Shown piece after piece: positions 1 to 59,824 of a stretch of 59,824 nucleotides of DNA. The stretch is taken from contig NZ_JAQOSO010000114.1 of assembly GCF_030068505.1 (NCBI RefSeq), forward strand, positions 1-59,824, given 5' to 3'. The DNA is from Roseofilum capinflatum BLCC-M114. Lineage in GTDB: Bacteria > Cyanobacteriota > Cyanobacteriia > Cyanobacteriales > Desertifilaceae. Below the pieces are notes generated by a model. The model was given only the letters and a program-made list of their open reading frames with translations. It had not been told where the DNA came from and did not search any database. The translations under genes and the position numbers were made by a program. Positions within the stretch are counted from its first letter, which is position 1. The number at the start of each line of letters is the position of its first letter.

Positions 1-157
1 TTTTGTTGTGGTATAATTTGTGAAAATGAAAACCCCCTGCTTTTTAAGGGGGGCAGTGAAAGTCCCCCTTCTCTCGGAGTGGGAGAGGGGGTTGGGGGTG
101 AGGGCTATACCTCATGCAAGAGAGAAATGCTATATCTCATCTCATATCAAGTCCGGT

Positions 158-176
158 TTCCGCAAGCGGACATGAA
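158..176 (+). repeat. CCGC/GCGG-ACATGAA hairpin repeat, copy 1
   Basis: Reads TTCCGC-AA-GCGGACATGAA. The same unit recurs with different loop bases at 274-293 (same orientation) and in inverse orientation at 491-508 and 4987-5005. The stem and the ACATGAA tail are constant while the loop varies between two and three bases. This is a small dispersed repeat of unknown function. Confidence 0.7.
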
Positions 177-186
177 AATTTGTTAA

Positions 187-267
187 GAAGCGGGCAAGAT
201 GCCCGCACTCCTCGAATTCTTTGATATGACTGGAGTGGGAGCATCTTGCTCCCTGGATTTTTAATTA
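187..267 (+). repeat. Two-hairpin dispersed repeat, copy A
   Basis: A GCGGGC/GCCCGC hairpin is followed by ACTCC, about 25 bases, GGAGT, and then a GGGAGC/GCTCCC hairpin. ACTCC and GGAGT can pair, so the whole could fold as a three-way structure. A near copy lies at 54921-54988 with different loop bases. A degenerate piece lies at about 17203-17236, and a related hairpin just precedes the minisatellite at 59439-59459. Confidence 0.7.
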
Positions 268-510
268 GGGTATTTCCGCTTCGCGGACATGAATAAGCGA
301 ACTTGATATAACCAACCCAACGGCGATCGCCTCCCAAAAGTAAACATCCGAATGTTCTTTTGGGCAAAATGCTGGTAGAGGGGCGGGCGATCGCCACCGG
401 AATATTAAGCAAAAAAAACAACATTGACTCCCTATCTATTTGTGTCGTCAACTGGGTAAAAAATGACTGGCGATCTTGCCCTCTCCCTTTCATGTCCGCT
501 TTGCGGAAAA

Positions 511-580
511 TCCCTCTCCCACGGGAGAGGGACTTGTACCCCTTTCTCCCTTGGGAGAAGGGGGTAGGGGGATGAGGGGA
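511..580 (+). repeat. Double-hairpin repeat (CTCTCCC/GGGAGAG plus TTCTCCC/GGGAGAA), copy 1
   Basis: The first hairpin pairs CCCTCTCCC with GGGAGAGGG. The second pairs TTCTCCC with GGGAGAA. A G-rich tail (GGGGGTAGGGGGATGAGG) follows. Copies with the same stems but changed loops lie at about 33892-33970 and 40902-40982. Confidence 0.75.
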
Positions 581-828
581 AAACTTGAGTATAAAACCAA
601 CCCATAATAAACCGATTCTTGCTCCAAGAGCGTGAAAACCCGGAATGATACCCAATCTCTGAGAGTAAACATCCGGATGTTCCATAAGCTGAGGGACTGT
701 AAAGAAGGAGAAAGACTGTGTAATATATGGTTGTGTGCCTCAGACAAAAAAACTCAGACTTCAGCAGCGCAGAACCTGCCAATGTTGAACTCTGAGCCAG
801 TCAGTTCCCATCCCATTGGTATAGAGCC

Positions 829-3800
829 ATGAATAACCAGCAGTTCGATCGCATACTCGCAGGACTCAATCCTACAGAGCAGCAAGTCTTGCACGAATTG
901 CTTAACGATCGGGAAATCGCTACGACAGTAGCCAGTAATAAATCGGATGTGCAGAAAATTAGGAGAACGATTTATAAATCCTTTGGCATAAATGAAGATG
1001 ATGGTCGTCGCAGAGGGCGCTTTTTTCTGATTGCTTTATTTTTCAAGCATAAACCAGAGTTGGTGAATATTCCCTACCTGAAAAAATTCCAGAATATGAG
1101 TGCTGAGGAATTTGAGAAAACCTGCGATCGCCTCTCGACCCAAGAAAAACCCGTTTTACAGCTCTTCCTCCAGAACCAAACTGACGAAGAAATCGCCGCC
1201 TCCCTGAACAAAAACCCCGGAACCATTCGCAAACAGATCCGCAACATCTATCAGAAATTTGGCATTCAGGGAAATAGTAAAACTCAACGAAATTATCTGA
1301 TTCCCATCTTCTTTAAATGCAAACCGGAATTCGTGAATATTCCGCTATTAACCCAGCCAGATGATGTCGGGGCGGGTTCCGTAAGGGTGGGTTCACGAAG
1401 ATCTCGATGGGAAGACGAAGATAGGGGTGAACCCGCCCCTACGTGGGACGAAAATGTTGGTGAACTCCCTCCAACAGAACCCAAACGGAGCCAAAATAAC
1501 TGGGGAGAAGCGCCCGATGTCTCCATTTTCCACGGACGCACGGAGGAACTAGACACCCTGAAAACTTGGATCGCCCAAGATGGGTGTCGGCTGGTTGTTC
1601 TATTGGGTATTGGTGGAATTGGTAAAACGGCGCTCTCGGTGAAACTTGCCCAGGAAGTTGCAGGGGACTTTGAAGCCATTATTTGGCGCTCTTTGCGGGA
1701 AGCTCCTCCTTTGAGCGAGATGCTCGACGACATCAATCAGGTGTTCAACTATGAACCGGACAATCCAGAAGATATCCCCATCCACCGCAGAATTACCCAA
1801 CTGATTGACTATCTGAAGGAGCATCGCTGTTTAATTGTGTTCGATAATGTGGAAGCGATTCTGCAACCCCAAACGACTGCCGGGCGCTATCGCCCAGGAT
1901 ATGAGGATTATGGCGACTTCCTGACGCGGTTGGGGGAAACGGAGCATCAAGGCTGCTTAATGCTCACCAGTCGGGAAAAACCGAAGGGGATTAATGCGCT
2001 GCAAGGGCCAAAATTACCGGTGCGGGTGTGGAAAGTACAGGGGTTAGATGAGGGGGCAATTGCGGAGATTCTGAAGGAAAAAGGGTTAGGGGTGAGCGCC
2101 GCAGTCAATCACCAACTCGCGGACTCTTGCAATGGCAATCCTTTGGTGCTGAAACTGATTGCCACTCGGATTCAGGAGCTGTTTGGGGGCAGTGCGGCAA
2201 ACTACTTAAACCGTGGGGAGGCGATCGCCATTCAGGATGTTTGCGATGTTCTCGATCAACAATGGCAGCGTCTCTCCCTAGAAGAGCAGCATATCATGTA
2301 TTGGTTGGCGATCAACCGGGAACCCGTCACCCCAGAGATCCTGCAAGAGGACATGATGGGGCAACCCCTGCGGCCCGTTCGCGAAGCGACTCCGCAGGGG
2401 TATCGCCGCCAACTAATCGAAATTCTATACTCTTTAGTGGGGCGATCGCTCATCGAAGCCATTTCCGGCACTCGCACCACTTCCCCAGAACCCAAACCCA
2501 TCACCACCACTCTGCAAAACGTGGTCATGGAATACCTCACCAACCGCTTCATCCAAGAAATCTGCACCGAACTCCGCACCGGCAACCTCAACCTTTTCAA
2601 CAGCCACGCCCTGATCAAAGCTACCGCCAAAGACTACGTGCGCGAAAGTCAAATCCGCCTCATTCTGCAACCCATTGCCGACCACCTCCTCACCCTCATC
2701 GACCCCCAAAATCCCCGCCCCTGGATCGAACAATTCCTCCAGAAATTGAGGGGATCTGTAGGGGCGAACGGCCGTTCGCCCCTACACATGGGACAACCCA
2801 CACCCAAATTCCTCGGATATGCTGCGGGCAACCTAATCAACCTCCTCTGTCAACTGAAAATCAACCTCTCCCACACCAACTTTTCCCAACTCCCCATCCG
2901 CCAAGCCTACCTCAAAGGACACAGCCTCAACCACACCGACTTCAGCGAATGTCACTTTGTCGGCTCCGTATTTACCGATGTCTTCGGCCCCGTCTTTTGT
3001 CTCGCCGTTAGCCCCACAGAACGATTAGTGGCGATCGGTGATGGCTACGGAGCCATTCGCCTTTGGGGATTTGACGACAGTCAACCCTTCTTAACCATTC
3101 AAGGTCATCAAGGTTGGGTGCGCTCCATCGCCTTTAGTCCCGATGGTAATCTTTTAGCCAGTGGCAGCGCCGATAAAACCGTAAAACTCTGGGATCTCTC
3201 CAATGGGGACTGTTTAGCCACCTTAACAGAGCATCAAGAAACCGTGCGCTCCGTGGTTTTTAGTGCCGATGGTCAAAATTTAGCCACGGGAGCAGCCGAT
3301 CGCTTAGTAAAACTTTGGAGCCTTTCCAACCCCGAACAGCCCCAATGTCTGCATACCTTCACCGGTCATACGGAAGGGGTGTGTTGTGTCGCTTTGAGCC
3401 AAGAAGGTGACCTGATCGCCAGTAGCAGTAATGACATGACCATCCGCCTGTGGGATCGAGAAACTGGGGAGGTGAAGGTATTAGAAGGTCATGAAAATTG
3501 GGTGTGGTCGGTAGCCTTTAGTCCCCACGGTCATCTGCTGGCCAGTAGCAGCGACGATCGCACCGTGAAGCTTTGGGATGTGGACACGGGGGACTGTTTG
3601 CAAACCCTACACCGACACCAGAATGGCGTTCATTCCGTGGCCTTTAGTCCCGATGGCAATCTTTTAGCCAGTGGCAGTGATGATAAAACCATTGTTATCT
3701 GGGATGTGGGGACGGGGGAACTCCTGCATGTTTTATACGGCCATACCAACTGGATCTGGCAAGTAGCCTTTAATCCCCATGATGGGGGCAAAACCCTGGC

Positions 3801-4857
3801 CAGTAGCAGCGTGAATAATTTTGTTAAACTGTGGGATGTACGGACGGGAAAGTGCCAAAAATCTTGGCAGGGATACACCAATTGGATTTGGGGGGTAGCC
3901 TTAAGTCCGGATGGTCAACTGTTAGCTAGTGGTAGTTTAGACCGTATGGTGCGCCTCTGGTGCGTGAAAACCGGGGAATGCTTGAAGACGTTGGCAGGTC
4001 ACCTGGCTACGGTTCAGTCAGTGGATTTTAGTCGAGATGGTAAGCTTTTGGCCAGTTCGAGCGGCGATCGCACAGTGAAGTTATGGGAAGTGAGTACGGG
4101 GCGCTTAATCCGCACATTCACGGGTCATGAAGATGCCATTTGGTGCGTGCGCTTCAGCCCCAATGGGAAACTTCTAGCCACGGGAAGCGGCGATGAAACC
4201 GCTAGGGTTTGGAATACCCATACAGGGGAGTGTTTGCATACTTTTGAGGAACATACTCGCCCCACGCGCACGGTGACGTTCAGTGGCAATGGGGAACTCC
4301 TAGCAACCGGGAGTGACGATCTAACCCTTCGCCTCTGGAATCTACAAACGGGAGAATGCCTGAGCGTTTTAACCGGACATCAGGATTGGGTGGGGTCTTT
4401 GGCTGGGAGTTTGCAAGGATCAATTTTAGCTAGTGGTAGTGATGATACTACGGTACGGCTCTGGAATTGGGAAACGGGGGACTGTTTGCAGACTTTGCCG
4501 GGTCATTATCATTGGGTTCATGCGTTAGCGATGAGTCAAGATGGAGCAATTTTAGCCAGTGGGAGCAGCGATCGCACCATCAAAATCTGGGATGCAAACA
4601 CCGGGAACTGCCTGCATACCTTAACCGGACATAACGAAGGGGTGCGATCGCTCTCCTTGAGTGCCAACGCTACCCTCTTAGCCAGTGGCAGCGAAGATGA
4701 GACGATTAAACTCTGGGATGTTCACCAGGGAGAATTGATGAAAACCCTGCGGGTATCTCGTCCCTATGCAGAGATGAATATTGCTAAAATTGAAGGCTTA
4801 ACTCAAGCGGCGATTTCCACACTCAAAGCCAATGGAGCCATGGAGCGCAGTGCATAG
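829..4857 (+). CDS. NB-ARC (STAND) ATPase with N-terminal HTH domains and 14 WD40 repeats
   Basis: This 1342-aa protein is built like a STAND signalling ATPase. Residues 1-170 hold two similar helix-turn-helix segments of LuxR-like type. A linker runs to about 230. An NB-ARC module follows, with Walker A GIGGIGKTAL around residues 261-270. About 14 WD40 repeats, enough for two seven-bladed propellers, fill roughly residues 717-1310; their GH and LWD signatures are clear. Such proteins bind a trigger with the propeller and oligomerise through the ATPase, serving regulation or defence in cyanobacteria. The trigger is unknown. Three palindromic repeats lie in frame inside the gene, around residues 180-204, 512-525 and 643-653. 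No good ribosome-binding site precedes the ATG. Confidence 0.9.
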   Translation: MNNQQFDRILAGLNPTEQQVLHELLNDREIATTVASNKSDVQKIRRTIYKSFGINEDDGRRRGRFFLIALFFKHKPELVNIPYLKKFQNMSAEEFEKTCDRLSTQEKPVLQLFLQNQTDEEIAASLNKNPGTIRKQIRNIYQKFGIQGNSKTQRNYLIPIFFKCKPEFVNIPLLTQPDDVGAGSVRVGSRRSRWEDEDRGEPAPTWDENVGELPPTEPKRSQNNWGEAPDVSIFHGRTEELDTLKTWIAQDGCRLVVLLGIGGIGKTALSVKLAQEVAGDFEAIIWRSLREAPPLSEMLDDINQVFNYEPDNPEDIPIHRRITQLIDYLKEHRCLIVFDNVEAILQPQTTAGRYRPGYEDYGDFLTRLGETEHQGCLMLTSREKPKGINALQGPKLPVRVWKVQGLDEGAIAEILKEKGLGVSAAVNHQLADSCNGNPLVLKLIATRIQELFGGSAANYLNRGEAIAIQDVCDVLDQQWQRLSLEEQHIMYWLAINREPVTPEILQEDMMGQPLRPVREATPQGYRRQLIEILYSLVGRSLIEAISGTRTTSPEPKPITTTLQNVVMEYLTNRFIQEICTELRTGNLNLFNSHALIKATAKDYVRESQIRLILQPIADHLLTLIDPQNPRPWIEQFLQKLRGSVGANGRSPLHMGQPTPKFLGYAAGNLINLLCQLKINLSHTNFSQLPIRQAYLKGHSLNHTDFSECHFVGSVFTDVFGPVFCLAVSPTERLVAIGDGYGAIRLWGFDDSQPFLTIQGHQGWVRSIAFSPDGNLLASGSADKTVKLWDLSNGDCLATLTEHQETVRSVVFSADGQNLATGAADRLVKLWSLSNPEQPQCLHTFTGHTEGVCCVALSQEGDLIASSSNDMTIRLWDRETGEVKVLEGHENWVWSVAFSPHGHLLASSSDDRTVKLWDVDTGDCLQTLHRHQNGVHSVAFSPDGNLLASGSDDKTIVIWDVGTGELLHVLYGHTNWIWQVAFNPHDGGKTLASSSVNNFVKLWDVRTGKCQKSWQGYTNWIWGVALSPDGQLLASGSLDRMVRLWCVKTGECLKTLAGHLATVQSVDFSRDGKLLASSSGDRTVKLWEVSTGRLIRTFTGHEDAIWCVRFSPNGKLLATGSGDETARVWNTHTGECLHTFEEHTRPTRTVTFSGNGELLATGSDDLTLRLWNLQTGECLSVLTGHQDWVGSLAGSLQGSILASGSDDTTVRLWNWETGDCLQTLPGHYHWVHALAMSQDGAILASGSSDRTIKIWDANTGNCLHTLTGHNEGVRSLSLSANATLLASGSEDETIKLWDVHQGELMKTLRVSRPYAEMNIAKIEGLTQAAISTLKANGAMERSA
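1369..1439 (+). repeat. In-frame inverted repeat inside the NB-ARC/WD40 gene (GGGGCGGGTTC arms)
   Basis: Perfect 11-bp arms GGGGCGGGTTC (1369-1379) and GAACCCGCCCC (1429-1439) flank a 49-bp centre. The reading frame stays open, so the repeat is translated in the linker before the NB-ARC module. A related intergenic copy lies at 7596-7652, and a half copy (GGGGCGGGTT) starts near 4941. The translated segment is rich in Arg, Glu and Gly, unlike the flanking domains. Confidence 0.75.
2365..2404 (+). repeat. In-frame CGTTCGCG-type short repeat inside the NB-ARC/WD40 gene
   Basis: CCCCTGCGG (2365-2373) pairs with CCGCAGGGG (2392-2400) around a CGTTCGCGAAGCGACT core. The core is of the same family as the 24655-24681 repeat (CGTTCGCGTAGCGTCTCCG) in the xisI remnant. 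Here it keeps the frame and is translated as part of the linker after the NB-ARC module. Confidence 0.7.
2757..2786 (+). repeat. Perfect 30-bp palindrome in frame inside the NB-ARC/WD40 gene
   Basis: TGTAGGGGCGAACGG is followed directly by its exact reverse complement. At 30 bp it adds ten codons without a frameshift. Identical core sequence lies in intergenic DNA at 55054-55083, and a variant with paired changes lies at 24734-24763 inside a MITE. Confidence 0.85.
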
Positions 4858-4986
4858 CCGACTGGGACAGACACAGCGCTTTGTGCTGCCTGAGTAATGA
4901 GTAATATCAAATCTATTTATTTACGCTACAGATCTCTGTAGGGGCGGGTTATACCCAAATCTTGTAGACTGACAACTATTTTTGTA

Positions 4987-5005
4987 TTCATGTCCGCTTG
5001 CGGAA
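4987..5005 (-). repeat. CCGC/GCGG-ACATGAA hairpin repeat, copy 4
   Basis: Reads TTCATGTCCGC-TT-GCGGAA on the plus strand, the inverse of the copies at 158-176 and 274-293. Stem and tail are conserved. Confidence 0.65.
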
Positions 5006-5036
5006 ACCCGCACAAACCCACTTGCCAAGCCAGTAG

Positions 5037-5153
5037 TGCCGTGACAACCCTAAAATGGTGGGTTACGGCGGATTGATAGATTGCTGTCAGAGTCTAGGTT
5101 TTAGCCGCCTAACCCACCCTACGCTAATGCACTATTTTAGCTGTGTCACGGCA
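5037..5153. repeat. Nested foldback element, MITE-like
   Basis: Outer arms TGCCGTGACA (5037-5046) and TGTCACGGCA (5144-5153) are perfect 10-bp inverted repeats. Inside them CTAAAAT pairs with ATTTTAG. GGTGGGTTACGGCGG (5057-5071) pairs with CCGCCTAACCCACC (5105-5118) with a one-base bulge. The 117-bp length and nested arms suit a small non-autonomous element. No target duplication was confirmed. Confidence 0.55.
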
Positions 5154-5156
5154 GTA

Positions 5157-5177
5157 GGGTGCGTTATCAACGCACCC
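5157..5177. terminator. Hairpin between convergent genes, possible terminator
   Basis: GGGTGCGTT, loop ATC, AACGCACCC forms a perfect 9-bp stem just beyond the purF stop codon. There is no T-run on either side, so it is not a classical intrinsic terminator. Its position between converging genes is the main argument. Confidence 0.35.
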
Positions 5178-5184
5178 CACCCCA

Positions 5185-6636
5185 CTAGGAATGACTGGTT
5201 TCTAATATCAGTTTAGACCGCTTCAAAGGTTCGGGGATGTCAATGGGATAATTTCCGGTAAAACAGGCCGAACAAAAGTTACTTTGGTGGTCGCCCGTGG
5301 CGTGGTGCATGGCTTCCCAACTCAGGTAAGCCAAAGAGTCTACACCGATTTGTTTACAAATTTCATCTACGGATTTAGTCGCCGCAATCAGTTGGTCTTG
5401 ATTGTCTGTGTCAATGCCGTAGAAACAGGGATGGGTGACGGGAGGGGAAGAAATTCGCATGTGAACCTCCGTTGCTCCCGCATCCCGGATGGCTTTGACC
5501 AGTTTCTTGCTGGTGGTTCCCCGCACAATGGAGTCATCGACTAGAATGATCCGTTTTCCGGCAAGGACATCCTTGAGGGGATTCAGTTTCATGCGAATAC
5601 CCGATTCGCGCATGGCTTGAGTGGGTTGGATAAACGTGCGACCCACATAGCGGTTTTTAATGAGACCTTCGGCATAAGGGATACCAGAGGCTTCCGAAAA
5701 TCCGATCGCCGCCGGAATGCCGGAATCGGGTACACCAATAATCAGATCTACATCCACATAGGATTCTTTCGCCAAATAATGGCCCAACCGTTTGCGATAG
5801 CTATAGATGGTTTCTTCATCAACCACGCTATCGGGACGGGAGAAGTAAATCATCTCGAAAATACAGAGCTTGGGTTGGGGTTTTTGGGCCCAATGGAAGG
5901 AGGCTAACCCCTCTTCAGTGATCCAAACTAACTCACCCGGTTCCACATCCCGCAAATAGTCAGCCCCAATAATATCCAGGGCGCAGGTTTCCGAGGCCAG
6001 CACGTACCGACAGGGATTTTGCCCCAATGTGCCAATGACTAGGGGACGGATGCCATGGGGATCTCGAACTCCCATGATGCCGTCCGGTGTGCCGATGACG
6101 AGGCTATAGGCTCCTTCGCAATAGTTAAAGGCCGAGATTGCGCCTTCTAACCAATCTTTACCGCGATCGACTTCTGTGGCGATCGCCAAAGCAATCATTT
6201 CTGAGTCTGTTGTTGTCAGGAAACAATGATTTTCTTGGGTTAATTTATCTCGTAGTTCCACAACATTGACAATATTGCCATTATGTGCTAAAGATAGAGA
6301 CCCTAATCGAGTATCCACCACGGCCGGCTGGGCATTAGCCACCCGTGAGGAGCCAGTGGTGGAATAGCGGACATGACCCACCGCACTTTCCCCCACCAAA
6401 CGATTGAGGGTAGGTTGATTGAAGACTTGGGACACTAAGCCCATATCCTTATGCCAATGGACTTGCTTGTTGCTAAAGGTAGCAATGCCTGCGGATTCTT
6501 GTCCCCGATGTTGGAGGGCATACAGGCCAAAATAGGCAAGTTTGGCAACCTCTTCCGAGGGGGCGTATACGCCAAACACACCACAGGCTTCTTCGGGTTT
6601 ATCGGCACGGTTGGGATTCAAAACATCAAGCTCCAT
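5185..6636 (-). CDS. purF: Amidophosphoribosyltransferase
   Basis: PurF catalyses the first committed step of purine synthesis: PRPP plus glutamine gives 5-phosphoribosylamine. The 483-aa protein begins with a short propeptide. Cys18 (in EEACGVFG) should become the N-terminal glutaminase nucleophile after cleavage. LQHRGQES and AHNGNIVN are class II glutamine amidotransferase motifs. RIILVDDSIVRGTTSKK is the PRPP-binding loop of the phosphoribosyltransferase domain. The C-terminal FCSACF cysteines fit the Fe-S type enzyme known from Bacillus subtilis. The gene stands alone, with no other pur gene next to it. Confidence 0.97.
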   Translation of the reverse strand: MELDVLNPNRADKPEEACGVFGVYAPSEEVAKLAYFGLYALQHRGQESAGIATFSNKQVHWHKDMGLVSQVFNQPTLNRLVGESAVGHVRYSTTGSSRVANAQPAVVDTRLGSLSLAHNGNIVNVVELRDKLTQENHCFLTTTDSEMIALAIATEVDRGKDWLEGAISAFNYCEGAYSLVIGTPDGIMGVRDPHGIRPLVIGTLGQNPCRYVLASETCALDIIGADYLRDVEPGELVWITEEGLASFHWAQKPQPKLCIFEMIYFSRPDSVVDEETIYSYRKRLGHYLAKESYVDVDLIIGVPDSGIPAAIGFSEASGIPYAEGLIKNRYVGRTFIQPTQAMRESGIRMKLNPLKDVLAGKRIILVDDSIVRGTTSKKLVKAIRDAGATEVHMRISSPPVTHPCFYGIDTDNQDQLIAATKSVDEICKQIGVDSLAYLSWEAMHHATGDHQSNFCSACFTGNYPIDIPEPLKRSKLILETSHS

Positions 6637-6821
6637 AGGTTCGATGGGGATAGGTAAGCGGTATCACGTTGTCGGTATTGTTTTCTGAATTTAGGGTAGC
6701 TCAGATTAAAAAACCTGTTGCTCAAAATGTAAGCGTGGATACCTAATTTAATTTTAAGGTTTTCTTAACCCATTGGGAATGGGGTGGGGGGAATGGGGGG
6801 ACGAGGGGCGCTCCCATCCGT

Positions 6822-7256
6822 TCAACTCCTGCCATCAACCAAAACAATATCAGAAAATTGACTGTGAACCTGATTAAAGAGCCGTTTATCTCCCGTATAA
6901 AATATAGCTCGATAGTCTTGAGCTAAAGCAAGATAATGGGCATCATAAGCGGCCGGAAGGTCAAACTGTTGTGCTAACGCAACCGCTTGGAAGTGCAATT
7001 GCAAATCGCTTTTGATGCTAATCCTCAAATTAAACACATCTTCTAAAGCCGTTTGCACTTCATCTTCTTGCAGTTGTCCCGCTCTACCCATCCGATAAAT
7101 AGCATTTGTTATTTCATAATAAAATAGTGTGGGCGCAATAATTTGTTTATCGGCTGCTTGCCATTCTTCCCAAAGCACAATCCAGGGATCGGCCTCAGAT
7201 TGGCTATTCACGAGACGCACCGCGAAATTAGCATCCATACAAATATAATCCGTCAT
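6822..7256 (-). CDS. PIN-domain ribonuclease toxin, VapC-like
   Basis: A 144-aa PIN-domain protein, the usual toxin of type II VapBC systems, which cut RNA using a cluster of acidic residues. The expected acids are visible: Asp8 in ICMDANF, Glu in FYYEITNA, Asp in AAYDAHYLALAQ and Asp in YTGDKRL. It overlaps the upstream gene by four bases (ATGA), so the two are translationally coupled as toxin-antitoxin pairs usually are. The RNA target cannot be predicted. Confidence 0.88.
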   Translation of the reverse strand: MTDYICMDANFAVRLVNSQSEADPWIVLWEEWQAADKQIIAPTLFYYEITNAIYRMGRAGQLQEDEVQTALEDVFNLRISIKSDLQLHFQAVALAQQFDLPAAYDAHYLALAQDYRAIFYTGDKRLFNQVHSQFSDIVLVDGRS

Positions 7257-7516
7257 CGTTTGACCTCTTGTTTGCGTGAACAGGCTTCAAAGAGTTCTTG
7301 ACTGCGTTCTTCTCGCATTTGATAAAATACTTCATCAATAGCATCATAAAAGTTATCTCTTTGCCGTTTACCAATGGCTTTACCGCGTTTAAGAATGCGC
7401 TCTTTAGTCTGCTGCCAATTTTGCTTACGCTCTATTTTTTCGTGCAGTAATTTCTGCTCTTTTGGGGGAAGAGCATCAATGAGTTGGAGAATGGCATCCA
7501 CTAATTTTGTATTCAT
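7253..7516 (-). CDS. Putative antitoxin of the PIN-domain pair
   Basis: An 87-aa, charged, mostly helical protein directly upstream of, and overlapping, the PIN-domain gene. It shows no clear AbrB or ribbon-helix-helix signature. Its N-terminal part (LQLIDALPPKEQKLLHEKI) resembles short cyanobacterial antitoxin-like proteins preceding PIN genes. The antitoxin role is inferred from position, size and overlap. Confidence 0.7.
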   Translation of the reverse strand: MNTKLVDAILQLIDALPPKEQKLLHEKIERKQNWQQTKERILKRGKAIGKRQRDNFYDAIDEVFYQMREERSQELFEACSRKQEVKR

Positions 7517-7595
7517 AGTTAATTCGCTTTTTTTCCCAAACCACCCTTAAATTATACTATTTAATGATAATTAATTTGGGTGTATGGGTGGGGTG

Positions 7596-7652
7596 GGGGC
7601 GGGTTCAGGTAAGTTATCGGTGGGTGTTATAGATTTGGGGTTAACCCGCCCC
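7596..7652 (+). repeat. GGGGCGGGTT inverted repeat, intergenic copy
   Basis: GGGGCGGGTTC (7596-7606) faces TAACCCGCCCC (7642-7652). The arms match those of the repeat found in frame at 1369-1439, while the centre differs. Just beyond it, 7675-7715 repeats in inverse orientation the sequence at about 4903-4937 (ATTTATTTACGCTACAGATC). Confidence 0.65.
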
Positions 7653-7732
7653 TTGACATCCAAGACAGTATCTACAGAGATCTGTAGCGTAAATAAATGG
7701 ATTTGATATCATTACTCAAAACTCATTACCCT

Positions 7733-9757
7733 TTAATCGAGCCAAGGTTGATGGACAGAAGGCCGATATATGGGGCGTTTCGGTGTGCGACGAGGAACGG
7801 GAGTCGAGGCAGCGATCTGTTGCACCGTTTGATCTTGAATTTTGGGGGGATGGGGTTCTCCCTGCCAAACCTTCAGGGTTTTATCCGCACTGCCACTGAC
7901 AATCAATTGTCCATCAGCACTCCAAGCAACACTATTAACACAATTTTGATGACCCTCTAGGGTCGTTAAGAGGGTAGCCGTTTCTACTTGCCAAAGTTTC
8001 AGGGTGCGATCGTCGCTACCACTGACCAAAAATTGCCCATCGGGACTAAAGGCAAGCGATCGCACATAATCTTGATGTCCTTCAAAAACCTGCATAGTTT
8101 TTCCCGTCTCGAAATCCCACAGTTTGACCAAATTATCCCAACCCCCACTGGCTAACCATTGCCCATCGGGACTAAATGCCAAGGCATTGACAATATTTAG
8201 CCGGGAAGCCAAATCCCCTAGCGTTGCAAACTCTACCTCTTTTCCTAAGTGCCACAGTTTAATACTATTATCATCGCTGCCACTGGCAATAATGCGCCCA
8301 TCGGGGCTGAAACTCACAGCCCGCACGGATGCTAAATGACCAGTGAGGGTATAGATCGCTTCTCCATAACGGGAATCAGTCGGGTCAAGTTGCCACACCT
8401 TTACCGTGCGGTCTTTACTAGCACTGGCTAACAGAGTGCCTTGGGGATTCCAGGCGATCGCATTAATCGCCTCTCCATAACGGCGATCATCTCCTGTCTG
8501 ACTCTCGCCCAACTGCGGCCCCCATTCCCCCTGTTGCAAATCCCACACATAAATCGCGCGATCGTCCCCCCCACTGGCTAAAAACCGACCATTCGGACTA
8601 AACGCTACTGTATTCACGTATAACTCATGACAGTTAAGGGTTCCCTCATGCTCTCCCGTCACCCCATCCCAAAAGCGAATAGACCGGTCTTCCGAGCCAC
8701 TAGCCACGACAGTAGAATTGGGATGTATATCAACAGCGCCCACCCATTGCGTATGACCTCGAAGAGTATGCACGCAACGCCATTCAGAGGATGAAGCAGT
8801 TGCAGGCAACTGAGACGCTAAGGGAGAAACGGCCGGTTGTATGGGAGCGGTTAGGGGATCGACCAAACGATCCACCGTCGGTAAACCTTGCAAATCCTCT
8901 AGAACCTCTTGAGCCGAATGATAGCGGTGATTAATGGCATCGGCAATGAGGCGATCGATAATTTTTGCTAAGGGTTGACTAATGGGATTATCATCCAAAC
9001 ACTGCCGCCAAATCCAGGTATCCTCATGAATATCAAATAACTCAAACGGTGACTTTCCGGTGAGCATATGCAAACAAGTCACCCCTAAACTATAGAGATC
9101 GCTCGAAAAAACCGCCCGTCCTCGGCCTTGTTCTGGGGCTAAATATTCCGGTGTCCCAATGGTGGTTCCCGTTTTCAGTAAAGCCGTTGATGTGGCATAT
9201 TTTGCCGCCCCAAAATCCACTAAAACCAGTTGCCCATTTTCCCGCAAAATAATATTTTCGGGTTTAATATCCCGATGAATCACATGGTGGTGATGAATAA
9301 AATCTAAAACCGGTAGCAAATTATAAAGTAACTCGCGGATTTGGTTCTCATTAAATCTTCCTGCTTGCTCCAGAACTTGGCTTAAATTTTGCCCATCAAT
9401 AAATTCTTGTACCAGATATTGGCGAGAATCTTGGCTAAAGTGGGCATGTAGGGCGGGAATTTGGGCATGTTCTCCCAGATCGTCTAAGCGAACTGCCTCT
9501 TGTTCAAACAATTGGGTTGCCTTTTGCACATTATTGGTTCCCTGGGCTTGGGGAAAAAACTGCTTGATCACACAATAGGGTTGAGACGGTTTATCGCGAT
9601 CGATGCCCAAAAAAGTGCGCCCAAACCCCCCTTGGCCAATACATTTGAGTGCTTTATACCGGTCTTTGAGCAACAAAGCACTGCGACAGCTTTGGCAGAA
9701 AGCATGACGGTCAGGGTTTTTGGGTTGCTTGCAGTCCGGGTTGAGGCAATATCTCAT
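7733..9757 (-). CDS. Serine/threonine protein kinase with C-terminal WD40 propeller
   Basis: This protein (about 674 aa from the chosen start) is a Hanks-type kinase fused to seven WD40 repeats. It opens with a four-cysteine zinc-ribbon-like segment (YCLNPDC and FCQSC). The kinase glycine loop GQGGFGRTF, the catalytic HRDIKPEN and the VDFGAA metal-binding motif follow. The WD40 blades fill roughly the last 340 residues. The family start is normally MxYCLNP, so the ATG at 9757 is preferred over a GTG at 9778. There is no transmembrane segment, so it is probably cytosolic. Its substrates are unknown; the propeller probably docks them. Confidence 0.93.
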   Translation of the reverse strand: MRYCLNPDCKQPKNPDRHAFCQSCRSALLLKDRYKALKCIGQGGFGRTFLGIDRDKPSQPYCVIKQFFPQAQGTNNVQKATQLFEQEAVRLDDLGEHAQIPALHAHFSQDSRQYLVQEFIDGQNLSQVLEQAGRFNENQIRELLYNLLPVLDFIHHHHVIHRDIKPENIILRENGQLVLVDFGAAKYATSTALLKTGTTIGTPEYLAPEQGRGRAVFSSDLYSLGVTCLHMLTGKSPFELFDIHEDTWIWRQCLDDNPISQPLAKIIDRLIADAINHRYHSAQEVLEDLQGLPTVDRLVDPLTAPIQPAVSPLASQLPATASSSEWRCVHTLRGHTQWVGAVDIHPNSTVVASGSEDRSIRFWDGVTGEHEGTLNCHELYVNTVAFSPNGRFLASGGDDRAIYVWDLQQGEWGPQLGESQTGDDRRYGEAINAIAWNPQGTLLASASKDRTVKVWQLDPTDSRYGEAIYTLTGHLASVRAVSFSPDGRIIASGSDDNSIKLWHLGKEVEFATLGDLASRLNIVNALAFSPDGQWLASGGWDNLVKLWDFETGKTMQVFEGHQDYVRSLAFSPDGQFLVSGSDDRTLKLWQVETATLLTTLEGHQNCVNSVAWSADGQLIVSGSADKTLKVWQGEPHPPKIQDQTVQQIAASTPVPRRTPKRPIYRPSVHQPWLD

Positions 9758-9859
9758 AGCATGGGTTAGGCGGGGCACATTGATCTATCTTATTATTGTT
9801 TTATTGTTTATAGCGCTGTGGTATGTACGTTACGTTAGCAGGTAGATGATTAGGATCGG

Positions 9860-9923
9860 GTAGGGTGGGCAGGGTATGCTTGTAGGAATTGAATGATTTT
9901 GCTTATCCTCCTGCCCACCCTAC
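9860..9923. repeat. GTAGGGTGGGCAGG inverted repeat, copy 1
   Basis: Perfect 14-bp arms GTAGGGTGGGCAGG (9860-9873) and CCTGCCCACCCTAC (9910-9923) enclose 36 bp. A second copy at 13139-13200 keeps the arms with one mismatch and shares centre sequence (TTTGAATGAT against ATTGAATGAT), so this is a dispersed element. Confidence 0.7.
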
Positions 9924-9949
9924 GATAATTTGCTTGGGCGCGGCGAGAT

Positions 9950-10063
9950 ATGGCAGAACGGTTACTGGAAAACCATCAGCGCGGTTTGTGGACAAGTGCA
10001 AGTGCGGAAAGGGTGGATCAGTTGAGGGCGATCGTGCATCAAGCGGAGGCGAACATTGAGTAA
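9950..10063 (+). pseudogene. C-terminal remnant of a CobN/ChlH-type chelatase subunit
   Basis: The 37-aa frame MAERLLENHQRGLW... ending in a helix close to QAEANIE resembles the extreme C-terminus of the large CobN/ChlH metal-chelatase subunit. That region has a conserved helix with an RG(L/M/Y)W core followed by a leucine-rich segment. Nothing of the remaining roughly 1200 residues is present. Upstream the frame meets a stop and the inverted repeat at 9860-9923, so this is read as a relic. The family call rests on a short match. Confidence 0.45.
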
Positions 10064-10073
10064 TTCAATAAGA

Positions 10074-10587
10074 TCAGGAATATTCTTCATGATTACTTTC
10101 CGCAGCTTGTCTCATCGCCAAAAATGCTTCTTTAATGGATTGGCTTACAGCACTTTGAGGTTCAGCTAAAATCAGAGATTGATAAGATTCCAGGAACCGA
10201 CATCGTAATCGATGAAAAAGATGTAGGAAATGACGAATAAATCCAATGCAATCTAAGATAACAAACTCAATTCCTCCCGTTTCGTGATACAAAGATTGTG
10301 CATAAGTCTGAACTTGATGATCAATTTGCTCAGTGGTGATAAAAATGTAATTATCGACTCGTTTATCTCCTAAGCTGAGTTTCTGTAAGGCACGGTCTAT
10401 ATCATCACGGTCGATGCAATTTAGCCAATAAACAGGCCATTAAAAGACGAACTCCTGCACGATTTTTGAGATTACGAGCCACATAGTCAGCCGATTGTCT
10501 AATCTTGACATCATCAATCAGTGAGCTATCTAAGTTGGTATTAGCTTGTCTAAAAGCGGCATTGAGGATGTCGATGGGTTCTGGCAT
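10074..10587 (-). pseudogene. SacI-like restriction endonuclease, internally deleted
   Basis: Two open segments in different frames make up this locus. The first (10587-10405) starts MPEPIDILNAAF and includes NRAGVRLLMACLLAKLHRP, which resembles the conserved N-terminal part of the SacI restriction enzyme family. The second, reading from about 10418 to 10074, begins IDRDDIDRALQKLSLGDKR and runs to a normal stop. The frames switch near 10405-10420, exactly where the SacI family should continue with its catalytic middle. The likeliest event is an internal deletion. The start overlaps the methyltransferase end by 58 bp, as expected for a restriction-modification pair. The family call is from memory of the motif. 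Confidence 0.6.
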
Positions 10588-11405
10588 TTTCTCCCCTGTC
10601 CTGGAATATCATAGTTTGTCCAGAGTACCTCTGTCCGAGGTTGTTTAACCGATAAACATTGTTTGGAGGGTGCTTCGATACGGTTCCAATCTTGGTAAAG
10701 ATGAGCAAAGAGATCGCAATCATAGCCAGATATGGCAACTTTTCCCTGAACCTGGTTCAACACTGCGGCTAATTCTCGATGATCATCATCTGTCATTTCG
10801 TATGCATAGGCATGGCGATCGCCGCGTGTATCATGGGGATAAGGAGGATCGCAGTAAAATAGGGTGTCTGGACTATCATATCGCCCAATCACTTCTATGG
10901 CTCTGCCCTGTTCAATTTGCACCCGTAACAGTCTTTGTACAATCTCCGAGAGTCCTTCAACAGAGCCTAACCAACGAGAAACCGCTCCTGACATACCTGC
11001 TCGACTGGTGAGTTTACAATGGGCCCATCTTCCAGCACTAGCGGTTTGAGCAAGTCCGGTTCTCACCTGACGAGCGCGAACGAAAAAACGCCTTGCTCTT
11101 TCGAGTTCTGAGCAATTTTCCCTCGGTTCTTCTACAGCAATTCTCAGTTCTTCTCTGGAAAAAGGAGTTAATCCAATGGCTTGAATGAGGTCTTCTTTTT
11201 GGTCGCGCAAAACTCGAAAAAAGTTGACAACTTCTCCATCAATATCATTATAAGTTTCTACAGGGGAAGGTTGACGATTGAGGAGAACAGCCGCAGATCC
11301 TGCAAATGGCTCACAGTAATGGGTGGCTTCTGGCAATAAGGGGAGAAGCCAGTTAAGATGATTAAATTTCCCGCCATACCACCCAAAAGCAATGAGTTTA
11401 GACAT
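10530..11405 (-). CDS. DNA adenine methyltransferase, D12 class
   Basis: A 291-aa N6-adenine methyltransferase of the Dam/MboI type. The SAM-binding motif CEPFAGSAAVLL is near residue 32. The catalytic DPPY motif appears as FYCDPPYPHD. The order SAM motif before DPPY, with a recognition segment between, is that of the alpha class. It is the modification partner of a restriction system whose nuclease gene, overlapping downstream, is broken, so it now probably acts alone. The target sequence cannot be inferred reliably. No IS lies beside the pair. Confidence 0.9.
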   Translation of the reverse strand: MSKLIAFGWYGGKFNHLNWLLPLLPEATHYCEPFAGSAAVLLNRQPSPVETYNDIDGEVVNFFRVLRDQKEDLIQAIGLTPFSREELRIAVEEPRENCSELERARRFFVRARQVRTGLAQTASAGRWAHCKLTSRAGMSGAVSRWLGSVEGLSEIVQRLLRVQIEQGRAIEVIGRYDSPDTLFYCDPPYPHDTRGDRHAYAYEMTDDDHRELAAVLNQVQGKVAISGYDCDLFAHLYQDWNRIEAPSKQCLSVKQPRTEVLWTNYDIPGQGRKCQNPSTSSMPLLDKLIPT

Positions 11406-11849
11406 TCGTATATTCCTAGGCTTTACTCTGTTTATTTTTTACTTCCACCATGCTCCCACTATAGCACAAAGCGCTGTATCCCCACATTAAAGCCCCATAT
11501 TGAAGAGTGGACAAGAACCAATTCAATACATTTGGAAAGCCCCTACAATTCTATTTCTATCAGATTGAGAAATGGGGAATAAATAGACTCTCAACTAGAG
11601 TAGATAATTGCACGCTATTCTCCGTTACGGAGTTGTCATTATCTTCAAGTTCCTCAATCCACTCAGTAGTTGCCATGGGGGATGTGCCTCGAAAAAAAAG
11701 TTCTTCTATAGGGATCTCGGTTTTTTCGGAGGGTTTTTATGCAAAAGTGACTAATTTGTAATATTTATTTACAATAAAGGTCTAAATCCCCTAAAATTCT
11801 GTATCTTAGAGGCCACTAAGGGAAAAAATAGATTACCGATTACCAAAAT
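11406..11849. other. AT-rich intergenic region between the methyltransferase and codA-like genes
   Basis: No strong gene is seen. The two neighbours diverge, so both promoters should lie here. A 38-codon open frame on the minus strand (11676-11560) is noted separately. No riboswitch, tRNA or terminator was recognised. Confidence 0.4.
11560..11676 (-). CDS. Possible 38-aa small protein
   Basis: An ATG-started frame of 38 codons beginning MATTEWIEELEDND. The N-terminal half is acidic and looks protein-like in composition. A GAGG lies about 12 bases upstream of the ATG, which is too far for a good ribosome-binding site. No family is recognised. It could be a chance frame or a broken end of a larger gene. 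Confidence 0.25.
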   Translation of the reverse strand: MATTEWIEELEDNDNSVTENSVQLSTLVESLFIPHFSI

Positions 11850-13088
11850 ATGTATGATTTAGTGATTAAAGGGGGGCGTTTTCCGGGGGGCGATCGCCGA
11901 GATCTGGCAATTTCCGGTAACCAGATCGCCGCTATTGCCCCAGAAATAAACGCTCCCACCCAAGAGGAACTCTGGGTTACTGATAAGCTGATCAGCCCTC
12001 CCTTTGTGGAGTCCCATATTCATCTAGATTCGGCTCTGACTGCGGGAGATCCGCGCTGGAATGAGAGCGGAACTCTGTTTGAAGGGATTGCCATTTGGGG
12101 CGATCGCAAGCAATCCTTACAGTATGAGGAAGTCCAACACAGAGCCTTAAAAGCGCTCAAACAACAAGCAGCACAAGGAGTCCTTTGGGTACGCACCCAC
12201 GCGGATGTCAGCGAACCCAACTTAATCGCCTTGAAAGCCTTATTAGACTTGCGAGAGCAGGTGAAAGACTGGCTAACGCTGCAAGTCGTCGCTTTTCCCC
12301 AAGATGGCATTTATGGGCAACCCCAAAACGAACAGCTTTTAGAAACTGCGCTGCAACTGGGTGCAGATGCCGTCGGTGGCATTCCCCACTATGAACTGAC
12401 TCGCGAAGATGGGGTAAAATCAGTTCACCGCATCTTTGAATTAGCGCAACAGTATCATAAATTAATCGACATTCACTGCGATGAAATTGACGACGATCAA
12501 GCCCGATTTTTAGAAGTCGTGGCTGCTTGCGCTGTTCGTAGCGGACTCGGTTCCCAAGTGACCGCCAGCCATACAACTGCCTTTGGCTCCTATAATAATG
12601 CCTATGCGTTTAAGCTAATGGGCTTACTCAAACGGGCAAAAATTAACTTTATTTCCAATCCTTTAATTAACATTACCCTGCAAGGGCGCACCGATACCTA
12701 TCCCAAACGGCGCGGCGTTACCCGTGTGAAAGAATTGTGGCAAAATGGCTTAAATGTTTCCCTCGGTCATGACTGTATTCAAGACCCTTGGTATAGTCTG
12801 GGAACCGGCAATATGTTAGAAGTCGCTCATATGGCGGTTCATGTCTGTCAGATGACGGGAATGGCAGAAATTAATGCTTGTTACGATATGGTTACCACGG
12901 GAGGCGCAACAACCCTAAATGTGTCGGATTCTTATGGGTTAGACGTGGGTAAACCCGCCAATCTTATTATTCTTGATGCTGAGAGTCCCTATGATGCCAT
13001 TCGCCGACGAGCAACGGTAGAGGTGGTGATTTCTCAGGGGAAAATTCGCGTCAAAACGGATGCTCCCCAAGTCCATTGGCAGGTTTAA
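11850..13088 (+). CDS. codA: Cytosine deaminase-like amidohydrolase
   Basis: A 412-aa metal-dependent amidohydrolase that aligns along its length with Escherichia coli CodA (cytosine to uracil plus ammonia). Metal ligands are His56 and His58 in SHIHLDS, the His of DIHCDEIDD (whose Glu is the proton shuttle), the His of ASHTTAF and Asp308 in GHDCIQDPWY. Shared CodA signatures include DPRWNESGTLFEG and TYPKRRGVTRVKE. The residue after the metal Asp is Cys309, where E. coli CodA has Asp314, a specificity position, so the true substrate may differ. The gene stands alone and converges on the peroxiredoxin gene. Confidence 0.85.
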   Translation: MYDLVIKGGRFPGGDRRDLAISGNQIAAIAPEINAPTQEELWVTDKLISPPFVESHIHLDSALTAGDPRWNESGTLFEGIAIWGDRKQSLQYEEVQHRALKALKQQAAQGVLWVRTHADVSEPNLIALKALLDLREQVKDWLTLQVVAFPQDGIYGQPQNEQLLETALQLGADAVGGIPHYELTREDGVKSVHRIFELAQQYHKLIDIHCDEIDDDQARFLEVVAACAVRSGLGSQVTASHTTAFGSYNNAYAFKLMGLLKRAKINFISNPLINITLQGRTDTYPKRRGVTRVKELWQNGLNVSLGHDCIQDPWYSLGTGNMLEVAHMAVHVCQMTGMAEINACYDMVTTGGATTLNVSDSYGLDVGKPANLIILDAESPYDAIRRRATVEVVISQGKIRVKTDAPQVHWQV

Positions 13089-13138
13089 ATAGAGAAATGG
13101 TTTGACACCAAATCTGGTGAATTCGTTAAAGTATTGGG

Positions 13139-13200
13139 TACGGTGGGCAGGATATTCTGGTCAACTTTGAATGATGTCGCCGATTCTCCTGCCCACCCTA
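13139..13200. repeat. GTAGGGTGGGCAGG inverted repeat, copy 2
   Basis: TACGGTGGGCAGGA (13139-13152) faces TCCTGCCCACCCTA (13187-13200) with a single mismatch. It lies between the convergent codA-like and peroxiredoxin genes, where it could also act as a two-way transcription stop. It is related to the copy at 9860-9923. Confidence 0.6.
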
Positions 13201-13213
13201 CGATACTACGATA

Positions 13214-13945
13214 CTAGGATGCGAAATAGGCGGCTAATTCTTCTGAACCGCCAATATGTTGGCCGTCAATAAAGACTTGGGGAACGGTATCTTTACCGGT
13301 GATGGCTTTTAGGGAACGGGTGGTTACTGCATCAGCAAGGGTGATTTCTTCGTATTCTAAGCCTTTGTCTTTGAGTAGATCTTTGGCTTTGGCGCAGAAG
13401 GGACAACCGACTTTTGTAAATAGAGAAATCATTTTCGGCTTAACGGCGCTGGGATTGATATATTTGAGCATGGTTTCTGCGTCGGAAACCTCGAAAGGAT
13501 CGCCGGGTTTTTCCGGTTCGATGAACATTTTTTCAATGGTTTTGTTTTTGACGAGCATGGAGTAGCGCCAAGAGCGTTGACCAAATCCTAGGTCTTGTTT
13601 GTCTACTAGCATACCCATGCCGTCGGTGAAGTCTCCGTTACCATCGGGAATGAAGGTGATTTTGTTGGCTTTTTGATCTTTGGCCCATGCTTCCATTACA
13701 AAGGTGTCGTTCACGGAAACACAGATAATATCATCGACTCCGTTGGCTTTGAAAACGTCGGCGAGTTCGTTGTATCCGGGTACGTGGGTGGAGGAGCAGG
13801 TGGGGGTGAAGGCTCCGGGAAGGGAGAAGACGATGACGGTTTTGCCAGCAAATAGTTCATCGGTGCTGATGTCTTTCCATTCGTTGTTGACGCGAGCGCG
13901 AAAGTTGACGTTGGGTACGGTTTGACCTTCTTTATTCTGCAACAT
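13214..13945 (-). CDS. Peroxiredoxin-glutaredoxin fusion protein
   Basis: A 243-aa hybrid peroxidase. Residues 1-165 are a Prx5-type peroxiredoxin with the peroxidatic Cys50 in PGAFTPTCSSTH. Residues 172-243 are a glutaredoxin with the dithiol site CPFC (181-184) and the VPQVFIDG and GGSEEL glutathione-binding motifs. Such fusions reduce peroxides using glutathione, with the glutaredoxin recycling the peroxiredoxin. No signal peptide is seen, so it is cytosolic. AGGAG lies upstream of the ATG. A sigma70-type promoter overlaps an inverted repeat, suggesting repression or redox control. Confidence 0.95.
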   Translation of the reverse strand: MLQNKEGQTVPNVNFRARVNNEWKDISTDELFAGKTVIVFSLPGAFTPTCSSTHVPGYNELADVFKANGVDDIICVSVNDTFVMEAWAKDQKANKITFIPDGNGDFTDGMGMLVDKQDLGFGQRSWRYSMLVKNKTIEKMFIEPEKPGDPFEVSDAETMLKYINPSAVKPKMISLFTKVGCPFCAKAKDLLKDKGLEYEEITLADAVTTRSLKAITGKDTVPQVFIDGQHIGGSEELAAYFAS

Positions 13946-13978
13946 AAATGTTTATCTCCTGATAGGGGTCTAAAACGA

Positions 13979-14034
13979 ACTCGTTATGAATTTGAATTGT
14001 TTTAATCATACTCATAACGAGTCCGGGTTGTCAA
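13979..14034 (-). promoter_or_regulatory. Promoter and candidate operator of the peroxiredoxin-glutaredoxin gene
   Basis: On the minus strand TTGACA (14034-14029) and TATGAT (14010-14005) are separated by 18 bp, a good sigma70-type promoter. An 11-bp perfect inverted repeat, ACTCGTTATGA (13979-13989) and TCATAACGAGT (14012-14022), flanks the -10 box. One arm lies in the promoter spacer and the other just downstream. That geometry suits a repressor site. The regulator is unknown; it does not match the cyanobacterial PerR box as I know it. Confidence 0.55.
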
Positions 14035-14127
14035 GGGGGGAAATTTTCGATCGCCAGTACCGCCATAATTGTTAGATAATGGGAAAGTTGTGTTAATACT
14101 GAACTCTACTGAACGCTAGGAACCACC

Positions 14128-15924
14128 ATGCGAACCCACTACTGCGGAGAATTACAAGGAAAAAACATTGGCGAGACGGTAACCCTGTGCGGTTGGGTTG
14201 ATCGCCGTCGCGATCATGGTGGTGTGATTTTTCTAGATTTGCGCGATCGCACTGGAATCGTGCAAATTGTTAGCGACCCAGACCGAACCCCCGACTCCTA
14301 CGAGCTGGCGGAAAAATTGCGGAATGAGTATGTGGTAACCATTCAAGGACGAGTCACCCAGAGGCCAGAAGAGTCCCTCAACCCCAAAATTGCCACCGGA
14401 GAAGTGGAAATTTACGCCGATAAAATTGAGCTACTCAACGGCATTAACCGGCAAATGCCGTTTCAGGTATCGAGCTACGAAGAAGAGGCAGTACGGGAAG
14501 ATTTGCGGCTGAAGTATCGCTATTTAGACTTGAGACGCGATCGCATGAGCCACAACCTCAAACTGCGCCACCAGGTTGTAAAAGCTATCCGCCGCTACTT
14601 AGAAGACGAACAGCACTTCATGGAAGTAGAAACCCCAATCTTGACCCGCTCCACCCCAGAAGGCGCAAGGGATTACCTGGTTCCCAGCCGAGTCAATGCG
14701 GGGGAATGGTACGCCCTGCCCCAATCGCCCCAACTGTTTAAACAATTACTCATGGTCTCCGGATTTGACCGGTATTATCAGATTGCTCGCTGCTTCCGGG
14801 ATGAAGACCTGCGAGCCGATCGCCAGCCCGAATTTACCCAACTGGACATGGAAATGAGCTTCATGTCCGAAGAAGACATTATTAACCTCAACGAAGGCTT
14901 AGTTTGTCATATCTTCAAAACCATCAAAAACATCGACATTCCCCGACCCTTCCCCCGCATCACCTATAAAGAATCCATGGAGCGCTATGGATGCGATCGC
15001 CCCGATACCCGCTTTGGACTAGAATTAGCCGATGTCTCCGATGTCGTCAAAGACTGCGGGTTTAAGGTCTTTTCCGGAGCTGTTGCTGCCGGTGGCTCAG
15101 TCAAAATTTTACCCATTCCCAACGGCAACGATAAAATTTCCAACGTCGCCATCAAACCCGGTGGCGAACTCTTCAAAGAAGCCACCGAAGCCGGAGCCAG
15201 AGGACTCGCCTATATTCGCGTCCGAGAAAATGGAGAAATCGACACCATTGGCGCGATCAAAGATAACCTCAGTGCCGAACAAAAACAGGAAATCCTGAAG
15301 CGCACCGGAGCCGAAGCCGGCCATTTACTCCTGTTTGGAGCTGGAGATACCGCTACGGTGAACAAAACCCTAGACCGCTTGCGGCAAGTGATTGGCAAAC
15401 AAATGGGACTCATTGACGACAACCAAATTAACCTGATTTGGGTTACCGAGTTTCCCATGTTTGAATGGAATGCCGATGAAAAGCGCCTAGAAGCCTTACA
15501 TCACCCCTTCACTTCGCCGAACCCAGAAGACTTAGACGACATTAAAACTGCCCGCGCTAGAGCCTACGATCTCGTCTACAACGGCAATGAGATTGGCGGG
15601 GGAAGCCTGCGGATCTACCAACGGGAGATTCAAGAACAGGTATTTGAGGCGATCGGACTCTCCCCCGAAGAAGCCCACAATAAATTTGGTTTCCTCCTGG
15701 AAGCCTTTGAATATGGGACTCCTCCCCATGGCGGGATTGCCTATGGCTTAGACCGATTTGTAATGCTCCTCGCGGGTGAAGACTCTATCCGCGATGTGAT
15801 TGCCTTCCCCAAAACTCAGCAAGCTCGATGTGTACTTACCGACGCTCCGGCAACGGTGGATAATCGCCAGTTGAAAGAACTGTCTGTGGCTTCTACCCAC
15901 AAACCGAAGGCAAAAAATGATTAA
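14128..15924 (+). CDS. aspS: Aspartyl-tRNA synthetase
   Basis: AspRS charges tRNA-Asp, and in many bacteria without AsnRS also tRNA-Asn. The 598-aa length is typical of the bacterial form. An N-terminal OB fold ([21 protein letters not shown]) binds the anticodon. Class II motif 2 appears as [21 protein letters not shown] and motif 3 as [15 protein letters not shown]. The bacterial GAD insertion lies between them, around residues 300-420. It is transcribed divergently from the peroxiredoxin gene and appears monocistronic. Confidence 0.98.
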
Positions 15925-16127
15925 TGGGCGATCGGCGATCGGTAATGGGTGATGGTCATCAATTAAAGCAGTGCGCCCTTCGACTCCGCTCAGGGCACAC
16001 CCTAGAGCGCCTGGCGCTATTATGAGGTATGATATCAAGTCCGTTGGATCAGTTGTAATATCAAATCCGACTAATCAGTTACAGTATGTCATTGCGAATG
16101 GAGCGGAGCGGAATGAAGCAATCTCGA
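15925..16127. repeat. Dispersed repeats after aspS, including an ATATCAAGTCCGTTGGATCAG unit
   Basis: The stretch at about 16030-16130 contains TATCAAGTCCGTTGGATCAG, then GTATGTCATTGCGAA and GAAGCAATCTC. The same order occurs in inverse orientation at about 41082-41143, although here about 25 bp with a second TATCAAATCCG is added. A GACTCCGCTCAGGG short repeat precedes it. No gene is present. Confidence 0.6.
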
Positions 16128-17114
16128 TTACCCATTACCAACTTGAGGCGATTTAATTACCCCAGACATCAAAAGCCACCAGGGAACATAGAGACTAGGA
16201 AGCCAAGAAGAATAGGGACGTAACTGGGGAATCATCATCGGCAAAATAAACTGTAAAGACCGCAAAGATGCGGGTTGATTTCCTTCTCGGTCTACCACAC
16301 CATAGCGTCGGGCTTGTTCGGCGACAATCTGTACTTTTCCCGTTCGTTTGATGATCTCGGAATCGGTAGCAAGACAGGCAATCACTCGACCCGTTAATAA
16401 GGGAGTTTCCCAGTTAAAGCCATCAGCAAAGGGATTTCCTCGCTCTGGTAGAGTTCCACTTGCTTCTTGCTCTTGGGCAAATTGGGTAAATTTTTCTGTC
16501 CCCACAATTCCCGGCCAAATGGAGAGGGAGGTAATGTTATGGGGTTTAAGTTCTAAGGCTAATTCTAGGGCTAGGCGATCGCACGCTGTTTTACCCACTC
16601 CATACAGTACCCCAAATATGGGAAACAATCCCCCCCAAGAAGACAGGGTACAAATGAGTCCTTGTTTCCGAGGAACCATCATCCGCGCTGCATACACACT
16701 GGCAATATAATGCCCCCGCAACCCCACATGATTGACCCGATCCCATAAATTGGGTTCTAATTCCCAAAAAGATTGACCATAGGTTTCTTTGAGCATGGAT
16801 ACGGCAGAATAAGCATTATTCACCAATAGATCGAGTTGTCCCTGCTGTTCATCCGCGATACGCTCGAATAACAAACGCACCTGCTCATCATCACCATGAT
16901 CCACTTGTACCGGAATGGCTGCCCCACCCACTTTTTCTAGTTCCTTTTGGGTTTCTTCTAAGCTCCCCATTCCTGGCTCAGAACTGTACAGAGTTCTGCC
17001 AGTAATATAAACGGTTGCGCCAGCTTCTGCCAAACCGATGGCAATTCCTTTTCCTAACCCACGAGAGGCTCCGGTAACTAGGGCAATTTTTCCTTCGAGT
17101 GGTTTTGATGTCAT
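16128..17114 (-). CDS. Short-chain dehydrogenase/reductase
   Basis: A 328-aa classical-type SDR with a long C-terminal extension. TGASRGLGKGI binds the nucleotide, LVNNAYS is the NNAG-like motif, Ser lies in TLSSWGG, and the YxxxK catalytic pair is in LYGVGKTACDRLA. The closest well-known relatives are DHRS1-like enzymes. Substrate is unknown. The C-terminus (about 285-328) has a proline- and tryptophan-rich hydrophobic stretch that could contact a membrane. Neighbouring genes give no pathway clue. Confidence 0.85.
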   Translation of the reverse strand: MTSKPLEGKIALVTGASRGLGKGIAIGLAEAGATVYITGRTLYSSEPGMGSLEETQKELEKVGGAAIPVQVDHGDDEQVRLLFERIADEQQGQLDLLVNNAYSAVSMLKETYGQSFWELEPNLWDRVNHVGLRGHYIASVYAARMMVPRKQGLICTLSSWGGLFPIFGVLYGVGKTACDRLALELALELKPHNITSLSIWPGIVGTEKFTQFAQEQEASGTLPERGNPFADGFNWETPLLTGRVIACLATDSEIIKRTGKVQIVAEQARRYGVVDREGNQPASLRSLQFILPMMIPQLRPYSSWLPSLYVPWWLLMSGVIKSPQVGNG

Positions 17115-17202
17115 TATGTTCTGCGGTTATTTCTATGTCCACAATTATTGTTCTGCTTTAGATGATAAATCAGTTCTTCTTTAGAAAGGTAGGGAGCATT
17201 AA

Positions 17203-17236
17203 AGGCAGCAAGCAGGATGCTCGCACTCCTTCGATT
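17203..17236. repeat. Degenerate piece of the two-hairpin repeat upstream of ilvA
   Basis: GCAAGCAGGATGCTCGCACTCCTTCGA resembles the first hairpin and its ACTCC tail in the copies at 187-267 and 54921-54988, but several stem pairs are lost. It lies in the presumed ilvA promoter region. Confidence 0.4.
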
Positions 17237-17307
17237 TTGCCCAGAGGATCGGAAGATGATACAGTAAAATATTGTGCCCATGCTCTCCACCCCGTTCCCC
17301 AGATCTC

Positions 17308-18819
17308 ATGTTGTGTGATTATCTCGTCCAAATTCTCACGGCTCGCGTCTATGATGTTGCCCAAGAAACGCCCCTAGAAGTGGCGAGTAACCTTTCTCGG
17401 CGACTGGGGAATCGGCTGCTGCTGAAACGGGAAGATATGCAATCCGTATTTTCGTTTAAGTTGCGGGGAGCTTATAATCGGATGGCGAAACTGCCTCCGG
17501 AGCAGTTGGCCCAAGGGGTGATTGCTTCATCTGCGGGGAATCATGCCCAAGGGGTTGCCTTAGCTGCGCGGCATTTGGGAACCCGTGCGTTAATTGTGAT
17601 GCCGGTGACTACGCCACAGGTGAAAGTGGATGCGGTGCGATCGCACGGCGGAGAGGCAGTATTGTATGGTGAAACCTATGATGAAGCCTATGGCCATGCC
17701 CGCGAACTGGAAGCCGAGAAAGGGTTAACGTTTATTCATCCGTTTAACGATCCCGATGTGATTGCCGGCCAGGGAACCATCGGCATGGAAATTTTACGCC
17801 AATATCAACAGCCCATCCATGCCATTTTTGTGGCCATTGGTGGCGGGGGTCTCATTTCGGGCATTGCCTCCTACGTGAAACGCCTGCATCCAGAAACCAA
17901 GATTATTGGCGTAGAGCCGGTGGATTCCGATGCTATGAATCAATCCCTGAAAGCCGGGAAGCGGGTGAGATTGCCCCAAGTGGGCTTATTTGCTGATGGG
18001 GTAGCGGTGCGGGAAGTGGGAGAGGAAACCTTCCGCCTCTGTCAAGAATATGTGGATGAAATTATTCTGGTCAAGACAGATGATACCTGTGCAGCCATTA
18101 AAGATGTATTTGAAGATACGCGATCTATTGTGGAACCTGCGGGAGCCTTGGCGATCGCCGGCGCGAAAGCCTATGTAGAGCGGGAAAAAATCCAAGGACA
18201 AACCCTCGTCGCTGTTGCCTGCGGTGCGAATATGAACTTCGATCGCCTGCGGTTTGTCGCCGAGCGAGCCGAATTTGGGGAACGCCGAGAAGCCATTTTT
18301 GCCGTCACCATTCCCGAAAAACCCGGCAGTTTACGCCGCTTCTGTGACTGTTTGGGGACGCGAAACCTCACCGAATTTAACTATCGCATCGCCGATCGCA
18401 CCTGCGCCCATATCTTTGTCGGTGTACGAATTAAAGACCGAGACGATGCCGCCCAAATCGCCAAAACCTTTGCAGAAACAGGCTTTGAAACCCTAGAATT
18501 AACCGATGATGAACTGACGAAACTCCATCTACGCCACATGGTCGGCGGGCGATCGGCCTTAGCAGAACATGAATTAATATACCGCTTTGAATTTCCCGAA
18601 CGCCCCGGCGCACTAATGAAATTTGTCGCCTCCATGAGTCCCAACTGGAATATCAGCCTTTTCCACTATCGTAATAATGGCGCAGACTATGGGCGCATCG
18701 TCGTCGGAATGCAAGTCCCCCCCGAAGAAATGGCAGAATGGCAAGCCTTTTTAGACACTTTAGGCTATCGCTATTGGGACGAAAATAATAATCCTGCCTA
18801 CAAATTATTCTTGGCTTGA
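17308..18819 (+). CDS. ilvA: Threonine ammonia-lyase (threonine deaminase), biosynthetic
   Basis: IlvA converts threonine to 2-oxobutanoate, the entry step of isoleucine synthesis. The PLP-binding Lys51 lies in SVFSFKLRGAYN. SAGNHAQGVALAA and the glycine loop AIGGGGLISGIA are typical of the fold type II family. Two C-terminal ACT-like domains (about 320-503) are those through which isoleucine inhibits the long biosynthetic form. A TTG at 17272 would add 12 residues with no similarity to the family. The ATG at 17308 gives 503 aa, close to the 514 aa of E. coli IlvA. Neither start has a clear ribosome-binding site. Confidence 0.96.
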   Translation: MLCDYLVQILTARVYDVAQETPLEVASNLSRRLGNRLLLKREDMQSVFSFKLRGAYNRMAKLPPEQLAQGVIASSAGNHAQGVALAARHLGTRALIVMPVTTPQVKVDAVRSHGGEAVLYGETYDEAYGHARELEAEKGLTFIHPFNDPDVIAGQGTIGMEILRQYQQPIHAIFVAIGGGGLISGIASYVKRLHPETKIIGVEPVDSDAMNQSLKAGKRVRLPQVGLFADGVAVREVGEETFRLCQEYVDEIILVKTDDTCAAIKDVFEDTRSIVEPAGALAIAGAKAYVEREKIQGQTLVAVACGANMNFDRLRFVAERAEFGERREAIFAVTIPEKPGSLRRFCDCLGTRNLTEFNYRIADRTCAHIFVGVRIKDRDDAAQIAKTFAETGFETLELTDDELTKLHLRHMVGGRSALAEHELIYRFEFPERPGALMKFVASMSPNWNISLFHYRNNGADYGRIVVGMQVPPEEMAEWQAFLDTLGYRYWDENNNPAYKLFLA

Positions 18820-19010
18820 TGACTACAACCCACCTCTAAGCCCGTCGGACAACTGGGAAAACTGAAATCTTGGAAAAATTCCCATAAAGTTCCCATAAAG
18901 TAGTGTGTGGTACAGCTCAAATCCTATATCCATACCATAATCAAACTTTAACATCTACTCGGTAAGATTAAGACGATTATAAGTTCTCCCATGGTATAGG
19001 AGTACTGAGT

Positions 19011-21692
19011 ATGAAATTCAATCTACGTTTTGTTTTAATTGTTCCCTTTGTTCTACAGATTTTCGCGGTAGTGGGATTGACGGGATGGCTATCGTTACGC
19101 AATGGACAGAAAGCGGTTGAAAATTTAGTCACTCAGTTACAGCAAGAAACCGGCGATCGCATTCAACAACACCTCAAAAGTTATTTACAGACTCCTTATT
19201 TAGTCAATCAAAATATTGTGGATGCCATAGAATTAGGCTATCTAAATATAGACAATCCCCGCAGCATGGAATCCTATTTCCTAAAACAAATCCGTCATTT
19301 TCCCCATATAGGATATATCCAAGCAGGCAATGAAGAGAGAGAATTTTATGGACTAGAACGGACGAATGACGGAGGATTAAATATTGAAATATCCGATGCT
19401 TTAACCCATTATAAGATTTACACCTATGCAACCGATAACCAAGGCAGGCGCACCGAAAAAATATTGCGGGTGAGTCCAAGCTACGATCCCCGTCCTCGTC
19501 CTTGGTATACTCCTGCTGCCACTCAAAATCACTCAGCCTGGAGTGAGATTTATAGTTACGTTACCCATCCTCGTTTAGCCCTCACCATTGGAACACCAAT
19601 TTATGACCAAGAGAATCAATTCAAGGGAATCATTGGTACAGATTTAACCTTATTAGGTATTAACCAATTTCTCAGTCAATTAAAAATTTCTCAGTCTGGA
19701 CAAGCCTTTATTTTAGAACGGTCTGGATTGTTAGTCGCCACTTCCACTGATGAAAAACCCTTTATTGCTCCAACTGAACAGAAGGAGTTCAAGCGACTGA
19801 AAGCAACAGATAGTCAACAGTTTCTCACTCAAAAAACTACCCACTTCTTGATTGAAAATTTTGGTAATTTATCTCAAATCCCCCAAAACCAACACATCGA
19901 ATTCAAACTTGAGGGGGTTAGACACTTTCTAGAAGTGACAAACTATAAAGATCAATGGGGATTAGATTGGTTAATTGTGATTGTTGTGCCAGAATCCGAT
20001 TTTATGGCGCAAATTTATGCCAGTAGACGCAACACCATTTTACTCTGTCTTGGAGCATTGGCCATTGCCATAGTTTTGGGATGGTATACATCTCATTGGA
20101 TTGCACAACCGATCTTAAAACTTGCACAATCCTCAGAAGAAATGTCAGAAGGAAATTTAGAGCAGCAAGTCTCTGGAGGAGCGATCGCCGAACTCAAGAC
20201 CCTCGCCAGAGCATTTAACCGCATGGCAAGTGAACTAAGAACCTCCTTTTCTCAACTAGAACAGCGAGTAGAAGAACGTACCTTAGAACTTTCTGAGGCT
20301 AAAGAAGCAGCCGATAGTGCCAACGGAGCCAAAAGTGAATTTCTGGCCAATATGAGCCACGAACTTCGCACCCCCCTCAATGGTATCCTCGGTTATGCCC
20401 AGATTATGCATCGTGCGACAGACCTCAATCAACATCGTAAGGGCGTGGATGTGATTGAACAAGCCGGTTCCCATCTGTTAACCCTGATTAACGATATCCT
20501 TGACCTGGCTAAAATCGAAGCCCGAAAAATGGAACTGTTTCCCAAGGATTTACACTTACCATCCTTTTTGGTGGGAGTAGCAGAAATCGCCAGAGTAAGA
20601 GCCGAAAATAAAGGCATTACCCTCCAGTTTTTGCCCGACGAAAGATTACCGACCGGCATTAAAGCTGATGAAAAACGCCTGCGTCAACTATTACTAAATC
20701 TCTTAGGCAATGCGATTAAATTTACTGACCAAGGCAATGTAACCTTTTCTGTTACCAACCTACAAGGAACAGCAGGAAGTCAGGCCAGAATTCGCTTTAC
20801 CATCCAGGATACAGGGGTGGGGATGAGTCAAGAACAAATCGAAAAAATATTTTTACCCTTTGAGCAAGTTGGCTCCACATCGCGGCGTTCAGAAGGAACA
20901 GGTTTAGGATTAACGATTTGTCGTCAAATTGCCCAAATGATGGAGAGTGAAATTGAGGTCAACAGTACATTAGGAATGGGAACCACATTCAGGTTTGAAG
21001 TCAATTTTCCCATTTCCTCAGAATGGGTTAGTTCTGCGGCTTATTTATCAAAAGGTCACATTCTCGGTTACCGTGGAGAACCAAAAACTATCCTGATTGT
21101 AGACGATCACACGGTCAATCGAATTGTGATTTCGGAAGTATTAACTCCATTAGGGTTTAGGATACTCGAAGCATCTAATGGACGGGAGGGATTAGAACAG
21201 GTCAAACAGAAGCAACCGGACTTGGTAATTACAGATATTGTCATGCCAGAAATGAACGGGTATGATTTCGCTCGTCAGGTTCGGGAGTCTTATTCCCAAG
21301 AGTTGCCGATCATCGCCGCTAGTGCCAGTGTATCACTGGCCGATCAAAGTTTGGCGATCGCGGCTGGCTGTAAGGATTTTCTGGAAAAACCTGTGGATAT
21401 GGAAAAATTGTTAATTGTGTTACAGAAATATCTGAATCTGCAATGGGTTTACGAATCCATAGAATCTGTAAGCGTTGCTACAGAAAAAGAGATAGTTTTT
21501 CCCAAAAATGATGAATTGCTTAAGATGTATGAAATGGCAAAAATTGGAGATATTCTAGGAATTGAACAAGAAGCACAACGGTTAAAAGACATCGATCCTA
21601 ACTATCACGGATTTTGCGAGCGCATCCTGATCTTAGCTGCTGAATTTGAAGATAAAACCATTGTCGAGCTTATTGATTCTGTGCCGAGTTAG
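19011..21692 (+). CDS. Hybrid sensor histidine kinase, first of a tandem pair
   Basis: An 893-aa membrane-bound hybrid kinase. Transmembrane helix 1 covers about residues 6-28, followed by a periplasmic Cache-type sensor (about 35-330) and helix 2 (about 340-360). A HAMP linker, a HisKA domain with His450 in NMSHELRTPLNG, a HATPase domain (NLLGNAIKFTD and GTGLGLTI) and a receiver domain with Asp742 in VITDIVMPEM follow. A C-terminal tail of about 60 residues (KIGDILGIEQEAQRL) is common after receivers in cyanobacterial hybrid kinases. AGGAG lies nine bases before the ATG. The ligand is unknown. It is followed after 27 bp by a close paralogue. Confidence 0.95.
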   Translation: MKFNLRFVLIVPFVLQIFAVVGLTGWLSLRNGQKAVENLVTQLQQETGDRIQQHLKSYLQTPYLVNQNIVDAIELGYLNIDNPRSMESYFLKQIRHFPHIGYIQAGNEEREFYGLERTNDGGLNIEISDALTHYKIYTYATDNQGRRTEKILRVSPSYDPRPRPWYTPAATQNHSAWSEIYSYVTHPRLALTIGTPIYDQENQFKGIIGTDLTLLGINQFLSQLKISQSGQAFILERSGLLVATSTDEKPFIAPTEQKEFKRLKATDSQQFLTQKTTHFLIENFGNLSQIPQNQHIEFKLEGVRHFLEVTNYKDQWGLDWLIVIVVPESDFMAQIYASRRNTILLCLGALAIAIVLGWYTSHWIAQPILKLAQSSEEMSEGNLEQQVSGGAIAELKTLARAFNRMASELRTSFSQLEQRVEERTLELSEAKEAADSANGAKSEFLANMSHELRTPLNGILGYAQIMHRATDLNQHRKGVDVIEQAGSHLLTLINDILDLAKIEARKMELFPKDLHLPSFLVGVAEIARVRAENKGITLQFLPDERLPTGIKADEKRLRQLLLNLLGNAIKFTDQGNVTFSVTNLQGTAGSQARIRFTIQDTGVGMSQEQIEKIFLPFEQVGSTSRRSEGTGLGLTICRQIAQMMESEIEVNSTLGMGTTFRFEVNFPISSEWVSSAAYLSKGHILGYRGEPKTILIVDDHTVNRIVISEVLTPLGFRILEASNGREGLEQVKQKQPDLVITDIVMPEMNGYDFARQVRESYSQELPIIAASASVSLADQSLAIAAGCKDFLEKPVDMEKLLIVLQKYLNLQWVYESIESVSVATEKEIVFPKNDELLKMYEMAKIGDILGIEQEAQRLKDIDPNYHGFCERILILAAEFEDKTIVELIDSVPS
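20119..20515 (+). repeat. 397-bp block identical to the second histidine kinase gene
   Basis: Positions 20119-20515 are identical, including silent sites, to 22819-23215, exactly 2700 bp downstream. The block covers the HAMP end, the linker helix and most of HisKA. Identity drops sharply on both sides. Confidence 0.9.
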
Positions 21693-21719
21693 CGATCTAC
21701 TCTAGATGGAGGACTGAGT

Positions 21720-24407
21720 ATGAAATTCAATTTGCGTTTAGTTTTAATTGTTCCCTTTGTCCTCCAAATTTTTGCCGTTGTAGGATTAACAGGATGGCTC
21801 TCGTTACGCAATGGACAAGAAGCCGTGAATGATGTAGCCGCTCAATTGCGTAGTGAGCTGGCCAAACGGATTGTACAACAATTGGATACTTATTTAAATA
21901 CACCTCATGTAGTGAATCAGATTAATAGTGAAGCCGTTCGCCTGGGTCTGTTGAATCTAGAAGATATTCCCAGTTTAGAGCGCTACTTTTTTTCTCAGAT
22001 GCAGCAATTTGAGACCGTTAGCTATATTTCCTTGGGAACTGAGCAGCGAGAATATGTAGGGGTACAAAGAAAAGCGGATCGGAGCTTTGCTCTAGAGGTA
22101 TCCGATCGCAGGACGGATTATCACTTTGAAACTTGGACGCTCGATGGGAACGGTCAACGGTTAGAACGGGTGGGTCGTATACCCGACTACGATCCCCGAA
22201 AACGGGAATGGTACAAAACCGGCGATCGCGCCGGAAAAGCTGTCTGGACAGAGATTTACACTTATTTTTCCACCCAAGAACTGGCTTTAACAGCCGATCT
22301 TCCTCTTTACGATCGCCAAGGAAAACTCATAGGAGTTACGGCCGCTGACCTCACTTTAACCCACATTAGTAATTTTCTACAAAGTTTGGATATTGGCAAA
22401 ACTGGGCAAGGTTTTATTATCGAACGCTCCGGTCAATTGGTCGCCACATCTACCCAGGAAAAATTGTTTCGTCAAGAAGGGGAAGAAATCCAACGATTAA
22501 ATGTTGTTAAAAGTAGTGATGCTTTAACTCATGCCACGGCCCAATATCTTTTAAATCACTTTACAGATTTTAAACAGATTAAAACCCTGGAACAATTAGA
22601 CTTTAAACGTGAAGACCAACGACAATTCTTACAAGTATTCCCTTATCAAGATGAGTTTGGATTAGATTGGTTAATTGTGATTGTTGTGCCCGAATCCGAT
22701 TTTATGGCACAAATTTATGCCAGTAGACGCAACACCATTTTACTCTGTCTTGGAGCATTGGCTATTGCCATAGTTTTGGGATGGTATACGTCTCATTGGA
22801 TTGCACAACCCATCTTGCAACTTGCACAATCCTCAGAAGAAATGTCAGAAGGAAATTTAGAGCAGCAAGTCTCTGGAGGAGCGATCGCCGAACTCAAGAC
22901 CCTCGCCAGAGCATTTAACCGCATGGCAAGTGAACTAAGAACCTCCTTTTCTCAACTAGAACAGCGAGTAGAAGAACGTACCTTAGAACTTTCTGAGGCT
23001 AAAGAAGCAGCCGATAGTGCCAACGGAGCCAAAAGTGAATTTCTGGCCAATATGAGCCACGAACTTCGCACCCCCCTCAATGGTATCCTCGGTTATGCCC
23101 AGATTATGCATCGTGCGACAGACCTCAATCAACATCGTAAGGGCGTGGATGTGATTGAACAAGCCGGTTCCCATCTGTTAACCCTGATTAACGATATCCT
23201 TGACCTGGCTAAAATTGAAGCCAGAAAAATGGAACTGTTTCCCAAGGATTTACACTTACCGTCCTTTTTGGTGGGAGTGGCAGAAATCGCCAGAGTGCGA
23301 GCCGAAAATAAAGGCATTACCCTCCAGTTTTTGCCAGACGAAAACTTACCCACAGGAGTCAAAGCTGATGAAAAACGTCTACGTCAAGTTTTACTGAATC
23401 TCTTAGGCAATGCAATTAAATTTACTGACCAAGGCAATGTAAGTTTTTCTGTAGCCTGTAGCCCAAAAGAGTCCTCTCAGACGACAACTATCCTACGCTT
23501 TGCAATTGAAGATACAGGAGTAGGAATGAGTCCAGAACAGGTGAATAAAATCTTCCTCCCCTTTGAGCAAGTGGGTTCCACATCTCGACGTTCACAAGGT
23601 ACGGGATTAGGATTAACAATCTGTAGTCAAATTGTGGGGATGATGGGAAGTACCATTCAGGTGGAGAGTCGCTTAGGGATGGGGAGCAAATTCTGGTTTG
23701 AAGTCACATTACCCCGTTCCCAGGAGTGGATGAGTAGTGCTGCCAATTTACAGCAGGGTAAGATTCTCGGTTACAGTGGAGAACCTAAAACGATCCTCAT
23801 TGTTGACGATCATCAAGTGAATCGAATCGTAGTTGCGGAAGTGTTAACTCCACTCGGTTTTAGAGTGCTGGAAGCTTCCAATGGACGAGAGGGCTTAGAA
23901 CAGGTGCAACAGGCACATCCTGACTTAGTGATTACCGATATTGTCATGCCAGAGATGGATGGATATGCCTTGGCTGACTGTATTCGAGAGTCTTATTCAA
24001 AAGAATTGCCGATTATCGCCGCTAGTGCGAGTGTATCATTAGCCGATCGGAGTTTGGCGATCGCGGCGGGCTGTAATGAGTTCTTAGAAAAGCCCATTGA
24101 TTTAGAGCAATTATTAATACGCTTACAAAAGTATTTGCACTTAACCTGGATCTATGAAGAAAAAAGTGGGCCAGAGTTTTCCGTTCAGCAAGACCTCATT
24201 TTCCCCACAGAACAGGAATTGAGACCGTTATGGGAAGCCACTAAAATTGGCGATATTGAAGCCATAGAGGAAGAGGCTCAACGACTCAAAGAACAGAACA
24301 TGCAGTATAAGACATTTGGCGATCGTATCCTAGCCTTAGCGGAAGAATTTGATGAAACCGGTATTAAGACGTTACTCGATGGTAAACATCGTACAACTCA
24401 GTCCTAA
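21720..24407 (+). CDS. Hybrid sensor histidine kinase, second of a tandem pair
   Basis: An 895-aa paralogue of the preceding gene with the same order: helix 1, Cache-type sensor, helix 2, HAMP, HisKA (His447), HATPase, receiver (Asp in VITDIVMPEMDGYALA) and tail. The first 32 residues and the region from helix 2 to HisKA are nearly identical to the first copy. The sensor domain has diverged strongly, so the two probably sense different ligands but may phosphorylate the same partner. GGAGG lies before the ATG in the same ACTGAGT context as the first copy. The 27-bp gap suggests co-transcription. Confidence 0.95.
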   Translation: MKFNLRLVLIVPFVLQIFAVVGLTGWLSLRNGQEAVNDVAAQLRSELAKRIVQQLDTYLNTPHVVNQINSEAVRLGLLNLEDIPSLERYFFSQMQQFETVSYISLGTEQREYVGVQRKADRSFALEVSDRRTDYHFETWTLDGNGQRLERVGRIPDYDPRKREWYKTGDRAGKAVWTEIYTYFSTQELALTADLPLYDRQGKLIGVTAADLTLTHISNFLQSLDIGKTGQGFIIERSGQLVATSTQEKLFRQEGEEIQRLNVVKSSDALTHATAQYLLNHFTDFKQIKTLEQLDFKREDQRQFLQVFPYQDEFGLDWLIVIVVPESDFMAQIYASRRNTILLCLGALAIAIVLGWYTSHWIAQPILQLAQSSEEMSEGNLEQQVSGGAIAELKTLARAFNRMASELRTSFSQLEQRVEERTLELSEAKEAADSANGAKSEFLANMSHELRTPLNGILGYAQIMHRATDLNQHRKGVDVIEQAGSHLLTLINDILDLAKIEARKMELFPKDLHLPSFLVGVAEIARVRAENKGITLQFLPDENLPTGVKADEKRLRQVLLNLLGNAIKFTDQGNVSFSVACSPKESSQTTTILRFAIEDTGVGMSPEQVNKIFLPFEQVGSTSRRSQGTGLGLTICSQIVGMMGSTIQVESRLGMGSKFWFEVTLPRSQEWMSSAANLQQGKILGYSGEPKTILIVDDHQVNRIVVAEVLTPLGFRVLEASNGREGLEQVQQAHPDLVITDIVMPEMDGYALADCIRESYSKELPIIAASASVSLADRSLAIAAGCNEFLEKPIDLEQLLIRLQKYLHLTWIYEEKSGPEFSVQQDLIFPTEQELRPLWEATKIGDIEAIEEEAQRLKEQNMQYKTFGDRILALAEEFDETGIKTLLDGKHRTTQS

Positions 24408-24654
24408 CGTTGTTACTGGACAACCATCAGAAGTCGGGATTCTGGCGATCGCCTATCTCATACCCCTCTTCTGTCACTCTTGGAAATTCTAACGAATTTC
24501 CGTTGTTACAGCCCGCGATCGCGAAGCGTTTCATGTCGGCGACAGCCGAAAACGGAGTTTTATCGCCGTTAAAACAGCCCTCGAAAAAGATCAATGGACA
24601 ATTACTGACGAGAATCTCTTTATTCAAGAAGTTCAATTGTTATTTGACCCGGAG

Positions 24655-24681
24655 CGCGTTCGCGTAGCGTCTCCGTAGGAG
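24655..24681 (+). repeat. CGTTCGCG-type short repeat inserted in the xisI remnant
   Basis: Twenty-four bases (24655-24678) lie between two GAG triplets in what should be DPE-NRYQL of XisI. The core CGTTCGCGTAGCGTCTCCG matches the family member inside the NB-ARC/WD40 gene at 2374-2392. The insertion is in phase, but its TAG stops translation. Confidence 0.7.
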
Positions 24682-24703
24682 AATCGCTATCAACTGATGA
24701 ATA

Positions 24704-24827
24704 TAGTCAATTCAAATAACAGTGAGACATTTTTGTAGGGGCGAGCGGCCGCTCGCCCCTACAGATACGGGTATTCTAGACAGGTTGTGTGTGTATCGTC
24801 GTGTCTCAACCTTAATCCAATTGACTA
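24704..24827 (+). mobile_element. 124-bp MITE with TAGTCAATT ends and TA target duplication
   Basis: Terminal inverted repeats TAGTCAATT and AATTGACTA bound the element. A TA lies immediately outside each end (24702-24703 and 24828-24829). Removing the element and one TA restores ATG-AAT-ATA-GGT-TGG, the MNIGW expected in XisI, which supports this boundary. The TA target suits IS630/Tc1-mariner transposases. The element carries the palindrome at 24734-24763. A left-half copy lies at 55022-55086. It encodes no protein. Confidence 0.8.
24734..24763 (+). repeat. 30-bp palindrome, variant with paired changes
   Basis: Same as the palindrome at 2757-2786 and 55054-55083, except that AACGGCCGTT in the middle reads AGCGGCCGCT. 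Both changed bases pair with each other, so perfect symmetry is kept. Confidence 0.85.
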
Positions 24828-25058
24828 TATAGGTTGGCAAGGGCTAACGCGAGTCTTTGGTTGTATTATTTATGTGGAAATAAAAGAGGGGAAAATTTGG
24901 ATCGAACGGGATGGGACGGAAATTGGGGTGGCGAATGAATTGGTTGAAGCGGGCGTTCCTAAACAGGATATCGTTTTGGCTTTTAAAGCCCCATATAAAC
25001 GCAAGTTTACTGACTTTGCTGCGAGTTGAGCTTGCTTTTTAAAAAAGGATGAAGTCAG

Positions 25059-25490
25059 TCAATCTACTTGAGGCGGATGCCACCCCCACTTCACCCAAAT
25101 TGCTCTAGCGGCAACAATATCATCATTATTGAGACGAAGTACCGCTACAGTTACACGACCCATCGCCGTTAACCCCTGAACGAGAGTTCCGCTTTCATCC
25201 CAAGCGAAATGCTCAGACCAGTTATGTTCTCTTGGATTGAATAACATAACATCTGTTTGAGTTTCAGGATCGAAACCTGACGTTCGAGCGCCCTTGAATT
25301 CATTACATCGGTAGCAAGAAGCCGCTAGATTTTCCATCGTATCAGAGCCTTTTAGGGCTTTAGGTTGGACATGATCAATGACGAGCGGCATTCCTGTCAA
25401 TCGCATGGAACTCTGACAATATTCGCAACGAAATCCTGCACGCGCCCAGATTTGTTGCCGGACTTGCTTTGATAAGTTTGTCATTGTCAT
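25059..25490 (-). CDS. HNH endonuclease
   Basis: A 143-aa HNH nuclease. The zinc-binding pairs CEYC and CYRC surround the ββα-metal core. The first catalytic histidine lies in VIDHVQPKALKGSD, and the last motif is CYRCNEFKG, a common variant of NxxxCxxCN-K. The ATG at 25490 overlaps the upstream stop codon as TGATG, so the two genes are coupled. Similar HNH genes occur with small partner genes in cyanobacteria. Whether it serves in defence, an intron-like role or a toxin-antitoxin pair cannot be told. Confidence 0.85.
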   Translation of the reverse strand: MTMTNLSKQVRQQIWARAGFRCEYCQSSMRLTGMPLVIDHVQPKALKGSDTMENLAASCYRCNEFKGARTSGFDPETQTDVMLFNPREHNWSEHFAWDESGTLVQGLTAMGRVTVAVLRLNNDDIVAARAIWVKWGWHPPQVD

Positions 25491-25894
25491 CACTCGGAAA
25501 GTTCGATCTCCTCTAGTTCAGGCATCGGATAGCCCCTTGTGCCTAAAATATCCCAAGCGTAGGCTTTGCGTAACATCAGTCGATCCGCTTTGAGTCGCAA
25601 GTCCTGTAGCTCTAAACGTTCTTGGGGTGTGATCGTCCCGTTTTGGTTGCTCTCCAATAGGCTTTCGTGACGCAATTGATGAGAATTGCTAACCGTTTGC
25701 TGGGCGATTTTGAGGAGTTGAGCTTGGGAATAGCTCTGCATTTGTTGCAGTGTGCTTTCTTCTGTGCCAGATAAGTAGGATAGAATGCTCTCAAGGGTAA
25801 GAGATTCTGGTGAAGACTGGTTTTGATGAGCTAAAGCTGTAAGCTTGTGAAAGATGGTTTCAGACAACTCTATCGTGAGTTTGTAGGTACTCAT
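25490..25894 (-). CDS. Conserved hypothetical protein, partner of the HNH nuclease
   Basis: A 134-aa mostly helical protein. Residues 1-40 (MSTYKLTIELSETIFHKL) begin with a short strand and helix resembling a ribbon-helix-helix antitoxin start. The rest is a long Gln/Leu-rich helical region (about 40-110). The ATG at 25894 is preferred over a TTG at 25903 on similarity of the MSTY start. It is directly coupled to the HNH gene, so it may regulate, position or inhibit the nuclease. No catalytic motif is visible. Confidence 0.75.
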   Translation of the reverse strand: MSTYKLTIELSETIFHKLTALAHQNQSSPESLTLESILSYLSGTEESTLQQMQSYSQAQLLKIAQQTVSNSHQLRHESLLESNQNGTITPQERLELQDLRLKADRLMLRKAYAWDILGTRGYPMPELEEIELSE

Positions 25895-25903
25895 GGCAAG
25901 CAA

Positions 25904-26324
25904 TTTACTGATGTTCTCTCAGTTAGTTTAGCGTTTTTAGATAAAACAGGACATTCAAAACCTACGGGAGATGGGCAAATCTGGTTACTCATATTTGTAA
26001 AGGGTGTAGTTCTGGTAGTTCTGGTAGGGTGCGTTAGGCGCTTTTTTAAAAGTTAAATCAAGAGCCATAACCCTCTGCGGACTTGATATCACTTACTCCA
26101 TCACTCTTTTCATAAGATTGATGAAGATCACACCCATCGCTTCAGCCCAGAGCTAAACTAAGAATAGATAAAAAAACAAGATGAATAGCGCCCAGCGCTC
26201 CCCACAGTTACACCGTTACACTTCGTTTTTAGAAATATCTGATCTAGACTCAGTTTCAGCGACAACAGTGGTAAATACAAGAGCGCGAAACGCTATACCC
26301 TCTCTATAAACAAAAACTTTTTTC
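25904..26324. other. Non-coding stretch before the 47-aa gene
   Basis: About 420 bases with no clear gene. It includes a CGGACTTGATATCA dispersed motif near 26082, a GTAGGGTGCGTTAGGCGC segment near 26025 related to the hairpin at 5157-5177, and TATAAA- and TATACC-like hexamers near 26294-26310. The last could serve the following small gene. No RNA gene is recognised. Confidence 0.4.
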
Positions 26325-26329
26325 GGAGG
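26325..26329 (+). promoter_or_regulatory. Ribosome-binding site of the 47-aa small protein
   Basis: GGAGG ends seven bases before the ATG at 26337. A full-strength site like this is unusual in the window and argues that the small frame is translated. Confidence 0.7.
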
Positions 26330-26336
26330 TAGTCCC

Positions 26337-26480
26337 ATGTTGCTTTCTATACCTGAAGTTACTGCCCCGTCTTCCAACGTCTATGGGGTAAAAAATTCCC
26401 AAAATTCGCAAAAAACCTCACTCAAAGCAGTTTGGGTTAAGGAAGACGGTCATTTAGTTCAACACTGGATTAAAGCCTAA
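26337..26480 (+). CDS. 47-aa small protein
   Basis: Begins MLLSIPEVTAPSSNVYG and ends KAVWVKEDGHLVQHWIKA. The C-terminal stretch AVWVKEDGHLVQHW resembles the C-terminal pattern (AVWxxEDGxLVxxW) of several short uncharacterised cyanobacterial proteins. The N-terminal half is rich in Ser, Asn and Gln and is probably disordered. A perfect ribosome-binding site precedes it. It stands alone between the HNH pair and the convergent cupin gene. Function unknown. Confidence 0.65.
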   Translation: MLLSIPEVTAPSSNVYGVKNSQNSQKTSLKAVWVKEDGHLVQHWIKA

Positions 26481-26502
26481 AGCACTCTAAGAGTTTGCGA
26501 TC

Positions 26503-27627
26503 TTACCACGCCTTAATATTAGGGTCTTGCCAAGTGTAAAAATTTGGAAACACAAAATTAGTAAACGATAAGGAAATGCTGGCATCTAGGGCTTTTACCT
26601 GATGCCACCAGCCTACAGGCACAAAAATAACTTCTCCCGGTTGCAAGACCTCTTCAATGATCTGCACATTCTTAAACAGGGGATATTTCTGATAATCTGG
26701 ATTCTCACAATCCACCTTACTAAATACCCCGACATAATTGTACAGTAGGGGGGTCTGCTGGGGAGAAATTAAGCGCCACCGTTTACGTCCGTAGACTTGA
26801 GCCATCATTAAATTGACGGGATCGTGGTGCAAAGGGGTAATGGTTCCACTGGGGCCAAACCAGAAAAAGACCCGATTAGAAACTTCTTCGGGATTGAGGA
26901 ATTCGGGGAAAAAGATAATATCATCGAGCAGCCCTTTTAATTCCTCACGCTCTAGGTTTTGGTTATTGGCAACCATATAATGATCGTTGTCCTCGCCCCC
27001 ATTTAAGACTCGATCGGCATAGTCAGCCAGCAGCATAGTTTTACGATGCTTTTCGCATTCAATCTCATAGTCGGGGTTGCTGTTGCGGTTGGCTTGAATT
27101 TGAACTTCAACTCGGCCGTATTTTTCTTTTAAGTATTCCGGTGACCAGGTTTTCATCGCTGGCCAATCTTGCATTAAATCCGTGAGGATTACTGGGGTAT
27201 TGGTGGCATAATAGCGATCGAGAAACTCCTGTCTAGAAACCCCCGATCGCCGCTCAATCCGGTTCCCCTTAGACGAGAGGGCCGCGAGTTGCTGTTGAAT
27301 GGCTAAAGTAGATTCTAATTTTCGCAGCATTTGGGCCATATTGTCCCCGATTTGATAGGACGGTTCGGCCATGACTTGATTAATGGCAAGACGGGCGAGG
27401 TTGGCATCAATCCCCTGTTTTTGCATCGCCTCAATCATCGACTGTTCCGGCTTGTTATGGAGTTTATTTAAGGCGATCCACCGTTTCCAATTGTCTGGAA
27501 TTTGCGGTTGACTCGGCGGCGGTTGACCTTGAGTTTGGGGCATCCACTCTAGGTTCACCTGTTGTTGATTATTCACCGTAATCCGCAGGGGCGGCAAGGT
27601 GATGGTCATGGGTTGAGCGTCTGTCAT
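26503..27627 (-). CDS. JmjC/cupin-type Fe(II)/2-oxoglutarate oxygenase-like protein
   Basis: A 374-aa protein with a cupin_8/JmjC domain over about residues 140-370. The metal triad is visible as HHDPVN (HxD) and a distal His in VGWWHQVK. PVGWWHQ, VNLMMAQVYGRKRW and the PGEVIFVP turn are typical. Residues 1-130 form an unrelated helical extension. Relatives hydroxylate protein side chains such as Asp, Asn, His or Lys. The target here is unknown. It may share a transcript with the PfkB and pyrD genes upstream. Confidence 0.85.
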   Translation of the reverse strand: MTDAQPMTITLPPLRITVNNQQQVNLEWMPQTQGQPPPSQPQIPDNWKRWIALNKLHNKPEQSMIEAMQKQGIDANLARLAINQVMAEPSYQIGDNMAQMLRKLESTLAIQQQLAALSSKGNRIERRSGVSRQEFLDRYYATNTPVILTDLMQDWPAMKTWSPEYLKEKYGRVEVQIQANRNSNPDYEIECEKHRKTMLLADYADRVLNGGEDNDHYMVANNQNLEREELKGLLDDIIFFPEFLNPEEVSNRVFFWFGPSGTITPLHHDPVNLMMAQVYGRKRWRLISPQQTPLLYNYVGVFSKVDCENPDYQKYPLFKNVQIIEEVLQPGEVIFVPVGWWHQVKALDASISLSFTNFVFPNFYTWQDPNIKAW

Positions 27628-27696
27628 GATCTTGCTTCTAAATTACGACTGATTATCAATACCAAAGGGAGCAAAGCCAAAAACGTTCCCATCTCC

Positions 27697-28596
27697 CTAT
27701 CCCCCCATCTCCCCACCCCGATCTTTCATCCAAGCTCTGGTTCCAAACTGTTGAACCGAAACTGAGGCAATCTGGGCCGCTTGAGTTAAGGCTTCTACAA
27801 AGTCTAATTCTAGGGAATAATAACAAAATGTACCATGGAGAATATCGCCAGCGCCTAATGTATCGATTGCGGACACTTGAGGAACCGGTATTTGTCCTTG
27901 TTTCCCTTGATTATAGTAGGCGATCGCCCCTTCTCCCTGGGTAATGGCAATTTTGGGAATGCCTAAATGGACTAAATAGGCGATCGTCTGTTCGTGATTC
28001 GCACATCCAGGGGGATAGAAATTCGCTGAAGTAATGACCGTATCCGCTAAAGCCAGAACTCCCTCAAATCCAGGTTTCCAACTCCCTCCATCAATAATCA
28101 CCGGAATTTTACGTTCCTTGGCAACCCTGGCCAACTCCTGACTGATGGCCATTTGATGGCCATCAATTAACAGCACCTGCACAGGATCTAATAGAGCTAT
28201 AAACTCTGGATTCCAGGCTGCTTGTGCATGGGTAGCATTAATGGAAATCACGGCCCGATCGCCCTTTGGTGGCGTAACGAGAATAGAAGAGACTGGGGGG
28301 GGATCGCAGCGTTGGGGGTCAAGATCGGTGCAGTTCACCCCATACTCCTCCAAATCGGCCCGAATCAGACCGCTAAGGGCATGATTTCCCACACTCGCCA
28401 GCAGTTGGGTTGAGCCACTGTGACCCTGGGAGCGTCGCAAATATTCAAAGGCGATCGCCCCATTCGTGGCCGGGCCACCCGCCGCCACAGTATAATCCAC
28501 TGCCACCCGTTTCTCATTCACCTGGGGAATTTCAGCAGTTAGATAGAGGAAATCTAGGGTCGTCAAACCCACAAATAAACCGGATTTATCCTTCAT
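27697..28596 (-). CDS. PfkB-family sugar/nucleoside kinase
   Basis: A 299-aa ribokinase-like kinase. The N-terminal signature is [13 protein letters not shown]. The C-terminal signature [13 protein letters not shown] contains the catalytic Asp and the anion hole. GGGAG lies six bases before the ATG at 28596, which decides this start over an ATG at 28614. The gene start overlaps the pyrD end by 11 bp, so the two are co-transcribed. Substrate unknown; the family phosphorylates sugars, nucleosides or vitamins. Confidence 0.88.
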
Positions 28597-29695
28597 TATT
28601 TCTCCCGACCGCATCCGCTAAGGAGTCTAATCCTTCCTCATCTAACTTATCTAACAACCCCTGTAAAATTCCCTTAACCATCCAAGGGCCTTGATAGACC
28701 CAACCGGTATAGACTTGAATCAAACTGGCTCCGGCGGTGATTTTCTGCCAAGCATCTTCTGGGGTGAAAATCCCCCCCACACCAATAATGGGTAATTGAC
28801 CTTGGGTTTGTCGCCAAATCAAGCGGATTACTTCCGTGGAGCGATCGCCCAACGGAACCCCGCTAATTCCCCCCTGCTCCTCCTGGATGGGAGTGCCAGT
28901 TTTGGGATTCAGTTGGGTTTTCAGAGCGCGTTTATCAATCGTGGTATTGGTGGCAATAATCCCAGATAACTGATAACTTTGGGCCAAATTCACCACCTCG
29001 GCGATCGCCCCATCCTCCAGATCCGGGGCAATTTTCACCAATAAGGGTTTGCCCCCTTGGTTTTCCTGTTGGATAGCCTCTAAAATAAGACTCAGTTGGC
29101 TGGCATCTTGGAGCGATCGCAAACCAGGAGTATTGGGTGAAGAGACATTGACCACAAAATAATCTCCCCAATCCCTGAGTAGACGAAAACTCTGGCCATA
29201 ATCGGCTGCCGCATTTTCTAGGGGTGTTATCTTGGACTTACCCAAATTGATTCCAATGGGAATTCGATGGGGGGTCGGGCAATGTTGGCCATTTTTCAAC
29301 CGTTCTGCCATAGCTTCAGCGCCCTCGTTATTAAATCCCATACGGTTTAAAACGGCTCGGTCTTGAGTTAAGCGAAACAAACGGGGACGGGGATTACCCG
29401 GTTGCGGATGGAGGGTGACTGTACCCAGTTCCATCGATCCAAAGCCTAAACGATCCCACATTCGGACTGCTAGACCGTCCTTATCATATCCGGCTGCTAA
29501 TCCTACCGGATTGGGAAAGGTTAATCCCCAGAGGGTTTGCGCGAGGCGATCGTCCGTTAACCCTAACGTCCGATCGATAAAGGTGGCATAGCTGATGATC
29601 CGTTGATGACTTAACCAGCTTAAAGCGCCCATAACTAAGTGATGGAGATCTTCTGGATCAACTTTAAGTCCTGCAAAGATAAATTGCTCAAGCAT
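28586..29695 (-). CDS. pyrD: Dihydroorotate dehydrogenase, quinone-dependent (class 2)
   Basis: PyrD oxidises dihydroorotate to orotate in pyrimidine synthesis, passing electrons to the quinone pool. The N-terminal helical segment (about 1-45), which docks to the membrane, and the FMN barrel with [34 protein letters not shown] and NRMGFNNEG mark class 2. The catalytic Ser lies in [12 protein letters not shown]. The ATG at 29695 gives 369 aa with the normal family start; an upstream start at 29776 would add an unrelated leader. Confidence 0.96.
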
Positions 29696-29854
29696 GGGGA
29701 ACGGTTCCAATTGAAAGTGTGGATAATGGATATTCGATCGTTTTTCGCGTTTTTCGCCCAGATTCAAGTTACCCATTATTCACGATCGACACTCAGCTTG
29801 TCTATTATTGATTCGTCATTCGCCCTTATTCACTATCCCTAGAACCCTCGGTCT

Positions 29855-32722
29855 ATGCCTCAGCAGTCCATACCGAAACAAAGCGAAAAACAACTGGTTA
29901 CCCTAGGTCGGACTCTCCAAACCTTGAGGGAAGAGGAGAATCTTGATGTGTTGGTTGACACAACTCTTGAGTATATTGAAACGGAATTTGAATATGACTT
30001 AATCTGGATTGGTTTGTATGACCGGCGAGAGCATCGCTTATTTGGCAAAGGGGGAAATCTGCCGTCGGGAGGCGATCGCGCCATCCTCAAACAAACGTTT
30101 GCCTTAAGTCCTGGAGACTTGTTCGAGCAAGTGGTGATCCAGCAAAAACCGGCCGGGGTTCCCGACTTACGGGAAGAGCGACGGGCTGGCGAATGGCGGA
30201 AGTTAGCGGAAAAATTGAATATTCAAGGCACGATTATCTTTCCTCTGCGCTATCGGGCCCTGTGTTTTGGGGTGGTGATTTTGGGATCGACCCTGTGGGG
30301 AATTTCACCGCGATCGGATGAAAAGGCTCGCCTATCAATGATTTTTGGCGAACTGGCAGCCACATTAAATGAGATGGAAGCCAATTGGCGCAGGCAGTTG
30401 GCGAAACGGCCGGATAAACCCTTATTAGAATTATTGGATCAGTTGCGATCGCTCTCCGATTTTCGCCAAAGGTTAGATGTGGTGGTGGCCAAAACCCATG
30501 AATTTTTGACCCCGGATCGCACGAATATTTATTGGTTTGAGCGCGAACGCCGCTATTTTTGGCGCAGAACCACGAATGTTCAGAAAACCCAGGCCGGAAC
30601 CAATCAAGCCTCCTCTGGGATTACGGTACAGGAGGTGATTGGGTTTTATAAGGCTCTGGTAGCCGATCAGGTGGTCTCGGTGGGGGAAGCTCGCAGTTCT
30701 TTGAAGGCTGATACCACCAGTCGGTTAATGCAGCAAATTAAGGCTCGTTCCCTGTTGGCGGCTCCGATTATCTATCAGAATGAGTTACTAGGCTTTTTGG
30801 CGATCGAGGGCAATGAGCCTCGAATTTGGGAGGATGCCGAACGAAATTATGTGCGTGGAGTGGCTCAGTTAATTGCTCTGATGGCTCCCCTAGAAGCGAT
30901 GGAGGCCGCAGTAGAGCGCACCAAACAAGACCAGGCCCTGACGGCTGAGTTGGTGCGATCGATCTATTCTGAGGAGGATTGGCGACAGACTCTAGATCAT
31001 TGTGCCCATTTGGTGTGCGATCGCCTAGGGGTGGAGCGGTTTTTGGTGTTGCTCTACGATCGCGATAAGAATCATTTTGAGGTGGTCTGTCAAAGTCAAC
31101 CGGGTAACCGTCGTCCCCTACCTTCCCCCTTACCGGTTCCTGATGTGGATGAATGGCAGCAGCTTGAACAGTCGAGAGCAGCGATCTCGATTGAAAATTG
31201 GGAGGAAGATCAACAACTGATGACTTGGCGACCCCTATTTACCCAAGTCGGGATTAAGAGTGTTTTACTGTGTAATACGGCGATCGGCCATGAGATGGAA
31301 GGGGTGCTGATGGTTGGCCATGATGTGGCTCGCACCTGGGAAGGAACAGAACTGGAATTGGTGCGGGTGGTGGCTCAACAGTTGGGGTTGATCCTCCATC
31401 AATGGCAACTCCATAGCCGTCAACAACAACAGGAAAAACTACAATCTTTGATTCAATGGGGACAAACAGCGATTCAATCAACGGGCGATGAGTCCTCTGA
31501 AAGCCTAGAGGAAGAGGCTCTACGAAAAATCACCCAGGTCTTTAAGGTTCCCCTGGCGCTGAAAATTAGTTGGTCTTTGGATAAGCCTCAGATAGGCTAT
31601 ATTACGATGGCTCAGGTCAGTGGCCCAGAGTTTAATATACAGACTCAAGGCAAAATTGATATCGCCCACGATCCAGTGCTGCAAGAGGTTTTAGCCAGCT
31701 CAGGCGTGTATCAGGTTTCGGCTGAAGATCTGCCTGCTGTGACTCGTCAGTGGTTGACTGGATCGGGGATTGGGGAAATTGCGGCGATCGCCTTTCGGGG
31801 GGATGAACAGGAGATTGCCAGAGGAATTATTGTGTTAGCCGATGCTCCCGGCCGTTTGTGGTCCGATCGCTATCTGAGTGTGTTGACGATTATGGTACGA
31901 CAACTGGCTTGGTCTGAACGGAGGATGGAATTACAAACTCACTTTGAAGTCCAGCAGGATCGGGCCCAAAAGTTGACTTGGTATAAGCAACGTCGCAGCG
32001 AGATTATTTATCGCAAACTGAGTACAGAATTGAAAAAACTCCATAGTTTGGGTACGCCCAAGGATGCTCTCACTCTAACCCGTTATCAGCAAGGATTGCG
32101 ATCGCTCAATACCACCTTGAGTCATCTGGCGCAAATGCTCAGAGATGAGCAATGGGAATTAGAGTGGTATCAGATGGCTATGCCGTTAGTGAGTTTAATT
32201 AAACGGGCGATCGAACGGGTGGATACCTTGGTCAAAAAGCGGGAGTTATTTATCCGCGTGCAGGGACAACCTGGAGCCGTGAATTTAACCGGAGATGTGG
32301 TGAAGTTAGAGTTGATTTTCCACGAAATTTTAGGAATTACCTGCAAAATGGCCCAGCCGAAAGGACAAGTGGATATTTGGTGTAATGGGATTTCTGAGAC
32401 AGAATTGCCACCGGCTCAAGGGAGAATGCGAGAGCGTTTGCGCCAGAATTCCGATCGGTCGGGTAAAGGGCAACCTGTTTCATTGTTTGATGTCTCCATT
32501 GTTTGTGCCACCTTATTAGAACCGAACTTGATAGCTGAACTTGAGCAGGGGCGATCGCCCGATTTACTCAGTCCTTCTTTACTCGATCAGCCCCCTGGTC
32601 TATATTTGCTCATTTGCCAGTCCCTGATGCAAAGTTTAGGGGGTTATTTTAATACTTATCCCTTGGAAAATCACTCTGTGATGTTTCAGTTATTGCTACC
32701 GGTTGAATCGGCTCAAGATTGA
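29855..32722 (+). CDS. Multi-GAF sensory protein with degenerate kinase-like C-terminus
   Basis: A 955-aa soluble protein. At least three GAF-like modules can be placed, at about 20-185, 195-345 and 365-520, with a fourth, weaker one at about 540-690. The C-terminal 230 residues look like a histidine kinase that has lost its key parts. A helical region replaces HisKA, and an ATPase-like end (LIKRAIERVDTLVKKR to LPVESAQD) lacks clear N and G1 boxes. No phosphoacceptor His is evident. Bilin-binding cysteines cannot be assigned. A regulatory role by ligand binding is likely. Neighbours give no clue. Confidence 0.75.
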   Translation: MPQQSIPKQSEKQLVTLGRTLQTLREEENLDVLVDTTLEYIETEFEYDLIWIGLYDRREHRLFGKGGNLPSGGDRAILKQTFALSPGDLFEQVVIQQKPAGVPDLREERRAGEWRKLAEKLNIQGTIIFPLRYRALCFGVVILGSTLWGISPRSDEKARLSMIFGELAATLNEMEANWRRQLAKRPDKPLLELLDQLRSLSDFRQRLDVVVAKTHEFLTPDRTNIYWFERERRYFWRRTTNVQKTQAGTNQASSGITVQEVIGFYKALVADQVVSVGEARSSLKADTTSRLMQQIKARSLLAAPIIYQNELLGFLAIEGNEPRIWEDAERNYVRGVAQLIALMAPLEAMEAAVERTKQDQALTAELVRSIYSEEDWRQTLDHCAHLVCDRLGVERFLVLLYDRDKNHFEVVCQSQPGNRRPLPSPLPVPDVDEWQQLEQSRAAISIENWEEDQQLMTWRPLFTQVGIKSVLLCNTAIGHEMEGVLMVGHDVARTWEGTELELVRVVAQQLGLILHQWQLHSRQQQQEKLQSLIQWGQTAIQSTGDESSESLEEEALRKITQVFKVPLALKISWSLDKPQIGYITMAQVSGPEFNIQTQGKIDIAHDPVLQEVLASSGVYQVSAEDLPAVTRQWLTGSGIGEIAAIAFRGDEQEIARGIIVLADAPGRLWSDRYLSVLTIMVRQLAWSERRMELQTHFEVQQDRAQKLTWYKQRRSEIIYRKLSTELKKLHSLGTPKDALTLTRYQQGLRSLNTTLSHLAQMLRDEQWELEWYQMAMPLVSLIKRAIERVDTLVKKRELFIRVQGQPGAVNLTGDVVKLELIFHEILGITCKMAQPKGQVDIWCNGISETELPPAQGRMRERLRQNSDRSGKGQPVSLFDVSIVCATLLEPNLIAELEQGRSPDLLSPSLLDQPPGLYLLICQSLMQSLGGYFNTYPLENHSVMFQLLLPVESAQD

Positions 32723-33885
32723 GTCTTAACCCACTTTGGGCGGTACTTCCAGAGTAAACGTAGTAGTCGCAAGGGATAGTAGAGGAAAAATAACCCGGAG
32801 GGTAAAGGTAGTATTTCCCACTCTAGGGGGGTAGGAGTGGCTACATAGTCAAACCAGTACCAGAGGCGATCGCGGGGCGAATCCATCGTCTGTACATAAA
32901 TTTGTCCCATTAATCTCAGACTATTCCCCTCAGATGGAGAATTAAACCATTGCCCTTCTACTAATTTTCCTAACTCCTGAATCTTATGATTCTTTTCTAA
33001 TCTCTTCACCCAATCTTCAGGAACCGGAGCATCTAAATAGGTGTGGGCTAATCCTAAACCTAATTCTAACATCGTTTGGGTTCCCAAATGACCCACTTGC
33101 TGCTCAATCCACAACCAATCTAAATCTTGATATCGATGCAGCAATTCAGCAACATCACAAACCCAAGATAAATGAGACCAATCATGTTTAGCCCCATGAA
33201 CACATAAAAATAATAATAAAGCCTCTGGGGATAGAGTCAGAAGAGTTTGATTACCCAATTGCACTTGCTCTTGATAGGTTTTATCCTCCCAAATCTGTTG
33301 GGGTTGCTCGTGAAACGAGAGCGCAGAAGAAATCAACGACCAATGTAAATCAATACACATATCTTTTTCCGAAGAATAGAAATTATGCTCAAATCGAATT
33401 TGGGTATATCGCTTTTCTTGCCATCCCTTAAATTCAAACTGAGGCTGATAACCCTGTTCTCTTAAAGTTTGTGAAGCTTGACTTACCGCATCTTTAGGGA
33501 TTAAAATATCTAAATCTAAAAACTGCCTCAACCCCAGATTTTGATAAACAGTTTGGGCTAAAACTGGCCCCTTAAATGCCAAAACTGGAATCTTTTCCTT
33601 CTCAAAAATTTGGGTAATTTTAATCAGTTCTTGAGTAAGAGATAAGTTACGATAGGTGTTTTCCTTGAACTGTCGATGGATGAGTTGAAAAAAATCGGGA
33701 TTGACTCCATTTTTTAATTCTTTGATTGTCCAGTAAAATAGTGGAATTAAGCCATGATAGTTGATCCAATATAAAATATAACTCCAATCGAGATCTCTAG
33801 AGAGAAAATCTAAAATTTGATCTTGATTTTCACCTGAATGGTAAGTGCGAGCGCAGTTCAAAATTAATTGATGTTCTAGCCGCAT
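32713..33885 (-). CDS. Nucleotidyltransferase-family protein of the RiPP cluster
   Basis: A 390-aa member of the uncharacterised nucleotidyltransferase family NTP_transf_5. The core appears as PVLAFKGPVLAQTVYQNLG and LRQFLDLDILIPKD, with the acidic LDLDILI metal site. Members are often found with lasso-type peptide genes; in the pseudomycoidin cluster a related protein acts together with the peptide kinase. The ATG at 33885 is preceded by GGGAGAGG from an adjoining repeat. An upstream frame extension is repeat sequence. The gene is last in the minus-strand operon. Confidence 0.85.
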   Translation of the reverse strand: MRLEHQLILNCARTYHSGENQDQILDFLSRDLDWSYILYWINYHGLIPLFYWTIKELKNGVNPDFFQLIHRQFKENTYRNLSLTQELIKITQIFEKEKIPVLAFKGPVLAQTVYQNLGLRQFLDLDILIPKDAVSQASQTLREQGYQPQFEFKGWQEKRYTQIRFEHNFYSSEKDMCIDLHWSLISSALSFHEQPQQIWEDKTYQEQVQLGNQTLLTLSPEALLLFLCVHGAKHDWSHLSWVCDVAELLHRYQDLDWLWIEQQVGHLGTQTMLELGLGLAHTYLDAPVPEDWVKRLEKNHKIQELGKLVEGQWFNSPSEGNSLRLMGQIYVQTMDSPRDRLWYWFDYVATPTPLEWEILPLPSGLFFLYYPLRLLRLLWKYRPKWVKTQS

Positions 33886-33891
33886 AGTTAG

Positions 33892-33970
33892 TATCCTCTC
33901 CCTATATCTCTCTCCCACTGGGAGAGGAACTTCTGTTCCCTTCTCCCATGGGAGAAGCTGGTAGGGTGGG
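33892..33970 (+). repeat. Double-hairpin repeat, copy 2, inside the RiPP operon
   Basis: CTCTCCC-ACT-GGGAGAG and CTTCTCCC-AT-GGGAGAAG stems correspond to the copies at 511-580 and 40902-40982. It lies in the 137-bp gap between the ABC transporter stop and the nucleotidyltransferase start, the only sizeable gap in the lower part of the operon. Its edge supplies the Shine-Dalgarno-like purine run. Confidence 0.7.
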
Positions 33971-34022
33971 CAATGCCCACCTGACCAATTGACTTGAAAA
34001 AGTGCCAATTTCTGTATTACAA

Positions 34023-35837
34023 TTACCGATAATAGTGGGCTTGAGTATTAAAAAGTGTGGCATAAATTCCCGATTGTTCCATTAACTGTCTGTGACTGCC
34101 CGTTTCCACAATTTCACCCTCCTTCAAGACTAAAATTCGGTCAGCAAATTTAACCGTTGACAGACGATGACTAATGATGATAGAGGTTCTTTTTTGCGTC
34201 AGTTGATTCAACTGTTCTAAAATTTCAGCTTCCGCTTGCGGATCTAAGGCACTTGTAGGTTCATCTAAAATTAAAATCGGGTGATTTTGGCTTAGGAAAG
34301 AGCGGGCGATCGCCACTTTCTGCCATTCCCCAATACTCAGTTCTTCTCCATTAATAAATTGTTTCCCCAAAATGGTATCATATCCTTGGGGTAGTTTCGC
34401 AATGGTTTGGTCAATTTTCGCCCATTGAGCCGCTCGCTGAATCTGGGATAAATTGTCCCAGTTTTTAATATCTCCGATTCCAATATTCTCTTGCACCGTT
34501 AAATGATAATGGGCATAATCTTGAAAGACAATACTAATGTTTTTTCTCACTTCAGTGGGAGATAAATCTCGCAGATCAATGCCATCTAGACGAATACTGC
34601 CCGCCGTAGGATCGTAAAGGCGGCATAATAGTTTGATGAGCGTCGTTTTTCCGGCTCCATTTTCCCCCACAATGGCGATCGTTTCTCCCGGTTCAATAGT
34701 AAAATGAATATCTTCCAGGACAGATCGTTGGCTATGGGGATAGGAAAAACTCACCCGATCGAACTCTATTTTTCCTGGGATGGAAGCGGGCAAGGGGACA
34801 GGGTGAGGTGGTGAAATAATGGTGGGTTTTAAGTCGAGAAATTGGTAAAAGTTGGAGAGAAATAAACTATTTTCATACAAAGAAGCCAAATAACTTAAAC
34901 TTTCTCGCAGTAAGGTTTGCCCGCGCTGAAAGGCTTGATAGTACATTACCACCGAGCCAATGGTAATCGCGCCCATAATTGCCCGATCTGCCATCAGTGC
35001 AAAGGCGGTAAAAACGGCTAGGGTGGCGCTACTTTGGGTGATACTTTCGGCAAAGGAACGACGGGCAGATAGGGATATTCTTTGCTGACGAATGGCTTGA
35101 CGCAGGGTATTAAAGCGTCTGCCAAAGAGTTCTCCTAAGTCAAATAGGCGAATTTCTTTAGCATGATCGACTTGGGTGATTAAGGTACTGTAATAATGGG
35201 CCATGCGCTCTTGGGGAGTCCATTGTTGCCATTGCCGATAAAGCTGTTGGGAAAACTTGAGGCGAACGAGAAAAACGGGGATGGCAGCGATAATCAGGAT
35301 GAGGGCGATCGCCCAATCAAAGGAAAAGAGGAGTAATCCTATCCCAATTAAGGATAAACTGCTATTGCCTAATTGGATGAATCGGTTTACAATGACAGTT
35401 GGACGGTAAGCTGCCTCAGTCTGTGCCTGATGGAGAAAATCATAGTATTGGGCATTTTCGTAGTATTCTAAATCCACTTCAATGGACTTAGCATGAAGCA
35501 GATTTTGCACGTAGTCGGTGACGATTTGAGATTGCGCTTCACTCACCCATCCGGCTAAGGATCTCAGTCCATCGCCCAGAATTGCCACGAATGCAGCAAT
35601 GACAATCAGCAGGAGTACCGGTTGTAGGGAGGTTTCGGGAGTAGCAATGCCTTCGGTGATGCGATCGATGATTAACTTGGTGAGATAAAGAGAAACCAGG
35701 GGTAAAACCGATTGCAGAAACACCAAAACAAGGTTTGCCAGCGTGAGCTTAGGGGTACTCTCCCAAACCAATTGAACGGCTTTTCGGAGATAGAGCAACC
35801 GTTGCAAGCGGGAGGCGATCGCGGCGATCCTATTCAC
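34023..35837 (-). CDS. ABC transporter of the RiPP cluster (fused permease and ATPase)
   Basis: A 604-aa half-transporter, presumably working as a homodimer that exports the mature peptide. Six transmembrane helices occupy about residues 25-310. The ATPase domain has Walker A VGENGAGKTTLIKLL, a variant signature ELSIGEWQKVAIARSF instead of LSGGQ, Walker B ILILDEPTSALD and the switch IIISHRLS. There is no N-terminal C39 peptidase domain, so it cannot remove the leader. The GTG start overlaps the methyltransferase stop by eight bases. Confidence 0.93.
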   Translation of the reverse strand: MNRIAAIASRLQRLLYLRKAVQLVWESTPKLTLANLVLVFLQSVLPLVSLYLTKLIIDRITEGIATPETSLQPVLLLIVIAAFVAILGDGLRSLAGWVSEAQSQIVTDYVQNLLHAKSIEVDLEYYENAQYYDFLHQAQTEAAYRPTVIVNRFIQLGNSSLSLIGIGLLLFSFDWAIALILIIAAIPVFLVRLKFSQQLYRQWQQWTPQERMAHYYSTLITQVDHAKEIRLFDLGELFGRRFNTLRQAIRQQRISLSARRSFAESITQSSATLAVFTAFALMADRAIMGAITIGSVVMYYQAFQRGQTLLRESLSYLASLYENSLFLSNFYQFLDLKPTIISPPHPVPLPASIPGKIEFDRVSFSYPHSQRSVLEDIHFTIEPGETIAIVGENGAGKTTLIKLLCRLYDPTAGSIRLDGIDLRDLSPTEVRKNISIVFQDYAHYHLTVQENIGIGDIKNWDNLSQIQRAAQWAKIDQTIAKLPQGYDTILGKQFINGEELSIGEWQKVAIARSFLSQNHPILILDEPTSALDPQAEAEILEQLNQLTQKRTSIIISHRLSTVKFADRILVLKEGEIVETGSHRQLMEQSGIYATLFNTQAHYYR

Positions 35838-36978
35838 TGTACACTGTAGACAATTGTCCCACCCGTGTTAGAGCCTCTTTCGGACTAGAAAACACCTCCG
35901 GAAACTGCTCCATTAACCTTCCTGCAATCTCGCTCACCGATTGTCCTTGCCCCATAGCCTCTAAAACCACTTGCGCGATCTTACCATCTTGATTTAATTG
36001 CGGCACAAAATTTCCTGCCTGCTTCCGCAACTGTTGAGGAGCAAGGGATTCGGCAAAAAATGTAGACTGCTTAAACTGAGCCTTACACTGGCTTTCTTTC
36101 CCCTGCTCGAATACCTGAGTATCCCAACGGAAGATATAGCTACTGTTTACCAAGTTAGCTTGTAAATTCACAGAAATCGTATCGCCCAAACCTATCTCAA
36201 CCGGCTCTAAAAAGGGGAAAAACGCTGTCCCATAAATCAATTCTGGCATCCCTGGAGCCGTGGAAAACCCAACTTCCTCAATCAACGTAGCATCAAACCA
36301 TACACTCAACCCATAGCCTGTGCCACTGCGAGACGGTTCAAAGAGCATCTGATTTCCCACATTCGGATTCTCAAGGGTTCCATAATCCAAGGTTGCCCAA
36401 AGTTGCGGTTGCGCCAATAATTGAGACGGTGTTACCCAGCCTTTTCCCCAAACATTATTAACGATCTTTTTCGCCGCGTTCATATTAAAGTCATAGCAAT
36501 ATTTATCCCAAGGATCGTTAATTCTATTCCATAAATTCGGTGCTTCTACCACACTCACCCAAATTTTATCTTTTTGGGGAATTAACACCCCTCCAGGACG
36601 CAATAATCGCTTTCTCGCGTCAGCTAAAGAGCCAATATGTTGCTGAAATAAAGGTAAAATTCCCCGCAAGTCGGAGATAATGACATCGGCTAATTCGGGT
36701 AATTCTACTTGAGTAGATAAATCTTGAATAAACTCAATTTTATCGCTATACCCATTGGCAACTGCCGCTTGTTTTGCCACTTCGATCGCCGGATTGGTTT
36801 CAATGGCGTAGACTTTCTTGGCTCCGAATTGACAGGCAAGCAGGGCAAATATACCGGTTCCCGTGCCGATATCGAGGACAACACAACCGGGGGTAATGGA
36901 TTGTTTCAGAGCTTGCGTATAGGCTTCCATGCGGCCGCGATCGCCGATCATGGAGCCGTAACCCGATACACTATACAT
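35830..36978 (-). CDS. PRMT-like methyltransferase with C-terminal PqqD-like domain
   Basis: A 382-aa SAM-dependent methyltransferase. Residues 1-130 hold the class I fold with VLDIGTGTGIFALLA, the acidic YAIETNP and VIISDLRGILPL. Residues 130-310 resemble the beta-barrel of protein arginine methyltransferases. The last 60 residues (NFVPQLNQDGKIAQVVLEAM to the end) look like a PqqD-type winged helix, the fold that binds RiPP leaders. This suggests the enzyme recognises the precursor itself and methylates it, but that is inference. It overlaps both neighbours by eight bases, so it belongs to the operon. Confidence 0.82.
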   Translation of the reverse strand: MYSVSGYGSMIGDRGRMEAYTQALKQSITPGCVVLDIGTGTGIFALLACQFGAKKVYAIETNPAIEVAKQAAVANGYSDKIEFIQDLSTQVELPELADVIISDLRGILPLFQQHIGSLADARKRLLRPGGVLIPQKDKIWVSVVEAPNLWNRINDPWDKYCYDFNMNAAKKIVNNVWGKGWVTPSQLLAQPQLWATLDYGTLENPNVGNQMLFEPSRSGTGYGLSVWFDATLIEEVGFSTAPGMPELIYGTAFFPFLEPVEIGLGDTISVNLQANLVNSSYIFRWDTQVFEQGKESQCKAQFKQSTFFAESLAPQQLRKQAGNFVPQLNQDGKIAQVVLEAMGQGQSVSEIAGRLMEQFPEVFSSPKEALTRVGQLSTVYSE

Positions 36979-38005
36979 GGGATAAGTTCTCTAAAATCAC
37001 AGATGGAATGTTGAATAGATGCTCCGAGTCGGGGTGAGCATTCAGTTGATAAACCGGGACTTGATTGACGGTATGACTGAGAAAATGGAACTCCTGTTGG
37101 CGCATGGTTTTATCGAGGAGTACATTGGCATAGGTATTGGCAATCAGATCCATTAAGGCTTGACGTTTTGGCAGTTGGGCGATCGCTGGAATGGGAGAAG
37201 AATTGGTGCGATCGCCTAATATATAAATGCCAGCTAGAGGTAGGGGCGTATCCTGAAACTTGTACTTCTCTTGATTGAGGTCTAAATAGCTTTTATCCCA
37301 AGTGGGGTTAGTGGGAACCAGACGAGGAAGCGCATCGGGGTTGTTATAGAGGATCTCCACAGAAGAGGGCCAGAGTCTGAGTCGGGGATAAGCAGGTTGA
37401 ACCAGAATCTGGTTATCTGGCTCGACTAGAGCGACGATATCATCCGAAAGGATGGGATATCCGAGTTCAGCAAATGCAGCCGCAGTGGTGGATTTTCCTG
37501 CACCGGAACGACCGACGATGGCTATGGCGCGATCTCCGACGGCGATCGCGCTCGCATGAAGACAGGTCACCCCCCGCAGACGCAAAACCAGACCCATGAC
37601 TGGGCCGAGCAAATAGGTCGCAGTATCTTCCAATGTCAACTCTTCCGGCCAAGTCCCCCAGACTTCAGTTCCCTGACGGTCTATGATGAACTGAGTGCGA
37701 TCTATATAGGTCAACTGAAGATAGGCTTTTCCTAGTTCTTCCACTTTCCAAACGGGACAGCCAGCCTCAGTTACATAGGAACTTTCAGCCCAAATTGGTA
37801 AAGAAGCCTGTAATGTTTTGTTGAGCCAAAAAGGTTGACTCTTGAACCATACGGTAAGATCAACTTCTTTTAGGTGAGCTAAAGGCACTACACCAGGAAT
37901 ATGAAAATTGGCTTGAAGAAATAAGCCAAACGTAAAGTAAAAGGAGGACACTATTACCAGGGTAAACAAGAATAACTTGTTATATAACAAGCAAGTGAAA
38001 ATCAC
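36971..38005 (-). CDS. HPr-kinase-like peptide kinase of the RiPP cluster
   Basis: A 344-aa kinase of the HprK-like family found in lasso clusters such as paeninodin, where it phosphorylates the C-terminal Ser of the precursor. Walker A is GRSGAGKSTTAAAF, followed by ELGYPILSDDIVAL, which carries the catalytic Asp pair. The GTG start at 38005 overlaps the precursor stop (GTGA). It adds a hydrophobic stretch (residues 11-30) unusual for this family; a GTG at 37951 would give the usual start. The target is presumably the 62-aa peptide, whose follower has several Ser and Thr. Confidence 0.85.
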   Translation of the reverse strand: MIFTCLLYNKLFLFTLVIVSSFYFTFGLFLQANFHIPGVVPLAHLKEVDLTVWFKSQPFWLNKTLQASLPIWAESSYVTEAGCPVWKVEELGKAYLQLTYIDRTQFIIDRQGTEVWGTWPEELTLEDTATYLLGPVMGLVLRLRGVTCLHASAIAVGDRAIAIVGRSGAGKSTTAAAFAELGYPILSDDIVALVEPDNQILVQPAYPRLRLWPSSVEILYNNPDALPRLVPTNPTWDKSYLDLNQEKYKFQDTPLPLAGIYILGDRTNSSPIPAIAQLPKRQALMDLIANTYANVLLDKTMRQQEFHFLSHTVNQVPVYQLNAHPDSEHLFNIPSVILENLSHV

Positions 38006-38190
38006 ATATTGTAGCCAGTCTTAAATACTGCTAGAGTACACTTGCTATCTCCTCCTGCTGTTTGACCATGGTTATCACAGTTCTGGTCAGGACTAGAACT
38101 ATTTTGAGTTAACCGACTGATATCTCCATATATATTGAATATGGGATGGTTGTAGGATTTTTTGTTCATTTTTTTATGTTGTGAGTACAT
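38002..38190 (-). CDS. RiPP precursor peptide with lasso-type leader
   Basis: A 62-aa peptide between the cyclase and kinase genes. Its leader contains YNHPIFNIYGDISRLTQ. Tyr13, Pro16, Phe18, Gly22 and Thr28 match the spacing of the lasso leader motif YxxPxLxxxGxxxxxTx exactly, which puts the processing site after Gln29. The follower of 33 residues (NSSSPDQNCDNHGQ to TGYNM) has two Cys (38 and 51) and no Gly or acid at the usual core positions 1 and 7-9. GGAGG lies six bases before the ATG at 38190, which decides this start over the ATG at 38169. The start overlaps the cyclase end by 17 bp. Confidence 0.85.
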   Translation of the reverse strand: MYSQHKKMNKKSYNHPIFNIYGDISRLTQNSSSPDQNCDNHGQTAGGDSKCTLAVFKTGYNM

Positions 38191-40045
38191 TGTAAACCTC
38201 CGGTGTTGATTGGGAATTAACTGATGCTAACTGCTCTAACCAATAGTTAAGACTAATTGGACGAAGATCGACCCAAGCTTCACTGCTTTGAGCTGTCATT
38301 CCGCAAAGAGTTGGGATAGCTTTATGATTAATATACATAGATAACTGAGAAATTGGATTAAAATCGTCAATCCATCTCATTTCTGTCTGTTGTAATCTTA
38401 CATTCAGGGAATCACCTGTAGCAGGAGTTTTAGGACGACTACGAACAAATTCTGGCAGTTTGCCTTTCATAGATGCTCGGACAATCCCCTTAAACATCAC
38501 CCAGGGAATCACTGGAATACAGAATAAGAACTCGATTAAGCGCACATCAAAGTAAGGGTATCTTACTTCAATTGTTGAAAATGTCATACCTGAGTCGTTG
38601 CATTCAAAGAGGTAAGACCAAAATATCGCTTTGATTCCTTTATAGGCTTCAGGACGAAAGGGGTGTAAAAGCTCTCTTTTTCTATAGCTGTTTTCCCATC
38701 TAGATTTCAAGTCTAACTTCCTTTCAAAATCAGGACTGAGCCATACGGGATAAGAAGGTCTCCAGGCGGGAATTCCTAACCACTCTTTAATCCGAGCGCG
38801 TATTCCAGGTTGAGGAAAACGCCCATTAGCTTTCCAGTATTGGCACCATTGTGTCACAATTGAAAGAATCTCACCTCTTTTAAGCAGATATATTCCATAA
38901 TAGTAAGCACCTTGACAGTGAAAGACACCATCTCCACCTTCACCACTAAGAGCAACTCGGCTTCTGGGGGGTTCATATTCTTTGGGGTTACTTCGTACTA
39001 GAGATAGTAAAGCCGGTTCTGGCGCATAGTACCCTTCTATGTCTTCCCATCCTTTACACAACTCGAAGTCGTCGGCGACTTGGTAGTGGATGGGAATATC
39101 CAAATGTTGGGCGACTAAACCGGAGTAGTAGCGCTCTTCATCGGGAAGAAGACGGTCGAAGACAGTGGTGTAGGCTCTGAGGTCGTGGGAGGAGTAGGTT
39201 TCTGTGAGGAGTTCTTTGGCGATCGCCGTTACACTGGTAGAATCTAATCCGCCACTCATGTAAACTGCGACTTTATTGGTTCTCAGTCGATCGCCGACTG
39301 CTAACCGCATTAGTTCCAAAAACTGCTCTACATACTCTTCATCCCGCTTATACCGGATATAGCCATCCGTTGGCAATGTCCAGTATCTCTCCACCTTAAA
39401 GCTCTCTGGAGTCCAGATTAACCGATGGGCGGCAGGCAGGCGTTGGATATCGGCAAAGGCGCTGGTATCCACTTCCTGATTGTAGCCGAATAGCAAAAAG
39501 TCGGCGATCGCCAAATCATTGAGCTTGTCCGATACAGACGGATGCAATCTCACACAATTAAGCGTATTACTCAGCACGAACTCTTGGCCCAAATGAGCGT
39601 AGAAAAACGGTTTTACCCCAAAATGGTCTCTGGCGCAAAACAAACGCTGTTCTCGGCTATCCCAGATGGCGAAGGCGAAATCCCCGATCAGGCGATCCAG
39701 ACAATCGATACCCCAAACCAGATAGGCATGGAGGATCAGATTCGGATCGGGAGTCTCTGAAGTCACCGGTTCTCCTCGGTCTTGAAGACTTTGGATTAAC
39801 TCGCTGCGACCATCCACCCGTGCATCCGCTACAATCCAAACCCGTTGATCTACCGTTAGAGGTTGAGTTTCGTTCTCGGATTCATCAGTCGTTCGTAACA
39901 GGGTATGGCCAAACCCGACAGAACCCTCTGCCCAGATTCTCTGGACATCCGGCCCCCGGAAGGTCATATATCCGGTCATCCGTGCCAATAGTTCCCGGTC
40001 AACCGGGGCCTGATCAGCATTGACGATTCCTAAGATTCCGCTCAC
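38174..40045 (-). CDS. Asparagine-synthetase-like lasso cyclase
   Basis: A 623-aa AsnB homologue of the lasso-cyclase type, which activates an Asp or Glu side chain as AMP ester and closes a macrolactam. The N-terminal glutaminase domain begins MSGILGIVN. Cys2 of true AsnB is Ser here, so it is not a glutaminase, as expected for cyclases. The ATP pyrophosphatase loop is YMSGGLDSTSV. GAGGTGA six bases upstream supports the GTG at 40045 rather than the GTG at 40054. A promoter lies at 40115-40143. It opens the main operon. Confidence 0.9.
   Translation of the reverse strand: MSGILGIVNADQAPVDRELLARMTGYMTFRGPDVQRIWAEGSVGFGHTLLRTTDESENETQPLTVDQRVWIVADARVDGRSELIQSLQDRGEPVTSETPDPNLILHAYLVWGIDCLDRLIGDFAFAIWDSREQRLFCARDHFGVKPFFYAHLGQEFVLSNTLNCVRLHPSVSDKLNDLAIADFLLFGYNQEVDTSAFADIQRLPAAHRLIWTPESFKVERYWTLPTDGYIRYKRDEEYVEQFLELMRLAVGDRLRTNKVAVYMSGGLDSTSVTAIAKELLTETYSSHDLRAYTTVFDRLLPDEERYYSGLVAQHLDIPIHYQVADDFELCKGWEDIEGYYAPEPALLSLVRSNPKEYEPPRSRVALSGEGGDGVFHCQGAYYYGIYLLKRGEILSIVTQWCQYWKANGRFPQPGIRARIKEWLGIPAWRPSYPVWLSPDFERKLDLKSRWENSYRKRELLHPFRPEAYKGIKAIFWSYLFECNDSGMTFSTIEVRYPYFDVRLIEFLFCIPVIPWVMFKGIVRASMKGKLPEFVRSRPKTPATGDSLNVRLQQTEMRWIDDFNPISQLSMYINHKAIPTLCGMTAQSSEAWVDLRPISLNYWLEQLASVNSQSTPEVYNVLTT
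38197..38201 (-). promoter_or_regulatory. Ribosome-binding site of the precursor peptide
   Basis: GGAGG on the minus strand ends six bases before the ATG at 38190, inside the end of the cyclase gene. It is stronger than the sites of the other cluster genes, as expected for a peptide needed in excess. Confidence 0.75.
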
Positions 40046-40054
40046 TCTGTTCAC

Positions 40055-40256
40055 CTCGATATGGTGTTTAGACGGAGTAATGGGTATTTTACCCTGGTTG
40101 CTTAAAACGAGCTGATTATACTCTACCTTAAGCTAAACTGCAAACCCCTTGGGCTTGTTTATTTTCCAGTGTACTATAGCACAACTGAAGGGTTCACCCG
40201 ACTCATTTTAATTTAACCTTAAAAAGAAATTTTCCGATCGCTCCCTGAAACCCCTG
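40055..40256. other. Intergenic gap with the cyclase promoter
   Basis: The gap separates the PqqD-like gene from the cyclase. It is AT-rich and holds the promoter described next. No small gene was recognised in it. Confidence 0.5.
40115..40143 (-). promoter_or_regulatory. Promoter of the RiPP operon
   Basis: On the minus strand TTGCAG (40143-40138), 17 bp, TATAAT (40120-40115). The -10 box is perfect and the spacing ideal. It should drive the cyclase, precursor and downstream tailoring genes independently of the PqqD-like gene. Confidence 0.65.
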
Positions 40257-40547
40257 TTAAGCTGGATTCACGGTAACCAAGCCCTGATCGACCATTTTTT
40301 CAATCAGTTCGAGCAAATCCTGGTGCAGTTTGTCCGGCTCTACCTCATACTCTTCTAATAGGCGATCGCTCGCCTCTTGAATTGAAGCAGAATCCGTCAA
40401 CACGGATAACATGCGCGAACCCACCTCATCTAAACCGAAGTATTCCTCACTCTTTAAGTTGAGTAATACCGATTCTCCAGAGAGTTCCTGAACCAGGACA
40501 TCTGGAGCTAAAGTGATGTTGTGTTGGTTAGAAATAGGGACTTTCAC
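40257..40547 (-). CDS. PqqD-like RiPP recognition protein (lasso B1 type)
   Basis: A 96-aa PqqD-family winged helix, the leader-binding partner of RiPP enzymes. The pattern VLNLKSEEYFGLDEVGSRMLSVL and the C-terminal helix pair (LHQDLLELIEKMVDQGLV) are typical. In lasso systems B1 delivers the precursor to the B2 protease and cyclase. Here no B2 is visible. The GTG at 40547 follows an overlapping GAGG. It is the upstream-most gene of the cluster, separated from the cyclase by 200 bp. Confidence 0.88.
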   Translation of the reverse strand: MKVPISNQHNITLAPDVLVQELSGESVLLNLKSEEYFGLDEVGSRMLSVLTDSASIQEASDRLLEEYEVEPDKLHQDLLELIEKMVDQGLVTVNPA

Positions 40548-40732
40548 CTCAGTTTTCTGTATGAGTAATGTTGTGATGGGTCGATTGATCCATCGCGTGA
40601 ATTAGATTCAGCCCATAGTATAGCCATTCCGTAAAACTTAGCAAGTCCTGTTTATCCCGGTTGCGATCGCGCTTCTAAGGGTTACACTGAAAGGATACAC
40701 TGAACTTCCGCCGATCGCCACACGAACCCCGT

Positions 40733-40810
40733 ATGCAAACCCTCACTGCTCGAACCCTTGCCTTAAGTGAACTCGAAGAGCGATTTCAACTGCAATTGAC
40801 CGAAAACTAA
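40733..40810 (+). pseudogene. N-terminal relic of a paralogue of the endonuclease-like gene at 45858
   Basis: The 25-codon frame MQTLTARTLALSELEERF, ending LTEN before the stop, matches the start of the intact gene at 45858-46481 (TLPAQTITLRELIDRFGLTL). TxAxT, ELxxRF and LxLTE are shared. The rest of the gene is missing. Confidence 0.5.
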
Positions 40811-40901
40811 ATCTAAAGCACCAAATTAGAGCGGTCACGGCACTACGATGATTGGTAATCATAGCAGTTTAATCGGACTTGATATCAAAAGGTCTAGAAC
40901 T

Positions 40902-40982
40902 GCCCTCTCCCTATATCCCGCTCCCATGGGAGAGGGAGTTCTGCTCCCCTTCTCCCGTGGGAGAAGGGGCTGGGGGATGAGG
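40902..40982 (+). repeat. Double-hairpin repeat, copy 3
   Basis: CTCCC-AT-GGGAG and CCCCTTCTCCC-GT-GGGAGAAGGGG stems followed by GCTGGGGGATGAGG. Stems match copies 1 and 2, loops differ. Confidence 0.75.
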
Positions 40983-41081
40983 GCAAGTCCGGTTAAACAC
41001 TTGTCATTGCGACCGCAGGGAAGCATTCGCGCTTCGCGCATACTTTGTAAACGCCAAGATTACCGGGATTGTTGAGATTGC

Positions 41082-41143
41082 TTCACTCCACTGCGTTCCG
41101 TTCGCAATGACATACTATAACTGATCCAACGGACTTGATATGA
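41082..41143 (-). repeat. ATATCAAGTCCGTTGGATCAG repeat, second copy
   Basis: Read on the minus strand it contains ATATCAAGTCCGTTGGATCA, GTATGTCATTGCGAAC and GAAGCAATCTC, the same order as at about 16030-16130. Confidence 0.65.
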
Positions 41144-41159
41144 GGGCAAGTCCCACTGC

Positions 41160-42887
41160 CTAATAATGGTTGCCCACTTTACGATGGTGAACGGCAGTTA
41201 GAGCATCGGGGTTACTGACTCGTCCGGTATCAATGGTGCAATAGACTAACCAGTGATCGGAAAGCTCCATACGACTGGCGACTTGACATTCTACATAAGC
41301 CAGAGCATCGGTCAAAATGGGGCTGCCATTGTTGGCGGTTTGGGTTTTGACTCCTTCAAACCGGTCTGCACCAGGGCCAAAGCGTTTGAGGAAGTGGCGC
41401 ATTAAGCCTTGATAGTTATCTTCGCTGAGGATATTGAGAACAAAGGTATCGCCCACATGCATCAAGGATTCGATCGCCCGGTCTTTGGCTACGGCAATGG
41501 TCACCCCTAGGGGTTTAAAGCTGGCTTGAGTTACCCAAGAGGCGAGCATGGCGCTTTTGAGTTCTCCTTTTTGGGCGGTAATGATATAGAGTCCACCACT
41601 CAAGCGACCCAAGGCCCGGTCTAGGTCATTATCCAGGGACTTCATCTGTTTAATGGCATCTTTAAGTCCCAAGATTTGCCCCATGTCGGTTCCTGCTTCT
41701 TCACAGAGTTGATAGGTGGCTTCTTTGGGTGCTTCTTTCACCAAAATAGCGGGAAAGGCTTCTTTGAGTCCCAGTTCTTGGAATTGGTTCCGCAGGGGAT
41801 AGATGGAGCGGTCGTCTCCTCCACCGGACTCAAACAGACCGATCGCCTGTTTGTCGTTGGCGGCGACTAAAATGGTACTGATGGCAGCTTCGGCTTCTTT
41901 GCCTAATTCTCCGGACTGGGGGGGAGCGCCAATGACCAGGGCTGAGGCCATTTCCACCAGTTCCCGGACTTCCTGGGGATCGGCAGCCCGCAAGTCCATC
42001 ATTTCTACGGCGATCCCGGTTTTGGTGATCCCATGGGCGATCGCTTGCGAGAGGCGATCGCTATAGCCATAATCGGAAGTGTAGAATACGGCGACGGTTT
42101 TTTCGGCTTTGGTTTTTTCCTTACTCCAGCGATCGTAACGCCCAGTGAGTTCCTCTAGGTTATGCCACAGGAGGGGGCCATGGCCGGTAGCGATCAGGTT
42201 AATGGCTGGAAGTTTGGCCATCCGTTTCATGGCGTTGACCACGGAGCGGGCATTGGGAGCCATTAAACATTCATAATAAAAGCGAAAGTCCGCTTCGATG
42301 TCGCTCAAGTTCTCATCGTAGGTATGGTCGGAGCAATAGTGCATTCCGAAGGCATCGCAGGTATAGAGAACCGAGGTTTTATGGTCGTAACTAAAGATGG
42401 TATCGGGCCAATGGAGATTGGGAGCGCTAATGAATTCGAGAACATGGCCCTGACCCAAATCTAGGGTATCGCCATTTTTCACCAATTGGCTTTCAAAGGG
42501 TTTATGAATCAGGTTTTGTAAGAATTGGACAGCGACTTTTGAGCCAACCACTACCGCATGGGGAGCGAGTTCGAGGACATCTTTGACCAGGGCACTGTGA
42601 TCAGGTTCAGTATGACTAATCACAATATAGTCAATGGTGGCGGGATCGATTTGTCCTTTGAGGGTGTCGAGATAGAGTTGCTCAAATTTGCGATGGGAAG
42701 TATCCACCAGGGCAGTTTTGTCTCCTTGGATGATGAAGGAGTTGTAGGTGGTTCCGTTTTGCAGTCCGAATTCGATGTCAAAGCGATCGCGATCCCAGTC
42801 GAGGCAACGGATCGTTGTAGTATTTTCGGCAACTGGAGCCGTTTCTATCGTTAGGCGTTTTTGAGGGCGATCGGTCAGTGCTACCAT
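41160..42887 (-). CDS. flv3: Flavodiiron protein, Flv3-like
   Basis: A 575-aa three-domain cyanobacterial flavodiiron protein: metallo-beta-lactamase-like diiron domain (about 30-260), flavodoxin-like FMN domain (about 265-405) and a flavin-reductase domain (about 425-575). Flv1/Flv3 reduce O2 to water with electrons from photosystem I. Diiron ligands are present as SHTEPDHS, NLHWPD, TCDAFG and ATGHGP. That favours Flv3 (or Flv4) over Flv1 and Flv2, which have altered ligands. No flv1 or flv2 partner is in the window. It protects photosystem I in fluctuating light. Confidence 0.9.
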   Translation of the reverse strand: MVALTDRPQKRLTIETAPVAENTTTIRCLDWDRDRFDIEFGLQNGTTYNSFIIQGDKTALVDTSHRKFEQLYLDTLKGQIDPATIDYIVISHTEPDHSALVKDVLELAPHAVVVGSKVAVQFLQNLIHKPFESQLVKNGDTLDLGQGHVLEFISAPNLHWPDTIFSYDHKTSVLYTCDAFGMHYCSDHTYDENLSDIEADFRFYYECLMAPNARSVVNAMKRMAKLPAINLIATGHGPLLWHNLEELTGRYDRWSKEKTKAEKTVAVFYTSDYGYSDRLSQAIAHGITKTGIAVEMMDLRAADPQEVRELVEMASALVIGAPPQSGELGKEAEAAISTILVAANDKQAIGLFESGGGDDRSIYPLRNQFQELGLKEAFPAILVKEAPKEATYQLCEEAGTDMGQILGLKDAIKQMKSLDNDLDRALGRLSGGLYIITAQKGELKSAMLASWVTQASFKPLGVTIAVAKDRAIESLMHVGDTFVLNILSEDNYQGLMRHFLKRFGPGADRFEGVKTQTANNGSPILTDALAYVECQVASRMELSDHWLVYCTIDTGRVSNPDALTAVHHRKVGNHY

Positions 42888-43066
42888 AATATATTTATCC
42901 TATATCAGAGGTGAGGAACGACGGCGATCGTCGTTGTTTCTTCTATTGTCTCTCCATTGTTACAAAATCCTAGGATTTCGGGAAGGTGAGTTTAGTAAGA
43001 AGAATTAATCACACCCGTTAATTGAAGATATACCTCCCTGTTTTGTCACTTTCCGAGTCTAATGAA

Positions 43067-43089
43067 TCACCGCTCCTTTAGGACGGTGA
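43067..43089. repeat. TCACCG/CGGTGA hairpin near the left end of the insertion sequence
   Basis: TCACCG-C-TCCT-TT-AGGA-CGGTGA folds as a ten-pair stem with one bulged base. Such hairpins are typical of IS200/IS605-type ends. Here it lies between the IS701 left inverted repeat and the transposase stop, so it may be part of the element. Confidence 0.45.
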
Positions 43090-43113
43090 GTATGTCAACC
43101 CAAACAAAAGAGA

Positions 43114-44340
43114 CTAACAACGAAGTTTCGGTTGAATCAGTAAACGAAAATCATTTAAGACACTTTTCCAACCCCCAGAGTCATGCCACTGTTCAGATAG
43201 AAAAGAATCAACCTTGGCTCGATTACTGTCTGAATCCTGGGACTCTAAACGATTTAATGACAAAAAAGGTTGACTCTTCAAGCTAATCATGAGACAAGCA
43301 CTCATGATGAGTTCCCACCATTTTTCAATCTGAGAAAATTGAGTTAATCGATAATTCGTCCAGCCTAATTCTTGTTTACATTCTCTAACTCTAGAGTCTC
43401 CCCAATTTTTTAAGGAATAAAGGTTGCCAACAATCTTTTTCATCGAGTTTTTTTCTGCTTGAATATTTGTTGTTAGCCAAGAAGTTGAGCGATCGGGAAA
43501 GGTTTTAGGATCTGTCGTTATTTCCCAATAAGTTTTTCCACTGCGGCTACCCAAAACAATTTGTCTAATATAGCCCTCTTCTGATGCTCGATTGTCCATA
43601 AATGTCGATAATTTATACCATTTATTTTCCCTAACCTTTTGATCGCTTGGCATCAGAACTGTACGATCGCTTCGAGTTGACAAAACATAGGATAAGTTAT
43701 ATTCTTCTAGTTTTTCCACCAATGTATGATCTTCTTTGTCCCAAGTATCTGCCAAGACTAATTCAATCTTAAAGCCATAATCTATCAGTTCGCTAATTAT
43801 CTCTGAAGCAATTTCACTCTTACTTCTGTAAATATCTCCTTCCTTTAATTTCCCTTCAGGCTTAAATACTTGACATAGGAGCGGAAAGGTTATACCTTTA
43901 TAAATTCCATAAGCATTGATTGAAACCATTCCTCGATCGACTTTTTCCAAACTTTCTAAGTATTGTTTGGCTACATAATCTGTTTTGTCTCCTTTTTTTT
44001 GATCCCCTATTTCATTCACGATTACAGTGATTTCTTCCCCGCTTAATGCTTCCAAGGTTTTCCTTAATCTTCGATCTTTTAAGTCTGTGACAGACCAAGG
44101 AGAATTCGCAATAAAATGATGTAATGATTGAGAAGAATTGATTCCCACTGCTTTGGCTATTTCTGGGAAAGATTTTCTCTTGATTGGTGAGATAATGCCT
44201 AGATGTAAGTATTTAAAATATTCATAACTTCTCACTTCACCAAAAATCTCTTGATAACTTTCACAATATTCATCGACAACCGAAACGGTTGGTTCCGGAT
44301 CTCGCGGCAAATGTTTTAAGATCTGTAACTCTACATCCAT
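43114..44340 (-). CDS. IS701-family transposase, probably inactive
   Basis: A 408-aa DDE transposase. Signatures include EIGDQKKGDKTDYVAKQYL, GMVSINAYGI, LKEGDIYRSKSEIA and VLADTWDKEDH (second Asp). IS701 members known to me have a D-D/E-T-G motif at the first catalytic Asp; here it reads VNEIGD, with Asn (AAT) where GAT would be expected. That single change should abolish catalysis. The frame is otherwise complete, so the loss may be recent. It lies between flv3 and the Tudor-knot gene. Confidence 0.82.
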   Translation of the reverse strand: MDVELQILKHLPRDPEPTVSVVDEYCESYQEIFGEVRSYEYFKYLHLGIISPIKRKSFPEIAKAVGINSSQSLHHFIANSPWSVTDLKDRRLRKTLEALSGEEITVIVNEIGDQKKGDKTDYVAKQYLESLEKVDRGMVSINAYGIYKGITFPLLCQVFKPEGKLKEGDIYRSKSEIASEIISELIDYGFKIELVLADTWDKEDHTLVEKLEEYNLSYVLSTRSDRTVLMPSDQKVRENKWYKLSTFMDNRASEEGYIRQIVLGSRSGKTYWEITTDPKTFPDRSTSWLTTNIQAEKNSMKKIVGNLYSLKNWGDSRVRECKQELGWTNYRLTQFSQIEKWWELIMSACLMISLKSQPFLSLNRLESQDSDSNRAKVDSFLSEQWHDSGGWKSVLNDFRLLIQPKLRC

Positions 44341-44488
44341 TGCTATATCTTCTTGCGTTCAGCCATTAATGTTCTATATTATTCTATTTTAATTGCCGGA
44401 GAGTGACAAAATAGATAGAGGGTTTCCCCAGATTAAAATCAACCGATGGCGCTAAACTATCAACAGGGTTAATCATGAGGATACAACG

Positions 44489-45796
44489 ATGGCAAAGTCA
44501 ATTATCCAGCTTGTCGATGAACTGCCTGAAGATAATATTACCGTCAAAGTCTTAAAAGCTCTCGATTTTGTCGTACCGGGAGAATGGAATAATCTAGTCG
44601 GATTTGATGCTACTATCGCCCATTTTACCGGAGAAACCGATCCCAAAACCATTCAGCGTATCCGCGATCGCGCTGCGGCTCTGTATCTCGATCCCGCCAA
44701 AGGCTATCAGGGTGCAGTCGGATTATATCAGGCGATCGATAAAGCCGATGTAGCCATGGGTACAGCCGCCTTAGCCAATAAGGTGGGTGAAAAGTTAAGT
44801 TTTCTTTCCTTTCTCAGTAACCTTACCCCCAAAGCCGACACTACCCAAACCATTGATTTACTCCTCAAAATTGCCGTAGAAGTGATTGCCTTTTGCAAAC
44901 TCAATGGCATTCCCCAACCCAATCCCCAAGTTTTCGCCAATTCTCTAGCTGAAAATTATCACAACGCCGGATTAATGCGAATGATTGCCTTAGTGTGCAT
45001 TGATGCGATGTTACCCTTGGGGCCAAATTTCTTAACCAAAATCCATGCCGTTATTCAAGGCATTAATCCGGGGACAGTGGCTGGAAACCCCGTGTTTTCA
45101 GGCATTCAAGACCAGATCCCCGGCGAAACCACCGGCGATCGCATCGGATTTGTCAATCAATGCTTTAGCGCGATCGAAGGGTGGATGAATCAGTTGGTTG
45201 CCCAAACTGGCATTACTCCAGAAAGCATTTTCAATCATTTGGGGAACTTTATCCAAATGGCCGATGATAATCTGGATTTTGTCGCCGCTTTTCTCGATCA
45301 AACTACCAATTACTACGAGCATACCGGCATCCAAACTGTTGCCCAGCGCTTAGTATTAGAAGCCTATGAATCCCTGCAAGCAGAAGGGGAAGCGCTCTCT
45401 GATGAAGATTCAGACGATAACGATGTTGATGGAAATGGTGAATTTTCCGTCGGAGACACCATTGAAGTTTGGGATAAAAAAGAAGAAGACTGGTATGAAG
45501 CAACTATTCGCAAAATTAAAGTCAAAAAAGATAAAACTCGCTACTATGTTCGCTATGTTGGCTATGGTTCCTCAGAGGATGAATGGGTCAAAGAAAAGAA
45601 TGTTCGCGCTTGTAACTTTGAAGATGCCGATGATAATGGCTATGCCGTTGGTCAAAAAGTAAAAGTTTGGGATGACGATGAGGAAGAATGGTATACCGCT
45701 CAGATTCAAAAAATTGACGGCGATCAATATCGAGTGCATTATCTCGATGAAGATGATTTTGACGATGAATGGGTCGATTTAGACGAAATTTGTTAA
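44489..45796 (+). CDS. Protein with two C-terminal chromo-barrel/Tudor-knot-like domains
   Basis: A 435-aa protein. Residues 1-300 form a helical region I do not recognise, with a Leu-rich segment resembling no known enzyme. After an acidic linker (about 308-325, SDEDSDDNDVDGNG), two similar SH3-like barrels follow, at about 328-373 and 384-433. Each reads VGxxIEVWDxxEEDWYEATI, then YYVRYVGYGSSEDEWV or YRVHYLDEDDFDDEWV. This is the Tudor-knot/chromo-barrel pattern best known from eukaryotic MOF and MSL3 proteins that bind RNA or methylated lysines. The domain call is from the W-Y-A, Y-V-H/R-Y and D-E-W-V signatures. The gene has its own start with no operon partner. Binding partner unknown. 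Confidence 0.75.
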   Translation: MAKSIIQLVDELPEDNITVKVLKALDFVVPGEWNNLVGFDATIAHFTGETDPKTIQRIRDRAAALYLDPAKGYQGAVGLYQAIDKADVAMGTAALANKVGEKLSFLSFLSNLTPKADTTQTIDLLLKIAVEVIAFCKLNGIPQPNPQVFANSLAENYHNAGLMRMIALVCIDAMLPLGPNFLTKIHAVIQGINPGTVAGNPVFSGIQDQIPGETTGDRIGFVNQCFSAIEGWMNQLVAQTGITPESIFNHLGNFIQMADDNLDFVAAFLDQTTNYYEHTGIQTVAQRLVLEAYESLQAEGEALSDEDSDDNDVDGNGEFSVGDTIEVWDKKEEDWYEATIRKIKVKKDKTRYYVRYVGYGSSEDEWVKEKNVRACNFEDADDNGYAVGQKVKVWDDDEEEWYTAQIQKIDGDQYRVHYLDEDDFDDEWVDLDEIC

Positions 45797-45857
45797 GCAA
45801 AAAAGGTTTTCCCCATTCCCCATCTCCCCATTCCCCATTCCCTATTGCCTATTGCCT

Positions 45858-46481
45858 ATGATGCCTACCACCTTACCCGCGCAAACCATCACCCTCAGAG
45901 AACTCATCGATCGCTTTGGCTTAACCTTAACCGAAGATGAAGACTTCTTTCCCGAATGGCAAGAAAATTTACCCGATATTTCTCCGAGCGATCGCCAACT
46001 CCTGGATAAAGTCAAAGCCGGTTATATCAACCTGCTCAACCATCCCCCCTTACTGGAAAACATCGTCAGAATGGCGATTTTAGACCCCATCCTCTTTATC
46101 GGCGACTTCTATATCTCCCCCTTCTATGTCAAAAGCGAAGAACCCATAGAGATTAGCGCAGAAGACGATGGCGTAATCATCAAAGGTCGAATTGATACCT
46201 TGATTTTGAAAGACCAATTTTGGATCGTGGCGATCGAATCCAAAAAAGCCGCCTTTTCCATCGAAGAAGCGCTCCCCCAGATCCTCGTCTATATGCTCGC
46301 CAGCCCTCACCCCGACCGTCCCTGTTTTGGTATGATCGCCACAGGAGGCAGCTTTATTTTTATCAAGCTAGTCCGAGGTGAAGTCAACCGCTATGCTTTA
46401 TCAGATGTTTTCAGTATTCGCAATCGCGGTAATCAACTCTACGAAGTTCTACGTATCTTAAAACGCCTAAGCGAGTTATAG
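45858..46481 (+). CDS. Restriction-endonuclease-like protein (PD-(D/E)XK type)
   Basis: A 207-aa protein of a cyanobacterial family often annotated as type I restriction subunit R-like. The core IIKGRIDTLILKDQFWIVAIESKKAAFS shows the PD-(D/E)XK layout: Asp in RIDTL, then the E-S-K of VAIESKK. The N-terminal helical part is FGLTLTEDEDFFPEW. Because it stands alone it is unlikely to be a working type I enzyme. A relic of a paralogue lies at 40733-40810. Two adjacent ATGs (45858 and 45861) are possible starts, preceded by a short tandem CCCATTCC tract. Confidence 0.75.
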   Translation: MMPTTLPAQTITLRELIDRFGLTLTEDEDFFPEWQENLPDISPSDRQLLDKVKAGYINLLNHPPLLENIVRMAILDPILFIGDFYISPFYVKSEEPIEISAEDDGVIIKGRIDTLILKDQFWIVAIESKKAAFSIEEALPQILVYMLASPHPDRPCFGMIATGGSFIFIKLVRGEVNRYALSDVFSIRNRGNQLYEVLRILKRLSEL

Positions 46482-46490
46482 CCCTGGACA

Positions 46491-46600
46491 ATGGGCTATC
46501 CCCATCTCCCTATTCCCCATTCCCCATTCCCTATTCCCCATTCCCTATTCCCCATTCCCTATTCCCCATTCCCCATTCCCCATTCCCCATTCCCTCCTCA
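46491..46600. repeat. ATTCCCC/ATTCCCT tandem tract
   Basis: About 14 tandem seven-base units of ATTCCCC or ATTCCCT run between the endonuclease-like gene and the next gene. A shorter tract of the same unit lies at 45812-45857. No coding function is apparent. Confidence 0.8.
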
Positions 46601-46693
46601 ACCCCACCTGACAATTCTGGTCGATCTTCTGTATTCTGAAAGGAAGCAACGTTATTATAATTTTTGTAAACAAACTCTAATCCAGATCCTCCC

Positions 46694-47023
46694 ATGAGTA
46701 ACAGCCCACTCCATGCCTTCTTTGTTGGTCGCGCCCTGTCCGAGGCGATCGCCGAAGAAGTAGAATACACCCTAACCCATGCCCTCAGTAACTTCGGCAA
46801 AGCCGACGCAGAACAACAAGAACGGCTGAAAAACTTCCCGCAAATGGTCTTAGACCGAGCCGAAGCCGCAGAAGCAGCCGCCCGCACCGGCAATCCTGCC
46901 CCCTCCCCCTCCGGACAACCTAACCCCCCTTCCCGCGACCTCCAAGAAACCCTCGATGATTTGCGGGCCGAAATTGCCCAACTGCGTTCCGAACTGCAAA
47001 AATATCGCTCCCGTTCCACCTGA
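46694..47023 (+). CDS. Small conserved protein next to the ABC1 kinase
   Basis: A 109-aa protein resembling the DUF6825-type family of cyanobacteria: an N-terminal helix with HAFFVGRALSEAIAEEV, a low-complexity Pro/Ala linker (about 60-78), and a C-terminal coiled-coil (TLDDLRAEIAQLRSELQKYR). No catalytic motif. It ends 47 bp before the ABC1 kinase gene, and the same strand and spacing suggest co-transcription and a shared membrane-related role. Function unknown. Confidence 0.75.
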   Translation: MSNSPLHAFFVGRALSEAIAEEVEYTLTHALSNFGKADAEQQERLKNFPQMVLDRAEAAEAAARTGNPAPSPSGQPNPPSRDLQETLDDLRAEIAQLRSELQKYRSRST

Positions 47024-47070
47024 AGCCCAAGCCCAGACTACCCTAAACCCACCCAATCGATCGCCCACTG

Positions 47071-48825
47071 ATGACTTCTGTATCTGCGCTCTCTGACGTA
47101 TCCGACAACCCATCAGCCCTTACCCCTTCCTCCAGTGCCCTGGAACAAGGCTATAGCAGCAAATCCTATCGCTGGAATCGTCCCAAATATTCCCGAAACC
47201 GTCGTTTTCTCGATATTTGGAGTTTCTTCTGGCTGTTTTTAGGCTCTCTATGGCTTAATGGCAAATCCTGGAGTTACCAAGGCGGTATGACCGAGGAAAA
47301 AATCCAAAAAAGACGGCGACAGCAAGCCATTTGGGTTCGGGACACCTTCCTCGATCTAGGGCCCACGTTTATTAAACTCGGCCAACTCTTCTCCACCCGT
47401 GCGGACTTATTCCCCATTGAATATGTGGAAGAACTCTCCAAACTCCAAGACCGCGTACCGGCCTTTAGCTATGAAAAAGCTGAAAGTATTATCAAAGAAG
47501 ACTTAGGAAAGTCGGTTCAAGACCTCTATCGCAGTTTTGACCCCGTTCCTATGGCGGCTGCGAGTTTAGGCCAGGTTCACCGGGCCCAACTTCATAGCGG
47601 TGAAGAAGTGGTGGTTAAAGTGCAACGACCCGGTTTGCGCCAACTCTTTACCATCGATTTAGCAATTCTCAAAGGGATTGCCCGCTATTTCCAAAATCAT
47701 CCCGACTGGGGCAAGGGACGAGACTGGCTCGGCATTTATGACGAATGTTGCCGCATTTTGTGGGAAGAAATTGACTATCTCAATGAAGGGCGCAATGCGG
47801 ATACGTTTCGGCGCAACTTCCGCCAAGAAAGTTGGGTGAAAGTGCCTCGGATCTATTGGCGCTACACCTCTCCCCGTGTTTTAACTCTCGAATATGCTCC
47901 AGGGATTAAAATTAGTCAGTACGATGCCCTAGAAGCGGCTGGATTAGATCGGAAAAATTTGGCTCAGTTGGGGGCAAAAGCTTATTTAATGCAAATTCTC
48001 TACAGTGGGTTTTTCCATGCTGACCCCCATCCGGGCAATATAGCCGTCAGCCCGGATGGATCGCTGATTTTTTATGATTTTGGCATGATGGGCCAAATTC
48101 AGGCGGTTACCCGCGAAAAACTGTTAGATACCTTTTTTGGTATTGCCCAGAAAGATGGCAATCGGGTGATGAATTCCTTGATTGCCTTGGGCGCACTGGC
48201 TCCGACGGGGGATATGGGGCCGGTGAGGCGATCGATCCAATATATGTTGGATCATTTTATGGATCAGCCCTTTGAAACCCAGTCGGTGAACCAAATTAGT
48301 GACGATCTCTATGAGATTGCCTACGATCAACCGTTTCGGTTCCCGGCAACCTTTACGTTTGTGATGCGGGCGTTTTCGACCTTGGAAGGGGTAGGGAAAG
48401 GCCTTGACCCAGAGTTTAATTTTATGGAAGTAGCGAGACCCTTTGCAACAGAGCTTATGAATAGTGGAAATGGATCGGCAGGAAATGATTTGTTGGGCGA
48501 ACTCGGTCGCCAAGCGACTCAGATGAGTAATACGGCTTTGGGTCTGCCCCGTCGTTTGGAGGATGCCCTCGATAAGTTGGAGCAGGGGGATATTCGCCTG
48601 CGGGTGAGAGCGACGGAGAGCGATCGCATCCTCCGACGTATTAGTAGTATGAGCTTGGTCAATACCTATGGTATCCTGATTAGTGGCTTGACCATTGCTG
48701 CCGCGATTTTGGTTAGTGCGGATAAACTAGGATTGGCTGTAGTGGTGGCTGTGTTGGCGATCGCCTTAGCGATCCTTCTGTTCCGCCTGTTGCGGCGAAT
48801 TAATCGTTTTGATCGAATGCCTTAG
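47071..48825 (+). CDS. ABC1/UbiB-family atypical kinase
   Basis: A 584-aa AarF/UbiB-like protein. The KxGQ signature appears in GPTFIKLGQLFSTRADL. The Ala-rich nucleotide loop is AAASLGQVHRA, followed by VVKVQRPG and the catalytic HADPHPGN with metal-binding YDFGMMG. The C-terminus has a long hydrophobic pair (about 525-575), probably anchoring it in the thylakoid or plasma membrane. The family influences quinone or tocopherol-type lipid metabolism. The substrate is not known. A PP2C phosphatase gene follows, which could reverse its action, but that is inference. Confidence 0.92.
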   Translation: MTSVSALSDVSDNPSALTPSSSALEQGYSSKSYRWNRPKYSRNRRFLDIWSFFWLFLGSLWLNGKSWSYQGGMTEEKIQKRRRQQAIWVRDTFLDLGPTFIKLGQLFSTRADLFPIEYVEELSKLQDRVPAFSYEKAESIIKEDLGKSVQDLYRSFDPVPMAAASLGQVHRAQLHSGEEVVVKVQRPGLRQLFTIDLAILKGIARYFQNHPDWGKGRDWLGIYDECCRILWEEIDYLNEGRNADTFRRNFRQESWVKVPRIYWRYTSPRVLTLEYAPGIKISQYDALEAAGLDRKNLAQLGAKAYLMQILYSGFFHADPHPGNIAVSPDGSLIFYDFGMMGQIQAVTREKLLDTFFGIAQKDGNRVMNSLIALGALAPTGDMGPVRRSIQYMLDHFMDQPFETQSVNQISDDLYEIAYDQPFRFPATFTFVMRAFSTLEGVGKGLDPEFNFMEVARPFATELMNSGNGSAGNDLLGELGRQATQMSNTALGLPRRLEDALDKLEQGDIRLRVRATESDRILRRISSMSLVNTYGILISGLTIAAAILVSADKLGLAVVVAVLAIALAILLFRLLRRINRFDRMP

Positions 48826-48911
48826 CCCAAAGTCTCCCACCAGGGGTTACAATCAGAGGGGAGAAATCTCTTCATGCCTATCTGTTAGTTACTGTTTTGG
48901 TCAGCAAACTT

Positions 48912-49667
48912 ATGAAACGCATCTTTACGGGTCTAACTGATACGGGGGTAGTCCGTTCTGTAAACCAAGATGCCTTCTACAATGACCCGGAAGGTCGGTT
49001 TTTTATTGTCGCTGATGGTATGGGTGGCCATGCCGGTGGCCAAGAAGCTAGTCAGTTAGCCACCACAGCTATTCAGGAGTATTTGTTGGCCCATTGGGAA
49101 TCCGATAAGCCTTCCGATCAGCTCTTGCAGGCAGCCTTATTGAAAGCCAATCAGGCCATTCTCGAAGACCAGCGCCAGCATCCGGAACGCTCGGACATGG
49201 GAACCACGGTAGTGGTCGTCTTGTTCCGTCCCTCCCCAGAGCAAGACAGGGAACAGCCTTGGGTGGCCCATATTGGCGATTCTCGTCTTTATCGACTGCG
49301 CGGCCATCATCTGCAACAGATGACCGTCGATCATACCTGGGTGGCTAAAGCGATGGCTTCGGGAGTCCTCGATCCGGAACAGGGGCGCACCCATCCCTGG
49401 AGGCATGTATTATCCCAGTGTTTGGGACGGGAAGATACCCAAGAGGATGATATTGATATAGACCTCATCGAGTTACAAGGGGGCGATCGCCTGCTGCTCT
49501 GTAGCGACGGCTTAACCGAAGAACTCCCCGATGGAACCATTGCCTCTACCCTCAAGTCTGTTCGCTCCTGTGACATGGCCGGACAGAAATTAATTGAACA
49601 GGCCAAAGAAAAAGGCGGACGGGACAATATCACCGTCGTCATTATTGCCCTAGAGCCTGAGTCATGA
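48912..49667 (+). CDS. PP2C-type protein serine/threonine phosphatase
   Basis: A 251-aa metal-dependent phosphatase. Motifs: SVNQDAFY, VADGMGGHAGGQEAS with the two metal-binding Asp and Gly, ERSDMGTTVVVVLF, VAHIGDSRLYRLR, LCSDGLTEELPD and GGRDNITVVII. The start is the ATG at 48912; a TTG at 48897 is less likely. It follows the ABC1 kinase gene by 86 bp. Its targets are unknown; Hanks kinases such as the one at 7733 are possible partners in the cell. Confidence 0.95.
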   Translation: MKRIFTGLTDTGVVRSVNQDAFYNDPEGRFFIVADGMGGHAGGQEASQLATTAIQEYLLAHWESDKPSDQLLQAALLKANQAILEDQRQHPERSDMGTTVVVVLFRPSPEQDREQPWVAHIGDSRLYRLRGHHLQQMTVDHTWVAKAMASGVLDPEQGRTHPWRHVLSQCLGREDTQEDDIDIDLIELQGGDRLLLCSDGLTEELPDGTIASTLKSVRSCDMAGQKLIEQAKEKGGRDNITVVIIALEPES

Positions 49668-49710
49668 GTCATCAGATCAAGTCCGATTAAATAGCTATAA
49701 TTACTAATCC

Positions 49711-50709
49711 TTATTGTCGCAAAAATTCCGCATCCCATTCGGGTAAAGAGGGATTAATACTTACACTAGAAGCGATTTCAAAGCCTGCTGGAGTGGTTAA
49801 CCGGGGTCGAATTTGGCAATACCAGTGAACTTGGGGTTCTTCGGCCTTATAGCGAGCCGCCGTATTGATAATGTAGTTATAATCGGGATCGTTGAGTTTG
49901 TCCGATAACCGAGTCAGAATATTTTGCAGGATGGCAGCAAAATCCGCTTTTTCCGTATCCGTCAGACTGCCAAAATCAGCTTCATGATGTTTTGGGGCGA
50001 TCGATACCTCAAATGGCACTTCAGCCGCAAACGGCACAAACGCTAAAAATGAATTATTCTCTTCGAGTACCCGCGTTTGTTCCTTGTACTCAAACTTGAG
50101 AATATCACAGTACAAACACCGTCCCCAGTCATCATAGTATCGTTGGGCTTCCTCCTCCCGCCAGCGTCGCTGTTGAGGCACAACACTGGTAATGATAATT
50201 TGGGAATGGGGATGGGACTGGGAAGCCCCTGCCCGTTGTCCATGGTTGCGGAAGATAATCCCCATCATGCTCTCATGCTCTCGCATCAGATCGATGTAGC
50301 GGTGATGATAGGTTTCTATAATCAGCTCCACTTCCGATCGCTCCATGGTGGGAATATCCTTATCATGATCCGGACTTTCAATGATCACCTCATGGCGACC
50401 ATAACCTGGCATCATGAGATAAATACCATGGGACGAGCGCATGGTATTGCCGTCAGTCGAAAGGGCTGGATAGCGATTGGCAACGACACGGGTTTGCCAC
50501 CCAGAGCCGTTGGATTTGGGGACTTCTAGTAAAATCTGTTCCTCTTCATGGCTGCCACCTGGACAAAAAGGACAAGGAAGGGCGATCGGATGATCGATAA
50601 TGCAGGCTTGTCGCAAATCCTGGGGACGGTGCTTTCTCTTGGGCGCATAAATGACCCATTCCCTGGTGACCTTATTGAGTCGGATGTGGTTACCTTCTAT
50701 ATCTTGCAC
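49711..50709 (-). CDS. galT: Galactose-1-phosphate uridylyltransferase
   Basis: A 332-aa GalT of the HIT superfamily, which exchanges UMP between UDP-glucose and galactose-1-phosphate. The active-site motif is SHPHSQIIIT, with the nucleophilic His in HPHSQ. The zinc ligands appear in CPFCPGG and LYCDI. IRLNKVTREWVIYAPKRKHRP is the usual start. It converges on the PP2C gene. No other Leloir gene is nearby. Confidence 0.93.
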   Translation of the reverse strand: MQDIEGNHIRLNKVTREWVIYAPKRKHRPQDLRQACIIDHPIALPCPFCPGGSHEEEQILLEVPKSNGSGWQTRVVANRYPALSTDGNTMRSSHGIYLMMPGYGRHEVIIESPDHDKDIPTMERSEVELIIETYHHRYIDLMREHESMMGIIFRNHGQRAGASQSHPHSQIIITSVVPQQRRWREEEAQRYYDDWGRCLYCDILKFEYKEQTRVLEENNSFLAFVPFAAEVPFEVSIAPKHHEADFGSLTDTEKADFAAILQNILTRLSDKLNDPDYNYIINTAARYKAEEPQVHWYCQIRPRLTTPAGFEIASSVSINPSLPEWDAEFLRQ

Positions 50710-50965
50710 TTGAATCCCACGTTATATCGATTAGATTTGCCTAACTTCACTTTAAACCCTAATCCTACCCTGGAAACACAGATCGGGATATTCTCCTGCT
50801 CTCTACCGTGCTTTTACCCTTTTCTAGGTTCTGTTTAAGTCTTGAGTTACAATAGATTCCTAGATCTATTGTGCATCATTTAAGCCTAATGCTAAGAATC
50901 CTTCTAGCTTAATCTTTCTGTTCCTAGCCATCATTTAGCGTTATTGTGTCTCCACTGTGAACTCT

Positions 50966-53461
50966 ATGAATACTCAATTCAATATTAGCTTACGTCGCTC
51001 TCGGAACTGGGCGATCGCTCAACAAGAAGCCGTTAATTTTCCTAGCGCTATTCAACCCCATGGAGTCCTGTTGGTCTTAAAAGAGCCAGAGTTAACGATT
51101 CTACAAGTGAGCCAAAATGTAGAATCCTTTTTAGGCTATGCCCCAGATCGCCTCCTCAATCAACCCTTATCTGTCTTATTAGACCCCTCACAACTGCAAA
51201 TTGTTGAGTATCATCTAGCCTCTGCCAGTCTTCAGAGCAACAGTCCCCTCAAGCTCCGGGTGAATTCTCTGGAAAAAATTGAGTTCACTGGAACGATACA
51301 TCGTCAGGATGATGGACTGATTCTAGAATTAGAAAAAAGCGTTAATCCGGAATTTAATCAAAATCTCGATTTTTATTACCTGACCAGACAAGCTACGATC
51401 GCTCTAAACGCCGCTCAAAACTTGGCAGAAGTTTGTAAAATTGCTGTTCACAATATTCGTGAAATCACAAAATTTGACCGAGTGATGCTCTATAAATTCT
51501 ATGAAGATCATCATGGCAGTGTAATTGCTGAATCTAAACGGGAAGATATAGAGTCCTATTTAGGATTACATTATCCCGATATTGACATTCCGGAAGATGC
51601 ACGAAATCTGTTTCTGAAAAATTGGTTGAGATTTATTTTTGATGTGAATGGAGAGGCGGTAGACTTACAACCTGATGTTAATCCGTTAACTCATCACAAA
51701 ACGAACTTGAAAGGATCGTGGTTGAGATCTGCTTCTACCTGTCATCTGCAATATTTAAGAAATATGGGTGTGCGCTCTTCGATGACTCTTTCCTTAATTA
51801 AAAATCAACAACTTTGGGGGCTAATTGCCTGCCATAACTATACCCCAATTTCTCTCTCCCACGAGCAGCGATCCTCCTGTGAGTTTTTGGCCCAGTCTCT
51901 CTCCTTGGAATTGGTTTACAAGGAGCATAATGAAGATTATGAATATAAGTTGGATCTCAAAGATATTCAATCCCGTTTATTAGAGTCCATGTCTAATGCT
52001 CCTAGTTATATAGAAGGATTGATGAACAATGAAGCCGATCTTCTAGATTTAGTAAATGCTACAGGGGCGGCTATTTGTTTGGGCGATCGCTCTTTTCTCA
52101 TTGGAGAAACTCCTGATATTACCTATGTTAATCAATTCAAAAATAATCTAGGTTACTATATAGGAGAATCTCGTTTCTTTTCCACAACTTGTTTAGCAGA
52201 AATCGATCCGGAAGCCACTGCCTATAAAGAAGTCGCTAGTGGGATACTTGCCATCAAAATTACACCGACTCAAAACCAGTATTTAATTTGGTTTCGCCCT
52301 GAAGTGCTGCAAACTGTCACTTGGGCTGGCAACCCAGAAAAAACATTAGAAAACAGCAAAAAGCCTGATGTACTTTGCCCTAGACAATCTTTTGAGTTGT
52401 GGAAAGAGACCGTTGACTTACAATCTTCTGCTTGGAAGAAATGTGAAATTGATGCAGCATTAAGCCTACAAAATTCGATCATTAAAATTGTCTTAAAAAA
52501 AGCAGATGAACTGGAAAAAGTGAATCAAGCCTTGAAACTATCAGAAGCCCAAGAGAAGGAGAAATCACGGCAACTGGAACAGACGATTCTGGAACTTAAA
52601 CAAACTCAAACTCACTTAATTCAAAGTGAAAAGATGTCCGGCTTAGGACAATTGGTAGCAGGGATTGCTCATGAAATCAATAATCCTGTGAATTTTATTT
52701 ATGGTAATCTTGCCCATGCTGATAATTATACTCAGGATTTACTCTCTATCCTTGAGCTGTATCAGAAGTTTTACCCTGTACCTCCTGAAGAGATAAAGGA
52801 AGAATGTGAAGACGCAGATTTAGAGTTTTTAATGGAGGATTTACCCAAATTACTCCAGTCGATGCAAATTGGAGCCGATCGCATTCGGGAAATCGTGCGA
52901 TCGCTACGCAACTTCTCTCGTCTCGATGAAAGTGAGGTGAAAGCGGTCAATATCCATGAAGGAATTGATAGTACCCTACTGATCTTGAATAATCGACTTA
53001 AGCCTAAATCGAATCGCCCAGAGATTAAAGTCGTTAAACATTACAGCCCCCTTCCTCTTGTAGAATGCTATCCCAGTCAGTTAAATCAGGTGTTCATGAA
53101 TTTAATTGCTAATGCCATTGATGCCCTAGAGGAAGCGAATACCCAACAAAATTTGAGTTATCAGGACTTGGAGGCTCATCCTAACGAGATCAAAATTTAT
53201 ACCTCCCTGTATTCTCCAGAGGCTTCAGAACAAGATTGGGTCGTCATCGAGATTGAAGATAATGCATTGGGCATTCCAGAAGAGGTACAACCTAAATTGT
53301 TCGATCCGTTTTTTACGACTAAACCCATGGGTAAGGGAACAGGTATGGGTTTAGCGATTAGTTATCAAATTATCGTGGAGAAGCATCAAGGGAAATGTAG
53401 TTGTCAGTCTACCGTCGGTGAGGGGACAACATTCCGGATTGAAATCCCGGTGCAACAATGA
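50966..53461 (+). CDS. Cph1-type phytochrome histidine kinase
   Basis: An 831-aa red/far-red photoreceptor. PAS (about 20-130), GAF (about 140-315) and PHY (about 330-505) domains precede a kinase. The GAF Cys259 in LRSASTCHLQYLRNMGV matches the bilin cysteine of Cph1, so phycocyanobilin is the probable chromophore. DIDIPEDARNLF and the tongue motif CPRQSFELWKE are present. The kinase has HisKA with His in GIAHEINNP, and HATPase NLIANAIDAL and GTGMGLAIS. The ATG at 50966 is preferred over a GTG at 50957. No response regulator gene is adjacent. It is soluble. Confidence 0.93.
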   Translation: MNTQFNISLRRSRNWAIAQQEAVNFPSAIQPHGVLLVLKEPELTILQVSQNVESFLGYAPDRLLNQPLSVLLDPSQLQIVEYHLASASLQSNSPLKLRVNSLEKIEFTGTIHRQDDGLILELEKSVNPEFNQNLDFYYLTRQATIALNAAQNLAEVCKIAVHNIREITKFDRVMLYKFYEDHHGSVIAESKREDIESYLGLHYPDIDIPEDARNLFLKNWLRFIFDVNGEAVDLQPDVNPLTHHKTNLKGSWLRSASTCHLQYLRNMGVRSSMTLSLIKNQQLWGLIACHNYTPISLSHEQRSSCEFLAQSLSLELVYKEHNEDYEYKLDLKDIQSRLLESMSNAPSYIEGLMNNEADLLDLVNATGAAICLGDRSFLIGETPDITYVNQFKNNLGYYIGESRFFSTTCLAEIDPEATAYKEVASGILAIKITPTQNQYLIWFRPEVLQTVTWAGNPEKTLENSKKPDVLCPRQSFELWKETVDLQSSAWKKCEIDAALSLQNSIIKIVLKKADELEKVNQALKLSEAQEKEKSRQLEQTILELKQTQTHLIQSEKMSGLGQLVAGIAHEINNPVNFIYGNLAHADNYTQDLLSILELYQKFYPVPPEEIKEECEDADLEFLMEDLPKLLQSMQIGADRIREIVRSLRNFSRLDESEVKAVNIHEGIDSTLLILNNRLKPKSNRPEIKVVKHYSPLPLVECYPSQLNQVFMNLIANAIDALEEANTQQNLSYQDLEAHPNEIKIYTSLYSPEASEQDWVVIEIEDNALGIPEEVQPKLFDPFFTTKPMGKGTGMGLAISYQIIVEKHQGKCSCQSTVGEGTTFRIEIPVQQ

Positions 53462-53470
53462 AGCCGATCG

Positions 53471-53499
53471 CGCTGGGGGCGATCGGATCGACCCCAGCG
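53471..53499 (+). terminator. Hairpin after the phytochrome gene
   Basis: CGCTGGGG (53471-53478) pairs with CCCCAGCG (53492-53499), with further pairing CGATC/GATCG inside and one mismatch. It starts nine bases after the stop codon. No T-run follows, so it is at best a weak terminator or a transcript end stabiliser. Confidence 0.4.
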
Positions 53500-53949
53500 C
53501 TGTCCGACCCAGATCAAGAAAGTCATCTACAAAATTAATCTTCACTTCATCCGGAATTAACCCTGACGATGGTGTGGCTACTCTCAACCTGTTCAGGCAG
53601 TCTTTCTCTACAACCTGCCTAAACTACTGGGTATTTGCGTAGATTTGGATATTCTTTCGTCAGAGATATAAAGCTTGGCTTTAAAAATACGGGTTTCTAG
53701 GGGCATTCCTTTCCTCGGCTCCGTATCCCTTACCCAATCTTCATTTTAGGTGCAATCTAAATTCAGCAACTCTCCTGATGGCACAGTTGAGAAACTGGCA
53801 TATGCTGAATACAGGGTTGAAACAAGCCCTACTGAACGCCGTTAGTGTTCCGTGCATCTGTTAAAGCAAAGATGACGACTCATCTTGATTAACCTTGAGG
53901 ACGGCGGTTTAGTACACAACACAACTAGAGAACAGAAGGAGCAAACCTC
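53500..53949. other. Long upstream region of the PEP-CTERM gene
   Basis: No gene is seen. AAGGAG lies 12 bases before the ATG at 53950. A CT-rich region at about 53690-53750 and the length suggest a long leader transcript, but no known RNA structure was recognised. Confidence 0.35.
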
Positions 53950-54894
53950 ATGAAACTTAATTCTATTCAAACTCTTATCGGTACTGCTGCAACCACCGCT
54001 TGTCTGCTGAGTATGACTGGAGTTGCCCAAGCCGGAAGCTTCTACAACGGTTGGAACTATGCTCGTGACTACTCCAACGATGGTACAGGTGGCTATGCAC
54101 AGTTTAATGGCCGCAGAGCATCCGCCTATGAAATGTATGGTATGGCAGTTCACCAAGATGGAGACACCATCACCGTTGGCATCAACACCAACCTGGGCTT
54201 AGAAGGCAGATCTCACGGCCCCGCGAAAGACGGGAACATCGGTTGGGGTGACTTCCTCTTCAGCGTCGGTGGAGAGCAGTACGGGATTCACTTTGCCGAA
54301 ACCAACGACTCCTTCGGACGGGGACTCAACAGTGCGGCGCTTGATGCTGCCCAAGGAACCAACGCTCTAGGTTTATACAAAGGTATCACCACCAAAAACG
54401 TTACCGCCAAAAACCATGGTTGGTCTACCATCAAAAAACATTACAATCACACCAAAAACCGCAGTGAGAATGTCGCAGACCGCAATGCAGGTATTAAGTC
54501 CTTCGGTGATTTAGACTCTTCTGAACTGTCCTATTACAACGCTTCCCGTAGCGCTCCGACCTCCATCAAGTCTGGAACTAAAGTAGAAAACGACAACTTC
54601 CAACTGTTAAATCAGGATCAATTAAGTGGTTTAGGTTTAGACTTTGGTGGTGCTTTTGGAGTCGGAAACAATAAGCTCGGTGCGACAACCTTTGGTTTTA
54701 GCTTCACCAGAACCCCGGAAATGCTCGGCGACTTTGTTGCTCATCTGTTCGCTGAATGCACCAATGATGGTATGGCTATCGAAGGTACATTTGAAGAAAC
54801 TCCCAGCGTTCCCGTTCCTGAACCCACCGCAGTTGCTGGTTTAGCCCTGGTTGGCTTAATGTTGGCTGGCAGCAAACTCCGTAAACAGAGTTAA
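53950..54894 (+). CDS. PEP-CTERM (exosortase-dependent) surface protein
   Basis: A 314-aa secreted protein. Residues 1-28 are a signal peptide ending AQA-GS. The C-terminus carries VPVPEPTAVAGLALVGL and KLRKQS, the PEP-CTERM sorting signal that exosortase cuts. The body is rich in Gly, Asn and Asp and shares GWGDFLFSV and SFTRTPE with the XDD-type PEP-CTERM family, as I recall it. It is probably an envelope, sheath or slime protein. No exosortase gene is in the window. AAGGAG precedes the ATG. Confidence 0.88.
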   Translation: MKLNSIQTLIGTAATTACLLSMTGVAQAGSFYNGWNYARDYSNDGTGGYAQFNGRRASAYEMYGMAVHQDGDTITVGINTNLGLEGRSHGPAKDGNIGWGDFLFSVGGEQYGIHFAETNDSFGRGLNSAALDAAQGTNALGLYKGITTKNVTAKNHGWSTIKKHYNHTKNRSENVADRNAGIKSFGDLDSSELSYYNASRSAPTSIKSGTKVENDNFQLLNQDQLSGLGLDFGGAFGVGNNKLGATTFGFSFTRTPEMLGDFVAHLFAECTNDGMAIEGTFEETPSVPVPEPTAVAGLALVGLMLAGSKLRKQS

Positions 54895-54920
54895 TGTGAA
54901 GTCCGGTGAATGGAAAAAGA

Positions 54921-54988
54921 GAAGCGGGCAAGATGCCCGCACTCCTCTAATCCTCTGATATTACTGGAGTGGGAGCGTCTCGCTCCCT
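54921..54988 (+). repeat. Two-hairpin dispersed repeat, copy B
   Basis: GCGGGCAAGATGCCCGC, ACTCC, about 25 bases, GGAGT, GGGAGC-GTCTC-GCTCCC. It matches copy A at 187-267 in order and spacing, but the second hairpin loop changes from ATCTT to GTCTC. Confidence 0.75.
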
Positions 54989-55021
54989 AAATTTTTTTAA
55001 ATTATGGTGTTTCACCGAATT

Positions 55022-55086
55022 TATAGCCAATTCAAATAACAGTGAGACATTTTTGTAGGGGCGAACGGCCGTTCGCCCCTACAGAT
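55022..55086 (+). mobile_element. Left-half copy of the TAGTCAATT MITE
   Basis: TATAGCCAATTCAAATAACA through the palindrome matches 24702-24766 with one change outside the palindrome and a paired change inside it. Sequence after CTACAGAT differs, so the right half is missing or belongs to a different element. Confidence 0.7.
55054..55083 (+). repeat. Perfect 30-bp palindrome, intergenic copy
   Basis: Identical to the palindrome inside the NB-ARC/WD40 gene at 2757-2786. Here it follows a MITE left end. Confidence 0.85.
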
Positions 55087-55121
55087 TTTGTTGGGTGCTG
55101 ACCAAACTTACTGGGAATCTA

Positions 55122-55976
55122 CTAATCTACGGCTTGATCCAAATTACCGAGATTAAACAAGAAGGGTACGCCAGAATTGGATTGACCTCCAGTGACCAGA
55201 ACTTTGGGCATTTGTGCCCCTCCTTCTCGCCAGGCTTCGATCGCCTCTTTTTGTAGCACTAATGACCCCCCTTGAGCCTTGAGCGTCTCTGCCAATAACC
55301 GTTGAGCTTCGGCTTTCCCTTTAGCGCGGTTAATATCGGCTTGGGCTTGTTGCTCCGCTTCTTTGGCAATATAAATCGCCCGTTGGGATCGTTGTTCAGC
55401 AATTTGTTTTTCTTCTACTGCACGGGCAAATTCGTTAGAAAAGGCCAGGTCAATGACACTGGTATCCAGGACGATAATGCCATATTTTTCTAATCTTTGA
55501 TTTAAGGCCACGTCAAAATCTTGCTTCAATTCTGTCCGTTTGGTGATCGATTCTTCCACGGTTCGCACTGCCGCCGCGATTTTAAACGATTCTTGGGTTT
55601 GGGGGGCAATCACCTTAGAAACCAAATTTTGTAAGGTTCCTTGGGTACGGCGAATTTCCACGACTTGGAGCGGATCGAGGCGAAAGTTAATGGCAAAACT
55701 GGCGCTTAATTCTTGTAAGTCGCGGGTGGAACTTTGGGCGGGTACTTCAAATTTTTGTACAGTGACATCATAGACATCAACGACTGAAATGAGAGGGGGT
55801 TTAAAGTGAATGCCTTCTAAGAGGGCCCCATCTCTGGCTTTCCCTAAAATACTGATCACCCCAGCTTGACCGGGATTGATAATTACAAAGCAGTTCGCAC
55901 CAATTAAGATGATCAAGGCTGCAATGATGCCAAACAGGATTCCGGGTACGCCAATGTCTGATTGATTTCTGGCCAT
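55122..55976 (-). CDS. Prohibitin/SPFH-domain membrane protein
   Basis: A 284-aa band-7 protein similar to cyanobacterial prohibitin Phb. A transmembrane helix (about 11-33) is followed by the SPFH domain (about 35-190; INPGQAGVISILGK, ISVVDVYDV) and a charged coiled-coil (EEKQIAEQRSQRAI to KAEAQRLLAE). Such proteins form large ring complexes in membranes, linked to protein quality control and photosystem repair. The gene is alone on the minus strand. Confidence 0.92.
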   Translation of the reverse strand: MARNQSDIGVPGILFGIIAALIILIGANCFVIINPGQAGVISILGKARDGALLEGIHFKPPLISVVDVYDVTVQKFEVPAQSSTRDLQELSASFAINFRLDPLQVVEIRRTQGTLQNLVSKVIAPQTQESFKIAAAVRTVEESITKRTELKQDFDVALNQRLEKYGIIVLDTSVIDLAFSNEFARAVEEKQIAEQRSQRAIYIAKEAEQQAQADINRAKGKAEAQRLLAETLKAQGGSLVLQKEAIEAWREGGAQMPKVLVTGGQSNSGVPFLFNLGNLDQAVD

Positions 55977-56167
55977 GGTAACCTCTTCACAATCTAATCT
56001 CTTGCCTCGATCATCTTACAGTGCTTTGCCGGGAGATGGGGAGTGCGTAGCGTAGCGTGTCCGCAGAACAAACATCTTGCTCGCTTGTTACTCATTACTC
56101 ATTACTCAACCCATTACTCATTGTTATGCTGTAAGAAGTTCTCTTGTGGATGTCTGAGTCTTCTGTT

Positions 56168-57361
56168 ATGTCACAACGATCTACGCGCATTTGTATCCTC
56201 GGTGGTGGTTTTGGGGGGTTGTATACGGCCCTGCGTTTGAGTGAGTTTTCTTGGGAGGGACGGGAAAAGCCAGAGATTGTTTTGATCGATCGCCAAGACC
56301 GATTTTTGTTTATGCCCCTATTATATGAGTTGGTCACTGGGGAGATGCAGACCTGGGAAATTGCCCCGCCTTATGTGGAGCTGTTGGCGGACACTGGAGT
56401 GAGGTTTATGCAAGCAGAAGTGAGTCAAATTAATTTGGAGACCCAAGAGGTTACTCTGGACTCAGGACAGGTTTTACAGGGCGATCGCATTGTGTTAGCT
56501 CTGGGAGGAGAAACGCCGTTAAGTTGGGTTCCTGGATGTCAGGAATATGCGATTCCGTTTCGGACACTGGAAGATGTCTATCGCTTGGAGGAGAGTTTAC
56601 GCCCCTTAATCGCATCGGAGCAAGAGGTGATTCGGGTGGCGATCGCCGGTGCAGGTTACAGTGGCGTAGAATTAGCCTGTAAATTAGCCGATCGCTTGGG
56701 GGAACGCGGACGCATTCGCCTGATAGAGAAAGGGGATTGTATTTTAGCCAATTCTCCGGAGTTTAACCGCAAAGCAGCCGAAACCGCCTTAAAACAAAAA
56801 GGAGTGTGGATCGACTTAGAAACGACGATTGAGGCGATCGCCCCCGATTCCATCTCCCTATACTATAAAGGTCAGGAAGATACCATTCCGGTGGATATGG
56901 TGCTGTGGACAGTGGGAACCCAAGTGCCGCCGAGTGTCCAAGGTTTAGATCTGAAAAAGAATCCTCGCGGCCAAATTACAACCACCCCAACTTTACAGGC
57001 GATCGATTGTCCCCATTATTTCATTATTGGCGACCTCTCCGACTCCTGTGATGCCACCGGTCAAGTGCTACCGAAAACCGCCCAAGCCGCTATCCAACAG
57101 GCAGATTATTGTGCCTGGAATGTCTGGGCTTCTTTGTGCGATCGGCCCCTGCTCCCCGTGCGCTATTCTCACCTCGGTGAAATGATGGCTCTGGGTATCG
57201 ATAATGCCACCTTAACCGGTTTAGGGCTTCAGCTCGATGGCCCCCTCGCCCATATCGCCCGTCGTCTGGTTTATCTCTATCGCCTCCCCACCCTCAACCA
57301 CCAATTAAAAGTTGCCTTTAACTGGCTTACGCAACCCTTACAAGAGATAATGTTAGATTAG
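56168..57361 (+). CDS. ndbB: Type II NAD(P)H dehydrogenase, NdbB-like
   Basis: A 397-aa single-subunit NDH-2. The FAD fold begins RICILGGGFGGLYTALRL. The NAD-binding fold is VAIAGAGYSGVELA. MPLLYELVTGEMQTWEIAPP and the C-terminal ARRLVYLYRLPTLNHQLKV amphipathic region are those of NdbB, shown in Synechocystis to reduce demethylphylloquinone in vitamin K1 synthesis. The ATG at 56168 is chosen because it fits the family start; TTG at 56144 and ATG at 56150 are possible. The next gene follows after 18 bp, so the two are likely co-transcribed. Confidence 0.92.
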   Translation: MSQRSTRICILGGGFGGLYTALRLSEFSWEGREKPEIVLIDRQDRFLFMPLLYELVTGEMQTWEIAPPYVELLADTGVRFMQAEVSQINLETQEVTLDSGQVLQGDRIVLALGGETPLSWVPGCQEYAIPFRTLEDVYRLEESLRPLIASEQEVIRVAIAGAGYSGVELACKLADRLGERGRIRLIEKGDCILANSPEFNRKAAETALKQKGVWIDLETTIEAIAPDSISLYYKGQEDTIPVDMVLWTVGTQVPPSVQGLDLKKNPRGQITTTPTLQAIDCPHYFIIGDLSDSCDATGQVLPKTAQAAIQQADYCAWNVWASLCDRPLLPVRYSHLGEMMALGIDNATLTGLGLQLDGPLAHIARRLVYLYRLPTLNHQLKVAFNWLTQPLQEIMLD

Positions 57362-57379
57362 ACGCTCAAAGTCATCACT

Positions 57380-58096
57380 ATGTCAAAACCGAAGGTTATA
57401 TTCTTAGATGCCGTAGGTACACTCTTTGGAGTACGCGGCAGTGTAGGAGAAATTTATAGCCAATTTGCCCAAGGATTTGGGGTTGAAGTTTCTGCCGATC
57501 TGATCGATCAAACCTTTTCCGAGAGCTTCAGAAAGGCTCCACCGGCTGCCTTTCCAGACATTGAGCATCAAGAGCTAGACTCTTATGAGTTCGATTGGTG
57601 GAAGGCGATCGCCTTTGACACCTTTTCCCAAGCTGAGGTCATCGATCAGTTTACTGATTTTGACCGCTTTTTTAATGAACTCTATTATTATTTTGCCACC
57701 CTTTATCCCTGGTTTGTTTACCCCGAAGTTAAATCTGCTCTTTTAAGCTGGAAAAATCAAGGCATTGAGCTGGGGGTTATTTCTAACTTTGACTCCCGTT
57801 TACATAAAGTGCTTAACGCCCTAGGGCTAAAGCATTTCATGAAATCTATTACCATTTCTACTGAGGTGGGAGCAGCTAAACCTAACTCCAAAATCTTCCA
57901 GGTTGCCCTAGCTAAACATGGCTATAAACCTCATCAGGCTTTACATATTGGTGATAGCTATGAAGAGGATTATTTAGGAGCCATAGAAGCTGGATTTTCT
58001 CCCATTTGGTTGCAACGCCAATCTCAACATCCGGAATTGTTTAAGGTGGCTAAAGGTAAGGTTTGGTCTGGGTTTCAAGCTTCCGCTTTTTTTTGA
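57380..58096 (+). CDS. HAD-superfamily hydrolase, subfamily IA
   Basis: A 238-aa HAD protein with a helical cap (about 16-95). Motif I is FLDAVGTLFG: the nucleophile Asp9 is present, but the Asp+2 acid of phosphatases is Val, a variant seen in related dehalogenase-like proteins. Motif II is VISNF, motif III the Lys of GAAKPNSK and motif IV the IGDSYEEDYLGA acids. The lack of the general acid may reduce ordinary phosphatase activity. It probably shares a transcript with ndbB. Confidence 0.88.
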   Translation: MSKPKVIFLDAVGTLFGVRGSVGEIYSQFAQGFGVEVSADLIDQTFSESFRKAPPAAFPDIEHQELDSYEFDWWKAIAFDTFSQAEVIDQFTDFDRFFNELYYYFATLYPWFVYPEVKSALLSWKNQGIELGVISNFDSRLHKVLNALGLKHFMKSITISTEVGAAKPNSKIFQVALAKHGYKPHQALHIGDSYEEDYLGAIEAGFSPIWLQRQSQHPELFKVAKGKVWSGFQASAFF

Positions 58097-58117
58097 ATCT
58101 TCTCAGGAGAGGCAAAA

Positions 58118-58882
58118 CTAGATTAAGGGATTTTCAGCATCTTCTTCACTAAAAATATAATCTCGGTCAAAAACAAAAGCATTTTGGTGACGAATGACAG
58201 CAAACCCTAAGTTCGTGACTTTTTCTGTGCTGAATGTCGCCATCACTAATTCTCTTGCTTTTTTTTCTGGAATTTGCGGCTTTTGAACGAAAAAACTTCG
58301 TTTAGCAAAAAATAAGCGTTCATCTTTTGGGGTGATAATATGATTGATTTTATGGGTATGTTGAATGGGCTTAATATATGTATTGAGAAAAATTTCTTGG
58401 TTGATTTGCATCAGATATAGCCGTTCATGTTGCAGCCAACTCATGCTAAACATTATGAGCAACAGTTCAAAGCCAAGAGTGTAAGTAAAAACATTATTTT
58501 TTTCCTGGGGATTTACGACTAATTGCAGCACTGATTCCAAGAATTTTTGGGGCTTACACCGTAAATCATGGGCAGAATGAACATAAAATTGGCGGATATA
58601 TAACCTTAATCTCTTTTCGTCCAAGACCGTGGGAATTTGAAAGAGGTGTAAATAATGTTCAACTTTCTCTTTCGTCTTCTGATCTTGGACTAATTTAGCC
58701 ACAATACCATCGGCTGTATATTCATCTAAAAACTCGGCTTGGACTTCTGATGGAGCAGAGAGTAATAAATGGCATAGGGATAATACATATCTTCTATGTT
58801 GCCAAGATAACCCTTCTGTCCATTGACGTGCTTCTGAAGGGAGTTGGGCAAGAATCGATTGCATCGTGGATAATGGAGTCAT
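58118..58882 (-). CDS. Conserved cyanobacterial protein of unknown function
   Basis: A 254-aa protein with many aromatic residues in the middle (about 80-180, including WLQHERLYLMQINQE and FLNTYIKPIQHTHKI). It resembles a conserved cyanobacterial family sometimes mislabelled as cobyrinic acid diamide synthase. No ATP-binding or amidotransferase motif is present, so that label should not be used. No signal peptide or certain membrane helix. It converges on the HAD gene. Confidence 0.75.
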   Translation of the reverse strand: MTPLSTMQSILAQLPSEARQWTEGLSWQHRRYVLSLCHLLLSAPSEVQAEFLDEYTADGIVAKLVQDQKTKEKVEHYLHLFQIPTVLDEKRLRLYIRQFYVHSAHDLRCKPQKFLESVLQLVVNPQEKNNVFTYTLGFELLLIMFSMSWLQHERLYLMQINQEIFLNTYIKPIQHTHKINHIITPKDERLFFAKRSFFVQKPQIPEKKARELVMATFSTEKVTNLGFAVIRHQNAFVFDRDYIFSEEDAENPLI

Positions 58883-58964
58883 GATCGAGTATTCTCCAAG
58901 AGTCAGTGATCCGTAATGACTGATTTTACTTTCAGTAAATTATACCCATTATCCACTGCTGTTA

Positions 58965-59327
58965 CTAAACTTCTTGTAACTCTAGAATGTTGCCATCAGG
59001 ATCTTGGGTAAATAGGGCAGATCGCCCGGAGGAACTGAGTTGAAATTTGCATCCGTAGGCGGTTAATTGTTGCTTGACTTCCTCTAGGGAATCAACTTCA
59101 AAGGCAATATGGGCATTGCGCCCCCACTTTTGGGGATTCCATTGAGGAATTTCTACATCACTATGCATCATTAAGTGTAGTTGATAGTGGCCAATCTGAT
59201 ACCAAATACCGGGAAATTTCAGTTGGCGATCGATTTTGGTTAAACCGAGAACACTACTATAAAAGTGTTCGGCTTTGTCTAGGTCGGAAACTAAGATTGC
59301 GGTATGCAAAGATTGTATAATTTTCAT
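58965..59327 (-). CDS. VOC-family (glyoxalase/bleomycin resistance type) protein
   Basis: A 120-aa single-domain protein of the vicinal oxygen chelate superfamily. HTAILVSDLDKAEHFYSSVLG opens the first beta-alpha-beta-beta-beta unit. AHIAFEVDSLEEVKQQL opens the second. LFTQDPDGNILELQEV provides the usual C-terminal metal-site Glu, with His8 and His93 as possible ligands. Substrate unknown. It has its own transcript. Confidence 0.88.
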   Translation of the reverse strand: MKIIQSLHTAILVSDLDKAEHFYSSVLGLTKIDRQLKFPGIWYQIGHYQLHLMMHSDVEIPQWNPQKWGRNAHIAFEVDSLEEVKQQLTAYGCKFQLSSSGRSALFTQDPDGNILELQEV

Positions 59328-59460
59328 TATTATTTCAGTTGCACAATAGATTATTTTAACAGGCGTTGGGGTTTAATCCAAAGGTGGGCAGGAGAATACA
59401 GCACTTTCCTCTATCTGTGGGGGAGTGGGGGAATAGGGAGTGCGAGCGTCTCGCTCGCTA

Positions 59461-59824
59461 GAGAACGGCAGCGAGTAAGAGAGAAAGGTAGCGAGTAAGA
59501 GAGAAAGGTAGCGAGTAAGAGAGAACGGCAGCGAGTAAGAGAGAAAGGCAGCGAGTAAGAGAGAAAGGCAGCGAGTAAGAGAGAACGGTAGCGAGTAAGA
59601 GAGAAAGGTAGCGAGTAAGAGAGAACGGTAGCGAGTAAGAGAGAAAGGTAGCGAGTAAGAGAGAAAGGCAGCGAGTAAGAGAGAAAGGCAGCGAGTAAGA
59701 GAGAACGGCAGCGAGTAAGAGAGAACGGCAGCGAGTAAGAGAGAACGGTAGCGAGTAAGAGAGAAAGGTAGCGAGTAAGAGAGAACGGTAGCGAGTAAGA
59801 GAGAAAGGTAGCGAGTAAGAGAGA
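59461..59824. repeat. 20-bp minisatellite (unit GAGAAMGGYAGCGAGTAAGA)
   Basis: Eighteen full head-to-tail units fill 59461-59820 and the array continues past the window. Units vary only at position 6 (A or C) and position 9 (C or T), and all four combinations occur. Units 7-10 and 15-18 are identical in order. The plus strand has stops in every frame. The minus strand is open in all three frames through the array, but no start or partner gene supports coding. There are no spacers, so it is not CRISPR. A GAGCGTCTCGCTC hairpin just precedes it at 59442-59456. Confidence 0.95.

What the first reader, a model, noticed from the sequence alone, without database searches (positions are those of the whole stretch)
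38002..38190. Precursor with perfect lasso leader spacing but a non-lasso follower
Tyr13, Pro16, Phe18, Gly22 and Thr28 match YxxPxLxxxGxxxxxTx position for position, placing the cut after Gln29. The next residue is Asn, and positions 7-9 are Gln, Asn, Cys, so no standard macrolactam forms there. A ring could start elsewhere: Ser31 to Asp39 (nine residues) or Gly42 to Asp48 (seven residues, GQTAGGD). Two Cys could form a disulfide. The product may be a new class using lasso machinery.
Basis: partly seen in the sequence, partly recalled or inferred. Interest (0 to 1): 0.9.

Follow-up and report, generated by a model that had tools for sequence, protein, structure and literature searches.

The report
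Lasso-type precursor, possible ten-residue ring
This small cyanobacterial gene encodes the raw material for a knotted "lasso" peptide whose ring is probably one residue larger than any natural one characterised so far, and whose leader-cutting enzyme appears to be encoded elsewhere in the genome.

Summary
The ORF (38190-38002, minus strand) and its lasso-type leader are real. It follows a lasso cyclase gene, overlaps it by 17 bp, has a GGAGG ribosome site, and is present in 6 of 6 genomes held for this genus (Roseofilum). It is not a new peptide class. Related precursors carry a conserved acceptor Asp: of 56 distinct cores from selected loci, position 9 in 36, 10 in 13, 8 in 4, elsewhere in 3 (one of these a probable chance ORF). 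In the window it is Asp39, position 10 if the cut follows Gln29. Pooled over 12 position-10 cores an extra residue inside the ring fits better; the window's own core leans slightly the other way. Natural rings characterised so far have 7-9 residues; ten is known from engineered fusilassin. The Gly42-Asp48 ring is rejected. The cluster lacks the B2 leader peptidase; an orphan B2 elsewhere occurs in 6 of 6 congeners, and one congener has exactly one cyclase and one B2 detected. A Cys pair shared with one congener allows a ring-tail disulfide. No product has been observed.

The parts
38002..38190 (-). lasso-type precursor gene (A), 62 aa; leader residues 1-29, core 30-62
   Evidence: orthologues in 6 of 6 genus genomes
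38074..38103 (-). predicted ring Asn30-Asp39 (10 residues); alternative Ser31-Asp39 (9 residues) starts at 38100
   Evidence: Asp39-Asn40 invariant in 6 of 6 genus precursors; comparison of D9 and D10 cores
38174..40054 (-). asparagine-synthetase-like lasso cyclase (C); SGGLDS ATP motif present, no Cys in the first 30 residues
   Evidence: PF00733 E 1.1e-26, PF13537; NF033535 371 bits, below its cut-off of 525; motif check
40257..40547 (-). PqqD-type leader-binding protein (B1/RRE)
   Evidence: PF05402 E 4.1e-15; lasso_PqqD NF033536 E 1.5e-14, 53.9 bits, below its cut-off of 80
40055..40256 (.). 202-bp gap where many relatives carry the B2 peptidase; no credible B2 remnant
   Evidence: gene maps; tblastn of the gap, best E 0.008 over 12 residues on the opposite strand
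36971..38005 (-). HprK-like kinase (K) with the His-Lys-Asp-Asp residues; the true start may lie further in, as genus relatives align from about residue 10-23
   Evidence: TIGR04352 E 1.1e-10, PF07475 E 1.3e-5, both below cut-off; start of matches; H 76/76, K 76/76, D 73/76, D 75/76 in an alignment that contains near-duplicates
35830..36978 (-). PrmA/PRMT-like methyltransferase (MT)
   Evidence: PF06325 E 1.4e-12; PRMT_C E 7.9e-6, 26.3 bits, just below its cut-off of 27
34023..35837 (-). MsbA-type ABC exporter (D)
   Evidence: PF00005, PF00664; TIGR02203 323 bits, below its cut-off of 602
32713..34008 (-). nucleotidyltransferase-like protein (NT), PF14907
   Evidence: E 5.3e-63

Best explanation
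38002-38190 encodes the precursor of a lasso peptide made by a B1-C-A-K-MT-D-NT cluster. The RRE (B1) binds the YxxPxFxxxG leader, and a B2 cysteine peptidase encoded elsewhere in the genome cuts the leader near Thr28-Gln29. The cyclase then adenylates Asp39 and joins it to the new N-terminus around the tail. The most likely cut is after Gln29, giving a ten-residue ring (Asn30-Asp39), followed by Asn40 and the loop and tail HGQTAGGDSKCTLAVFKTGYNM. In this species and one congener, Cys38 in the ring and Cys51 in the tail could form a class-III-like disulfide. K probably phosphorylates the conserved Thr of the C-terminal Lys/Arg-Thr, NT may elaborate the phosphate, and D exports the product. Shown: gene, cluster, conservation, Asp position, B2 co-occurrence. 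Inferred: every chemical step, threading, the cut site, the disulfide and the B2 partnership.
For: Cluster content. Asp39-Asn40 invariant in 6 of 6 genus precursors, whereas Asp35 and Asp48 are not. Asp/Glu at core position 9 in 36 of 56 distinct cores, 10 in 13, 8 in 4, elsewhere in 3. All D10 leaders counted keep the canonical spacing to Thr, although the search pattern required this; a looser search of 16 loci added one precursor with other spacing, L053. An extra residue inside the ring fits the D10 set better than one at its N-terminus: summed log-odds +16.8 over 12 cores, 8 positive; simulated N-terminal insertions gave mean -14.1, sd 5.1, 0 of 400 as high. The within-genus DNA alignment places the D9/D10 indel inside the ring. 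On the cyclase tree D10 needs 5 changes, at least 3 forced by well-supported branches. Orphan B2: 6 of 6 genus genomes, 0 of 4 other family genomes, same pattern as K. R. halophilum has one cyclase match (E <= 1e-40) and one PF13471 match (E <= 0.01), the orphan. The orphans sit beside the in-cluster B2 of Cyanosarcina in a tree (SH-aLRT 90). Kinase motif complete. [KR][TS] in the last nine residues of 44 of 55 cores.
Against: The window's own core leans towards a nine-residue ring (-1.2), and 4 of 12 cores are negative, most clearly Argonema L009 at -2.95. Simulated internal insertions give +36.1 (sd 9.3), more than seen (2.5% as low), so the set may be mixed. No characterised natural lasso ring exceeds nine residues (PMC13352647). 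No B2 in the cluster; the genus-wide B2 pattern may be one evolutionary event, and in G001, G004 and G005 a second cyclase locus could also use the orphan. NF033528 and NF033535 matches are below cut-off. The C-terminal Ser that lasso kinases are reported to modify is absent. No product observed.
Confidence: 0.5

Rival explanations
1. Same lasso pathway, but the peptidase cuts one residue later, after Asn30 (Thr at -3), giving an ordinary nine-residue ring Ser31-Asp39.
For: Keeps the known ring size. Position 2 is Ser in 6 and Asn in 2 of 13 D10 cores, both found at position 1 of D9 cores. The window core scores -1.2 and L009 -2.95 in this direction.
Against: D10 leaders keep the canonical spacing to Thr, though the search pattern required it. 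Some D10 cores would then begin with Ile, Val or Leu, not seen at position 1 of the 36 D9 cores (Ile and Val do occur there in more distant clusters). Summed score +16.8 against it over 12 cores. The DNA alignment puts the indel inside the ring.
Confidence: 0.33
2. The product is a non-lasso RiPP: leader removed and core phosphorylated or methylated without macrolactam formation, as in the LPP family, which shares RRE, HprK kinase, NTP transferase and exporter.
For: LPP-type clusters exist (PMC13381572, passages), and cyanobacterial clusters with this RRE and kinase but no adjacent cyclase were found here (L129-L131).
Against: A cyclase with an open frame lies next to the precursor in 6 of 6 genus genomes, with the ATP motif in the window, and the ring Asp is conserved.
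Confidence: 0.08
3. The cluster is decaying, and the lost B2 means no product is made.
For: B2 is absent from the cluster; the kinase of G003 has one in-frame stop.
Against: Precursor, cyclase, K, MT, D and NT frames are open in the window; 6 of 6 congeners keep precursor, cyclase, kinase locus and orphan B2.
Confidence: 0.07

Closest known systems
Paeninodin / pseudomycoidin-type lasso clusters (kinase, plus nucleotidyltransferase in pseudomycoidin)
   Same: split B1, cyclase, HprK-like kinase with H-K-D-D, NT-type protein, exporter (family facts from PMC9266682 passages and recall)
   Different: conserved Lys/Arg-Thr near the C-terminus rather than a C-terminal Ser; extra PRMT-like methyltransferase; B2 not in the cluster
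Fusilassin (fuscanodin) ten-residue-ring analogue
   Same: ten-residue macrolactam accepted by a lasso cyclase (PMC8498205, PMC13352647, passages)
   Different: engineered variant of a nine-residue ring; here the position is encoded naturally in several lineages
Class III lasso peptides (BI-32169, 9401-LP1)
   Same: one Cys in the ring and one in the tail
   Different: disulfide only inferred; only 2 of 6 genus precursors have the Cys pair
NCBIfam lasso_cyano (NF033528) and lass_lactam_cya (NF033535)
   Same: leader and cyclase give their best NCBIfam matches to these models
   Different: both matches lie below the curated cut-offs; the cyclase is 30-32% identical to the Nostoc, Calothrix, Fischerella and similar relatives L056, L059, L060, L064, L070, L078-L080
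LPP family RiPPs
   Same: RRE, HprK kinase, NTP transferase and MsbA-like exporter shared
   Different: the core gene set given in PMC13381572 (passages) has a signal-peptidase-like SpI and no cyclase or B2

Membership tests
Lasso peptide | short precursor with YxxPxLxxxGxxxxxTx leader beside the processing genes | tested here: met
Lasso peptide | RRE (B1) | tested here: met
   PF05402 E 4.1e-15
Lasso peptide | transglutaminase-like leader peptidase (B2) | tested here: inconclusive
   absent from the cluster; orphan PF13471 protein elsewhere with matching distribution; partnership not shown
Lasso peptide | asparagine-synthetase-like cyclase | tested here: met
Lasso peptide | Asp/Glu at core position 7-9 | tested here: inconclusive
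   not met with the Thr-2 boundary (Asp at 10); met if the cut is one residue later; position 9 in 36 of 56 related cores
Lasso peptide | threaded macrolactam product | not testable with these tools
   needs mass spectrometry or NMR
Class III lasso peptide | one ring-tail disulfide | not testable with these tools
   Cys38 and Cys51 suitably placed; also in G002
Paeninodin-type phosphorylated lasso | conserved C-terminal Ser | tested here: not met
   core ends KTGYNM; Thr conserved instead
Paeninodin-type phosphorylated lasso | kinase His-Lys-Asp-Asp motif | tested here: met

The most novel reading that the evidence does not exclude
Ten-residue-ring lasso peptides occur naturally: the window's precursor and other position-10 precursors from Cyanobacteria, Acidobacteriota and Gammaproteobacteria keep the Thr-2 cut and carry one extra ring residue, so the ring size limit of nine is a sampling artefact. 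In this genus the maturation also relies on a peptidase encoded away from the cluster.
Probability: 0.45. Interest if true: 0.65.

Novelty: new variant of a known kind. Interest (0 to 1): 0.5.

Why it matters
If the ring has ten residues, the natural size range of lasso peptides is wider than thought, and mining tools that demand an acidic residue at positions 7-9 would miss such precursors (inference). The displaced B2 gene would also hide such clusters from mining rules that look for B2 beside the cyclase (inference). A published study of nine Roseofilum genomes reported lasso clusters only in the four from one coral host (PMC9967302, passages); those genomes were not examined here, but 6 of 6 genus genomes held have this cluster.

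Tried and rejected
Gly42-Asp48 ring: neither residue is conserved in the genus. Asp35 as acceptor: not conserved. Strict G/A/S/C at position 1: contradicted by relatives. B2 remnant in the B1-C gap: best tblastn E 0.008 over 12 residues on the opposite strand, taken as chance. B2 loss as a mark of this genus alone: B2 was also not detected in 16 other loci, 19 of 79 in all, 9 of the 19 with a B1 match; contig ends and divergence explain an unknown share. RRE-like C-terminus on the methyltransferase: hhalign probability 5.5% (a first attempt failed). Lys/Arg-Thr tied to the methyltransferase: it also occurs where no MT match was found, for example L014, L018, L024, L027, L029 and L030. Literature for a natural ring above nine residues: one search returned no paper, five and twelve of 29 listed; these were seen as listings only, except one passage of PMC8498205, which concerns an engineered analogue. 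PDB sequence searches placed the cyclase near a hydroxyamidotransferase and asparagine synthetases and the kinase weakly near HprK, adding little. No structure prediction or fold search was run.

Rows dropped before counts: the 56 distinct cores come from selected loci (L004-L055, nine others, and the window); loci L056-L082, mainly more distant cyanobacterial clusters, and the cores without early Asp/Glu of L102-L106 were not in it. One of the 56 (an L031 frame starting DGLQ) is probably a chance ORF. Of 16 loci without a strict match or complete core, one search gave a clear new precursor only in L053 and a truncated one in L016. One search used 55 cores (the chance ORF left out). One search used 34 of 36 D9 cores (L025 with Glu9 and one near-duplicate of L038 left out) and 12 of 13 D10 cores (L087, near-duplicate of L006, left out). 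The cyclase tree used 42 of 43 proteins (L048 too short).

Full report
The observation. The minus-strand ORF 38190-38002 encodes MYSQHKKMNKKSYNHPIFNIYGDISRLTQNSSSPDQNCDNHGQTAGGDSKCTLAVFKTGYNM. The pattern alone is weak evidence (one hit in the window, mean 0.175 in 40 simulated windows). But the ORF starts inside the end of the cyclase gene, has GGAGG upstream of its ATG, hits the cyanobacterial lasso leader model below its cut-off (residues 10-30), and has orthologues at the same place in 6 of 6 genus genomes.

The cluster. On the minus strand it runs RRE (B1), cyclase (C), precursor (A), HprK-like kinase (K), PrmA/PRMT-like methyltransferase (MT), ABC exporter (D), PF14907 protein (NT). Of 79 loci found with the cyclase, 64 have a B1 match, 60 a B2, 72 a K, 27 an MT and 33 an NT match. 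The order B1-B2-C-A-K-MT occurs in Phormidium, Argonema, Cyanosarcina, an Acidobacteria locus (L010) and others, often followed by D and NT. The window and the Roseofilum-group loci L004-L006 lack B2 between B1 and C. The window belongs to this genus by identity: flavodiiron protein, B1 and ABC exporter are each 98% identical to R. acuticapitatum.

The missing peptidase. The window's genome has two PF13471 proteins above the cut-off: one inside a second lasso-type cluster on contig C36, one an orphan on C11. The orphan has relatives in 6 of 6 genus genomes and 0 of 4 other genomes of the family, the same pattern as the window's kinase; this may be a single evolutionary event. None of the six lies beside the cluster by its place. 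In R. halophilum one cyclase match and one PF13471 match, the orphan, were found; this is the strongest hint that they work together. In G395 the orphan is also the only PF13471 match, but that genome has a second cyclase locus (L033; seen as G005), as have G001 and G004, which could use it too. In a quick tree of 77 B2 proteins the six orphans group together (99) and next to the in-cluster B2 of Cyanosarcina (SH-aLRT 90). I infer that B2 moved away from the cluster in this genus and still serves it. B2 was also not detected in 16 other loci of the 79, so displacement or loss may be more common.

The acceptor residue. In 56 distinct cores from selected relatives, counted from the Thr-2 boundary, Asp/Glu lies at 9 in 36, at 10 in 13, at 8 in 4 and elsewhere in 3, one of which is a probable chance ORF. 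In the genus, Asp followed by Asn is invariant in 6 of 6; it is at 10 in five and at 9 in R. halophilum. In the window this is Asp39.

Ring of ten or of nine. Either the cut is after Gln29 and the ring has ten residues, or the cut is one residue later and the ring has nine. Three observations favour ten for the set. (i) D10 leaders keep the canonical spacing to Thr, although the search pattern required it, and with a later cut some D10 cores would start with Ile, Val or Leu, which none of the 36 D9 cores does; Ile and Val do start D9 cores in more distant clusters, so this is weak. (ii) A profile of 34 D9 cores scores 12 D10 cores better with the extra residue inside the ring (sum +16.8, 8 of 12 positive); N-terminal insertions simulated on D9 cores gave -14.1 (sd 5.1), 0 of 400 reaching +16.8. 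Internal insertions gave +36.1 (sd 9.3), so the observed value is low for that model too (2.5% as low) and the set may be mixed. (iii) The DNA alignment of the six genus genes puts the gap inside the ring. Against: the window's own core scores -1.2 and Argonema -2.95. On the cyclase tree (42 proteins) the D10 state needs 5 changes, at least 3 on well-supported branches. Natural rings structurally characterised so far have 7, 8 or 9 residues (PMC13352647, passages and part 1 of section 15); a ten-residue ring is reported for an engineered fusilassin analogue (PMC13352647 and PMC8498205, passages). Searches, seen as listings, showed no natural example.

Tailoring. The kinase keeps the His-Lys-Asp-Asp residues that lasso kinases need according to PMC9266682 (passages). 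Reported lasso kinases modify a C-terminal Ser; here a Lys/Arg-Thr/Ser pair lies within the last nine residues of 44 of 55 cores, so I infer Thr as target. In pseudomycoidin an NT-type protein is needed for hexose addition to the phosphorylated Ser (PMC9266682). The role of the methyltransferase is open. Cys38 and Cys51 are shared with G002 only (2 of 6); a similar Cys-Asp-Asn with a later Cys appears in the Acidobacteria locus L028. A ring-tail disulfide would make these class III (PMC9266682, PMC13352647, passages).

Verdict. A lasso-type precursor and cluster, not a new peptide class; a new variant because of the probable ten-residue ring and the displaced B2. The chemistry is untested.

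Noticed in passing
L129-L131 (G038, G109, G135; same order as the window): Clusters with an RRE 54-57% identical to the window's B1, HprK-like kinase, B2, ABC exporter, NT and glycosyltransferases (Pfam checked in L129 only) but no cyclase match in 18 kb; tandem precursors with lasso-like leader YSEPELKAHGKISGLT and cores such as QVGGSGGFGTT without an early Asp/Glu. Cyclase-like matches exist elsewhere in 6 of 6 such genomes, over the model's cut-off in 2.
   Followed up: partly
L001 (G000:C36): A second lasso-type cluster (K, B1, B2, C) in the window's own genome.
   Followed up: partly
G001:C36, G004:C80, G005:C161 (L091, L089, L090; L033): A further cyclase-kinase-precursor locus, cyclase 43-44% identical to the window's; no B1 or B2 match in the 13.7 kb of L033. 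The G004 cyclase match contains two stops.
   Followed up: partly
L097 (G002:C12): In this congener the orphan B2 sits beside a second PqqD-type RRE, 52% identical to the window's B1.
   Followed up: no
L088 (G003:C146): The kinase gene of this congener has one in-frame TAA, and its precursor is the only Asp-9 one among the six genus precursors.
   Followed up: no
L092, L094-L096: The orphan B2 lies directly after a small nucleotidyltransferase/HEPN-like gene pair in 4 of 6 genus genomes (label from recall, judged from sequence); in L093 the contig begins just upstream.
   Followed up: no
L081 (Moorena): Five lasso-type precursors in one locus whose cores start with Val or Ile and have Asp at 9.
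   Followed up: no
window 43114-44340: Transposase-like ORF upstream of the cluster beyond the flavodiiron gene (my labels from recall; no family search made).
   Followed up: no
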